Shown piece by piece: positions 1 to 38,322 of a stretch of 38,322 nt of DNA. The translations under genes and the position numbers were made by a program. Each line of letters begins with the position of its first letter. Within the stretch, counting starts at the first letter, position 1. The stretch comes from Marivita geojedonensis. Lineage in GTDB: Bacteria > Pseudomonadota > Alphaproteobacteria > Rhodobacterales > Rhodobacteraceae. The DNA is taken from assembly GCF_002115805.1 (NCBI RefSeq), contig NZ_JFKC01000029.1, positions 1 through 38,322 of the forward strand, given 5' to 3'. The notes under the pieces were generated by a model. That model worked only from the letters and a program-made list of their open reading frames with translations, had not been told where the DNA came from and ran no database searches.

Positions 1-76
1 GCGTTGTGATCAAGGTAAACCCGCCCCACTCAAACCGCCCCCGGCATCTTTGGGCCCCATATACCTCGGGGGTGAA

Positions 77-133
77 TTGGCCGCAGGCCAAGAGGGGGCA
101 GCGCCCCCTGCCCATCGGATTGGCGCAGCCAAT
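77..133. repeat. Three tandem short hairpins downstream of iscR
   Basis: Three perfect 6-bp inverted repeats, each with a 3-nt loop, follow one another: 77-82 with 86-91 (TTGGCC/GGCCAA, loop GCA), 94-99 with 103-108 (GGGGGC/GCCCCC, loop AGC), and 119-124 with 128-133 (ATTGGC/GCCAAT, loop GCA). They begin 10 bases beyond the iscR stop codon, read in its direction of transcription. No T-run follows, so they do not look like a classical intrinsic terminator. They could attenuate or stabilise an mRNA that continues into the next gene (off the window), or be REP-like extragenic repeats. The 142 bases left of iscR hold no gene that I can support. Confidence 0.5.
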
Positions 134-142
134 GCGATCCCA

Positions 143-601
143 TCAGTCATCCACCACGGCAAAAAGGTTCGGCACCGCCGGACAGGGCGCCAGCGTATTG
201 CCCACGACATCCGACAACCGGGTCTGGTGCAGAAACACATAAACATGCGCCGACAGCCCTTCCCAAAGGCGATTGGTCATGGATTGCGCCCGACTGCCCG
301 ACAGCCCGCCCGACGCACCCGCGCCCTTGTGCATCGCATCGACCGTCTCATCCACCGCCGACAGCACGTCCACCACCCGAATCTCGCTCGCCGGTTTGGC
401 AAGACGGTAGCCGCCCCCCGGCCCGCGCACAGATGTGACCAGCCCGGCCCGGCGCAGCTTGACGAAAAGCTGTTCGAGATACGGCAAGGACACGTCCTGC
501 CGCTGCGCGATATCGCCCAGGGTCACAAGCGTGCCGTCCGGCTGCAAGGCGATGTCCGCCAGGGCAACCATCGCATACCGGCCTTTTGTACTCAGTTTCA
601 T
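143..601 (-). CDS. iscR: Rrf2-family Fe-S cluster regulator IscR
   Basis: Winged-helix transcription regulator of 152 residues that in this family senses Fe-S status and controls Fe-S assembly genes. The N-terminus (MKLSTKGRYAM) and the HTH/wing (SLPYLEQLF, then VRGPGGGYRLA near residue 60) are typical of Rrf2/IscR. Escherichia coli IscR binds its [2Fe-2S] cluster through three cysteines at 92-104. Here that stretch has none, and the only cysteine is Cys140 close to the C-terminus. Alphaproteobacterial IscR proteins (for example in Rhodobacter sphaeroides) are known to lack the classical triad. I chose the ATG at 601; a 10-residue longer frame upstream lacks family similarity. The family usually heads an isc/suf operon, which here would lie off the left edge. 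An Irr-box-like palindrome lies 90 bp upstream. Confidence 0.9.
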   Translation of the reverse strand: MKLSTKGRYAMVALADIALQPDGTLVTLGDIAQRQDVSLPYLEQLFVKLRRAGLVTSVRGPGGGYRLAKPASEIRVVDVLSAVDETVDAMHKGAGASGGLSGSRAQSMTNRLWEGLSAHVYVFLHQTRLSDVVGNTLAPCPAVPNLFAVVDD

Positions 602-689
602 GGCTGTCCCCCAAACAACCCTGCGACACAATTGACCTTGAAGGGCCGATTGCCTATGTGCGGATAACCATTTCCGGAACCCTCCGGAT

Positions 690-704
690 TTAGAATTGTT
701 CTAA
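690..704. promoter_or_regulatory. Irr-box-like (iron control element) palindrome
   Basis: TTAGAA-ttg-TTCTAA is a perfect 6-bp inverted repeat with a 3-bp spacer in the divergent region between iscR (start 601, minus) and the hydrolase (start 776, plus). It resembles the iron control element bound by the haem-responsive regulator Irr in Rhizobiales and Rhodobacterales, where Fe-S assembly operons are known targets. The resemblance is seen in sequence; binding is inferred. It could act on either flanking gene. Confidence 0.55.
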
Positions 705-775
705 GAAGCCTGAGTGAAGCTGTCAAGATTAACCCCGCAGCCTCGCCCGTGCCCAGTCAGGAGCCACCACCGCCT

Positions 776-1429
776 ATGCCCGAGGTGATTTTTCCCGGAC
801 CCGAAGGCCGCCTCGAAGGCCGCTACCACCCGCAGAAGGAAAGCGATGCACCGATCGCGATCATCCTGCATCCCCACCCGCAGTTCGGCGGGACGATGAA
901 CAACAAGGTGGTCTACAACCTGCATTACGCCTTCTACAACATGGGCTTCACCGTGCTGCGCTTCAATTTCCGCGGCGTCGGGCGCAGCCAGGGCGAATAC
1001 GATCAGGGGATTGGCGAGTTGTCCGATGCCGCCTCCGCGCTGGACTACCTCCAGTCAATGAACAACAACTCCAAGCACTGCTGGGTCGCAGGCTTCAGCT
1101 TTGGCGCCTGGATCGGCATGCAGCTTCTGATGCGCCGCCCCGAGATCACCGGCTTCATCTCGGTCAGCCCGCCCGCCAACATGTACGACTTCTCGTTCCT
1201 GGCACCCTGCCCGTCTTCGGGCCTGATCATCAACGGGACCGGCGACCGGGTTGCACCGCCTGCCGACACCACCGCGCTGGTCAACAAGCTGTCCGAGCAG
1301 AAAGGCATCACCGTCACCCATACCGAGATCGAGGGTGCGGACCATTTCTTCAAGGAACCGCATATGGACACGATGATCGATCACGTGACCACCTATGTGA
1401 AACGCCGCCTGACCGAAAACAGCCGCTGA
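776..1429 (+). CDS. Alpha/beta hydrolase (dienelactone-hydrolase-like, cytosolic)
   Basis: A 217-residue alpha/beta hydrolase. The nucleophile elbow GFSFGAW puts the serine at about residue 108. The acid is probably Asp157 in NGTGDRVAP, and the histidine is His190 in GADHFF, so the triad looks complete. The early LHPHPQFGGTMNN segment is typical of the small alpha/beta hydrolases often annotated as 'dienelactone hydrolase' or YfhR/CocE-like. No signal peptide is visible. I chose the ATG at 776, which has AGGAG 12 bases upstream; a GTG at 749 would add nine residues with no ribosome site. The substrate cannot be read from sequence. The gene is followed after 10 bases by a small gene, probably co-transcribed. 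Confidence 0.85.
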   Translation: MPEVIFPGPEGRLEGRYHPQKESDAPIAIILHPHPQFGGTMNNKVVYNLHYAFYNMGFTVLRFNFRGVGRSQGEYDQGIGELSDAASALDYLQSMNNNSKHCWVAGFSFGAWIGMQLLMRRPEITGFISVSPPANMYDFSFLAPCPSSGLIINGTGDRVAPPADTTALVNKLSEQKGITVTHTEIEGADHFFKEPHMDTMIDHVTTYVKRRLTENSR

Positions 1430-1439
1430 GGATCGCATC

Positions 1440-1682
1440 ATGTCGACGATGGTCGAAGACCTCGCTGAAAAGCTCGCCGACGATACGCTGAAGGCGATGA
1501 AGCACCTGAACAACGACCGCTTCTTCATGGAAGTCGCGGCGGAACTGGGCGCGGCATCGACCACGCTGGAAGAGGCCTATCTCACGGCCATCCGCGTGCG
1601 CCTTGCCGAACGCAAGGCCCGCGCCTTTATCCGCGCCCGCATCGAAAGCCACCAAAGGGGCGAACCGCAGCCGGAGAACTGA
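1440..1682 (+). CDS. Small conserved-type helical protein of unknown function
   Basis: An 80-residue soluble protein that I do not recognise by name. It is strongly alpha-helical in appearance and charged, with an Arg/Lys-rich C-terminal half (RVRLAERKARAFIRARIE) and no cysteine, signal peptide or membrane segment. It starts 10 bases after the hydrolase stop and is followed by the HD-domain gene after 38 bases, so it probably belongs to the same transcript. Coding is supported by its codon use and tight spacing. No function is proposed. Confidence 0.7.
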   Translation: MSTMVEDLAEKLADDTLKAMKHLNNDRFFMEVAAELGAASTTLEEAYLTAIRVRLAERKARAFIRARIESHQRGEPQPEN

Positions 1683-1720
1683 GCCGCGGCCGTCCCGATG
1701 GATCATCCCGAAGAGGTGCC

Positions 1721-2299
1721 ATGTCCCGCCTGGACCAGCAACTGGCGTTCCTGACCGAAGCGGACCGTCTGAAATCGGTGCTGCGCGCAACCACGCTCTG
1801 CGACGGCTCGCGCATGGAAAACAGCGCCGAACATTCGTGGCACATCGCGCTCTATGCATTGGTGCTGGCCGAACACTCCGAAACCGACCTCGACACCGGG
1901 CGCATTCTGAAGATGCTGCTCCTGCATGATCTTGTCGAAATCGACGCCGGGGATGCGCCGGTGTTCGGAGACCACGATGCCGAAGCGCTCGCCGCCCGCG
2001 AATCCGCTGCGGCCGACCGGATCTTCGGCCTGCTGCCCGAGGATCAGGCGCGGGCATTCCGCGCGCTCTGGGACGAGTTCGAAGCCAACGAAACCCCTGA
2101 AGCGCAGTTCGCCAAATCCATCGACCGGATGCAGCCGCCGATGCAGAACCTCGCCTCGGGTGGCGGCTCCTGGATCGACTACAACGTGACGCTGGACATG
2201 TTCGAAACCCGGATCGGCCCCAAAATCAACAATGGCGCGCCCCGCATCTGGGCCTGGCTGCAACCGAGGGTCGCCGCATTTTTTGCCGCGCGCGACTGA
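1721..2299 (+). CDS. HD-domain phosphohydrolase, YfbR/HDDC2 (5'-deoxynucleotidase) type
   Basis: A 192-residue HD-superfamily hydrolase. The metal-binding residues are visible in order: His38 in NSAEHSW, His69-Asp70 in LLLHDLVEIDAGD, and Asp135 in KSIDRMQP. This spacing and the LVEIDAGD sequence match the YfbR/HDDC2 group, whose characterised members dephosphorylate 5'-deoxynucleoside monophosphates. A purine-rich ribosome site (GAAGAGGT) precedes the ATG. Length is normal for the group. The exact substrate is inferred from family only. Confidence 0.85.
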   Translation: MSRLDQQLAFLTEADRLKSVLRATTLCDGSRMENSAEHSWHIALYALVLAEHSETDLDTGRILKMLLLHDLVEIDAGDAPVFGDHDAEALAARESAAADRIFGLLPEDQARAFRALWDEFEANETPEAQFAKSIDRMQPPMQNLASGGGSWIDYNVTLDMFETRIGPKINNGAPRIWAWLQPRVAAFFAARD

Positions 2300-2350
2300 T
2301 CCGGATTTTTGGTTCTCGCGTCGCTGCAGAACATCGCCTAGGGTGAGCAC

Positions 2351-3097
2351 ATGTCAGACGCGTCTTCCCACCCTCGCACTCTGCTTCTGACCGGTGCAAG
2401 CCGGGGCATTGGCCATGCCACGGTCAAGAAATTCGCCGCCGAAGGCTGGCGCGTGATCAGCTGTTCACGACAGGCCTTCTCCCCGAACTGCCCCTGGCCG
2501 GGTGGGGAGCGAAACCACATCCAGGTCGATCTGAGCGATCCGCAACAGACGATGGAGGCGGTGCGCACGGTCAAGGAACGACTGGACGGCGGGAAGCTGG
2601 ATGCCTTGGTCAACAATGCAGGGATTTCCCCGAAAGGCCCCAAGGGCGAACGTTTGAGCACGCTCGACACCGATCTGCGCGACTGGGGAAAGGTGTTTCA
2701 CGTCAACTTCTTCGCTTCGGTAGTGCTGGGACGCGGATTGAAAGATGAACTTGCACGGGCGCAGGGCGCCATCGTGAACGTCACATCGATTGCCGGATCA
2801 CGCGTGCATCCTTTCGCAGGGGCGGCCTATGCCACCTCCAAAGCAGCGCTCGCTGCATTAACACGGGAAATGGCACATGATTTCGGGCCTTTAGGCGTTC
2901 GGGTGAATGCGATTGCGCCGGGTGAGGTGGAAACCAGCATTCTGAGCGAAGGCACCGACAAGATCGTCGAGAAGCTGCCGATGCGGCGGCTCGGTCAGCC
3001 CTCCGAAGTGGCCGACGTCATCTATTTCCTGTGTTCGGGTCAGAGCGGCTATGTCACCGGCACCGAGATCGAGGTGAATGGCGGGCAGCACGTGTGA
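2351..3097 (+). CDS. SDR-family NAD(P)-dependent oxidoreductase
   Basis: Classical short-chain dehydrogenase of 248 residues. The cofactor motif TGASRGIG is at 14-21, NNAG at 88-91, and the catalytic residues are Asn119, Ser146, Tyr160 and Lys164 (YATSK). The C-terminal TGTEIEVNGGQHV is typical of FabG-like SDRs. A short insertion with CPWPGG follows the first beta-alpha unit. It lies apart from the fab genes of this window, so it is probably not the fatty-acid FabG. The natural substrate is unknown. It ends 24 bases before a long palindrome that separates it from convergent lpdA. Confidence 0.88.
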   Translation: MSDASSHPRTLLLTGASRGIGHATVKKFAAEGWRVISCSRQAFSPNCPWPGGERNHIQVDLSDPQQTMEAVRTVKERLDGGKLDALVNNAGISPKGPKGERLSTLDTDLRDWGKVFHVNFFASVVLGRGLKDELARAQGAIVNVTSIAGSRVHPFAGAAYATSKAALAALTREMAHDFGPLGVRVNAIAPGEVETSILSEGTDKIVEKLPMRRLGQPSEVADVIYFLCSGQSGYVTGTEIEVNGGQHV

Positions 3098-3120
3098 TCC
3101 CCCAAATGCCGCGCCCCCAC

Positions 3121-3180
3121 AATTTTCTGGGGCGGGCCGAGAGTTTTCGTACGAAAAATCTCAAGACCCTCCAGAAAATT
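3121..3180. repeat. Nested 60-bp palindrome between convergent genes
   Basis: Two palindromes share one centre (between 3150 and 3151). The inner core TTTTCGTACGAAAA at 3144-3157 is a perfect 14-bp palindrome, extended by AGAG/TCTC-type pairing at 3139-3142 with 3159-3162. The outer arms 3121-3130 (AATTTTCTGG) and 3171-3180 (CCAGAAAATT) pair perfectly. The segments between core and arms pair poorly. It fills most of the 109-bp gap between the SDR gene and lpdA, which converge. It may be a bidirectional terminator or cruciform, although neither side has a clean T-run, or a protein-binding extragenic repeat. Confidence 0.65.
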
Positions 3181-3206
3181 CTTAGAAGGATTCGGTTAAG
3201 CCAGCC

Positions 3207-4598
3207 CTAAAAATGGATCGCCCGGCCCCAGGCATCCAGCACCGCCTCGTGCATCATCTCTGACAGAGTCGGATGCGGGAACACCGTCTGCATCAGGTCT
3301 TCCTCGGTGGTCTCCAACTGGCGCCCGACCACATAACCCTGGATCAACTCGGTCACTTCCGCGCCCACCATATGCGCGCCCAGAAGCGCGCCGGTTTTCG
3401 CATCGAACACCGTCTTGATAAGGCCTTCCGGTTCCCCAAGCGCAATCGCTTTGCCATTGCCGATGAACGGGAAGCGCCCGACCTTTACCTCTAAGCCTTT
3501 CTCTTTCGCCTGCGCCTCGGTCAGGCCGACGCTGGCCACCTGCGGCTGGCAATAGGTGCAACCCGCGATGCTGTCCGGCTCCACCGCATGCGGATGACCG
3601 CCGGCGATCAGCTCGGCCACCATCACCCCTTCATGGCTGGCTTTGTGCGCGAGCCACGGCGCTCCGGCGATGTCTCCGATGGCGTAGACGCCTTCGACCC
3701 CGGTGCGGCAATGCGGGTCTGTCACCACATGGGTGCGGTCAACCTTCACGCCCAAGGCCTCCAATCCAAGCCCTTCGGTGTTGCCAACGATACCAACGGC
3801 GGAAATGACGGTGTCGAACCCCTCTTTCGTCACCTCGCCGCCCTGTTCGATATGCGCAGTGACTTTGCCCTTGCCGCGATCAAGCCGTTTGACCATCGCC
3901 TTTTCGCGGATTTTCATACCCTGCTTTTCGAACTGTTTCTTTGCGAAACCGCTGATTTCGGCATCCTCAACCGGAAGGATGCGGTCCATCACTTCGACCA
4001 CAGTCGTGTCGGCACCGAGCGTGTTGTAGAAGCTGGCGAATTCGATGCCGATCGCGCCTGAACCGATCACCAGAAGCTTTTTCGGCATCCGGTTCGGCAC
4101 CAGCGCGTGTTTGTAGGTCCAGACCAGTTCGCCATCCGCCTCAAGCCCCGGCAGTTCCCGCGCACGGGCGCCGGTGGCGATGACGATGTTTTTGGCGCTC
4201 AGGTCTTCGACGCCCTTGTCCGTCTTGACCTCAACCTTGCCCTTGGCGGGGATCGTGGCCTCGCCCATCACCACCGTGACCTTGTTCTTCTTCAGCAGAT
4301 GCCCCACCCCGGAATTCAACTGCTTCGCAATCCCGCGCGAGCGTTTGACCACGGCATCGAGGTCGTACCCGATGCCTTCGGCCTTCAGCCCGAATTCCCT
4401 GGCGCGGTGCATGAGGTGGAATACTTCCGACGTGCGCAGCATGGCCTTCGTGGGGATACAGCCCCAGTTGAGGCAGATGCCGCCAAGATGTTCGCGTTCG
4501 ACAACCGCGACGGACAATCCAAGCTGTGCGCCCCGGATGGCGGCGACATAGCCACCGGGGCCTGCGCCGATCACGATCATGTCGAAGCTCTTGCTCAT
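3207..4598 (-). CDS. lpdA: Dihydrolipoyl dehydrogenase (E3 of 2-oxoacid dehydrogenase complexes)
   Basis: A 463-residue FAD flavoprotein that reoxidises dihydrolipoyl groups and passes electrons to NAD+. The FAD motif is GAGPGG at 11-16. The redox disulfide lies in GGICLNWGCIPTKA (Cys42 and Cys47). The NAD-binding GSGAIGIEFA is near the middle, TGVEGVYAIGDIAGAPWLAHKA is the second FAD contact, and the dimer-face motif FPHPTLSEMMHE is C-terminal. No E1 or E2 gene is adjacent, so the partner complex (pyruvate or 2-oxoglutarate) cannot be told from context. The 166-bp upstream gap carries several palindromes and a CtrA-like site. Confidence 0.95.
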   Translation of the reverse strand: MSKSFDMIVIGAGPGGYVAAIRGAQLGLSVAVVEREHLGGICLNWGCIPTKAMLRTSEVFHLMHRAREFGLKAEGIGYDLDAVVKRSRGIAKQLNSGVGHLLKKNKVTVVMGEATIPAKGKVEVKTDKGVEDLSAKNIVIATGARARELPGLEADGELVWTYKHALVPNRMPKKLLVIGSGAIGIEFASFYNTLGADTTVVEVMDRILPVEDAEISGFAKKQFEKQGMKIREKAMVKRLDRGKGKVTAHIEQGGEVTKEGFDTVISAVGIVGNTEGLGLEALGVKVDRTHVVTDPHCRTGVEGVYAIGDIAGAPWLAHKASHEGVMVAELIAGGHPHAVEPDSIAGCTYCQPQVASVGLTEAQAKEKGLEVKVGRFPFIGNGKAIALGEPEGLIKTVFDAKTGALLGAHMVGAEVTELIQGYVVGRQLETTEEDLMQTVFPHPTLSEMMHEAVLDAWGRAIHF

Positions 4599-4680
4599 CG
4601 CCTGCTCTCCTCCCTCAAGGTCAGGTTTGGGGCAAAGCGTAGGCCAAAGCGTCAGGGGTCACAATGGGGCTTGGCGGAAA

Positions 4681-4736
4681 GGTCCGGAACGGACCGAATG
4701 TTTCGCGCGCGAAACAATGGGTCATGCATTCTGACC
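4681..4736. promoter_or_regulatory. Cluster of inverted repeats upstream of lpdA
   Basis: Three inverted repeats lie side by side in the holC-lpdA gap: GGTCCG-gaa-CGGACC at 4681-4695, a perfect 16-bp palindrome GTTTCGCGCGCGAAAC at 4700-4715, and GGTCA-n7-TGACC at 4720-4736. They are 83-138 bp upstream of the lpdA start and 29-84 bases beyond the holC stop. They could be operators for lpdA or terminator hairpins for pepA-holC; no T-run is present, which favours a DNA-binding or processing role. Confidence 0.5.
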
Positions 4737-4738
4737 GT

Positions 4739-4753
4739 TTAACCTTCTGTTAA
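4739..4753. promoter_or_regulatory. CtrA-type site TTAA-N7-TTAA
   Basis: TTAACCTTCTGTTAA matches the full CtrA consensus TTAA-N7-TTAA, with the CC after the first TTAA and the G before the second that occur in many reported sites. It lies 11 bases past the holC stop and about 140 bp upstream of lpdA. In a GC-rich genome an eight-position AT match is uncommon by chance, but one site without flanking promoter evidence is only suggestive. Confidence 0.4.
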
Positions 4754-4764
4754 CGCGTGCAAAA

Positions 4765-5223
4765 TCAGGCCTCGGCCTTCTTCTCCCAGCGCCCCGATTC
4801 TTCGGACCAGTATTGCGCGGAACATCCTGCTCCGGTCAGGGTTCGCCACTGGCCACGGGCGGCATCGACCGCTGCGCGATCGTTGCCATCGAAGAGGATG
4901 CAGACCCGTTCCAACCGGTTCACCTCGTCCGGAGCCACCTCGGCCCCGTCCACGGCCATCAGGCATTGCGGATCGTTTGCTGCCTCATGCGCCACGGTCA
5001 GCAGCACAGGCTGCGCCGCGTCATGCGGCCCACCCGCCAGCCCGTGTGGCAGGAACCCCTCTTCCGGCCCCAGCCACAGCTTCTGATCCAGCCAGTCCAT
5101 CCGCGCGGCATCGGTTCCCCGCACCGTGACGCGCCACCCGGCCTGAAGCGCCTTGCCCAGAAGCATGGGCAAGGTCACCTCGAGTGGCTTTTGCGTCAGG
5201 TGGTAGAAATAGGCCGCGCCCAT
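4765..5223 (-). CDS. holC: DNA polymerase III chi subunit
   Basis: A 152-residue protein matching the HolC/chi family: N-terminal FYHLTQKPLE, a central LWLGPEEGFLPHGL segment, and the C-terminal NRLERVCILFDGND. In characterised replisomes chi links the clamp loader (through psi) to SSB. The start ATG lies 4 bases after the pepA stop, so the two are one transcriptional unit. The pepA-holC pairing is common in proteobacteria. Confidence 0.9.
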   Translation of the reverse strand: MGAAYFYHLTQKPLEVTLPMLLGKALQAGWRVTVRGTDAARMDWLDQKLWLGPEEGFLPHGLAGGPHDAAQPVLLTVAHEAANDPQCLMAVDGAEVAPDEVNRLERVCILFDGNDRAAVDAARGQWRTLTGAGCSAQYWSEESGRWEKKAEA

Positions 5224-5227
5224 GAGA

Positions 5228-6703
5228 TCAGTCCTGCGCCTCGAACCTGTCGGAGATCAGCCGGTCCAGCGCCCGCACGCCCCAGCCGGTGGCCCCTTTC
5301 GGCGACAGATCGAGATCACGTGATACATGAGCAACGCCCGCTATATCCAAGTGAATCCATGGTGTTTCCTCTTTCACAAACCGTTTGAGAAACTGCGCGG
5401 CAGTGATCGATCCGGCAGGACGACCACCAATGTTTTTCATATCGGCCACAGGGGATTTGAGCATGTCATCATAGGCCTGCCCCAGAGGCATCCGCCATGC
5501 GCCCTCGGTCTCGGTCTCAGCCGCTTTCAGGAACGCCGCAGCAAGCGGATCGTCGTTCGAGTAGACAGCCGCGTTTTCGTGCCCCAGCGCGATGATGCAG
5601 GCCCCCGTCAGGGTGGCGAGGTCAATCATCGCGGCGGGTTTCTCACTTTCCTGCGCGTGCCACATCACATCGCACAGAACCAGGCGGCCTTCTGCATCGG
5701 TGTTGATGACTTCGATCGTATCGCCTTTCATGGAGGTCACCACGTCACCGGGGCGCACGGCGCTGCCCGATGGCATGTTTTCCACCAGTCCCACGAGACC
5801 CACGACATTGGCCTTGGCCTTGCGCCGGGCCACAGTATGCATGACGCCCGCGACCACGGCAGCACCGCCCATATCCATGGTCATGTCTTCCATGCCGGCG
5901 GCGGGTTTCAGGGAGATGCCGCCTGTGTCGAAGACAACGCCCTTGCCGATCAGCGCAAGCGGTGCGTCCCCCTTGGCACCGCCCCGCCACCGCATGATGA
6001 CCACCTTGGATGGGCTGTCCGACCCCTGCCCGACACAGAGCAGCGCGCCCATGCCAAGCTTCTTGAGTTCCTTTTCCTCGAGCACCTCGACCTCGACGCC
6101 AAGACCACCCAGCGCTTCGAGCCGCTTGGCGAATTCGGTCGTGGTCAGCACGTTCGCCGGTTCATTCACGAGGTTGCGGGTCAGATGCACCCCCTCGGCC
6201 ACGGCAAGGCGCGGAGCGGCGGCGGCCTGGGCCTCGTCCGGTTTGGTACACATGATCACCGCTTTGCCCAGAGGATCGCCCTTTTTGGTCTTGTGGTCGT
6301 CAAAGCCATAGCCGCGCAGCACAAGCCCAAGGGCGATTTCCTCGGGATGGCGCGTGCTTTCGATCAGCAGGGTCATCTTCGATGCGCCCGCCGCCACGGC
6401 CAGCGCTGCGCCGGTACGGCGCGCCAGGTCGGCTGATGGGCGTCGGGACAGTTTGACCAGATCCACCGCCTCCACCTCGAGACCGGATGGCCAGTTCAGG
6501 GACATCACCTTGCCTTCAGCGAGCTTTTCCCACGCTTCGGACGTGGTTGCCCGGGCAATCGCGCCTTTGGCAAGACGGTTGAGCCGACGTGCTCCCGCAG
6601 TCAGCTTCAGATCGGGGGTGATACAGACCGCAATCCGTCCTTCTGCGGTCGCAAGAGCGTCGAGATCGACAGGCTGAAATGTCAGTGCGCGGAGTTCCGC
6701 CAT
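5228..6703 (-). CDS. pepA: Leucyl aminopeptidase, M17 family
   Basis: A 491-residue cytosolic metalloaminopeptidase. The M17 signature NTDAEGRL is at about 334-341 and supplies Asp336 and Glu338. The other metal or catalytic positions are visible: Lys254 and Asp259 in GKGVVFDTGG, and Asp277 in MDMGGAA. It removes N-terminal residues from peptides using two divalent metals. In E. coli PepA also binds DNA, but nothing here tests that. The start has AGGGAG upstream. The gene diverges from the lpt operon; the 131-bp gap holds a short GCGGG/CCCGC hairpin and no clear promoter that I can fix. Confidence 0.95.
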   Translation of the reverse strand: MAELRALTFQPVDLDALATAEGRIAVCITPDLKLTAGARRLNRLAKGAIARATTSEAWEKLAEGKVMSLNWPSGLEVEAVDLVKLSRRPSADLARRTGAALAVAAGASKMTLLIESTRHPEEIALGLVLRGYGFDDHKTKKGDPLGKAVIMCTKPDEAQAAAAPRLAVAEGVHLTRNLVNEPANVLTTTEFAKRLEALGGLGVEVEVLEEKELKKLGMGALLCVGQGSDSPSKVVIMRWRGGAKGDAPLALIGKGVVFDTGGISLKPAAGMEDMTMDMGGAAVVAGVMHTVARRKAKANVVGLVGLVENMPSGSAVRPGDVVTSMKGDTIEVINTDAEGRLVLCDVMWHAQESEKPAAMIDLATLTGACIIALGHENAAVYSNDDPLAAAFLKAAETETEGAWRMPLGQAYDDMLKSPVADMKNIGGRPAGSITAAQFLKRFVKEETPWIHLDIAGVAHVSRDLDLSPKGATGWGVRALDRLISDRFEAQD

Positions 6704-6834
6704 GTTCTGCTCCCTATCAGGTGTTTGTCATAGGGGTAGCGCCGGTGCGTGCGGTTGACCAGAGGCGGGTTTTCCCGCAAACCCTAGGGGACGGGCTATG
6801 ATGGCCCACTTTATATCGTGTGAAGGGGTCCGCC

Positions 6835-7968
6835 TTGCCAAGATTCGACAGATATATGCTGTCGCAACTCATGGTCCTCTTTGGGTTCTTCTCGCTTGTG
6901 CTGGTGGCGGTCTATTGGGTCAACCGGGCGGTGGTGCTGTTTGACCGGCTTATTGCCGACGGTCACTCCGCAGCGGTCTTTCTCGAATTTACGGCACTGA
7001 GCCTGCCCAGCGTGATTGCGCTGGTGCTGCCGATGGCGTCGTTTGCGGCTGCGGTCTATGTCACCAACCGGCTGATGGTGGATTCAGAACTGACCGTGGT
7101 TCAGGCCACCGGGTACAGTCCGTGGCGGCTGTCCCGACCGGTGCTGATGTTCGGGCTGATCGTGGCGGTGATGATGTCGGCGCTGACGCATTTTCTGGTT
7201 CCCGCCTCTGTGGCACAGCTGAAAGAGCGCGAAGTCGAGATTTCCGGATCTGTGAGCGCGCGGCTCCTGCGCGAGGGCACGTTCCTGCACCCCGGCCCCG
7301 GCGTGACCTTCTTCATCCGGGAAATCACCCCCGAAGGCGAGTTGCGCGATGTGTACCTGTCTGACCGGCGGCGGGACGACCGGGAAGTGACCTATACTGC
7401 GGAACGGGCCTATGTCGGTCAGGCCGACGAAGGGCCCCGACTGGTGATGGTCAGCGGGCTGGCACAGACTCTGCGCACCGACACGCGGACGCTGTCGACA
7501 ACGATTTTCAAGGATTTCACATACGACATCAGCAACCTGATCGTTCAGAATCAGAACCTCAACCTGCGGCCCCGGCATCTGCCGACATGGGACATGATCA
7601 CCCGACCTCAAGAGATGGCAGACATGGTCAGCGTGCCTCTGGCACGGATCAATGAAGAACTGCATGGCCGGTTCCAGCAGGCGCTGCTGGGTCTCGTGGC
7701 GGCGCTGATCGGGTTTTCGACCCTGCTGACCGGCAGTTTCAGCCGGTTTGGAGTGGGCCGACAGATCGTCGTCGCGATCTTTCTGCTGGTTGTCGTCAAG
7801 CTTGTCGAAAGCGCGGTGACCGACCCGACCCGCAACAATGCGATGCTCTGGCCGTTGGTCTACCTGCCCTCATTGGTGGGGCTGGTCATGGCGGGCATCG
7901 TTCTGCATCTGGCAGCGCGTCCATTCCGGCAGCCCCGCAAAGCGGCAGCGGCAGAGGTGTCGGCATGA
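6835..7968 (+). CDS. lptF: LPS export ABC transporter permease LptF
   Basis: Inner-membrane permease of the LptB2FG complex that extracts lipopolysaccharide from the inner membrane. From the TTG at 6835 it has 377 residues, begins MPRFDRYMLSQLMVLFGFF, and shows the expected plan of N-terminal membrane helices, a periplasmic jellyroll domain (about 130-250) and C-terminal helices. I chose the TTG because GAAGGGG lies 7 bases upstream and because the family usually starts just before RFDRYML; an in-frame GTG at 6820 has no ribosome site. It overlaps lptG by 4 bases (ATGA), so they are translationally coupled. Confidence 0.93.
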   Translation: MPRFDRYMLSQLMVLFGFFSLVLVAVYWVNRAVVLFDRLIADGHSAAVFLEFTALSLPSVIALVLPMASFAAAVYVTNRLMVDSELTVVQATGYSPWRLSRPVLMFGLIVAVMMSALTHFLVPASVAQLKEREVEISGSVSARLLREGTFLHPGPGVTFFIREITPEGELRDVYLSDRRRDDREVTYTAERAYVGQADEGPRLVMVSGLAQTLRTDTRTLSTTIFKDFTYDISNLIVQNQNLNLRPRHLPTWDMITRPQEMADMVSVPLARINEELHGRFQQALLGLVAALIGFSTLLTGSFSRFGVGRQIVVAIFLLVVVKLVESAVTDPTRNNAMLWPLVYLPSLVGLVMAGIVLHLAARPFRQPRKAAAAEVSA

Positions 7969-9059
7969 CCCTGCATCTCTACTTCGCGCGCCGCTTCCTT
8001 TGGACATTCCTTGCGATCTTCGGGATTTTCTTCCTGTTCCAGGTGCTTCTCGATCTGGTGGAGCAGATCCGGCGTCTGGACAATTCGGTGAGCTTTGGCG
8101 AGGTGATGAAGCTGACGCTGCTGAACACACCGGAAGGCATGTACCAGATCCTGCCGCTGGTGATGATCCTGTCCTCCATCGCGCTTTTCGTGGCGCTGGC
8201 GCGGTCGTCGGAACTGGTCGTGGCCCGCGCAGCGGGGCGGTCGGGACTGGCGGCGCTGGTGGGGCCGATTGTGGTGGCTGCGGTGATCGGCGGGCTGGCG
8301 GTGGCGATGGGCAACCCGATTGTGGCGGCCACGTCGAAAGCCTATTCCGACCTGCGCGAGACCTATCGCAATGGCGGCACGTCCGCCCTGTCCATCGGGG
8401 CAGAAGGGCTGTGGCTGCGCCAGTCGGACCCACGCGGACAGACGGTGATCCGGGCCGCGCGGGCCAATACCAACGGGACGGTTCTTTATGACGTGATGTT
8501 CGTGGCCTATGCTGAAGGCGGCGGTCCGGTGCGCCGGATCGAGGCAGCAGAGGCAGAACTGGCGGACGGCGCGTGGACATTGCGCGAGGCGAAAGTCTGG
8601 CCACTGGTGGCGGGGGTGAACCCCGAGACCAATTCGGTACTGCATGACGAACTGATCGTGTCTTCGACCCTGACCGAAGACAGCATCAAGGACCGGTTCG
8701 GACGGCCTTCGGCCATTTCGGTCTGGGAGTTGCAGGGCTTCATCACCGATCTCGAAGACGCGGGCTTTTCGGCGCGGCGCCACGCGGTGTGGTTGCAGAT
8801 GGAACTTGCGCGACCGGTGTTCCTGATTTCGATGGTGCTGATCGGCGCGGCGTTCACCATGCGGCACAGCCGTATGGGCGGAACGGGAATTGCTGTTCTG
8901 TCGGCGGTTCTTCTTGGTTTTTCATTATATTACGTGCGGAACTTCGCGCAGATTCTGGGTGAGAACGGCCAGCTGAACCCGCTGGCCGCTGCCTGGGTGC
9001 CACCGCTTGCGTCGGTGCTTCTGGCGCTTGGCCTGATCCTGCACCGGGAGGACGGATGA
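7965..9059 (+). CDS. lptG: LPS export ABC transporter permease LptG
   Basis: Partner permease of LptF; 364 residues with the same YjgP/YjgQ architecture: N-terminal helices (LYFARRFLWTFLAIFGIFFLFQ), a periplasmic domain, and C-terminal helices including the last segment near LASVLLALGLIL. Start and stop codons overlap those of both neighbours (ATGA with lptF, ATGATG with lptD). The ATPase LptB is not in the window, as is usual when it is encoded elsewhere. The F-G-D order suggests coordinated supply of the inner- and outer-membrane parts of the bridge. Confidence 0.94.
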   Translation: MTLHLYFARRFLWTFLAIFGIFFLFQVLLDLVEQIRRLDNSVSFGEVMKLTLLNTPEGMYQILPLVMILSSIALFVALARSSELVVARAAGRSGLAALVGPIVVAAVIGGLAVAMGNPIVAATSKAYSDLRETYRNGGTSALSIGAEGLWLRQSDPRGQTVIRAARANTNGTVLYDVMFVAYAEGGGPVRRIEAAEAELADGAWTLREAKVWPLVAGVNPETNSVLHDELIVSSTLTEDSIKDRFGRPSAISVWELQGFITDLEDAGFSARRHAVWLQMELARPVFLISMVLIGAAFTMRHSRMGGTGIAVLSAVLLGFSLYYVRNFAQILGENGQLNPLAAAWVPPLASVLLALGLILHREDG

Positions 9060-11212
9060 TGCGGTTCGCCCTGTTTGCAGTCCTGCTGGCACTGGCGGTT
9101 GCGTCCGGACCGGCGCGCGCGCAATCCGGTGACGTGATGCTGCTGGCCGATCAGGTGCTGGTGCAGCAGGGCGGAGACAGGCTGATTGCGACAGGAAACG
9201 TCGAGGCCCTGCATCAGGGCACGCGGCTGACCGCATCCTCGATCATCTACGACCGCGCGAACAACTCACTTGAGATACAGGGGCCGATCAGGATCACCCA
9301 GCCGAACGGTGACGTGCTGACGGCAACGCAGGCGGAACTCGACCAGGGGTTTGAAAACGGCCTTCTGGAAAGCGCGCGCTTTGTGCTGGACGAGCAGTTG
9401 CAGATCGCCTCGGCGCGTGCGGCACGGGTCGAGGGCCGCTACACCGCCATGAGCCAGGTCGCGGCGACCTCCTGTCAGGTCTGCGGCAGCGAAGGCCCGC
9501 CCCTCTGGGCCATCCGGGCCAGCCGTGTGGTACACGATTCCGAGGAACGGCAGATCTATTTCGATGACGCGCAGCTTCGGGTGCTGGGTGTGCCGGTGTT
9601 CTACATTCCCCGCCTGCGTCTGCCTGATCCGACGTTGAAACGGGCACAGGGCTTTCTGATTCCGGAACTCAAGACCTCGACCCTGCTGGGGTTCGGGATC
9701 AAACTGCCCTACTTCATCCCGCTGGGCGACCATGCCGACGTGACGCTGACGCCCTACCTGTCGCCCATCACCCGAACGCTTGAACTGCGCTACCGGCACG
9801 CTTTCCGGAATGGCGACATCACCGTGAACGGCGCGGTCAGCCGCGACACGCTGGAAAGCGGCACCGCCCGCGGACTGCTTTTTGCCGAAGGGGCGTTCCG
9901 CCTGCCCCGCGATTTCCGCCTGTCCTTCGACATCGAGGCGGTGTCGGATGACGCATACCTCAACGACTACAACAGCGAATTCAAAAAGGACCGTCTGGAC
10001 AGTGCGCTGACTCTGTCGCGGGCCAAGCGGGACAGTTTCTTCTCCACAAGCCTGATCCACTACGAAAGCCTGACGGATGGCGAAAACAACGCCACCCAGC
10101 CGACCATTATCGGCGATCTGCGCTACAATCGGCGCTTTTTCCCAAAGCGCATGGGGGGCGAGGTGAGGCTGGGATTCCAGCTGCACGGACACTACCGCTA
10201 TTCCGATACGGATATTGACGGCAGCGATGCCGATCTGGTGGTCGATGGGCGCGATGTGGCGCGGGCCAATCTGGACCTGAGCTGGCGCGACCGCTGGACC
10301 CTGCCGGGCGGCCTGAGGGCCGGAGCGATCACTCAGCTTTGGGTCGATCATTTCTTTGTCGAACAGGACGCGACGGCCGAAGACGACTATACCGAGGTGA
10401 CCCCTGCGGCCTCGGTCGAACTGCGCTGGCCCTGGGTCAATCAGACGGCAGACGGCGGACGGGTGCTGTTCGAACCGGTCGCACAGCTTGGCTGGATCGG
10501 CGGCGAACGCTCGGGCGTGCCCAATGACGAAAGCACACGTGTTGAATTTGACGAGGGCAACCTGTTGGCCCTGTCGCGCTTTCCCGCACCTGACCGGCGC
10601 GAACGCGGTCTGATCGGGGCGGCCGGTCTGCGCTGGATGCGGCAGGATCCCGAGGGCTGGCGCGCATCGCTGACGCTGGGCCGGGTCTGGCGCGATGAAC
10701 TGGACGGTGCATTCTCCCGCTCGTCCGGTCTCGACAGTACCGCGTCGGACTGGCTGATCGCCGGGCAGTTTGCACATAAGAACGGGATACAGCTTCTGGC
10801 GCGTGGGCTTTACGACACCACCGACGCCCGTTTCACCAAGGCAGAGATGCGCGCCAACGTGACCCGCGACCGCTATGCGCTGGGGGCATCCTACATTCTG
10901 TTGACCACCGATACGCTGGAAGACCGTGAAGATGCGCAGTCCCAATGGCGGCTGAATGGCCGTTACCAGGTCGACCGGAACTGGACCGCAACCGGCACAA
11001 CCCGCTACGACATTGCCGAAGGGCAGTTTCTCAGGGCGGGTGTCGGTGCAGAATACCGCAACGAATGTGTCGCGGTGGACTTTTCGGTCTCGCGCAGCTT
11101 TGCCTCTTCCACTAACCTTGAACCATCTACCGATTTCGGCCTGACCGTCGCGCTGACAGGGTTCAGCACCGGCGGCAGCGGCAAGGAGTACCGCCGTTCA
11201 TGCAGCTACTGA
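9056..11212 (+). CDS. lptD: LPS-assembly outer-membrane protein LptD
   Basis: Outer-membrane beta-barrel that inserts LPS into the outer leaflet; 718 residues. It has a signal peptide (MMRFALFAVLLALAVASGPARA), an LptA/OstA-like periplasmic domain at about 25-140, and then a long barrel region of alternating aromatic strands. The mature protein has four cysteines: Cys140 and Cys143 after the OstA domain, and Cys671 and Cys716 near the C-terminus. This is compatible with the two inter-domain disulfides known in E. coli LptD, although the pairing is inferred. GGGAGG precedes the start, which overlaps the lptG stop. The 3' end overlaps surA by 13 bases. Confidence 0.94.
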   Translation: MMRFALFAVLLALAVASGPARAQSGDVMLLADQVLVQQGGDRLIATGNVEALHQGTRLTASSIIYDRANNSLEIQGPIRITQPNGDVLTATQAELDQGFENGLLESARFVLDEQLQIASARAARVEGRYTAMSQVAATSCQVCGSEGPPLWAIRASRVVHDSEERQIYFDDAQLRVLGVPVFYIPRLRLPDPTLKRAQGFLIPELKTSTLLGFGIKLPYFIPLGDHADVTLTPYLSPITRTLELRYRHAFRNGDITVNGAVSRDTLESGTARGLLFAEGAFRLPRDFRLSFDIEAVSDDAYLNDYNSEFKKDRLDSALTLSRAKRDSFFSTSLIHYESLTDGENNATQPTIIGDLRYNRRFFPKRMGGEVRLGFQLHGHYRYSDTDIDGSDADLVVDGRDVARANLDLSWRDRWTLPGGLRAGAITQLWVDHFFVEQDATAEDDYTEVTPAASVELRWPWVNQTADGGRVLFEPVAQLGWIGGERSGVPNDESTRVEFDEGNLLALSRFPAPDRRERGLIGAAGLRWMRQDPEGWRASLTLGRVWRDELDGAFSRSSGLDSTASDWLIAGQFAHKNGIQLLARGLYDTTDARFTKAEMRANVTRDRYALGASYILLTTDTLEDREDAQSQWRLNGRYQVDRNWTATGTTRYDIAEGQFLRAGVGAEYRNECVAVDFSVSRSFASSTNLEPSTDFGLTVALTGFSTGGSGKEYRRSCSY

Positions 11213-12429
11213 CCACGTCCATCCGCAAACTGAGTGCGCTTGCTCTTGGTGTAACGCTGGCCTTTGGCCCTGTAACCGCTGAGGCGCAGAACCTTTTTGC
11301 CCCGGCCATCCGCATCAATGACAGCGTTGTGACGGCCTACGAGCTGCAACAGCGCGCCCGGATGCTGACGGTGCTGAACGCACCGGGCAACCCGCAGGAC
11401 GTGGCCCGCGAGCAGTTGATCGATGACCGGCTGCGTATTCAGGCCGCAGAAGCCGCGGGCATCGTGCCGACGCCGGAAGAGGTTCTGGACGGGATGGAGG
11501 AGTTCGCACAGCGGGCCAACCTGACCCGTGACGAGTTCATCCAGGCGCTTGAGGCCAACGGCGTCGCGGCGCAGACGTTCCGCGATTTCGTGCGCGCCGG
11601 TCTCAGCTGGCGTCTGCTGGTGCAGGCGCGGTTTACCGGGCGGGTGAACCTGTCCGAAGCGGAAATCGACCGCGCGCTGGGCGCGTCGGGCGGATCGGCG
11701 GTGCGTGTGCTGCTGTCGGAAATCATCATGCCCGCCCCGCCGCCGCAGGCCGAAGCCGCGCGCGAACGGGCCGAACGGATCAGTCAGATCACATCGGAAT
11801 CCGAGTTCTCCGCGCAGGCGCGGCGCTATTCCGCCACAGCGAGCCGTGGTGCCGGGGGCCGTCTGCCGTGGCAGAACCTTGAAGACCTGCCGCCTGTCCT
11901 GCGCCCGCTGGTGCTGGCACTTGCGCCGGGTGAAGTGACGGACCCGATTCCGATACCGAATGCCATTGCGCTGTTCCAGCTTCGCGGCATCGAAGAAACC
12001 GGCTTCACCCCGCCGACCTACTCTGCCATCGAGTACGCGGCCTACTACATGCCGGGCGGGCGGTCTGATGCGACGCTGGCGCAGGCGCGCGTGCTGCAAA
12101 GCAAGGTGGACCGCTGCGACGACCTTTACGGTGTCGCCAAAGGTCAGCCGGAAGAGGTTCTCGAGCGGAAGGCTCTGCCCCCGGCAGAGATCCCGACCGA
12201 CATCGCGTTCGAACTGTCCAAGCTCGACCCCGGCGAGGTGTCGACCGCACTGACCCGGTCGAACGGTCAGACACTGGTGTTTCTGATGCTCTGCGGCCGC
12301 ACTGGCGAAATGAGCGAGGATGTGGATCGCGACCAGTTTGCCCTGGGCCTGCGCAACCAGCGTCTGCAATCTCTTGCCGAAAGCTATCTGTCGCAACTGC
12401 GCGCCGACGCCCGCATCATCGAGCAATGA
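11200..12429 (+). CDS. surA: Periplasmic chaperone / peptidyl-prolyl isomerase SurA
   Basis: A 409-residue SurA-type chaperone that escorts outer-membrane proteins to the BAM complex. It has a signal peptide ending near AEA at about residue 29, a SurA_N helical domain (about 40-160), one recognisable parvulin domain (about 165-270, with FSAQARRYSATASRGAGGRLPWQ), and a C-terminal segment. E. coli SurA has two parvulin domains; only one is obvious here, which is common in alphaproteobacteria. The position directly after lptD, itself a SurA client in E. coli, fits the job. It overlaps lptD by 13 bases and pdxA by 4. Confidence 0.92.
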   Translation: MQLLTTSIRKLSALALGVTLAFGPVTAEAQNLFAPAIRINDSVVTAYELQQRARMLTVLNAPGNPQDVAREQLIDDRLRIQAAEAAGIVPTPEEVLDGMEEFAQRANLTRDEFIQALEANGVAAQTFRDFVRAGLSWRLLVQARFTGRVNLSEAEIDRALGASGGSAVRVLLSEIIMPAPPPQAEAARERAERISQITSESEFSAQARRYSATASRGAGGRLPWQNLEDLPPVLRPLVLALAPGEVTDPIPIPNAIALFQLRGIEETGFTPPTYSAIEYAAYYMPGGRSDATLAQARVLQSKVDRCDDLYGVAKGQPEEVLERKALPPAEIPTDIAFELSKLDPGEVSTALTRSNGQTLVFLMLCGRTGEMSEDVDRDQFALGLRNQRLQSLAESYLSQLRADARIIEQ

Positions 12430-13394
12430 CCACAGCGCCCATTGCCCTGACCATCGGGGAGCCTGCCGGGATCGGCCCCGAGCTTGCCGGTATGGCATGG
12501 GACGCGCTGCGCGGCGAGGTGCCGTTTTTCCTGATCGGAGATCCGGCGCACCTGCCCGAAGGCACCGACTGGGTCGAGATCGCAGCGCCTGATGAAGTGT
12601 CGGCGCACAGCACCGCCCTGCCCGTCCTGCCGCATCGTTTTGACGGTCCGCGCGTGCCGGGCGTGGCGCAGCCTGCGCAGGCCAAGGTCGTGGTGGCGGT
12701 GATCGAACGCGCGGTGGCGCTGGCCTCGTCCGGGAAGGTCGGTGGCATCTGCACGCTGCCGATCCACAAGCAGGCACTTCAGGAAGGCGCAGGGTTCGGC
12801 TTTCCCGGCCATACCGAGTTTCTGGCCCATCTCTGCGACACACAGGATGTGGTGATGATGCTCGCGGGGCCGCAACTGCGCGTGGTGCCGGTGACGATCC
12901 ACATTCCGCTGTCGGAGGTGACATCCGCGCTGACGCCGGAGTTGCTGGAGACCCGTATCCGCATCACCCATGACGCGCTGGTGGCGCAGTTCGGCATCGG
13001 TGCGCCCCGGCTGGCGGTGGCGGGTCTGAACCCGCACGCAGGCGAAGGCGGCCGCATGGGGCGCGAAGAGATCGAGGTGATCACCCCGTTGCTGGAGCGG
13101 TTGCGGGCCGACGGCATGACGATTGCCGGGCCTCTGTCCGCCGACACGATGTTTCATGCCGCGGCCCGCACCGGCTATGATGCCGCGATCTGCATGTATC
13201 ACGATCAGGCGCTGATCCCGATCAAGACGCTGGATTTCGACCGGGGCGTGAATGTCACGCTGGGCCTGCCGATCATCCGCACGTCGCCGGATCACGGCAC
13301 GGCGTTCGATATTGCGGGGACCGGGAAAGCCAATCCGACCTCGACCATCGAGGCGCTGCGGATGGCTTGGCGGATGGCCAGCGCGCGGTCCTGA
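12426..13394 (+). CDS. pdxA: 4-hydroxythreonine-4-phosphate dehydrogenase
   Basis: A 322-residue NAD(P)-dependent enzyme of pyridoxal-5'-phosphate synthesis (DXP-dependent route). Family signatures include TIGEPAGIGPEL at the N-terminus and metal-binding histidines in the GFPGHTEFLA, LNPHAGEGG and MYHDQALIPIK regions. Its ATG overlaps the surA stop. The lptD-surA-pdxA-rsmA order is the same as in enterobacteria, so it is an ancient linkage rather than a functional pathway grouping. Confidence 0.95.
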   Translation: MTTAPIALTIGEPAGIGPELAGMAWDALRGEVPFFLIGDPAHLPEGTDWVEIAAPDEVSAHSTALPVLPHRFDGPRVPGVAQPAQAKVVVAVIERAVALASSGKVGGICTLPIHKQALQEGAGFGFPGHTEFLAHLCDTQDVVMMLAGPQLRVVPVTIHIPLSEVTSALTPELLETRIRITHDALVAQFGIGAPRLAVAGLNPHAGEGGRMGREEIEVITPLLERLRADGMTIAGPLSADTMFHAAARTGYDAAICMYHDQALIPIKTLDFDRGVNVTLGLPIIRTSPDHGTAFDIAGTGKANPTSTIEALRMAWRMASARS

Positions 13395-13418
13395 AGGGTG
13401 CGCAAACGGATGGAACGG

Positions 13419-13446
13419 TATTTGCATATTTTCGAAAAGAAGAAGC
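13419..13446. other. Roseobacter-style extragenic motif between pdxA and rsmA
   Basis: The 82-bp pdxA-rsmA gap holds the AT-rich block TATTTGCATATTTTCGAAAA followed by GAAGAAG. I recall similar 'TATTT..TATTTT..AAAAGAAGAAG' blocks as common extragenic sequences in Rhodobacteraceae, but this is from memory and not checked. Its role is unknown. The rsmA ribosome site (CCGGAGGC) lies downstream of it. Confidence 0.25.
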
Positions 13447-13476
13447 AGGGGTGGCGCTCTGTAACCGGAGGCTGTC

Positions 13477-14313
13477 ATGGCGGCGATTGACGGGTTGCCC
13501 CCCCTGCGCGAGGTGATCGCGATCCACGGGCTGAGCGCGAAGAAGTCGCTGGGGCAGAACTTTCTGCTGGACCTGAACCTGACCGCCAAGATCGCGCGGC
13601 AGGCGGGCGATCTGACCGGCATGGATGTGCTTGAGGTCGGGCCCGGCCCCGGCGGTCTGACGCGCGGGCTGCTGGCCGAAGGCGCGCGCAAGGTGCTGGC
13701 GGTCGAGAAAGACGCACGCTGCCTGCCTGCGCTGGCCGAGATTGCGGACGCATATCCGGGACGGCTCGAGGTAATCGAGGGGGACGCGCTGGAGGTGGAC
13801 GCGCTGGCGCATCTGACACCGCCGATCGCGATTTGCGCCAACCTGCCTTACAATGTGGGTACCGAACTTCTGGTGCGCTGGCTGACCCCTGCGACGTGGC
13901 CACCGGTCTGGGACAGTCTGACGCTGATGTTCCAGAAAGAGGTGGCAGAGCGGATCGTGGCGCAGCCGGGATCGAAAGCCTACGGCCGGTTGGCGGTGTT
14001 GGCGCAATGGCGCTGCGATGTGCAGATTGCGATGCACCTGCCCCCCGAAGCCTTTACGCCGCCCCCGAAGGTCAGTTCGGCGGTGGTCCACCTGCGCGCC
14101 CTGCCCAAACCCCGGTTCGAGGCGGATGCAAAGGTTCTGGAACGGGTTGTCGCCGCCGCGTTCAACCAGCGGCGCAAGATGCTGCGTGCCTCACTCAAGG
14201 CGCTGTCCCCCGAAATCGAAGACCATCTGAACGCCGTGGGGATTCCGCCGACCGAACGGGCAGAACGGGTGTCTGTCGAAGGGTTCTGTGCGCTGGCGCG
14301 GCAACTGGCCTGA
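13477..14313 (+). CDS. rsmA: 16S rRNA (adenine1518/1519-N6)-dimethyltransferase
   Basis: A 278-residue KsgA/RsmA methyltransferase that dimethylates two adjacent adenines in helix 45 of 16S rRNA during 30S maturation. Motifs: [11 protein letters not shown] at the N-terminus, SAM-binding [14 protein letters not shown] near 54-66, and the catalytic NLPYNV at 122-127. The C-terminal domain has [13 protein letters not shown], typical of the family. CGGAGG lies 8 bases before the ATG. It is the last gene of the lpt-surA-pdxA-rsmA series and ends at a strong terminator. Confidence 0.95.
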
Positions 14314-14335
14314 CAGGCGCAGAAACCAAGAACGA

Positions 14336-14363
14336 AAAAAGGCGGGGGAGCCCCCGCCTTTTT
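14336..14363. terminator. Bidirectional intrinsic terminator
   Basis: AAAAAGGCGGGGG at 14336-14348 pairs perfectly with CCCCCGCCTTTTT at 14351-14363 around a 2-base AG centre. T-runs on both strands serve rsmA (plus) and the convergent DUF4167 gene (minus), whose stop codon is immediately to its right. Confidence 0.92.
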
Positions 14364-14364
14364 C

Positions 14365-14925
14365 TTATTCGGCTGCGTCCGGCGTCGGCGCCTCTGCCGC
14401 AGGTTCGGCTGCGCTGTCCTGCGGTTCGGCCTTCTTGCGCGGCTTGCGCGGTGCGCGCGGCTTCTTGGGTTTTTCCTCGGCCTTTGCCTCGGGCGTCTCG
14501 ACCAGATTGCTGTCGGCAGTGTCTTCTGCAGACGTGTCGATCACATCCGGCTGCGGCGCGCTTGCCGGGTCATCGCCGGGCTGGTCCTGTTCGGAGCGCG
14601 CTGCACGGTCTGCATCACGCTGCGCCTGACGTTCGCGGTTCTCACGCTCCTGCTGTTCGCGGCGCGCATCCTGTTCGCGCTGCGCTTCGCTCAACAGGCG
14701 CATGTAATGTTCTGCGTGCTGCTGGAAGTTTTCAGCGTTGACGCGGTCGTTGCTCAACTGCGCATCGCGCGCGAGCTGGTTGTACTTGTCAATGATCTGC
14801 TGCGGAGTACCGCGCACCTTTCCTTCGGGACCGGAGCTGTCAAATACACGATTTACGACATTGCCGACGGAATTCGAGCGATTGCGGTTGTTCTTATTCC
14901 GCGAACGTTTGTTTGAGGAACGCAT
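14365..14925 (-). CDS. DUF4167 domain protein
   Basis: A 186-residue protein with the conserved alphaproteobacterial DUF4167 region at the N-terminus: an Arg/Asn/Lys-rich start (MRSSNKRSRNKNNRNRS), then VNRVFDSSGPEGKVRGTPQQIIDKYNQLARDA and FQQHAEHYMRLLSEA (to about residue 80). A Glu/Arg/Gln-rich, probably coiled-coil stretch follows (80-125), and then a low-complexity Ala/Pro/Glu/Lys tail with a KKPRAPRKPRKK basic patch. The basic ends suggest nucleic-acid binding, but no function is established. It lies downstream of prfA-prmC after a 205-bp gap in which I see no gene. Confidence 0.88.
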   Translation of the reverse strand: MRSSNKRSRNKNNRNRSNSVGNVVNRVFDSSGPEGKVRGTPQQIIDKYNQLARDAQLSNDRVNAENFQQHAEHYMRLLSEAQREQDARREQQERENRERQAQRDADRAARSEQDQPGDDPASAPQPDVIDTSAEDTADSNLVETPEAKAEEKPKKPRAPRKPRKKAEPQDSAAEPAAEAPTPDAAE

Positions 14926-15130
14926 TTGTTACTTTTCAGCCTTCTTTCAGCTGTTTTTGCGATTGCTGTGTGCGCTTCGTGCGCGGGTCCTGTGCAATTG
15001 CATCCATGTACGGGCTTACCATCGCGCGTGAGGGGTCAACCCAGCCTCGACCGCTGCGATGTCACTGAGTAATCATGTCCGCACGCCGCTTACAAGCATA
15101 ATTTGCCGCGAATGGTTCGGATTTTGCCAA

Positions 15131-15979
15131 TTATGGGTCGGTTTGCAGCAGGAATTCGCCAGAAACGACACGATCGCGGCCATCGAGGTCCGGATGGACA
15201 GCCACATTGCCAAACCCCGCCCGGACAAAAAGCGCCGACACCGCCGTACCCTGCGTCGGACCGATCTCGACGATCAGGCGACCGCCGGGGACCAGGTATA
15301 GCCCCGCGCCCTGCGTAATCGCCCGATAGGCGCTGAGCCCATCGGCATGGTCGGTCAGCGCCATCTGCGGCTCATGCGCAAGTTCGGGGGCCAGCGACGG
15401 CATTTCGTCCAGCGCGATATAGGGCGGGTTCGACACGATCAGGTCGAACCGGGCGTTCTGCGGCACCGCGTCGAACCACGCGCCCTGCGCGAATTCGATC
15501 CGATCCAACAGGCCCAGACCCTGTGCGTTCTCCCGAGCGACGGCAAGCGCGTCTGCGCTGAGGTCGGTGGCAAGCCCTGTGGTTCCGGGCCGTTCGGCCA
15601 GCAGGCTCAGAAGGATGCAGCCTGAGCCGGCGCCGAGATCGAGAACACGTGAGAATCGGCCCGCAAGCACCTGTTCCACAAGGATTTCCGTTTCCGGCCT
15701 TGGGTCGAGGACGGCGGGGGTTACAAGGTAGTCCCGGCCAAAGAACGCTCGACGCCCGATCAGGTGAGACACGGGTTCGCGCGACACGCGGCGGGTGATG
15801 AGGCCATCGAAAACCCTCGCCTGATCCTCTGACAGCGGGTCGGGAAGGACCAGTGTCAGGCGTCCCGAGGGAACCTCCAGCACATGCGCCAGCAGGCGTC
15901 GGGCATCGCGGGCAGGATCGTCTATACCGGCCTCTTTCAGGCGCGCCACGGCGTGCCGCAGCGCCTCGGCCCCTGTCAT
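15131..15979 (-). CDS. prmC: Release factor N5-glutamine methyltransferase
   Basis: A 282-residue HemK/PrmC methyltransferase that methylates the glutamine of the GGQ motif in RF1 and RF2. The N-terminal helical domain recognises the release factor. The SAM motif is [14 protein letters not shown], and the catalytic NPPYIAL is at about residues 190-196. It overlaps its substrate gene prfA by 4 bases (ATGA), a direct functional pairing. Confidence 0.95.
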
Positions 15980-17025
15980 GCCCCCATCTCGGCCAGGAGC
16001 GTGGCCTGCGCATCGGCGGTCAGCGCATCGATGATTTCATCGAGATCGCCTGCCATCACCGCATCCAGCTTGTAGAGCGTCAGGCCGATCCGATGGTCGG
16101 TCAACCGACCCTGCGGGAAGTTATAGGTGCGGATGCGTTCCGAACGGTCCCCTGAACCCACCTGCGATTTGCGATTGGCCGAGCGTTCCGCATCGACCTT
16201 TTGCCGCTCCATATCGAAGAGGCGCGTGCGCAACACCTGCATCGCTATCTCGCGGTTGCGGTGCTGGGATTTCTCGGAACTGGTCACGACGATACCGCTG
16301 GGGATGTGCGTGATCCGCACCGCCGAATCGGTTGTGTTGACGTGCTGGCCACCCGCGCCAGAGCTGCGCATGGTGTCGATGCGCAGGTCGTTGGCGTTGA
16401 TCTGGATGTCGACGTCCTCGGCCTCGGGCAGAACGGCGACAGTGGCGGCAGAGGTATGAATGCGCCCGCCGCTTTCGGTCTCGGGCACGCGCTGAACGCG
16501 GTGCACACCGGATTCGAACTTGAGCCGGGCAAAGACGTTGTCACCGGTGATATGGGCCACCACTTCCTTGATGCCGCCCAACTCGGTCGCCTGTTCCTCG
16601 ATAATCTCGAAACGCCAGCCGCGCGCCTCGGAATAGCGCTGGTACATGCGAAGAAGGTCACCGGCGAACAGCGCCGCCTCTTCGCCGCCAGTACCGGGGC
16701 GGATTTCCAGCATCGCCGGGCGCGCGTCGGCCTTGTCCTTGGGCAAGAGCGCCAGCTGGAGAGCGTGTTCAACCTCGGGCAAACGAGCCTTCAGCGCGGG
16801 CAGTTCCTCCTGCGCGAGTTCCCGCATCTCGGGGTCGTCGAGCATGGCTTCGGCCTCGGCGATATCGGCGCGGACCTGTTTCCATTCGGTGATCTGGTCC
16901 ACCACCGGGCGGAGGTCGGAATATTCCTTGCCGATGGCGGCAATATCGCCGGACCCTTCAGCCATCTGGGCCTCAAGGTATTCAAAACGCGATGTGATCT
17001 GGTGCAGGCGGTCTTCGGGGATCAT
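15976..17025 (-). CDS. prfA: Peptide chain release factor 1
   Basis: A 349-residue RF1 that terminates translation at UAA and UAG. The GGQ tripeptide is at 225-227 in [17 protein letters not shown]. The codon-reading PxT position is PET at 181-183 (RVPETESGG), where E. coli RF1 has PAT. The PxT rather than SPF signature shows this is RF1, not RF2. It is translationally coupled to prmC and follows the DUF1499 gene after 37 bases. Confidence 0.96.
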
Positions 17026-17062
17026 GCGGTTCTGTCGGGCATCAAAGCCCCGTGGTCAAGGT

Positions 17063-17467
17063 CTATTGCCCCAAACGCTCGAGCCAGCCGTCCACACGCG
17101 CCTTGTTCACCCCCATATCGGACTGACCAAAGCGCAGACGGGCGAACAGTTCGAGGATATCCTCGTTCCGCATGACGGTGGTGTAATCGGGAAAGCCCAT
17201 CCACTTGGAGCGGGTGACATAGGTCACCTTGCCGTCTTCCACGCTGCCAGCCAGCACTTCGGTGCGCGGCGTGGCGAGGATGATGCGGTCCAGCTCTGCA
17301 AAAGTGCCTTCGCCTGCCGGGATCCGTCGACGGACGCCGCCGGCAAGGTCCTGATCCGCCGTTACTTTTGGATCAACATGCCAGACAGCCGGGTCCGACG
17401 GCGCCAACCGGATCCACGCCAGACCACCCAGAACAATCAGTACCACCGCCCAGAAAAACACCTTCAC
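17063..17467 (-). CDS. DUF1499 family membrane-anchored protein
   Basis: A 134-residue protein with one N-terminal hydrophobic segment (MKVFFWAVVLIVLGGLAWI), which is a membrane anchor or uncleaved signal. A DUF1499-type domain follows, with FAELDRIILATPRTEVLAGS, VTYVTRSKWMGFPDYTTV and ARLRFGQSDMGVNKARV. The soluble part would face the periplasm. The function of this family is unknown. It lies between the ureohydrolase gene and prfA on the same strand, with short gaps on both sides. Confidence 0.85.
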   Translation of the reverse strand: MKVFFWAVVLIVLGGLAWIRLAPSDPAVWHVDPKVTADQDLAGGVRRRIPAGEGTFAELDRIILATPRTEVLAGSVEDGKVTYVTRSKWMGFPDYTTVMRNEDILELFARLRFGQSDMGVNKARVDGWLERLGQ

Positions 17468-17524
17468 GACGTCCTTATCCTTGCCTCAATGGGGCACCTG
17501 CCCCTTGAACACGCGTACTGAACT

Positions 17525-18487
17525 TCAGGCCCGGCGGGTCCAGCCCCAGAGGCACAGAATCTCTGTCGCCACATGCGCGCCTGCGATTGCCGTTGCGCCC
17601 GTAGTATCGAACGGCGGGCTGACTTCAACCACATCACCGCCCATCAACTCGATCCCGGCGATATTTCGCAGAATCGCCGCCATGTCGGCGCTGGACGGCC
17701 CGCCCCAGACCGGTGTTCCGGTGCCCGGGGCGAAGGCCGGGTCGAGGCAGTCGATGTCGAAGGTCAGGTAGGTCGGGTAATCCTTCAGGATCTCACAGAT
17801 CCGTTCCGCCACGGCCTCGGGACCGATACGATGCATTTCGCGGGCATCGATGATGTTGAAACCCAGCGTGTCGGGGTTGTCGGTGCGGATGCCCACCTGG
17901 ACCGACCGCGCAGGGTCCACCAGACCGAGTTTGACCGCCTTGTAGAGGAAGGTGCCATGGTCGATCCGCTCCATGTCGTCATCGGCCCAGGTGTCCGTGT
18001 GGGCGTCGAACTGCAAGAGGCTCAGGGGGCCGTATTTCTCGGCATAGGCTTCGAGGATCGGCAGGGTGATCGAATGATCGCCCCCCAACGTCACCGTCGC
18101 GGTATCCTGCGCCAGAATACCCGCGATGTGGTTCTTCAGCGTTTCAGGGAATTCGAAGGTCTTGGCATAGTCGAAGGCCAGATCCCCGTAATCGGCAATC
18201 GCGAACTCTTCGAGCACGTTGTAGCCCCAACCATAGGGGGCATCGCAGGGCTGCAACAGCGACGCCTCTCGGATGGCGCGGGGGCCAAGCCGCGTTCCGG
18301 TGCGGTTGGTCACCGCCTGATCGAAGGGCACGCCGGTGACTGCAACATCCACACCGCGCAAATCCTTGGTGTATTTCCGGCGCAGGAATGACGGCGCGCC
18401 GCCGAACACGTTCTCGAAGCTCGCGCCCCTCAGGTCATCGCGGGTAAACGCATGGTCTATCTGGCTTTTCGCGTCTTCAAGCGCCAT
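17525..18487 (-). CDS. speB: Ureohydrolase-family protein, agmatinase-like
   Basis: A 320-residue arginase/agmatinase-fold enzyme with a full binuclear manganese site: His138 in GGDHS, Asp161-His163-Asp165 in DAHTD, and Asp244-Asp246 in DIDCLDPAFAPG. Such enzymes release urea from agmatine, arginine or related guanidino compounds. The overall sequence is nearest to agmatinase as far as I can tell, but guanidinobutyrase or another guanidine substrate is not excluded. It begins 3 bases after the M20 hydrolase stop, so the two are an operon and may act on linked nitrogen compounds. Confidence 0.85.
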   Translation of the reverse strand: MALEDAKSQIDHAFTRDDLRGASFENVFGGAPSFLRRKYTKDLRGVDVAVTGVPFDQAVTNRTGTRLGPRAIREASLLQPCDAPYGWGYNVLEEFAIADYGDLAFDYAKTFEFPETLKNHIAGILAQDTATVTLGGDHSITLPILEAYAEKYGPLSLLQFDAHTDTWADDDMERIDHGTFLYKAVKLGLVDPARSVQVGIRTDNPDTLGFNIIDAREMHRIGPEAVAERICEILKDYPTYLTFDIDCLDPAFAPGTGTPVWGGPSSADMAAILRNIAGIELMGGDVVEVSPPFDTTGATAIAGAHVATEILCLWGWTRRA

Positions 18488-18490
18488 GGG

Positions 18491-19651
18491 TCAAACTCCG
18501 TGCCGTGTTTCGATGAGACGCGCGAAGAACGATGCGCCGATCGTCGCCACCTCGTCGTTGAAGTCGAACGCAGGATGGTGACAGGACGGGCCGATCCCCT
18601 GCCCCAGAAACAGAAACGCACCGGGCCGGGCTTCGAGCATGTAGGAGAAATCCTCGGCCCCCATCTCCGGGCGCAGGTCGGTGATGGTCTTGGCTGGGCC
18701 AACCACCTCTTGCGCCACCCGACCCGCAAATTCGGTTTGCGCCTCGTGATTCACCGTCGCCGGGTAGTTGCGGATGTAATCGATTTCCACCGCGACCCCA
18801 TAGCTCGCAGCCTGCCCCACGGCGATCTCGGTGATGCGGCGCTCGACCATGTCGCGCAGGTCGGCGTCGAAGCTGCGCACCGTGCCGGACAGCTTGACGG
18901 TTTCGGGGATGATGTTGGTTGCGGTCCCGCCCGAGATCATGGTCAGCGACACGACCAGCGGAAGAAGCGGATCCGTGTTGCGCGACACGATGGTTTGCAG
19001 CGCCTGCCCAATGGCCAATGCGCAGGGCATCGGGTCTTTGCAGGATGCCGGATAGGCCCCGTGCCCACCAACACCGCGCACGGTGATGTGGAAGTCATCC
19101 ACCGCTGCCATGATCGGGCCGGGCGTGGTGCGCAGCTGTCCTTCCTCGGCAAACGGGTCGGTGTGGATCGCATAGACCTCTTCGATGTCGAACCGCTCCA
19201 TGATCCCTTCTTCGACCATGATGCGCCCGCCACCCACGGTTTCTTCGGCGGGCTGGAAGATCAGTGCCACGGTGCCTTTGAACTTGCGGGTCTCCGTCAG
19301 ATAGCGCGCCGCCCCCAAGAGCATGGTGGTGTGTCCGTCATGGCCGCAGGCGTGCATCTTGCCGGGGATGGTCGAAGCCCATTCCGCGCCCGTGGTCTCG
19401 TCCATCGGAAGCGCGTCCATATCGGCGCGCAGCCCGGTCACCGGGCCATCGCCCTGCCCACGGATCAGCGCCACAACACCCGACTGCGCAATGCCTTCGT
19501 GTATTTCGTCAACGCCGAACTCTTTGAGGCGCTCCACTACAAATGCCGCCGTTTCGTGGCAATCGAGGCTCAGCTCGGGGTGCATATGCAGGTGCCGTCG
19601 CCATGTCTTCATGTCCTCGGCGAACTCACCGATCCGGTTCACAATGGCCAT
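18491..19651 (-). CDS. M20 family amidohydrolase (hippurate hydrolase / N-acyl amino acid type)
   Basis: A 386-residue M20D-type metallopeptidase. The metal motif MHACGHDGHTTMLLGAA is at about 99-115 (Cys102, His104), followed by FQPAEETVGGG and a C-terminal GAEDFSYM. N-terminal WRRHLHMHPELS is typical of aminoacylase/hippuricase relatives that hydrolyse N-acyl amino acids. The substrate is unknown. It is the first gene of a unit with speB and diverges from mazG across 63 bp. Confidence 0.88.
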   Translation of the reverse strand: MAIVNRIGEFAEDMKTWRRHLHMHPELSLDCHETAAFVVERLKEFGVDEIHEGIAQSGVVALIRGQGDGPVTGLRADMDALPMDETTGAEWASTIPGKMHACGHDGHTTMLLGAARYLTETRKFKGTVALIFQPAEETVGGGRIMVEEGIMERFDIEEVYAIHTDPFAEEGQLRTTPGPIMAAVDDFHITVRGVGGHGAYPASCKDPMPCALAIGQALQTIVSRNTDPLLPLVVSLTMISGGTATNIIPETVKLSGTVRSFDADLRDMVERRITEIAVGQAASYGVAVEIDYIRNYPATVNHEAQTEFAGRVAQEVVGPAKTITDLRPEMGAEDFSYMLEARPGAFLFLGQGIGPSCHHPAFDFNDEVATIGASFFARLIETRHGV

Positions 19652-19714
19652 GGGTGGACTCCTTCGCGCTCATGCCGCATCCCTGCATCTAATCCCGAAG
19701 CACGGAGGCCTGCA

Positions 19715-20536
19715 ATGCGTGATGCTCTGATCCATGATCCCAAGGGGGGGATGCCCCGGCTGCTGGAAATCATGCGCCGTCTGCGTGACCCGGAAACGGG
19801 CTGCCCCTGGGACATCGAACAGGATTTCGCTTCGATTGCCCCCTATACGATCGAAGAGGCTTACGAAGTGGCCGATGCGATCGAGCGCGAGGCCTGGGAC
19901 GAGTTGAAGGGCGAATTGGGCGATCTGCTGCTCCAGTCAGTCTATCACACGCAGATGGCCGAAGAGGCTGGCATGTTCAGCTTTGACGACGTGGCCAACG
20001 CGATCTCGGACAAGATGGTAGCGCGACACCCGCATGTCTTCGGCGACGAAAGCCGGGACAAGTCTGCCGAACAGCAGGTGCAGGACTGGGAAAAGATCAA
20101 GGCGGCGGAGCGTGCGGGCAAGGAACAGAAAGGTGTTCTGGATGGCGTGGCCAAGGGCCTGCCCGCCCTGACCCGTGCCTTGAAGCTGCAGAACCGTGCG
20201 GCGCGGGTCGGGTTCGACTGGCCTTCCACGGACGAGGTTCTGGACAAGATCGTGGAGGAAGCGCAGGAGCTGCGCGAGGTGCAGGACGAGGTCGAACGGT
20301 TCGAGGAGTTCGGTGACCTGCTCTTCGTGATGGTCAACCTTGGCCGCCATATGGGCCTTGATCCTGAAGCGGCGCTGCGTGCCGCAAACGCCAAGTTCAC
20401 CCGCCGGTTCGAAAGCATCGAGGTCGAATTGGCCGCCGAGGGGCGGACCCCGAAGGACAGTAACCTCGCCGAGATGGATGCGCTCTGGAACGCGGCCAAG
20501 ATCGCAGAAAAGGCAAAAAAGAAAAACGCGCCCTGA
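19715..20536 (+). CDS. mazG: Nucleoside triphosphate pyrophosphohydrolase MazG
   Basis: A 273-residue two-domain MazG that hydrolyses NTPs to NMP and pyrophosphate. The first domain has CPWDIEQDF and the EExxE metal helix (YTIEEAYEVADAIE, Glu47, Glu48, Glu51), then DELKGELGDLL (Glu67, Asp70). The second domain repeats the pattern in VEEAQELREVQDEVERFEEFGDLLF. The ATG at 19715 has GGAGG 6 bases upstream. The frame stays open far upstream across the M20 gene on the other strand, but that part is not coding. The stop is embedded in the terminator shared with acpP. Confidence 0.94.
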   Translation: MRDALIHDPKGGMPRLLEIMRRLRDPETGCPWDIEQDFASIAPYTIEEAYEVADAIEREAWDELKGELGDLLLQSVYHTQMAEEAGMFSFDDVANAISDKMVARHPHVFGDESRDKSAEQQVQDWEKIKAAERAGKEQKGVLDGVAKGLPALTRALKLQNRAARVGFDWPSTDEVLDKIVEEAQELREVQDEVERFEEFGDLLFVMVNLGRHMGLDPEAALRAANAKFTRRFESIEVELAAEGRTPKDSNLAEMDALWNAAKIAEKAKKKNAP

Positions 20537-20552
20537 TCCAGAGCGCGTTTTT
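20522..20552. terminator. Bidirectional terminator overlapping the mazG stop
   Basis: AAAAACGCGC at 20522-20531 pairs perfectly with GCGCGTTTTT at 20543-20552 around an 11-nt loop. The mazG stop codon lies in the loop region and the stop of convergent acpP is 24 bases further on. A-rich and T-rich flanks suit termination in both directions. Confidence 0.85.
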
Positions 20553-20575
20553 CGAAAATCTGAGAGTTCAGACGC

Positions 20576-20809
20576 TTACTGCGCTTCTTTGATGAACTTC
20601 ACCGCATCGCCGAAAGTCTGGATGGTTTCGGCCGCGTCGTCCGGGATCTCGATGCCGAACTCTTCTTCGAAGGCCATCACCAGCTCGACCGTGTCGAGGC
20701 TGTCTGCGCCGAGATCGTCGATGAAGGACGCATTCTCAACAACCTTGTCTTCTTCCACACCAAGGTGCTCGACAACAATTTTCTTAACGCGATCTGCGAC
20801 GTCGCTCAT
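20576..20809 (-). CDS. acpP: Acyl carrier protein
   Basis: A 77-residue acidic four-helix carrier of fatty-acid synthesis. The phosphopantetheine serine is Ser37 in [21 protein letters not shown]. The start at [10 protein letters not shown] is set by family length and by the GAGGAAG ribosome site. The reading frame continues 64 codons upstream, but that extension is leader, not protein. It is separated from fabG by 269 bp with its own promoter, so it can be expressed independently of fabD and fabG. Confidence 0.97.
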
Positions 20810-20963
20810 GTTTTCTTCCTCACAGTTTCGTCGGCGCGGTGGCCGGGTTAGCCCTCGCCCGGGCGGAATTGATCTTGCCCTTTCGGGCGTCGGTTTGCGT
20901 CCCGCCGGAGGCGCGACAGACCATGGGTGCCCCCGAAATGTGGGCTGGTCCAGAACCTGCGCC

Positions 20964-20991
20964 GCTATAGCACATGGGATCGCGATGGCAA
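20964..20991 (-). promoter_or_regulatory. Candidate acpP promoter
   Basis: On the minus strand TTGCCA (20991-20986) and TATAGC (20969-20964) stand 16 bases apart, a fair sigma-70-type match. Initiation here would give acpP a leader of roughly 150 nt. Between this promoter and the acpP start I see no gene. Confidence 0.45.
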
Positions 20992-21015
20992 ACGCTTTCA
21001 ATACAAAGATATTCC

Positions 21016-21071
21016 GGGGAAAAGATGCGGCTTTTCAGCGGTTTCTGCACCTGCAAAGCGCCGCTTTCCCC
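21016..21071. terminator. Hairpin downstream of fabG
   Basis: Arms 21016-21022 (GGGGAAA) with 21065-21071 (TTTCCCC), and 21027-21031 (GCGGC) with 21060-21064 (GCCGC), form a 12-bp stem with one 4-nt bulge and a long loop. It begins 8 bases after the fabG stop in the minus direction. It is probably a terminator or a 3'-stabilising structure that separates fabG from acpP. Confidence 0.5.
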
Positions 21072-21078
21072 CATGATA

Positions 21079-21816
21079 TCAGAGCATTGCCATGCCACCA
21101 TTCACGTGCAGCGTGGTGCCGGTAACATAGGCGGCTTCCGCACTCGAAAGGTAAAGAACCGCTGCGGCGATCTCGGCGGGGGTGCCCATGCGGCCCGAGG
21201 GAATCTGTCCGAGGATGGACGATTTCTGGTCGTCGGTCAGCTTGTCGGTCATCGCGGTTTCGATAAAGCCGGGGGCAACGGCGTTCACGGTGATGCCGCG
21301 GCTGGCGACTTCATAGGCCAGTGACTTGGACATGCCGACCATGCCGGCTTTGGCCGCCGCATAGTTGCCCTGCCCCGGATTGCCGGTGGCCCCGACGACG
21401 GAGGAGATGTTCACGATCCGGCCCCAACGCGCCTTCATCATGCCGCGCAACACGCCTTTGCAGAGCTTGAAGGTGGCTGTCAGGTTCACGTCGATCACCG
21501 ACTGCCATTCCTCGTCTGACATGCGCATGAAGAGATTGTCGCGGGCGATGCCCGCATTGTTCACGAGGATATCGACGCCGCCCATCGCGTCCGCTGCCTG
21601 TTTCGGCAGGGCGGCGACGGCTTCCGGATCGCTGAGGTTGCACGGCAGGACATGGGCGCGGTCGCCCAATTCGGCAGCGAGCGCCTCAAGCGGTTCGGTG
21701 CGGGTGCCGGAAAGACCCACCGTGGCCCCCGCAGCGTGCAACGCGCGGGCGATCTCGCCACCGATGCCGCCCGATGCGCCGGTGATCAGCGCGGTTTTGC
21801 CTGTCAGATCGAACAT
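21079..21816 (-). CDS. fabG: 3-oxoacyl-[acyl-carrier-protein] reductase
   Basis: A 245-residue SDR enzyme that reduces 3-oxoacyl-ACP with NADPH. Motifs: TGASGGIG at 13-20, NNAG at 86-89, Ser139, and Tyr152/Lys156 in NYAAAKAG; the C-terminus TGTTLHVNGGMAML is typical of FabG. It is assigned as the fatty-acid enzyme because it lies between fabD and acpP on the same strand, unlike the SDR gene at 2351. Confidence 0.95.
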   Translation of the reverse strand: MFDLTGKTALITGASGGIGGEIARALHAAGATVGLSGTRTEPLEALAAELGDRAHVLPCNLSDPEAVAALPKQAADAMGGVDILVNNAGIARDNLFMRMSDEEWQSVIDVNLTATFKLCKGVLRGMMKARWGRIVNISSVVGATGNPGQGNYAAAKAGMVGMSKSLAYEVASRGITVNAVAPGFIETAMTDKLTDDQKSSILGQIPSGRMGTPAEIAAAVLYLSSAEAAYVTGTTLHVNGGMAML

Positions 21817-21855
21817 GTCCTGGTCCTTTTCATCTCATATTAACCTCGCGCGCGG

Positions 21856-21876
21856 CGAATCTTCTGCGAAGATTCG
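21856..21876. repeat. Palindromic hairpin between fabD and fabG
   Basis: CGAATCTTC at 21856-21864 and GAAGATTCG at 21868-21876 form a perfect 9-bp stem with loop TGC. It lies in the 88-bp fabD-fabG gap, about 40 bases before the fabG start in the minus direction. No T-run follows. It may tune relative expression of the two genes or be an extragenic repeat. Confidence 0.5.
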
Positions 21877-21904
21877 GGACGCAGGTCCAAAAAATTCGGG
21901 CGTA

Positions 21905-22840
21905 TCAGCCCTCTTGCGTTGCCGCCTGCACATCGGCAGCCGATCCCACCGCACGTGTTGCCGCCGACCGTTCGATCCGCCGCACCATACCGATCAGCGC
22001 CTTGCCCGCGCCGATTTCCCAGAAATCATCGACGCCCTGCGCCACCATCCAACTCACGGATTCACGCCAGCGCACCGCGCCGGTGATCTGTTCGACCAAG
22101 AGCGCGCGGATGGTTTCGGGATCGCTCACCGCTTCGGCCCGCACATTGGCGACCACCGGAACGGCCGGCGCATTGATCGTCACGCTGCCCAGAGCCTCGG
22201 CCATCGCGTCGGCTGCGGGTGCCATCAGGGCACAATGGAACGGGGCGCTGACGGGCAAGAGCACCGCGCGTTTCGCGCCGGCCTCTTTCGCCAGATCGAC
22301 CGCACGCTCTACGGCGGCTTTGTGGCCCGAGACCACCACCTGCCCCGGATCGTTGTCGTTGGCCGCCGCGCAGACCTCGCCCTGAGCTGCGTCATCTGCC
22401 ACCTTGCGCACGTCCTCCAGCCCCAGACCGAGGATCGCGGCCATCGCGCCGACGCCAACCGGAACGGCGTTCTGCATGGCCGTGCCGCGCGCCCGCAGGA
22501 GCCGCGCCGCATCCGTGACCGACAGCGCACCAGCGGCGGTCAGAGCCGAATACTCCCCCAGCGAGTGTCCTGCGACATAAGCCCCGCTGTCGATTCCGAC
22601 TCCTTCGGCCTCCAAAGCACGCATCGCGGCGATGGACGTGGCCATCAGCGCAGGTTGCGCATTGGCCGTCAAAGTCAGGGTCTCGATGTCGCCGTCCCAG
22701 ATCAGGGCAGACAGCTTTTCGCCCAGCGCCTCGTCCACCGCTTCGAACACGGCACGCGCGCCGGGATAGGCGTCGGCCAGATCCTTGCCCATGCCAATGG
22801 TTTGCGCCCCCTGTCCCGGGAATAGAAAAGCTCGGCTCAC
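21905..22840 (-). CDS. fabD: Malonyl-CoA:ACP transacylase
   Basis: A 311-residue enzyme that loads malonyl groups onto ACP. It starts SRAFLFPGQGAQ and has the nucleophile Ser93 in GHSLGEYSAL. I chose the GTG at 22840 because AGGAGGGG lies 5 bases upstream; an ATG at 22864 would put the ribosome site inside the gene. It is the first gene of the fab group here, followed by fabG. Confidence 0.95.
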   Translation of the reverse strand: MSRAFLFPGQGAQTIGMGKDLADAYPGARAVFEAVDEALGEKLSALIWDGDIETLTLTANAQPALMATSIAAMRALEAEGVGIDSGAYVAGHSLGEYSALTAAGALSVTDAARLLRARGTAMQNAVPVGVGAMAAILGLGLEDVRKVADDAAQGEVCAAANDNDPGQVVVSGHKAAVERAVDLAKEAGAKRAVLLPVSAPFHCALMAPAADAMAEALGSVTINAPAVPVVANVRAEAVSDPETIRALLVEQITGAVRWRESVSWMVAQGVDDFWEIGAGKALIGMVRRIERSAATRAVGSAADVQAATQEG

Positions 22841-22989
22841 GGCACCCCTCCTGACTTGTTTCACATGCCATTACAGCCCGTGCCGCAGCGACGCAACGTT
22901 GCTGCACCGTTTCTGTGCGCTGACGAAGATTGCGCAGCACGCCGGGCGCGATAGCTATGTGCCAGCAAAAGTCGCATTGGAGGCGTCCC

Positions 22990-24207
22990 ATGCCCGCCAC
23001 AAACACCACCGCCCGCTATGGTTCCGTTGCCAAGACATTTCATTGGCTGACCGCCCTTGGCATCCTGACCGTGATCCCGCTCGGGATCATTGCAACTGAC
23101 ATGCCCTATGACACCGCCGATCAGCTGGCGGACAAGGCCTGGCTGTTCTCGCTCCACAAGACCATCGGCGTGACGCTGTTCTTTGTCGCGCTGGCCCGTA
23201 TCGCCTGGGCGATGACACAGCCGAAACCGGCCCCCCTGCATCCTGACCGCAAGATCGAGACACTCCTGGCCGAAATCGTGCATTGGCTGCTGTATGGCTC
23301 GCTTGTGCTCGTCCCCCTCTCAGGCTGGGTGCATCACGCGGCCACCGAAGGCTTTGCACCGATATGGTGGCCCTTGGGGCAGAACCTGCCTCTGGTGCCC
23401 GAATCCCTGCGGGTCGCCGAAACAGCGGCGGGTCTGCACCTTGTCTTTGAGCGCGTGCTGGTGATTTCCCTGATCCTGCACATCGCGGGCGCCATCAAAC
23501 ATGCGGTGATCGACCGGGATCAGACGCTGGCGCGCATGTTGCCGGGCCGCACGGTCCAAACGCCAGATGCAAGCGCACGGCACACCGGCCTTGTGCCACC
23601 TGTTCTGGCGGCTGTGGTCTGGGCGGCGGCGATCGGTATCGGCTCCATGTTGGGCGTCTATCATCAGGGCGGAGCCATGGCGGCGCAGGCCCCGGCGCTG
23701 GCCGAGGTGGACAGCGAATGGCAGGTCACCGATGGCACTCTGGGCATCACCGTGCGCCAGATGGGCTCCGAAGTCTCGGGCAGCTTTGCCGATTGGACGG
23801 CTGACATCCGGTTCGATGAAACCGTGACCGACGGCCCTGCCGGCAGCGTCGATGTGGAAATCGCGATCACGTCGCTGACGCTGGGATCCGTCACCCAGCA
23901 GGCCATGGGACCGGATTACTTTGCCAGCGGCGAGTTTCCCACCGCCCGGTTCAGTGCCGAGATCAAGGCCAGCGCCGAGGGCTACATCGCCGACGGCACC
24001 CTTACCCTGCGCGGAACCGAACATCCTGTGTCGCTGCCTTTTGACCTGTCTCTCGACGGAAATCTCGCACAGATGCAGGGCAGCACGGTGCTTGACCGGC
24101 GCAGCTTCGGGATCGGTGACAGCATGACGGACGATGGCCAGCTTGGTTTCGAGGTCAGCGTGACGGTTGTCCTGAGTGCATTGCGGAGCGTTGCGCCAAG
24201 CACCTGA
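22990..24207 (+). CDS. Cytochrome b561 - YceI fusion protein
   Basis: A 405-residue protein joining two domains. Residues 1-185 are a cytochrome b561-type four-helix membrane domain with haem-ligand candidates His18 (TFHWL), His56 (LHKTIG), His150 (GLHLVF) and His164 (ILHIAG). A fifth hydrophobic helix (about 203-224) follows. Residues 235-400 are a YceI-like domain (EWQVTDGTLGITVRQ, TQQAMGPDYFASGEFPTARF, LDRRSFGIG), which in the family is a lipocalin-like barrel binding polyisoprenoids such as ubiquinone. It would put a quinone-type binding barrel in the periplasm beside a membrane electron carrier. GGAGG stands 6 bases before the ATG at 22990. It faces a stand-alone YceI gene. Confidence 0.88.
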   Translation: MPATNTTARYGSVAKTFHWLTALGILTVIPLGIIATDMPYDTADQLADKAWLFSLHKTIGVTLFFVALARIAWAMTQPKPAPLHPDRKIETLLAEIVHWLLYGSLVLVPLSGWVHHAATEGFAPIWWPLGQNLPLVPESLRVAETAAGLHLVFERVLVISLILHIAGAIKHAVIDRDQTLARMLPGRTVQTPDASARHTGLVPPVLAAVVWAAAIGIGSMLGVYHQGGAMAAQAPALAEVDSEWQVTDGTLGITVRQMGSEVSGSFADWTADIRFDETVTDGPAGSVDVEIAITSLTLGSVTQQAMGPDYFASGEFPTARFSAEIKASAEGYIADGTLTLRGTEHPVSLPFDLSLDGNLAQMQGSTVLDRRSFGIGDSMTDDGQLGFEVSVTVVLSALRSVAPST

Positions 24208-24244
24208 TGCCATGCTGCGATGTCGCAGGTCATACACACAAAGA

Positions 24245-24273
24245 AAAACCCCGGGTGATCCACCCGGGGTTTT
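24245..24273. terminator. Bidirectional intrinsic terminator
   Basis: AAAACCCCGGGTG at 24245-24257 pairs perfectly with CACCCGGGGTTTT at 24261-24273 around the loop ATC. It sits between the convergent b561-YceI and YceI genes and serves both. Confidence 0.92.
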
Positions 24274-24297
24274 CCGTTTCTTGCTGTTTGAAACCGA

Positions 24298-24882
24298 TCA
24301 GGAGTCGGTCCCGGTCACCTTCATCGCTTCGATGGAGATCTGCACTTCGACCTCGTCGCTCACGTAGGGAGCGAACATACCCAGTTCAAAGTCGCTGCGG
24401 ATCAGCGTGGTGGTGGCATTGAAACCGGCCCACGGCTTGCCTTCCATCGGGTGATCGCCGGTCTGGGTCAGCGTCGCGGCCAGTGTCACCGGCTTGGTCA
24501 CGCCGTTCAGTGTCAGGTCGCCCACGATATTTGCGGTGCTGTCGCCCGTCACTTCGATGGCGGTCGATGTGAAGGTCACCATTTCGTCCTCAGCCGCGCC
24601 GAAGAAATCCGCAGACATGAAGTGCTCGAAACGGCCTTCCCAACCGGTGAACATGGAACGGACCGGGAAAGAGACGGTCACGGACGAGTTCGCCGGGTCT
24701 TCCTGATCGAACTGGATGTCGCCCTCGAAGCCAGAGAACATGCCCCAGGTCGTGGAATAGCCGAGGTGGTTGTAAGAGAAGAGGATCTGGCTGTGGCTGG
24801 CGTCCAGCGTATACGCCTCGGGCTCAGCCTGAGCAGCGAAAGGAAGCGCGACAAGCGCGGCGGCAAGAAGTGTGTTTTTCAT
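24298..24882 (-). CDS. Periplasmic YceI family protein
   Basis: A 194-residue protein with a clear signal peptide (MKNTLLAAALVALPFAAQA). A single YceI barrel follows: YTLDASHSQILFSYNHLGYSTTWGMF, FEHFMSADFFGAAEDEMVTF, and the terminal APYVSDEVEVQISIEAMKV. Family members bind long polyisoprenoids (ubiquinone-like) and often occur next to b561 cytochromes. I start at the ATG whose signal peptide is intact (24882), with a CAGGACG ribosome site; the frame is open upstream but not coding. It shares a terminator with the fusion gene, so both are probably part of one small redox locus. Confidence 0.92.
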   Translation of the reverse strand: MKNTLLAAALVALPFAAQAEPEAYTLDASHSQILFSYNHLGYSTTWGMFSGFEGDIQFDQEDPANSSVTVSFPVRSMFTGWEGRFEHFMSADFFGAAEDEMVTFTSTAIEVTGDSTANIVGDLTLNGVTKPVTLAATLTQTGDHPMEGKPWAGFNATTTLIRSDFELGMFAPYVSDEVEVQISIEAMKVTGTDS

Positions 24883-25000
24883 GGGTTCGTCCTGTTGAGA
24901 GTTGCGATGCCGCTTAATTGGGCCAAGGCCGCGTTGGCTCAATTCGCCGAAACTCAACAGAATATGTGTCGTTTTGAACAATGGGGGTGCAGACCGCCCC

Positions 25001-25204
25001 TCAGCGCCCAAAGAAGCACAGACCGGCCACCCCCATGACGGCCACCGAGAGGCCCAACCCCATGATCCGCGCCTCGGGCAAAGCCCCCTGCACGGCAATC
25101 CAGATGCCTGGGATCGCGATCAGGCAGGCAATCCCGAGAATACGGCGCACCACACGCCCGATCGTGTTTTGCCCCCGCACATACTTGTCATCATAATGGA
25201 CCAT
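25001..25204 (-). CDS. Small membrane protein of unknown function
   Basis: A 67-residue protein: a hydrophilic N-terminus (MVHYDDKYVRGQNTIGRVVRR) followed by two hydrophobic segments (about 22-40 and 47-64) ending CFFGR. It is probably a two-helix inner-membrane protein. GAGGAGG stands before the ATG at 25204 and decides the start. I do not recognise the family. It lies upstream of YceI on the same strand with 118 bases between, and diverges from the ribosomal protein operon. Confidence 0.7.
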   Translation of the reverse strand: MVHYDDKYVRGQNTIGRVVRRILGIACLIAIPGIWIAVQGALPEARIMGLGLSVAVMGVAGLCFFGR

Positions 25205-25362
25205 CTGTCCCTCCTCGGTCGCTTCACGCTGACCGCTGTACCGTTTACCACTGGGAAACAGTCTGTTCGGCAAATCTGCCGAATTCGGGGCGGACAGGGC
25301 GCGGTCGCGGGGCAAGTTCGGGGCAGGATTGTGACGCTCCTGACAACGCTCACGCAGGGCGC

Positions 25363-25390
25363 TTGATTCCCCGCTCAATCCGTGTATACG
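25363..25390 (+). promoter_or_regulatory. Candidate promoter of rpsF-rpsR-rplI
   Basis: TTGATT at 25363-25368 and TATACG at 25385-25390, 16 bases apart, lie about 110 bp upstream of rpsF. A start just after this would give a leader of roughly 100 nt containing the hairpin at 25446-25467. Confidence 0.45.
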
Positions 25391-25445
25391 GAGCGCTCCT
25401 TTCGCAGATCGATTTTTACCGCGCAGTCTCTCGTGGGCAGGAGCG

Positions 25446-25467
25446 AAAGGACGTGACCCTGTCCTTT
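25446..25467 (+). promoter_or_regulatory. Leader hairpin upstream of rpsF
   Basis: AAAGGAC at 25446-25452 pairs perfectly with GTCCTTT at 25461-25467 around an 8-nt loop, 30 nt before the rpsF start. S6:S18 autoregulatory mRNA structures are known upstream of rpsF in many bacteria. I do not see the characteristic CCG bulge clearly, so this is only a candidate. Confidence 0.35.
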
Positions 25468-25497
25468 GAAATGCGCCAGAACAGAAACGGAGTGCAC

Positions 25498-25854
25498 ATG
25501 CCGCTTTACGAGCATGTTTTTATCTCGCGCCAGGACTTGTCCAACGCGCAGGCTGAAGGTCTCATCGAACATTTCGGCACAGTTCTTTCCGACAACGGCG
25601 GCAAGCTGATTGATCAGGAATACTGGGGCGTCAAGACGATGGCCTACAAGATCAACAAGAACCGCAAGGGCCACTATGCCTTCCTGCGCACCGACGCACC
25701 GTCGGAAGCCGTTCAGGAAATGGAGCGTCTGATGCGTCTGCATGACGACGTGATGCGCGTTCTGACCATCAAGGTCGACGCCCACGAAGAAGGCCCCTCG
25801 GTCCAGATGCAGAAAAAAGACGACCGTGGCGACCGCCGCGAGCGCCGCAACTGA
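25498..25854 (+). CDS. rpsF: 30S ribosomal protein S6
   Basis: A 118-residue S6: MPLYEHVFISRQDLSNAQAEGLIEHF, the central YWGVKTMAYKINKNRKGHY, and the MRLHDDVMRVLTIKVD strand. A charged C-terminal tail (QKKDDRGDRRERRN) follows. The start at 25498 is set by family length; the frame continues upstream through the leader. It heads the conserved rpsF-rpsR-rplI operon and pairs with S18 on the 30S platform. Confidence 0.97.
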   Translation: MPLYEHVFISRQDLSNAQAEGLIEHFGTVLSDNGGKLIDQEYWGVKTMAYKINKNRKGHYAFLRTDAPSEAVQEMERLMRLHDDVMRVLTIKVDAHEEGPSVQMQKKDDRGDRRERRN

Positions 25855-25879
25855 TCGCCTGAAGAAAGGACGCTAAACC

Positions 25880-26107
25880 ATGGCTGCAAAACCATTTTTC
25901 CGCCGCCGCAAGGTCTGCCCCTTCTCGGGCGACAATGCACCCAAGATCGACTACAAGGACACCAAGCTGCTGCAGCGCTACATCTCTGAGCGCGGCAAGA
26001 TCGTGCCTTCGCGCATCACCGCCGTGTCCGCAAAGAAACAGCGCGAGCTGGCCCGTGCTATCAAGCGCGCCCGCTTCCTCGCCCTCCTGCCCTACGCAGT
26101 GAAGTAA
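25880..26107 (+). CDS. rpsR: 30S ribosomal protein S18
   Basis: A 75-residue S18 with [53 protein letters not shown], and the terminal [10 protein letters not shown]. It is the normal length and position between rpsF and rplI. GAAAGGA lies 8 bases before the ATG. Confidence 0.98.
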
Positions 26108-26119
26108 GGAGAGACTGAC

Positions 26120-26749
26120 ATGCAAGTTATCCTTCTGGAACGCGTGGCCAAGCTTGGCCAGATGGGCGATGTCGTCGACGTCAAGCCCGGGTATGCGCGC
26201 AACTACCTGCTGCTGCAGGGCAAGGCGCTGACCGCCTCGAAAGAGAACATCGCGTCGTTCGAAAACCAGAAAGCGCAGCTCGAAGCGCGCAACCTGGAAA
26301 CCAAGAAAGAAGCCGAAGATCTCGCCGACCGTCTGGGCGGTCAGCAGTTCGTCGTGATTCGTCAGGCCTCCGATGGCGGCAACCTCTACGGCTCCGTCAC
26401 CACCCGTGACGCGGCAGACGTTGCAACCGAGGAAGGCTACTCGATCGACCGCAAGCAGGTCATCATTCGCCAGCCGATCAAGACCCTTGGTCTGCACGAG
26501 GTCGAGGTGCACCTGCACCCCGAAGTGATGGTCACCATCAACCTCAACGTTGCACGTTCGCCCGAAGAGGCCGAGCTTCAGGCCTCCGGTAAGTCCATTC
26601 AGGAACTGGCCGCCGAGGAAGAAGCACAGGCAGAATTCGAAATCGCCGAACTGTTCGACGATATCGGCGCTGCGACGTCCGACGACGACGATCTTGCCGC
26701 TGATGTTGCAGAAGCATCCGGCGACGAGGACGAGAAGTCGGAAGACTGA
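26120..26749 (+). CDS. rplI: 50S ribosomal protein L9 with long acidic tail
   Basis: A 209-residue L9. N-terminal [36 protein letters not shown] is the rRNA-binding domain, followed by the long connecting helix and the C-terminal domain, which ends near [17 protein letters not shown] (about 148-155). The remaining 50 or so residues are an acidic extension ([18 protein letters not shown], then Asp/Glu-rich to KSED) beyond the roughly 150 residues of E. coli L9. Such tails occur in alphaproteobacteria; the role is unknown. It closes the operon at an intrinsic terminator. Confidence 0.97.
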
Positions 26750-26772
26750 TCCGGTCTCTGACCAACCCATTG

Positions 26773-26801
26773 AAAAGCCCCGCCTGACTGGCGGGGCTTT
26801 T
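26773..26801 (+). terminator. Intrinsic terminator after rplI
   Basis: AAAAGCCCCGCC at 26773-26784 pairs perfectly with GGCGGGGCTTTT at 26790-26801 around TGACT, followed by TGTTTTT. It lies 24 bases after the rplI stop. A-runs on the left could also serve the minus-strand oxygenase gene ending at 26863. Confidence 0.92.
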
Positions 26802-26862
26802 TGTTTTTCGGCTCAGTCCGCGTGACCGGCGTTACGCGCGGAACTCCAAAGCGGCCAAAGCC

Positions 26863-27714
26863 TCAATCGACCAATGCATCCGCGCGCTGACCGGCGCGTT
26901 CGTGGTGAATGGGAAGCGTTCGACCGTAAAGCTGCCGGGTCCGCTCAACGCTGCCCACCATTCCCGGCTCTTCGACATAGGAAAAGATCGCCACATAGCG
27001 CGTCGTTGGCCCTTCCAGCGGCGAGACCCGATGCAGCGAATAGCGCCCCTTGAACAATTGCAGGTCTCCCGGTTCCAGCGCGAGCGAGATCACCTTGTCC
27101 GAGGTCTCATTCAGTACCTTGGCCACCTCTTCGAAATTCTCGGCCTGGCTGGTGCGGATCATCGGCGCGTACTCGAACGCCCCGCCGCGCTCGGCGTTCT
27201 GCAGGGCCAGTGTCACCGTGAAATTGTTGGTGTCGAAATGCCAAGGGAACCCGTTGCCCTCCCCGGCTGCGTTCACAATCACATCGGCCAATGGATCGGC
27301 ATAACGAAAGAACCTGTCCTTCGGCTGCTGGAGGCACTCTCGGATGAATTCGTCGAACCCCGGGCTGTCGAATATGGTCCGCAACGCACCGTTCGGCTGG
27401 AAATTGTCGGCAGGGACAAAGGCGTTCGAGCGGTCAAAGAACTGCCGCCGTGGATCGGATGTCGGCAGACTGGCATCGTCGGCGGTGAAATATGGATTTG
27501 TACGCGAAAAACTCCGGTGCCCCCTGTCCGCAACACCATCGGCTTCGGCCACAGCCGCAGCAATTCCGGCAGGCGTGAGAAAGCCGTTGAGCACGGCGCA
27601 TCCACGCGCTTCGAGTTCTCCCCGCACCTGCGCGAGGATCGCGTCCCGTTCTGATCCCGGTGTCGAAATCGGGTAGCGTTTCGTGTCGATCAGATCATTT
27701 GCGTTGAGCTGCAT
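26863..27714 (-). CDS. 2-oxoglutarate/Fe(II)-dependent oxygenase, HalD/ArpA-like
   Basis: A 283-residue non-haem iron oxygenase. The facial triad is visible as His159-x-Asp161 in FPWHFDTNNFTVTLALQ and His228 in FKGRYSLHRVSPLEG, with Arg239 (TTRYVAIFSY) as the likely 2-oxoglutarate anchor. The layout (RTNPYFTADD early, HFD in the middle) resembles the HalD/BesD/ArpA group. Halogenases of that group replace the aspartate by glycine; the aspartate is present here, so hydroxylation is more likely. I chose the ATG at 27714, 7 bases after GGAGG. The substrate is unknown; no biosynthetic neighbours are seen. The 152-bp gap to the regulator holds nothing that I can name. Confidence 0.82.
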   Translation of the reverse strand: MQLNANDLIDTKRYPISTPGSERDAILAQVRGELEARGCAVLNGFLTPAGIAAAVAEADGVADRGHRSFSRTNPYFTADDASLPTSDPRRQFFDRSNAFVPADNFQPNGALRTIFDSPGFDEFIRECLQQPKDRFFRYADPLADVIVNAAGEGNGFPWHFDTNNFTVTLALQNAERGGAFEYAPMIRTSQAENFEEVAKVLNETSDKVISLALEPGDLQLFKGRYSLHRVSPLEGPTTRYVAIFSYVEEPGMVGSVERTRQLYGRTLPIHHERAGQRADALVD

Positions 27715-27866
27715 CACGTATCCTCCCGGCTTGTCATGCAGGGATCAGTGCATCGCAGCCCCTTGCTGCGCTCTACCGAGGTCGCGACATTGATGCGTCG
27801 TTTTCCGGGATTACCGGGAATGCGGCCAGCATCACTTGCCTTGAGTGATGAACCCCGCGCAGGCTC

Positions 27867-28628
27867 TCAAACCACGTGACGCGCCGCGATTTCCTGAAAG
27901 GCCGCCTCTGTTGCCGGATCCATCGGAAAGTAGAGCTCCAGCTTCAGATCGTCGAGCAGCAGGTCCTCGGGCGTTCCGAACTGCGAAATCGTGGCAAACA
28001 TCGATAGTTCCAGACCGTCCATCCGAAGAACCGTCGGAATGACCGGCCCCGCTGTCTGCCGCTCGGGTTGCTCGACATTGGCAAGATGGTGGATGACCGG
28101 GTGGAACTCCGGCACGCCACCCAAGGCCGCATCTTCCGTTCGAAGACGGATCGCGGCATGATGCGCGACCTCCGGCCAGTTTTCGACAACCTGCGGCAGG
28201 GTATCGGACATCAAAAGGTCGAGCATACTGTCGCCGACCCCCATGCCGAACGCCCCGAACAGAGCCAGCGCCGTGGGATTGGCCGCCCGGATCGTCCAAA
28301 GCCGGTCAAAAGCCAGTCCCGGATACGGCATGTTCCGGTCCAGTTGCCAGGCAATCGCCTGCCGCACCGGAGCCATATCGGCATCCTCCCAGTCCCGCAC
28401 TTTGTAGCGCACCGCAAACCCCGCATGGGTAAGCATCTGGTTGCGTGCATCCAGCGGCATCCGGAGCGCCTCGGCCAGGCGAAGAACCATCTCGCGGCTC
28501 GGTTTGGCGCGGCCTGTCTCGAGAAACGACAAATGTCGCGCCGAAACCTCGGCTTCTAGCGCCAGATCAAGCTGGCTCAGCCGGCGTGCCGCGCGCCACG
28601 TTTTGAGGAATTGGGCAAATTGGCTCAT
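27867..28628 (-). CDS. XRE-family regulator with MmyB-like ligand-binding domain
   Basis: A 253-residue regulator. A helix-turn-helix domain at about 6-60 (FLKTWRAARRLSQLDLALEAEVSARHLSFLETGRAKPS) is followed by a PAS-like MmyB domain (NMPYPGLAFDRLWTIRAANPTALALFG and onward), a type reported to bind fatty-acid-like ligands in one structurally studied member. The start is set at MSQFAQFLK (28628), the normal N-terminus. It diverges from a pair of small membrane-protein genes, and a perfect palindrome lies 35 bp before its start, which suggests autoregulation and control of that pair. Confidence 0.88.
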   Translation of the reverse strand: MSQFAQFLKTWRAARRLSQLDLALEAEVSARHLSFLETGRAKPSREMVLRLAEALRMPLDARNQMLTHAGFAVRYKVRDWEDADMAPVRQAIAWQLDRNMPYPGLAFDRLWTIRAANPTALALFGAFGMGVGDSMLDLLMSDTLPQVVENWPEVAHHAAIRLRTEDAALGGVPEFHPVIHHLANVEQPERQTAGPVIPTVLRMDGLELSMFATISQFGTPEDLLLDDLKLELYFPMDPATEAAFQEIAARHVV

Positions 28629-28662
28629 GCAGAACCATAACCTGTTCGCGCCGTCCGTGCAC

Positions 28663-28677
28663 TTACCTCCGAGGTAA
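28663..28677. promoter_or_regulatory. Operator-like palindrome between regulator and membrane pair
   Basis: TTACCTC-c-GAGGTAA is a perfect 7-bp inverted repeat around one base, in the 105-bp divergent region between the XRE regulator (28628) and the membrane protein (28734). It is the only strong dyad there and is the best candidate for the regulator's binding site. Confidence 0.6.
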
Positions 28678-28733
28678 TTGAGATGATGCATCCCGCTTCG
28701 TATCGAGACCACCAACAAGACGGAGATCCGGTC

Positions 28734-29183
28734 ATGGCCACGCATGCAACACACAAATCCTGGCTCAGGATCGCAGCGGTCGTAATCGGCTTCTTCGGTC
28801 CGGTCCTGACACTCGCCACACTCCCGGCAACCAACGAGCCTGCGCGTTTCGGCCTCGATGTCCTGACATGGCCCATTGACGGGTTTCCAGACTACAGTTC
28901 CGAAGAAATCCGCTTCCTCTCTGCGCTGGCCGGAGGATTTCTTGTCGGCTGGGGTGTCACCGTCTGGATGCTTTCGGCACTGGTATACGATCTTGCTCCC
29001 GAGGCTGTCCGCAGATCGGTCGTTACAGGCGCATGGGCATGGTTTCTGTTTGACAGCCTTGGCTCGGTCACGTCGGGGCAATGGCCAAACGTGTTGTGGA
29101 ACATCCTTGTTCTTCTGGCAATCGTCGGACCGATGTGGCGCCCGGCCCACCCCTCAACCAAAGCACAGGGAAATCCAGCATGA
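28734..29183 (+). CDS. Small integral membrane protein of unknown function
   Basis: A 149-residue protein with about four hydrophobic segments (WLRIAAVVIGFFGPVLTLA, ALAGGFLVGWGVTVWMLSALVYDL, VVTGAWAWFLFDSLGS and VLWNILVLLAIVGPMW). Loops are short. I chose the ATG at 28734 (MATHATHKSW) after CGGAGA; a start at 28683 would add 17 polar residues without a ribosome site. I do not recognise the family. The stop overlaps the next start (ATGA), so the two products are made together, probably under control of the divergent XRE regulator. Confidence 0.75.
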   Translation: MATHATHKSWLRIAAVVIGFFGPVLTLATLPATNEPARFGLDVLTWPIDGFPDYSSEEIRFLSALAGGFLVGWGVTVWMLSALVYDLAPEAVRRSVVTGAWAWFLFDSLGSVTSGQWPNVLWNILVLLAIVGPMWRPAHPSTKAQGNPA

Positions 29184-29518
29184 CCACGTTTCGAACACTC
29201 CTGATTGGCATGACCGCAGGTCTTGCCATATTCACGATTGCGGCGATTTCCACAGAGGGGATCAACCTGCTCCCACATTTCCTGTCGCCCATCCTTGCGA
29301 TGACATGGCAAGGCCAGTTCAATCTGGATTTCAGCGCCTATCTGGTGCTTTCAGGCATCTGGATGGCATGGCGCGGAGGGTTTACCGGACGCAGCATCGC
29401 TCTGGGCCTCTGCGTGCCGCCTCTGGGGATGCTCTTCTTTGCGCCGTATCTGGTCTATCTCAGCCGCAAGACCCACGGCGATCCGCAAAAGCTCCTGATG
29501 GGCGTTCACGCAAGATAA
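29180..29518 (+). CDS. Small membrane protein, partner of the preceding gene
   Basis: A 112-residue protein with hydrophobic segments at about 4-24 (LLIGMTAGLAIFTIAAIS) and 76-95 (LGLCVPPLGMLFFAPYLVYL), and a less hydrophobic central one (FSAYLVLSGIWMAW). The start is fixed by the ATGA overlap with the preceding stop. Family not recognised. It is the last gene before the mobile-element boundary region. Confidence 0.72.
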   Translation: MTTFRTLLIGMTAGLAIFTIAAISTEGINLLPHFLSPILAMTWQGQFNLDFSAYLVLSGIWMAWRGGFTGRSIALGLCVPPLGMLFFAPYLVYLSRKTHGDPQKLLMGVHAR

Positions 29519-29910
29519 GACATGCGCCAGCGCGAACGGTCGATTTGCAAGTGGTTAATCTCTGGCCAGGATAACCCCGCCCATCGGATCCGAGACCCTT
29601 TCCGTCTTTTGGCGGAACACCCCAGGCGACTACCCTCTCTCTACGGACGCTTTATGTGCGTTCAGACCATGAGAGACGCGTCTCAACAGGGCCTTCGGGG
29701 TACAGGTTCGGAGCTTCGTCAGAGGCTCTGCATGGGGGAGAGAATGTCCGCCATATATCTGTCGCAAATACCCAGAGAAACAATGGCTTGATGTTGAAAA
29801 AATGTTATCTTTCTAACTGTTAAGGCGCACTGACTTGTTTCAACTTGAAGCATCTGGTTGCGCTGAGTAGCATCCAATCACATACTTTTTGGTACGTAGG
29901 AAGATGCGCA
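29519..29910. other. Gene-free region holding the left boundary of the mobile element
   Basis: These 392 bases carry no gene that I can support; an 89-codon frame at 29522-29791 has no ribosome site and looks random. No tRNA or tmRNA 3' end is recognisable on either strand, although P4-type integrases often use one. A perfect 12-bp palindrome, GAGACGCGTCTC, is at 29673-29684. From about 29760 the sequence turns AT-rich, and a loose TTGAAA / TGTTAA pair at 29794-29823 could be an integrase promoter. The left attachment site is expected here but cannot be fixed without its partner. Confidence 0.5.
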
Positions 29911-31185
29911 ATGCCTAGGAAAGCCAAAGAACTCACCGCGCTCGACGTAAAGCGTCTGGTGCATCCGGGAAGCGGTGGAAACGTGATGAAACCGGTGGGT
30001 GGTGTTGATGGCCTCTACCTTCAGATCACACCATCCAATGCGCGATCATGGATACTGCGCACCAGCATTGCGGGCCAACGTCACAAGATGGGCCTTGGCC
30101 CCTATCCAGAGGTGTCGTTGGCTGACGCCCGTAGGAGTGCAGCACAGGCTCGCTCGAGCATCCGGCTTGGGGAGAACCCTCTGTTGGAAAGAAAGGCCGC
30201 TCGCGCAGCGCTCCGAACGGCTAAGGCACGCAGCCTCCTATTTGCTGATGCAGTCGAACAGTATCTGGACACGAAACTGGATGAGTTCAGCAATGCGAAA
30301 CACCGGCAGCAATGGCGCTCGACCTTGATGAACTATGCGAACCCTGTGATCGGACAGATGATGGTTTCTGAAATCACAACTCAGGATGTGCTGCGTGTGC
30401 TGGAGCCGATGTGGAAGGACAAGACCGAGACAGCATCCCGTCTGCGCGGTCGAATAGAAGCCGTTTTGTCGTGGGCGACCGTGGCAGGCCATCGCACTGG
30501 CGAAAACCCGGCCATTTGGAAGGGCCACCTTGAAGCAATCCTACCAAAGCCGAACAAGCTGGCGAAGAAAGAACATCACCCCGCACTGAAAATTAGCGAG
30601 GCCCCGGAGTGGTTTGCAGATGTGTGTTCCCGGGATGGGACCGGGGCGAAGGCACTGGCTTTCATAGCCCTGACCGCAGCGCGTTCCGGAGAGGTGCGCG
30701 GCATGACTTGGGGCGAGGTCGATCTGGACACAAGCCTTTGGATCGTCCCAGCCGAGCGCATGAAAACAGCGAATGAGCATCGGGTACCGTTGTCGCCACA
30801 AGCTATCGATTTGCTTCGTGATTTAGGCCGCGGTTCGAACGGTGATCTCGTGTTCCCAGCAGTGAAAGGTGGTCAGCTGACAGACGCGGCTCTCAGTGCC
30901 TGCATGAAGCGCATCGCAGCAGCCAAGCCCGGTTACTATCTTGACGCTACCAGCAAGCGCCCAGCAGTGCCACACGGGCTGCGCAGCACCTTCAAGGACT
31001 GGACGGCAGAGCGCGGCTATCCATCGGATATGAGTGAGATCGCACTTGCTCACAAGGTCGGTTCTGCGGTGGAGAGAGCCTATCGCCGGACGGACATGCT
31101 TGAAAGACGCCGGGACATGATGGCGTCGTGGAGCCAATTCTTGCGGGGTGAAACTGTAGGCAATGTAGTGTCACTCAATGCTTGA
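29911..31185 (+). CDS. int: Tyrosine-type site-specific integrase, P4/DUF4102 class
   Basis: A 424-residue integrase. The N-terminal arm-binding DUF4102 domain (about 5-95, with GLYLQITPSNARSWILR and MGLGPYPEVSLADAR) is followed by a core-binding SAM-like domain (110-205) and the catalytic domain. Catalytic residues are visible: Arg258 (TAARSGEVRG), His355 and Arg358 (HGLRSTF), His381 (LAHK) and Tyr391 (VERAYRRTD). It therefore appears intact. I chose the ATG at 29911 after AGGAAG. It is the first gene of the element and should recombine the element with its chromosomal site. Codon use and GC are lower than in the upstream core genes. Confidence 0.94.
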   Translation: MPRKAKELTALDVKRLVHPGSGGNVMKPVGGVDGLYLQITPSNARSWILRTSIAGQRHKMGLGPYPEVSLADARRSAAQARSSIRLGENPLLERKAARAALRTAKARSLLFADAVEQYLDTKLDEFSNAKHRQQWRSTLMNYANPVIGQMMVSEITTQDVLRVLEPMWKDKTETASRLRGRIEAVLSWATVAGHRTGENPAIWKGHLEAILPKPNKLAKKEHHPALKISEAPEWFADVCSRDGTGAKALAFIALTAARSGEVRGMTWGEVDLDTSLWIVPAERMKTANEHRVPLSPQAIDLLRDLGRGSNGDLVFPAVKGGQLTDAALSACMKRIAAAKPGYYLDATSKRPAVPHGLRSTFKDWTAERGYPSDMSEIALAHKVGSAVERAYRRTDMLERRRDMMASWSQFLRGETVGNVVSLNA

Positions 31186-31304
31186 CCGAGTTTGGCACAT
31201 GTCGTAAAAACAAACCGAGAACATGGGCAATGACGCCCGCTCCATAACGGAATGAAACGTTGGGGTGGGCCGTGTTGCATCGGAGGTTGGCTCATCCTGA
31301 AAAG

Positions 31305-31327
31305 GGTGGGCTTTTTTCTTGCCCGCC
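31305..31327 (+). other. Hairpin with T-rich loop before the alpA-like gene
   Basis: GGTGGGC at 31305-31311 can pair with GCCCGCC at 31321-31327 (one G-T wobble) around the loop TTTTTTCTT. It lies between int and the AlpA-like gene, 21 bases before the latter. Because the T-run is in the loop it is not a standard terminator; it may still affect read-through or translation. Confidence 0.35.
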
Positions 31328-31348
31328 GTAGCTGTTGCGGAGGGCTGG

Positions 31349-31540
31349 ATGGCCAAAGAACAAACTTTCCTGACAGTATCGCAAGTTGCAGCGCGATATG
31401 GCGTTCATCGTGCCAGTGTATGGCGTTGGCATCGCGACTTAACCGACTTTCCCAGAGCCATCAGATTGGCGCCGGGAACAGTCCGCTGGCGTCTCTCCGA
31501 CCTTCAGTCTTGGGAAAATAACCAAGTGGAGTCGGCATGA
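31349..31540 (+). CDS. AlpA-type small helix-turn-helix regulator / excisionase
   Basis: A 63-residue protein of the AlpA/MerR-like HTH class: FLTVSQVAARYGVHRASVWRWHRD is the helix-turn-helix, followed by FPRAIRLAPGTVRWRLSDLQSWE, the usual AlpA tail. GCGGAGGG stands before the ATG. In P4-like elements and phage-inducible islands such proteins act as excision factors or as activators of the integrase. Its position right after int fits that role. Confidence 0.85.
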   Translation: MAKEQTFLTVSQVAARYGVHRASVWRWHRDLTDFPRAIRLAPGTVRWRLSDLQSWENNQVESA

Positions 31541-31570
31541 ATCAACCGTGAAAGCGATGGAAAACACGAA

Positions 31571-31593
31571 CCCCGCGCTTTGACAGCGCGGGG
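31571..31593 (+). other. Strong GC hairpin downstream of the AlpA-like gene
   Basis: CCCCGCGCT at 31571-31579 pairs perfectly with AGCGCGGGG at 31585-31593 around TTGAC, 30 bases after the AlpA-like stop. No T-run follows (CCGGAAC), so it may be a processing or attenuation structure, or part of a structured RNA. It opens a roughly 340-bp stretch with only two weak small reading frames before the terminase gene. Confidence 0.45.
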
Positions 31594-31748
31594 CCGGAAC
31601 TGGGGACGGTTTGCAGACAGTGGCCCAGTTTAGGGAAGCCTACCACGGGGCGGGACCATAGGCAAAGGGCAGTCCGAAAGGTGGAAGCCCGGTCCCCGGC
31701 GCAGCGTTCAAGCGTCGAAAGTAGCCACCAACTTTCTGGCAGGAACGC

Positions 31749-31907
31749 ATGACCAGAGAGGCCCTAAGCGGCGGCCCGGCTCCGATGAGCAGAGCAAGAC
31801 CGTGGCCGGGCATGGGAACCAACTCCGGCCAAGTGCTGGGGCTGGTCGTCCTATGCCCGTCACAACAACCCCCACCAATGAGCAGGAACACAGAGATTAA
31901 CAGTTGA
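31749..31907 (+). CDS. Possible small protein (52 aa), unknown
   Basis: A 52-codon frame from ATG 31749 to TGA 31907 with AGGAAC just upstream. The product is Pro/Arg/Ser-rich with no recognisable domain. It sits in the otherwise empty stretch between the AlpA-like and terminase genes, where phage satellites normally have regulators or a small terminase. Coding is uncertain; it could equally be part of a packaging (cos/pac) site or a non-coding RNA. Confidence 0.25.
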   Translation: MTREALSGGPAPMSRARPWPGMGTNSGQVLGLVVLCPSQQPPPMSRNTEINS

Positions 31908-31929
31908 ACAGAGAGATAGAGACAGAGGT

Positions 31930-32151
31930 TTGACAAAACGGCGTGCAGATAAACACGAACGCCCGAGCATGCATCCCGCATGGTTCGCTCGGGGGGTGGT
32001 CGTGGCCGATCGGGAGCAATCCGTCCTGTGCTTCATCGGTCGCGCCACAACCGCCGACAAACTGGTCCCAATGCCCCGGCTTCTGGGGGAGGTCGGCGGC
32101 GTGGAGCGGGGTTATCCTTTCGCAATTACCGGATCGGGGGTCTCAGCATGA
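31930..32151 (+). CDS. Possible small protein coupled to the large terminase
   Basis: A 73-codon frame from TTG 31930 (or 60 codons from ATG 31969) whose stop overlaps the terminase start as ATGA at 32148-32151. That overlap matches the style of the following genes and is the main reason to take it seriously. The product has a central hydrophobic patch (GVVVADREQSVLCFIG) and resembles no family that I know. It occupies the usual place of the small terminase, but is too short and lacks a visible HTH. Confidence 0.4.
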   Translation: MTKRRADKHERPSMHPAWFARGVVVADREQSVLCFIGRATTADKLVPMPRLLGEVGGVERGYPFAITGSGVSA

Positions 32152-33653
32152 AACCTGCAACGACTGCGATCAAATTCATCGAAACACTGAAGATTCCGAC
32201 CGGTCGGAACGCAGGCAAGCCGATGAAGTTGGCGGCGTTTCAAAAGCGATTTATCCGAGGTGCCTTTGATCCCGACATCCGCATCGCAGTGCTCAGTGTG
32301 GCGCGCGGCAATAGCAAATCCGCGACAACGGCGGCGATTGCGGTGGCGGAACTGTTCGGCGTGTTCAACGATCAGCCGCGTCGAGAAATCCTGCTCGCTG
32401 CGGGCAAGAGGGATCAGGCCGAGGTGGTCTGGACCTACGCGCTCGATCTGATCCGGTCCATGCCTGACGAAGTGCAGGAGCGCATCAAGGTTCGCTATTC
32501 GCCTAAGCTGGAAATCGAACTCGACGGTGAGCACAAAATCCGGGGCATCGCTTCAGATGGGGCTGGCATCCTTGGCACGTCTCCGACTCTTGTGATCTGC
32601 GATGAGAGGGCTTCATGGGCCGAGCCGAAAGGTTCACGACTGGAAACAGCGTTGCTCACCGGCGCTCTGAAGCGGCAAGGCAAGACGTTGATGATCTCGA
32701 CGAGCGCGGCCACGGATGCACATCCGTTTAGCCGTTATCTCGACGAGGATGAACCGACAACGTACCGGCAAGATCACCGTGCACCGGCAGGCTGCAAGCC
32801 GGATGATCCAAAGGCGATCAAGGCAGCGAACCCGGGCATTGATGCGGGCATTGCGCCACCTCTCAGGGAACTGCAAGCGGCGGCACGTCGAGCCATGTCA
32901 CGTGGTGGACACGAACTTCAGGCGTTCCGCCTGCTCCACCTCAATCAGCGCGTAAACGACGCCACGAACGAGCCACTGATCGACGTAGACGATTGGCTCA
33001 GGGTCGAGACCGACACCCTGCCCGAGAAAGCTGGGCCGCTGGTCGTGGGCCTCGATCTCGGTGGCAGCGCGAGCATGAGCGCGGCGGCGTTTTTCTGGGC
33101 ACGGACGGGTCGGCTCGAGGTTCGCGGCTGGTTCCCTTCCCGGCCCGGTTTGCTCGATCGGGGTCAACGTGATGGCGTCGGCAACCTCTACCTGTCGATG
33201 CAAAAAGAGGGAACGCTGCGAACACTGGGTGATGCGACCGTGCCTGTCGCGTCATGGATCAAGGCCGTGGTCGATGAAGCCAAAGGCTACCAGATCGACG
33301 CGATCTGCTACGACACGTTCAAGCAAAGTGAAATTCAGGACGGTCTACGCGCGGCGGGTTTGAACGCAAGACAGGTGTTGCGCCGCTTCGGGCCATTTGA
33401 TGGCGGCGAGGACGCAGAACGTTTCCGGCGCGCTGTCTATGATCGACATGTCGCAACACCTGAGACCTTCATGATGCGATCTGCGCTCGCTGGGGCTGTT
33501 TGCAAGCGTGATGGGCAATTGAACCCATGCCTCGATAAATCGAGATCGACTGCTCGCATTGATGCGGTTTCGGCGGCTGTTTTGGCGGTCGGTGAAGGTA
33601 GCCGGATCATGGGGCGCGGTCCTGTCAAAGCGGGGCGCGTCGCATGGGGCTGA
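32148..33653 (+). CDS. terL: Phage terminase large subunit
   Basis: A 501-residue packaging motor. The N-terminal ATPase has a Walker-A-like VARGNSKSATT (about 51-61) and Walker B LVICDE (148-153), with the coupling TSAATD nearby. The C-terminal RNase-H-like nuclease shows the acidic positions Asp303 (VVGLDLGG), Asp389 (CYDTFKQ) and Asp472 (RIDAVSAA). It pumps DNA into the prohead through the portal. I start at MKPATTAIKF after GGGGGTC; 56 upstream codons in frame look non-coding. It overlaps the HNH gene by 10 bases. Confidence 0.93.
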   Translation: MKPATTAIKFIETLKIPTGRNAGKPMKLAAFQKRFIRGAFDPDIRIAVLSVARGNSKSATTAAIAVAELFGVFNDQPRREILLAAGKRDQAEVVWTYALDLIRSMPDEVQERIKVRYSPKLEIELDGEHKIRGIASDGAGILGTSPTLVICDERASWAEPKGSRLETALLTGALKRQGKTLMISTSAATDAHPFSRYLDEDEPTTYRQDHRAPAGCKPDDPKAIKAANPGIDAGIAPPLRELQAAARRAMSRGGHELQAFRLLHLNQRVNDATNEPLIDVDDWLRVETDTLPEKAGPLVVGLDLGGSASMSAAAFFWARTGRLEVRGWFPSRPGLLDRGQRDGVGNLYLSMQKEGTLRTLGDATVPVASWIKAVVDEAKGYQIDAICYDTFKQSEIQDGLRAAGLNARQVLRRFGPFDGGEDAERFRRAVYDRHVATPETFMMRSALAGAVCKRDGQLNPCLDKSRSTARIDAVSAAVLAVGEGSRIMGRGPVKAGRVAWG

Positions 33654-33985
33654 AGGAATACAAACGACATTCTGCGAAGGTCACGCGCACGAGGCGGTGG
33701 AAGGCGCTGAGGCAGGAAGCACTGCGTCGTGATGGTTTCGCCTGCGTCCAGTGCGGTGCGCGTGGTCGCCTTGAGGTCGATCACATCAAGCCTGTTCGGA
33801 CACATCCGGAACTGTCGTTCACTTTGGAGAATTTGGCCTGTCTCTGTCCCGGCTGTCACAGCCGCAAGACACGTATCGAGATCGGCTTAGGGCAACCCGA
33901 CCCCAAGCGTGAGGCTTGGAAACGCTTGCTGCGCGAAATGCAGCGATCTGTCGAGCAAAGGGAAACAAAATGCTTGAATCCGTAA
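33644..33985 (+). CDS. HNH endonuclease of the packaging module
   Basis: A 113-residue HNH nuclease with a zinc knuckle: Cys34-x2-Cys37 (CVQCG) and Cys68-x2-Cys71 (CPGC), with the catalytic Asp46-His47 (VDHIKP), Asn63 (LENLAC) and His72 (CHSRK). In HK97-like phages an HNH protein next to the terminase is required for terminase cutting at cos. Overlaps with terL (10 bases) and with the capsid gene (16 bases) indicate a single co-translated unit rather than a homing intruder. Confidence 0.92.
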   Translation: MGLKEYKRHSAKVTRTRRWKALRQEALRRDGFACVQCGARGRLEVDHIKPVRTHPELSFTLENLACLCPGCHSRKTRIEIGLGQPDPKREAWKRLLREMQRSVEQRETKCLNP

Positions 33986-35235
33986 AGATCAGCCGACGCC
34001 AGTCGGAGATCAGACAACAGCTTGCCGAATTGGTGGGCAAACAGACACCGACCGAGGACGAAACCCGGTCGATGGAAACACTCGACTCGGAATATCGCAC
34101 CAATGAAACCCGCTATCGCGCGGCGCTCATTGCCGAGGACGAAGAACGCCGCGAGGCTGGGGCCGAACTTGAAACTCGCTCAGAGCGTGAGTGGTCCGAT
34201 ATGATGGCCGGTTTTGAACTGCGCCAAGTGGCGCTGGCTCTGGACGAAGGGAAACAACTCGACGGGCAAACCGCAGAGATCGTCACCGAACTGCGCAGCG
34301 CGGGCGGCTATCGCGGACTCCCGGTTCCGTGGCAGGCATTGGAAATCCGCGCCGGCGAAACCATCGCCTCCGGAACCCCGGACCCTGTTTCGACCCGTCC
34401 AATCATCGACCGGCTTTTCCCGGCCTCTGCGGCGGCGCGGATGGGCGCTCAAATGGTCAATATCAACAGCGGACAAGTCGAATGGCCGGTGGTCACAAGC
34501 GCCGTGTCCGCAGGCTGGGCCGCGACCGAGACCGGTAACGTGGCCGATCCTGCGGCCTATACGACAACTGACCGTCCACTGGCCCCAGATCACTGTCTGG
34601 GTGTCCAGATGCGGATCACGCGCAAAACGCTGAAACAGTCGGGCGCGGCACTGGAACAGGCAGTCCGGCGCGACATGAACGGCGCAATGGCGCAGGCGAT
34701 GGATCAGGCGGTATTCCTTGGCTCTGGTTCGACCGGCGAACCCACCGGCGTGTTCACCGGCGCAGCGACGTGGTCGATCACAGAGACCGCCATCGACGCG
34801 GCAGCATCGTGGTCCGCGTTCCGGGCGGCGGTGGTTAGGTTCATGACGTCCAATGCCGCAGGATCGCCCGAGGCGGTGAAACTCATGATCCGGCCCGAGG
34901 TCTGGGCGGCTCTGGATGATACCTACATCGACACCGGCACCGGCGTGACCGAATGGGACCGCCTGACTCGCAACATCCCGGCGGGCAACGTGGTGATGAC
35001 GACCAACGCGCTTGCGGCACCGGCTGGCGGCCCGCCGGTCGCGTCCAATGCGCTTCTGACGACATCGGCAGGCGGAACACCTCCGATTTTTGTTGGTGCG
35101 TGGAATTCGGTGGACGTCATCCGCGACCCATTCAGCGACGCAGCAAGCGGTGGCCTTCGACTGACTGCGCTCGCCACGATGGACGTGACGATCTCACGGG
35201 CGGCACAGCTTGAAGTCCTGACAGGTATTCAGTGA
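33970..35235 (+). CDS. HK97-fold major capsid protein
   Basis: A 421-residue capsid protein. About the first 95 residues are a charged helical delta-domain of scaffolding type (SRRQSEIRQQLAELVGKQ, then Glu/Arg-rich), which would be removed by the prohead protease. The HK97 fold follows, with PVPWQALEIRAG, TEWDRLTRNIPAGNVVMTTNALAA and a C-terminal DPFSDAASGGLRLTALATMDV. I start at MLESVKISRR after AAAGGGAA. It overlaps the HNH gene and touches the protease gene (TGATG). It stands before the protease and portal, the reverse of the usual order. Confidence 0.93.
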   Translation: MLESVKISRRQSEIRQQLAELVGKQTPTEDETRSMETLDSEYRTNETRYRAALIAEDEERREAGAELETRSEREWSDMMAGFELRQVALALDEGKQLDGQTAEIVTELRSAGGYRGLPVPWQALEIRAGETIASGTPDPVSTRPIIDRLFPASAAARMGAQMVNINSGQVEWPVVTSAVSAGWAATETGNVADPAAYTTTDRPLAPDHCLGVQMRITRKTLKQSGAALEQAVRRDMNGAMAQAMDQAVFLGSGSTGEPTGVFTGAATWSITETAIDAAASWSAFRAAVVRFMTSNAAGSPEAVKLMIRPEVWAALDDTYIDTGTGVTEWDRLTRNIPAGNVVMTTNALAAPAGGPPVASNALLTTSAGGTPPIFVGAWNSVDVIRDPFSDAASGGLRLTALATMDVTISRAAQLEVLTGIQ

Positions 35236-35846
35236 TGCTCTGGGGCGGGTCTCTGGGCGGACTAGAGGTCCGCAAAAGCCGCGAGGGTGGTTTCCACCTT
35301 CGCGGAACTTTTCCCTATGGTGCGCGAACAACGTTGAGCGACGGCGGGCGCAATGGTGGCCGGCCACGCAAAGAAGAATTTGCGCCCCGCGCGTTCGCCT
35401 ACAACGTCGAGCGCGAGGACGTGAACATCATGTTCTTGAGCGGCCATCGCTGGGACAAACCCTTAGCATCGCGAAAAGCCGGGACACTCAAACTGCAAGA
35501 CTCGGATGATGCTCTAACCTTCGACGCGGTGATCTCAACGGAGGTCCAAGAAACATCATGGGCGCGGGACTTCATGGCCGCTTTCGCGGCTGGTCTTGTG
35601 CTCGGACTTTCACCGGGCTTTCGACTGCCGCCTCAGCGAACTGTCAAAAACGCTGAAACGATCAAAGAAGAGGATCCAGCCGAAGGCAACGCGCTGATTA
35701 GGGTCGTGAACCATGCCCTACTCTGGGAGGTTTCAGCGGTTACTAAAGCCGCTTACGAAGAGGCGCAGATCGAGGCGCGGAACTGGACGCCTGATCCGGC
35801 CACACGCCTTCACAAGCCGACTCCGGCGTATCGATGGAGGGCCTGA
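35235..35846 (+). CDS. HK97-family prohead protease
   Basis: A 203-residue S78-type protease that trims the capsid delta-domain during head maturation. His71 (LSGHRWDKPLA) and Ser126 (LGLSPGFRL) are the probable catalytic pair, and NHALLWEVSAVTKAAY is the conserved strand that follows. I start at ATG 35235, which shares a base with the capsid stop; a GTG one codon earlier is possible. The gene ends 2 bases before the connector start. Confidence 0.9.
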   Translation: MLWGGSLGGLEVRKSREGGFHLRGTFPYGARTTLSDGGRNGGRPRKEEFAPRAFAYNVEREDVNIMFLSGHRWDKPLASRKAGTLKLQDSDDALTFDAVISTEVQETSWARDFMAAFAAGLVLGLSPGFRLPPQRTVKNAETIKEEDPAEGNALIRVVNHALLWEVSAVTKAAYEEAQIEARNWTPDPATRLHKPTPAYRWRA

Positions 35847-35848
35847 GC

Positions 35849-36388
35849 ATGATCGACATTATTCGACAAACGGAAGCAACACCGACCTATCCAGCGGCAC
35901 CGGATGGGCTGTCTGCGGCGGCGGCGGCTCTGGACCCAGATATGATCTGGGCGAGGATAGAATCCTACATCGCGCACCGCTTTTCAGAGCGGGAGATTAT
36001 CTGGACGGTCTCTGGTTTTGCCGATGATGCATGGCTGGCGCCGATCGGCCCGGTGGTGTCTCAGACGGCTGAAAAATGGATCGACGGTGCATGGTCTGCG
36101 GTTAGCCTGGACGATGGCCCACTAGGCCCATGCCTTCCAAGCGATGGGACGTTTCGGATCACGGCAACGGTCGGTGCGACCCCGGTCCCGTCAGAGGTCG
36201 ATCAAGCATATCGGCGGCTTGCGGAATATTGGGCCGTTGAAACCGGCAAGGCTGGCGTGTCTGAGCATCGTGTGAGCATCGGCGGCGAGATCGAAGAATC
36301 TTTTTCGCGGAGTCCGGTCTGGATGGCGCGGGCAATGGTCAATTCAGGCGCGGCCGATCTGTTGCGTAAATACAGGAGTTATCCATGA
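35849..36388 (+). CDS. Phage head-tail connector (gp6-like adaptor)
   Basis: A 179-residue protein. The N-terminal IESYIAHRFSEREIIW segment, the middle strand-rich part and the C-terminal PVWMARAMVNSGAADLLRKYRSY helix fit the gp6/gp15-like head completion adaptors that bind below the portal. The assignment rests on length, pattern and position. ATG 35849 has GGAGG 8 bases upstream; the ATG at 35834 precedes that site. It overlaps portal by 4 bases. If correct, the heads made by this element are built to accept a tail. Confidence 0.7.
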   Translation: MIDIIRQTEATPTYPAAPDGLSAAAAALDPDMIWARIESYIAHRFSEREIIWTVSGFADDAWLAPIGPVVSQTAEKWIDGAWSAVSLDDGPLGPCLPSDGTFRITATVGATPVPSEVDQAYRRLAEYWAVETGKAGVSEHRVSIGGEIEESFSRSPVWMARAMVNSGAADLLRKYRSYP

Positions 36389-37437
36389 TCTGGCCTTTCA
36401 ACAAACGAGATAGAAACGAAACGCGCTCGAGCGGCACCGGCTACACGACGCAGATTATGCAGGCGCGAGCGGACTACATCGCTGGTGTTGACGGTTCGGC
36501 CGAACTCACCGGGACCGTTCAAAGCGCGGTCTCATTGTGGACTGGAGGCTTGTCGCTGTCGGATGTCTCAGGCACCGATCTATTGACGCCGGACATCTTG
36601 GCGCTGTCGGCACGGGCCTTGGCGCTTCGGGGTGAGGCCGTGTTCTACGTGATCGAAGATCAGCTTGTTCCAGCAAGCGATTGGGATGTGACAACGAGGT
36701 TGTCGCGGCCTGTGGCCTATCGTCTGGGCCTACCCGACACCGGCGGCGGAACATCAATCACAGCGCTGGCTGGCGAGGTGCTGCATTTCAAGATCGGCGC
36801 GGATGTAAACATGCCCTATGTCGGACAATCACCATTGCGTCGAGCACGATTGACGGCTTCGCTGCTTCACGCACTCGAAACGGCGCTGGCAGAGGTCTAT
36901 GAATTCGCGCCGCTCGGGTCGAGCGTTATTCCCATGCCGGAAAATCCAGAGACAGACATGGACAAGCTGGCGAGGGGATTCAGGGGATTCCGCGGGCGCG
37001 TGCTAGTGCGCGAAAGTGTGAACGTCACCGCGGCGGGCGGCGCTACGCCTCAGACTGATCTGAAGCCGCATAACGTGACGCCTGATCTGGAACGGGCGAT
37101 GACGCGGGAAAGCCTGCAAGCGGCGCGTGACGCGATCAACATGGCCTTTGGCCTGCTGCCGGGGCTTTCGTCACCCGCCACCACTGGGCCGCTTGTTCGC
37201 GAGGCACAACGCCATCTTGCGCAATGGACGCTCCAACCCATCGCCGGAATGATTGCTCAGGAGTGCAGCGAAAAGCTGGGCCAGCCGATCGAACTGGACG
37301 TGATGCGACCGCTTCAAGCGTTCGATGCAGGAGGTCGCTCAAGGGCGCTTTCTGCGATCGTGCAAACGCTGGCGCTGGCGAAGGAGTCGGGCGTCGATCC
37401 AGAAAAGGCCCTTCAACTGGTGGACTGGGATCAATGA
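36385..37437 (+). CDS. Phage portal protein (HK97 type)
   Basis: A 350-residue portal, shorter than the usual 400 or more. N-terminal MIWPFNKRDR and YTTQIMQARADYIAG, the central LSARALALRGEAVFYVIEDQLVPASDWDVT, GEVLHFKIGADVNMPYVGQSPLRRAR, and the later TRESLQAARDAINMAFGLLPGL helix are family features. It forms the dodecameric ring through which the terminase packs DNA. ATGA overlap with the connector gene. It is the last head gene in the window, and no tail gene follows. Confidence 0.88.
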   Translation: MIWPFNKRDRNETRSSGTGYTTQIMQARADYIAGVDGSAELTGTVQSAVSLWTGGLSLSDVSGTDLLTPDILALSARALALRGEAVFYVIEDQLVPASDWDVTTRLSRPVAYRLGLPDTGGGTSITALAGEVLHFKIGADVNMPYVGQSPLRRARLTASLLHALETALAEVYEFAPLGSSVIPMPENPETDMDKLARGFRGFRGRVLVRESVNVTAAGGATPQTDLKPHNVTPDLERAMTRESLQAARDAINMAFGLLPGLSSPATTGPLVREAQRHLAQWTLQPIAGMIAQECSEKLGQPIELDVMRPLQAFDAGGRSRALSAIVQTLALAKESGVDPEKALQLVDWDQ

Positions 37438-37511
37438 CGAGATCGGCTGATTGCGCCGGGCTGGCAGATACGTTGTCGAAGCAATCCGTCTTAGTCGGTG
37501 AGTCACGTTAG
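37434..37511 (+). CDS. Micro-frame overlapping the portal stop (25 codons), doubtful
   Basis: An ATG at 37434 overlaps the portal TGA exactly as the other genes of the module overlap, but the frame closes after 25 codons (ends 37511). It could be a truncated remnant of the next head gene, or chance. No domain is visible. Confidence 0.2.
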   Translation: MTRSADCAGLADTLSKQSVLVGESR

Positions 37512-37560
37512 CAACCCCGACAAGGCGCGGCAGGGCATACTGCCTTTTCTCCCCCTGCGC

Positions 37561-37604
37561 GGCGCGGACCCAGCACGGTTATTGAGGGCCGGGGCTGGGT
37601 CGTT
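37561..37604 (+). repeat. Hairpin repeat, copy 1
   Basis: GGCGCGGACCCAGCACGG (37561-37578) and CCGGGGCTGGGTCGTT (37589-37604) are separated by 10 bases. GACCCAGC (37567-37574) pairs with GCTGGGTC (37594-37601), making a terminator-like hairpin followed by a short T-run. The same two blocks recur in the same orientation at 38092-38132. This copy lies after the portal and touches the stop codon of the minus-strand gene at 37604. Confidence 0.8.
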
Positions 37605-37870
37605 TAGCGGCAATTCTGTTCGATCAAAAGTTGCAACAACTCAAGAGATCGATCCATTTCTGAGATTGGAGGCAGCGATCCTTCGATGCGTTGGAAATTG
37701 GCAAAGTCGGTGCCGCGTAGCGCTCGCTCTAACTGACTACTCCGATCAATAGCTGCTTCGAAACTGAGCATCGCGGATTCGACTACTTCGCATTCCAAAG
37801 GCCCCCACTTGTGGGCATCGGCCAAGGCTGGAACAGGAAGCAGAACGATGATCGCGATAAATGATTTCAT
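37604..37870 (-). CDS. Small predicted secreted protein, unknown
   Basis: An 88-residue protein with a convincing signal peptide (MKSFIAIIVLLPVPALA, then DAHKWG). The mature part is acidic and helical, with two cysteines, one near the start (LECEVVES) and one at the C-terminus (EQNCR), which could form a disulfide. I do not recognise it. A longer start at 37894 is possible, but the signal peptide favours 37870. It is the only minus-strand gene in the element, lying between two hairpin repeats, like a phage moron. Confidence 0.55.
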   Translation of the reverse strand: MKSFIAIIVLLPVPALADAHKWGPLECEVVESAMLSFEAAIDRSSQLERALRGTDFANFQRIEGSLPPISEMDRSLELLQLLIEQNCR

Positions 37871-37909
37871 ACAGATTAATTCGCACGAATCCACTTCCCC
37901 GCAAAGGGG

Positions 37910-38059
37910 TTGACCAAATTCGTCGATCTGGTGATTGCGTCCGTGGGCCTGAAAACCCGAACGGACAAAGACCGCGGAAAAGTACTCGCGGCCGGTGTGG
38001 CTACTGTTGCCACCCTGTTGATTGCTCTTGGTCTAAAGTTTCAAACTGAGGCCAATTGA
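37910..38059 (+). CDS. Small predicted membrane protein, unknown
   Basis: A 49-codon frame from TTG 37910 to TGA 38059. A short charged start (MTKFVDLVIASVGLKTRTDKDRG as two parts) precedes one clear hydrophobic segment (VLAAGVATVATLLIALGL). AAAGGGG abuts the TTG; a GTG eight codons inside (37931) is an alternative. It diverges from the secreted-protein gene and is followed by hairpin repeat copy 2. Plausible single-helix membrane protein; function unknown. Confidence 0.45.
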   Translation: MTKFVDLVIASVGLKTRTDKDRGKVLAAGVATVATLLIALGLKFQTEAN

Positions 38060-38091
38060 GTCAAATCATTTATTGGTCGGGCGGTGGGCGC

Positions 38092-38132
38092 GGCGCGGAC
38101 CCAGCACGGCTAGTTACCGGGGCTGGGTCGTT
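38092..38132 (+). repeat. Hairpin repeat, copy 2, and right edge of the window
   Basis: The blocks at 38092-38109 and 38117-38132 are identical to those of copy 1, with a 7-base rather than 10-base connector. The last 190 bases beyond it hold no gene that I can support. Short protein-like stretches in two frames (38129-38203 and then to 38273) suggest a remnant or a start further on, and a perfect 14-bp palindrome AGGCGAATTCGCCT lies at 38298-38311. The right attachment site was not found. Confidence 0.75.
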
Positions 38133-38322
38133 ATCTGCGCCGTGCCCGCGCATGGAAGTTGCTGCAGATCGTGGAGGCAATGGAGAGAAGGATCAATTGA
38201 ACTCAAGCAACCCGCGTACAACGCGCAGTACAAACTGCCTCTCGGTTTGCGTCAGGCGCGAAAAAAGGGATAACAGGCGCTGTTGCTCTTCCGCTTCAGG
38301 CGAATTCGCCTTAGGGTCAGGA

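Follow-up and report, generated by a model that had tools for sequence, protein, structure and literature searches.

Gene content of the locus

The window analysed here (38,322 b) was the entire contig C22 of the Marivita geojedonensis assembly, position 38,322 being the contig end with nothing joined to its right. The following features were recognised.

29576..29752, plus strand: 5' part of a predicted multicopy host small-RNA gene (177 nt), split by the element
29733..29752, no strand assigned: attL core TGGGGGAGAGAATGTCCGCC, pairing with attR TTGGGGAGAGGATGTCCACC at C73:117901-117920 (-)
29888..29901, no strand assigned: arm-type repeat candidate TTTGGTACGTAGGA, second copy at C73:117970-117983, just inside attR
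29911..31185, plus strand: P4-type tyrosine integrase, 424 aa (PF22022; PF13356, Arm-DNA-bind_3; PF00589, Phage_integrase; phrog_1, 5.8e-53)
31349..31540, plus strand: AlpA-like excisionase/regulator, 63 aa (PF05930, 4e-8, 33.5 bits against a cut-off of 21; phrog_66)
31600..31925, plus strand: structured non-coding RNA, kept upstream of terL in many elements
31780..31792, plus strand: first paired direct repeat, CTCCGATGAGCAG (alignment read by eye)
31873..31885, plus strand: second paired direct repeat, CACCAATGAGCAG (alignment read by eye)
32063..32115, plus strand: cos-like packaging-site candidate upstream of terL, TGGTCCCAATGCC (32063-32075) and a G-rich right half
32148..33653, plus strand: terminase large subunit TerL, 501 aa (PF03354; phrog_9, 1.2e-66)
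33644..33985, plus strand: HNH endonuclease, 113 aa (PF01844, phrog_144)
33970..35235, plus strand: HK97-fold major capsid protein, 421 aa (PF05065, 2e-17; TIGR01554 above cut-off)
35235..35846, plus strand: S78 prohead protease (PF04586, 8.9e-15)
35849..36388, plus strand: putative head-tail adaptor ("connector"), 179 aa, at a conserved place between protease and portal
36385..37437, plus strand: portal protein, 350 aa (phrog_12, 5.4e-7; PF04860, 38.1 bits against a cut-off of 39.1; TIGR01537 below cut-off)
37557..37604, no strand assigned: repeated hairpin unit, first copy, terminator-like (repeat families D1, D5)
37604..37894, minus strand: orfX, 96 aa if started at a GTG or 88 aa if started at an internal ATG, belonging to no family, with a beginning that by eye resembles a signal peptide
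37910..38059, plus strand: possible 49-aa ORF with a TTG start and one hydrophobic stretch (read by eye)
38088..38132, no strand assigned: repeated hairpin unit, second copy (repeat search)

The eight genes from the integrase to the portal were intact, on the plus strand and in the order given by a preliminary description of this DNA, and the overlapping array reported there was also seen, as from terL onward the genes overlap or almost abut. The label "connector", on the other hand, found no support in Pfam, PHROGs or NCBIfam. The adaptor function of this 179-aa protein is proposed from its position, since it belonged to no family and a profile comparison with the adaptor Ad1 of a relative (L008) gave no match. 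The protein was represented by a 23-sequence alignment (A5), and its AlphaFold2 model reached a pLDDT of 91.0 and a pTM of 0.80. In agreement with the first description, genes for TerS, a primase, lysis or a tail were not recognised in the sequenced part of the element by Pfam and PHROGs scans, and the ORF, Pfam and PHROGs scans of this part showed no replication module. The HNH protein gave a side match to a TerS-labelled PHROG across its HNH part. To the right of the portal gene, the first hairpin unit may act as a terminator. The collected relative loci contained no convincing homologue of orfX (best E 0.024) and no homologue of the 49-aa ORF.

Integration site

The element was inserted in the 3' end of the predicted small-RNA gene. 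Of the 17 genomes examined in the genus, 13, the element's own among them, carried copies 70-95% identical to the 177-nt part, and all 15 other aligned copies continued into an exact or near-exact palindrome at the point where the window copy stops, followed by a run of at least four T in 13 of the 15. RNAalifold gave 53 pairs, seven of them with compensatory changes; Rfam gave no match. The attR sought beyond position 38,322 was located on contig C73 of the same genome, approximately 100 b from the contig end, where the 3' end of the split small-RNA gene also lay orphaned; attL and attR differed at three of 20 positions. The gene to the right of attR came after a small-RNA copy in three related genomes, and the copy was uninterrupted in two. 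The left-flank proteins had matches in none of the 21 loci examined, so the empty-site evidence concerns the right side. The 14-mer TTTGGTACGTAGGA has a genome-wide chance expectation of E 8.45, and only its position near both element ends makes it a candidate arm-type repeat. In the assembly, 14 small contigs of which lay outside the analysis, the element measured about 8.7 kb plus a gap of unread sequence; the 8.4 kb initially taken as its size had been cut off by the contig end.

Cos-like site and structured RNA

Two features between alpA and terL, the structured RNA and the cos-like site, had been missed by the earlier reader. The TGGTCCCAATGCC-type site was near-invariant among relatives and present once in most loci. 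The 11-mer TGGTCCCAATG, with at most one mismatch and at most 1 kb upstream of terL, was found in 124 of 141 unique loci, compared to a mean of 1.02 loci (maximum 7) for 50 shuffled motifs. In viral contigs, an exact 15-mer scan gave 120 stretches, and the family terL lay downstream in 69 of the 80 loci that were listed and checked. Cos-type packaging usually requires TerS. No TerS was present among the Pfam matches listed (best 25 of 27, and 23 of 23) for 215 accessory proteins of relatives.

The RNA at 31600..31925 showed covariation, with 97.8% of the cells paired and 48 double changes against 12.0 in shuffled alignments, and no Rfam family matched at its gathering threshold. A glutamine riboswitch was rejected, as its score in the window was 25 bits against an Rfam threshold of 35 and it was absent in seven relatives. 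An RNA specific to packaging by the head module was also discarded, since the structured RNA turned up as well in loci that had no terL, no capsid and no cos motif. The paired repeats CTCCGATGAGCAG and CACCAATGAGCAG varied together from element to element in the alignment read by eye. A simple search found no general reverse complement of these repeats, and a simple P4-like RNA immunity was not retained.

Distribution and integrity of the relatives

Of 390 genomes surveyed in the order, 43 carried the capsid, in a patchy spread, and capsid matches in viral contigs amounted to 573 stretches. Among 50,697 phage records there was no close capsid relative (19 weak partial matches) and no portal match; judged by these comparisons, the head module stands apart from known phages. 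The block of head genes recurred in other Rhodobacterales genomes, and relatives ended at att repeats after about 10 kb, which was a check proposed in the preliminary description. The order HNH-capsid-protease-(connector)-portal was kept in nearly all strong-capsid loci long enough to show it, with the connector absent between protease and portal in about one quarter of these. Such an order is far beyond chance. So far the family has been seen in Alphaproteobacteria, for the most part in Rhodobacterales.

Gene transfer agents are common in Rhodobacterales, the order to which most of the named hosts belong, and the locus could for this reason be read as a domesticated particle of that type. Such agents carry random host DNA in their particles, their structural cluster includes a tail, and they have no integrase. 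The elements described here have their own integrase, AlpA and att sites, a patchy distribution, a single cos-like site in most loci and no recognised tail cluster, and their gene order differs from that of the Rhodobacter gene transfer agent. We regard this explanation as extremely improbable.

Size and ends of the relatives

Both att repeats were found in 36 places, corresponding to 35 distinct elements (L140 and L378 being one element), and the repeat lay at a tRNA gene in 29 of the 36. The distinct elements spanned 9,317-11,276 bp in 34 of 35 cases, a range to be read with the limits of the search: the stretches did not exceed about 21 kb (25 kb for L232) and one screen took only spans of 7.5-16 kb, so that larger elements could not be detected. 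This count omits the tandem pairs L027, L175 and L200 and the weak 24-bp repeat in L012, and includes L086, whose 15-bp att was located by script and by eye. Six of the 20 regions fetched for sizing had no usable att repeat (L374, L386, L388, L389, L391 and L377), the last offering nothing but a low-complexity repeat over a span of 14.7 kb, which was left out. Two contigs with terminal repeats had units of similar length, 9,940 for L040 and 10,640 for L198.

These sizes bear on the possibility of a defective or decaying prophage that lacks tail genes, or of a normal prophage with tail genes in the unread gap. Loss of a tail half is a usual route of prophage decay, and the right end of the Marivita copy is unassembled. 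However, the att-bounded relatives end, with one exception, at about 10 kb, the gene order is fixed, the attR lies close to the end of C73 and no phage record had a recognisable portal match. Premature stops in the head genes were also sought: none of the 51 capsid matches obtained from the order, a number of which were partial, contained a stop, which argues against decay. The complete gene set of a tailed prophage (tail, lysis, repressor and replication) was found neither in the sequenced part of the window nor in the relatives. Decay was rejected on account of the open capsid frames, and the prophage reading as a whole appears very unlikely.

Accessory genes of the relatives

The accessory genes were examined in 39 complete elements (38 distinct), from an ORF set of our own picking in which some antisense frames were included. 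The 215 proteins comprised 115 of 126 clusters (at least 80 aa, one representative each) and 100 non-core proteins of at least 80 aa, out of 190 selected. A tape-measure-like protein, carried by L392, was the only tail family among the matches listed and made this element the sole exception among the complete relatives scanned; no lysis family was present among these matches, which covered the best 25 of 102 and the best 25 of 52 families in the PHROG scans and the best 25 of 27 in one Pfam scan. In addition, phrog_10356 ("virion structural protein") matched two of the 100 proteins of the second set. Judged by these matches, the contribution of some members may go beyond the head. Genes for the adaptor Ad1 and the head-closure protein Hc1 were carried by relatives, and several complete relatives of about 10-11 kb had helicase or primase genes. 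The proposal that the absence of a replication module accounts for a smaller size consequently fails for the family, and the term "minimal" is appropriate for the sequenced part of the Marivita copy and not for the family.

The adaptor and head-closure genes, the helicases and primases, the tape-measure-like gene and the two "virion structural protein" matches would fit a minimal virus of the Duplodnaviria that is autonomous, does without a helper and makes a short neck or tail of its own from some of the unknown proteins. About 10 kb leaves little room for this, the largest identifiable non-core proteins were helicases/primases or integrases, and the matches listed included no lysis family. 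Such a virus seems very improbable.

A model of the element

We propose, as the probable explanation, that the locus is a phage satellite of about 10 kb which integrates into the host chromosome, encodes the procapsid and the packaging machine itself and relies on a helper phage for the tail. In this model, the integrase, with AlpA, would excise a circle. The DNA would be replicated by the helper, or by the element itself in relatives with helicase or primase genes. TerL and HNH would then cut at the TGGTCCCAATGCC site, the element DNA would fill a small HK97-type head of its own make, the putative adaptor would receive the helper tail, and lysis would be done by the helper. With regard to a helper phage, the searched contigs of the element's own genome had neither a further PF05065 capsid nor a TMP_3 tape measure. 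A more far-reaching proposal, which we make tentatively and hold to be possible though rather doubtful, is that of an abundant and separate alphaproteobacterial lineage of ~10-kb satellites with TerS-free TerL-HNH packaging at a near-universal TGGTCCCAATGCC, unusually small self-made HK97-type heads, and a new RNA travelling with int-alpA that would perhaps substitute for a repressor or have a role in replication.

If the model is true, about one in nine of the surveyed genomes of the order carry a satellite with self-made heads, and the 573 viral-contig stretches may be mistaken for phage fragments. The near-constant length of ~10 kb, the single cos-like site and the missing TerS together make three questions testable: the lower size limit of a self-assembled HK97-type head, the cutting of cos by HNH and TerL without TerS, and the identity of the phages that provide the tails.

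Comparison with known systems

Small satellites, namely PICMI, VEIME and tycheposons, have been proposed in marine bacteria, as stated in the consulted parts of PMC11389934 and PMC10803314; the PICMIs are set apart by their description, being without capsid-remodelling genes in the part of PMC10803314 consulted. The Streptomyces phage satellites MulchRoom and MiniFlayer likewise encode a capsid and a terminase of their own, show no obvious replicase, and differ, in the excerpt of PMC10690885 used, by being actinobacterial and by having virulent helpers, TerS and a scaffold. The preprint on Charybdis elements (PMC12324425) deals with elements of another kind. The literature searched, a limited library consulted partly as extracts, contained no description of the present family, which is apparently undescribed so far. 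With the P4-like satellites the Marivita element has in common a P4-type integrase and AlpA. P4 also has a non-coding RNA near its regulator, as here, and differs in using P2 capsids.

The closest comparison is with the capsid-forming PICIs as defined in the consulted part of PMC10690885. The family has the integrated island with integrase and att sites, an AlpA regulator near int, its own capsid, protease, portal (slightly below the Pfam cut-off), TerL and HNH, and, among the matches listed, no tail genes in the sequenced part of the window or in complete relatives except L392. A small terminase subunit was not found, nor was a replication module in the sequenced part (relatives being variable), and for the head-tail connectors the window offers only the unannotated 179-aa protein, with Ad1 and Hc1 in relatives. 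Homology of the head genes to published members was sought in EcCIEDL933, where TerL and the portal proved distantly similar and the capsid did not, and was not established at the sequence level. The stretch of E. coli O157:H7 EDL933 compared is presumably this island, as its gene content fits.

EcCIEDL933 could share its ancestor with the Marivita element, which would then be a capsid-forming PICI in the strict sense. Both have int, an AlpA-like HTH protein, HNH, TerL, an HK97-type capsid, protease, portal and connectors, the last putative in the Marivita element, with capsid, protease and portal in the same relative order and no annotated tail gene in the part of EcCIEDL933 read, and the TerL proteins are 23% identical (E 1e-12). 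The capsids, in contrast, do not align, and the portals resemble each other weakly (45.6% probability). The annotated genes of EcCIEDL933 extend over about 14.4 kb, compared to about 10 kb between the att repeats of the Marivita family; its terL-HNH block follows the connectors instead of preceding the capsid, and a P27-type TerS was not found in the Marivita family. The EcCIEDL933 head region contained no cos-like motif beyond chance, and the family is set apart by its own cos-like site and structured RNA. Common ancestry in this strict sense is thus unlikely. The initial assignment to the capsid-forming satellites holds in so far as the element is small, discrete and integrated, brings the genes for head and packaging itself and has no tail that was recognised, and is weakened by the distant kinship with EcCIEDL933: the Marivita family looks like a separate lineage that works like a capsid-forming PICI.

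Element Type and Gene Content

The element represents a genuine type that is probably functional: a tail-less satellite that encodes a capsid, keeps a near-constant size of about 10 kb and is common in Rhodobacterales. The eight genes of the preliminary description proved to be genuine and intact, with refined starts at 29911 for the integrase, 31349 for AlpA, 32148 for terL, 33970 for the capsid and 35235 for the protease. Pfam and PHROGs gave the same calls for the integrase, AlpA, TerL, HNH, HK97-type capsid, S78 protease and portal, the window portal scoring slightly below the Pfam cut-off. The “connector” had no family match in Pfam, PHROGs or a further family scan, and its profile did not match Ad1 of the related locus L008. 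Its AlphaFold2 model was confident (pLDDT 91.0), and a putative adaptor role is assigned to it from gene position. Two window ORFs showed no convincing homologues among the relatives' loci searched and are therefore possible cargo:

37604–37894, minus strand, orfX, small secreted-looking protein between two hairpin copies
37910–38059, plus strand, possible 49-aa hydrophobic ORF between the same two hairpin copies

For 39 complete elements (38 distinct), the scan of their 215 accessory proteins used 115 cluster representatives plus 100 proteins taken singly. The Pfam matches listed (the best 25 of 27 for the representatives, all 23 for the single proteins) comprised integrases, HTH proteins, helicase/primase and initiator domains, and head completion and connector proteins. 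The preliminary description was too hasty in tracing the small size to the lack of a replication module: several complete relatives carry helicase or primase genes, and the lack applies to the part of this copy that lies in the window. PHROGs were consistent with Pfam among the best 25 of 102 and 25 of 52 families listed, and added a “virion structural protein” family for two accessory proteins among the matches listed. Neither TerS nor lysis families were present among the matches listed for these proteins. The sole tail-type match among those listed was to TMP_3 in the relative L392 (50.8 bits against a cut-off of 41), in a protein that might set the length of a borrowed tail:

L392:5453–7093, minus strand, tape-measure-like protein of 547 aa, after the portal

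At the left ends of four loci (L003, L008, L085 and L140) a conserved domain of about 115 residues (HKRMSKMLGYTLT...) adjoins the adaptor gene; it had no family match and could be a missing small terminase. A PF05065 search of the window's own genome returned the window capsid as the sole match and a search for the TMP_3 tape measure found none, so that no resident helper was seen, as judged by these two families.

Ends of the Element and Integration Site

The genome is available as 4.31 Mb in 73 contigs, and C22, the contig that makes up the window, ends at 38322 with nothing joined beyond. A sequence of 177 nt like window 29576–29752 was found in 13 of the 17 genomes of the genus, the window's own counted. 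The 15 copies aligned besides that of the window all continue into an exact or near-exact palindrome, followed in 13 by a run of at least four T, and the window copy stops short at the point where they do so. The fold of the set contained 53 pairs, seven with compensatory double changes (raw count), and there was no match in Rfam. We infer a small-RNA gene that carries a terminator of its own. The predicted multicopy small RNA, about 230 nt long with the palindrome and usually the T-run at its 3′ end, occurs in the majority of the genus's genomes, and one copy serves as the integration site. The copies in this genome are as follows:

window 29576–29752, predicted small-RNA copy
G000:C9:70445–70638 (G000, the window's own genome), predicted small-RNA copy
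C73:20017–20210 (C73, another contig of the same genome), predicted small-RNA copy

Three exact copies of the small-RNA 3′ end exist in this genome, two of them within full copies. The third, C73:117881–117909, which starts approximately 114 b short of the C73 end and has no upstream part, is attR. Between attL and attR 20 bp are in common, with three differences, and a 14-bp repeat, not significant genome-wide, lies just inside both element ends. To the right of attR lies a 411-aa gene whose counterpart follows a small-RNA copy in the genomes G012, G013 and G002 (loci L066, L073 and L083); the copy is uninterrupted in G012 and G013, whereas in G002 a pattern search did not find its 3′ end. 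The left-flank proteins of the window had no match among the 21 loci searched, and evidence for the empty site thus comes solely from its right side. There is no overlap between C22 and C73, which are separated by a gap. The earlier reading as a capsid-forming satellite without tail genes stands as to kind; the size of 8.4 kb visible in the window does not, as the element runs past the contig end to attR on C73.

Size of Complete Elements

That relatives end at a small size was borne out. Direct repeats bounded complete elements at 36 places, 29 of them with the repeat at a tRNA gene, corresponding to 35 distinct elements, one having been met twice. All but one of the 35 measured 9317–11,276 bp (mean 10,489 bp, one element counted twice); the stretches searched for repeats did not exceed about 21 kb (25 kb for L232) and one screen admitted spans of 7.5–16 kb only, so that much larger elements would have escaped. 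The outlier, L232, reached 13,730 bp and carries two integrases. Contigs with terminal repeats gave units of 9940 bp (L040) and 10,640 bp (L198), and in L011 the integrase gene is split across the contig ends. In L027, L175 and L200 two divergent element copies lie in tandem, about 10.2–10.7 kb apart, as if two satellites occupied one site.

Distribution

The capsid search yielded six loci in genome contigs. In IMG/VR, the source of viral contigs, capsid searches gave 34 and then 573 stretches and the portal search 470, and the 80 top-ranking stretches from each of the latter two sets were kept. In a survey of the order, the capsid was present at E ≤ 1e-60 in 43 of 390 genomes and 33 of 139 genera (own genome counted). 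The premature stops in head genes that would speak against such an element were absent from all 51 capsid matches of this survey. A class-wide draw found the capsid in 2 of 385 genomes, one being the window's own. Named hosts include Mameliella, Roseovarius, Amaricoccus, Planktotalea and a Bradyrhizobium MAG, as well as a large replicon of Pseudorhodobacter turbinis. Against 50,697 isolated-phage records the window portal had no match, and the capsid matched 19 with at most about 38% identity, none across 80% of its length.

A cos-Like Site Upstream of terL

Alignment of the DNA preceding terL revealed the motif TGGTCCCAATGCC. Within 400 bp upstream of terL it was found with at most three mismatches in 128 of 151 loci, 95 of these exact; 30 shuffled motifs gave no occurrence at zero or one mismatch, and 262 of 4530 at up to three. 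The 11-mer TGGTCCCAATG lay within 1 kb upstream of terL in 124 of 141 unique loci at up to one mismatch (105 exact; 134 at up to two), as compared with a mean of 1.02 loci and a maximum of seven for 50 shuffled versions at one mismatch. At up to one mismatch it occurred once in forward and never in reverse orientation in 124 of 153 loci. The 28 motif places outside the interval 40–130 bp upstream of terL were located 183–780 bp upstream (23) or elsewhere (5). The exact 15-mer was present in at least 120 IMG/VR stretches. Among the 80 such loci listed, some of which overlap the capsid/portal search matches, 69 had the family terL on the same strand no more than 1.2 kb downstream; the remaining 11 showed no family gene in the available DNA, two of them having just 40 and 403 b downstream. 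Its conservation is not that of a coding sequence, since in many elements the reading frames that cross the site contain stops. Since the HNH gene adjoins terL, the likeliest reading of TGGTCCCAATGCC is a cos site.

A Structured RNA Preceding terL

The segment 31600–31925 of the window is conserved upstream of terL in the elements and was recovered by profile at 42 loci, 17 of them over both halves. In a fold taken from the same alignment that was scored, of 16 full-length or near-full-length sequences, 97.8% of cells were paired. Double changes affected 17 pairs and 48 cells, compared with 8.1 and 12.0 in shuffles (0 of 500 as high) and at most four pairs and six cells in slid versions; further pair types (37 versus 34.8, 98 of 500) were not above shuffles. 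A shorter variant in 21 other sequences also covaries, at 10 of 35 pairs (raw count). Two direct repeats flank the hairpin and, in the alignment examined by eye, both change together between lineages.

The RNA was present in 28 of the 390 genomes of the order. Sixteen of the RNA loci without a known head module were inspected; these contained neither the window family's terL or capsid nor the cos motif, and eight showed similarity to the window integrase and/or AlpA. This suggests that the RNA travels with the integration/regulation module and not with packaging. Candidate functions are a replication origin or a regulation replacing the missing repressor. L403 and L404 are among the loci with the structured RNA and without the window family's head genes; in L403, by eye, the RNA is followed by an HTH-like protein and a type I restriction methylase.

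Comparison with Capsid-Forming PICIs

The genome record used for comparison is the one we take to be that of the capsid-forming PICI EcCIEDL933, with the order int-HTH-...-replicase-...-capsid-protease-portal-closure-connector-HNH-TerS-TerL and genes across approximately 14.4 kb. In the window family, by contrast, TerL-HNH come before the capsid, no TerS was found and the unit is shorter. The capsids do not align, the portal aligns weakly and TerL is 23% identical, and the EcCIEDL933 head region showed no such cos-like site above chance. A review (PMC11389934) divides the capsids of capsid-forming PICIs into three clades. With EcCIEDL933 as the sole member compared by sequence, descent is unproven; the likeness is one of working, and the window family works like the capsid-forming PICIs.
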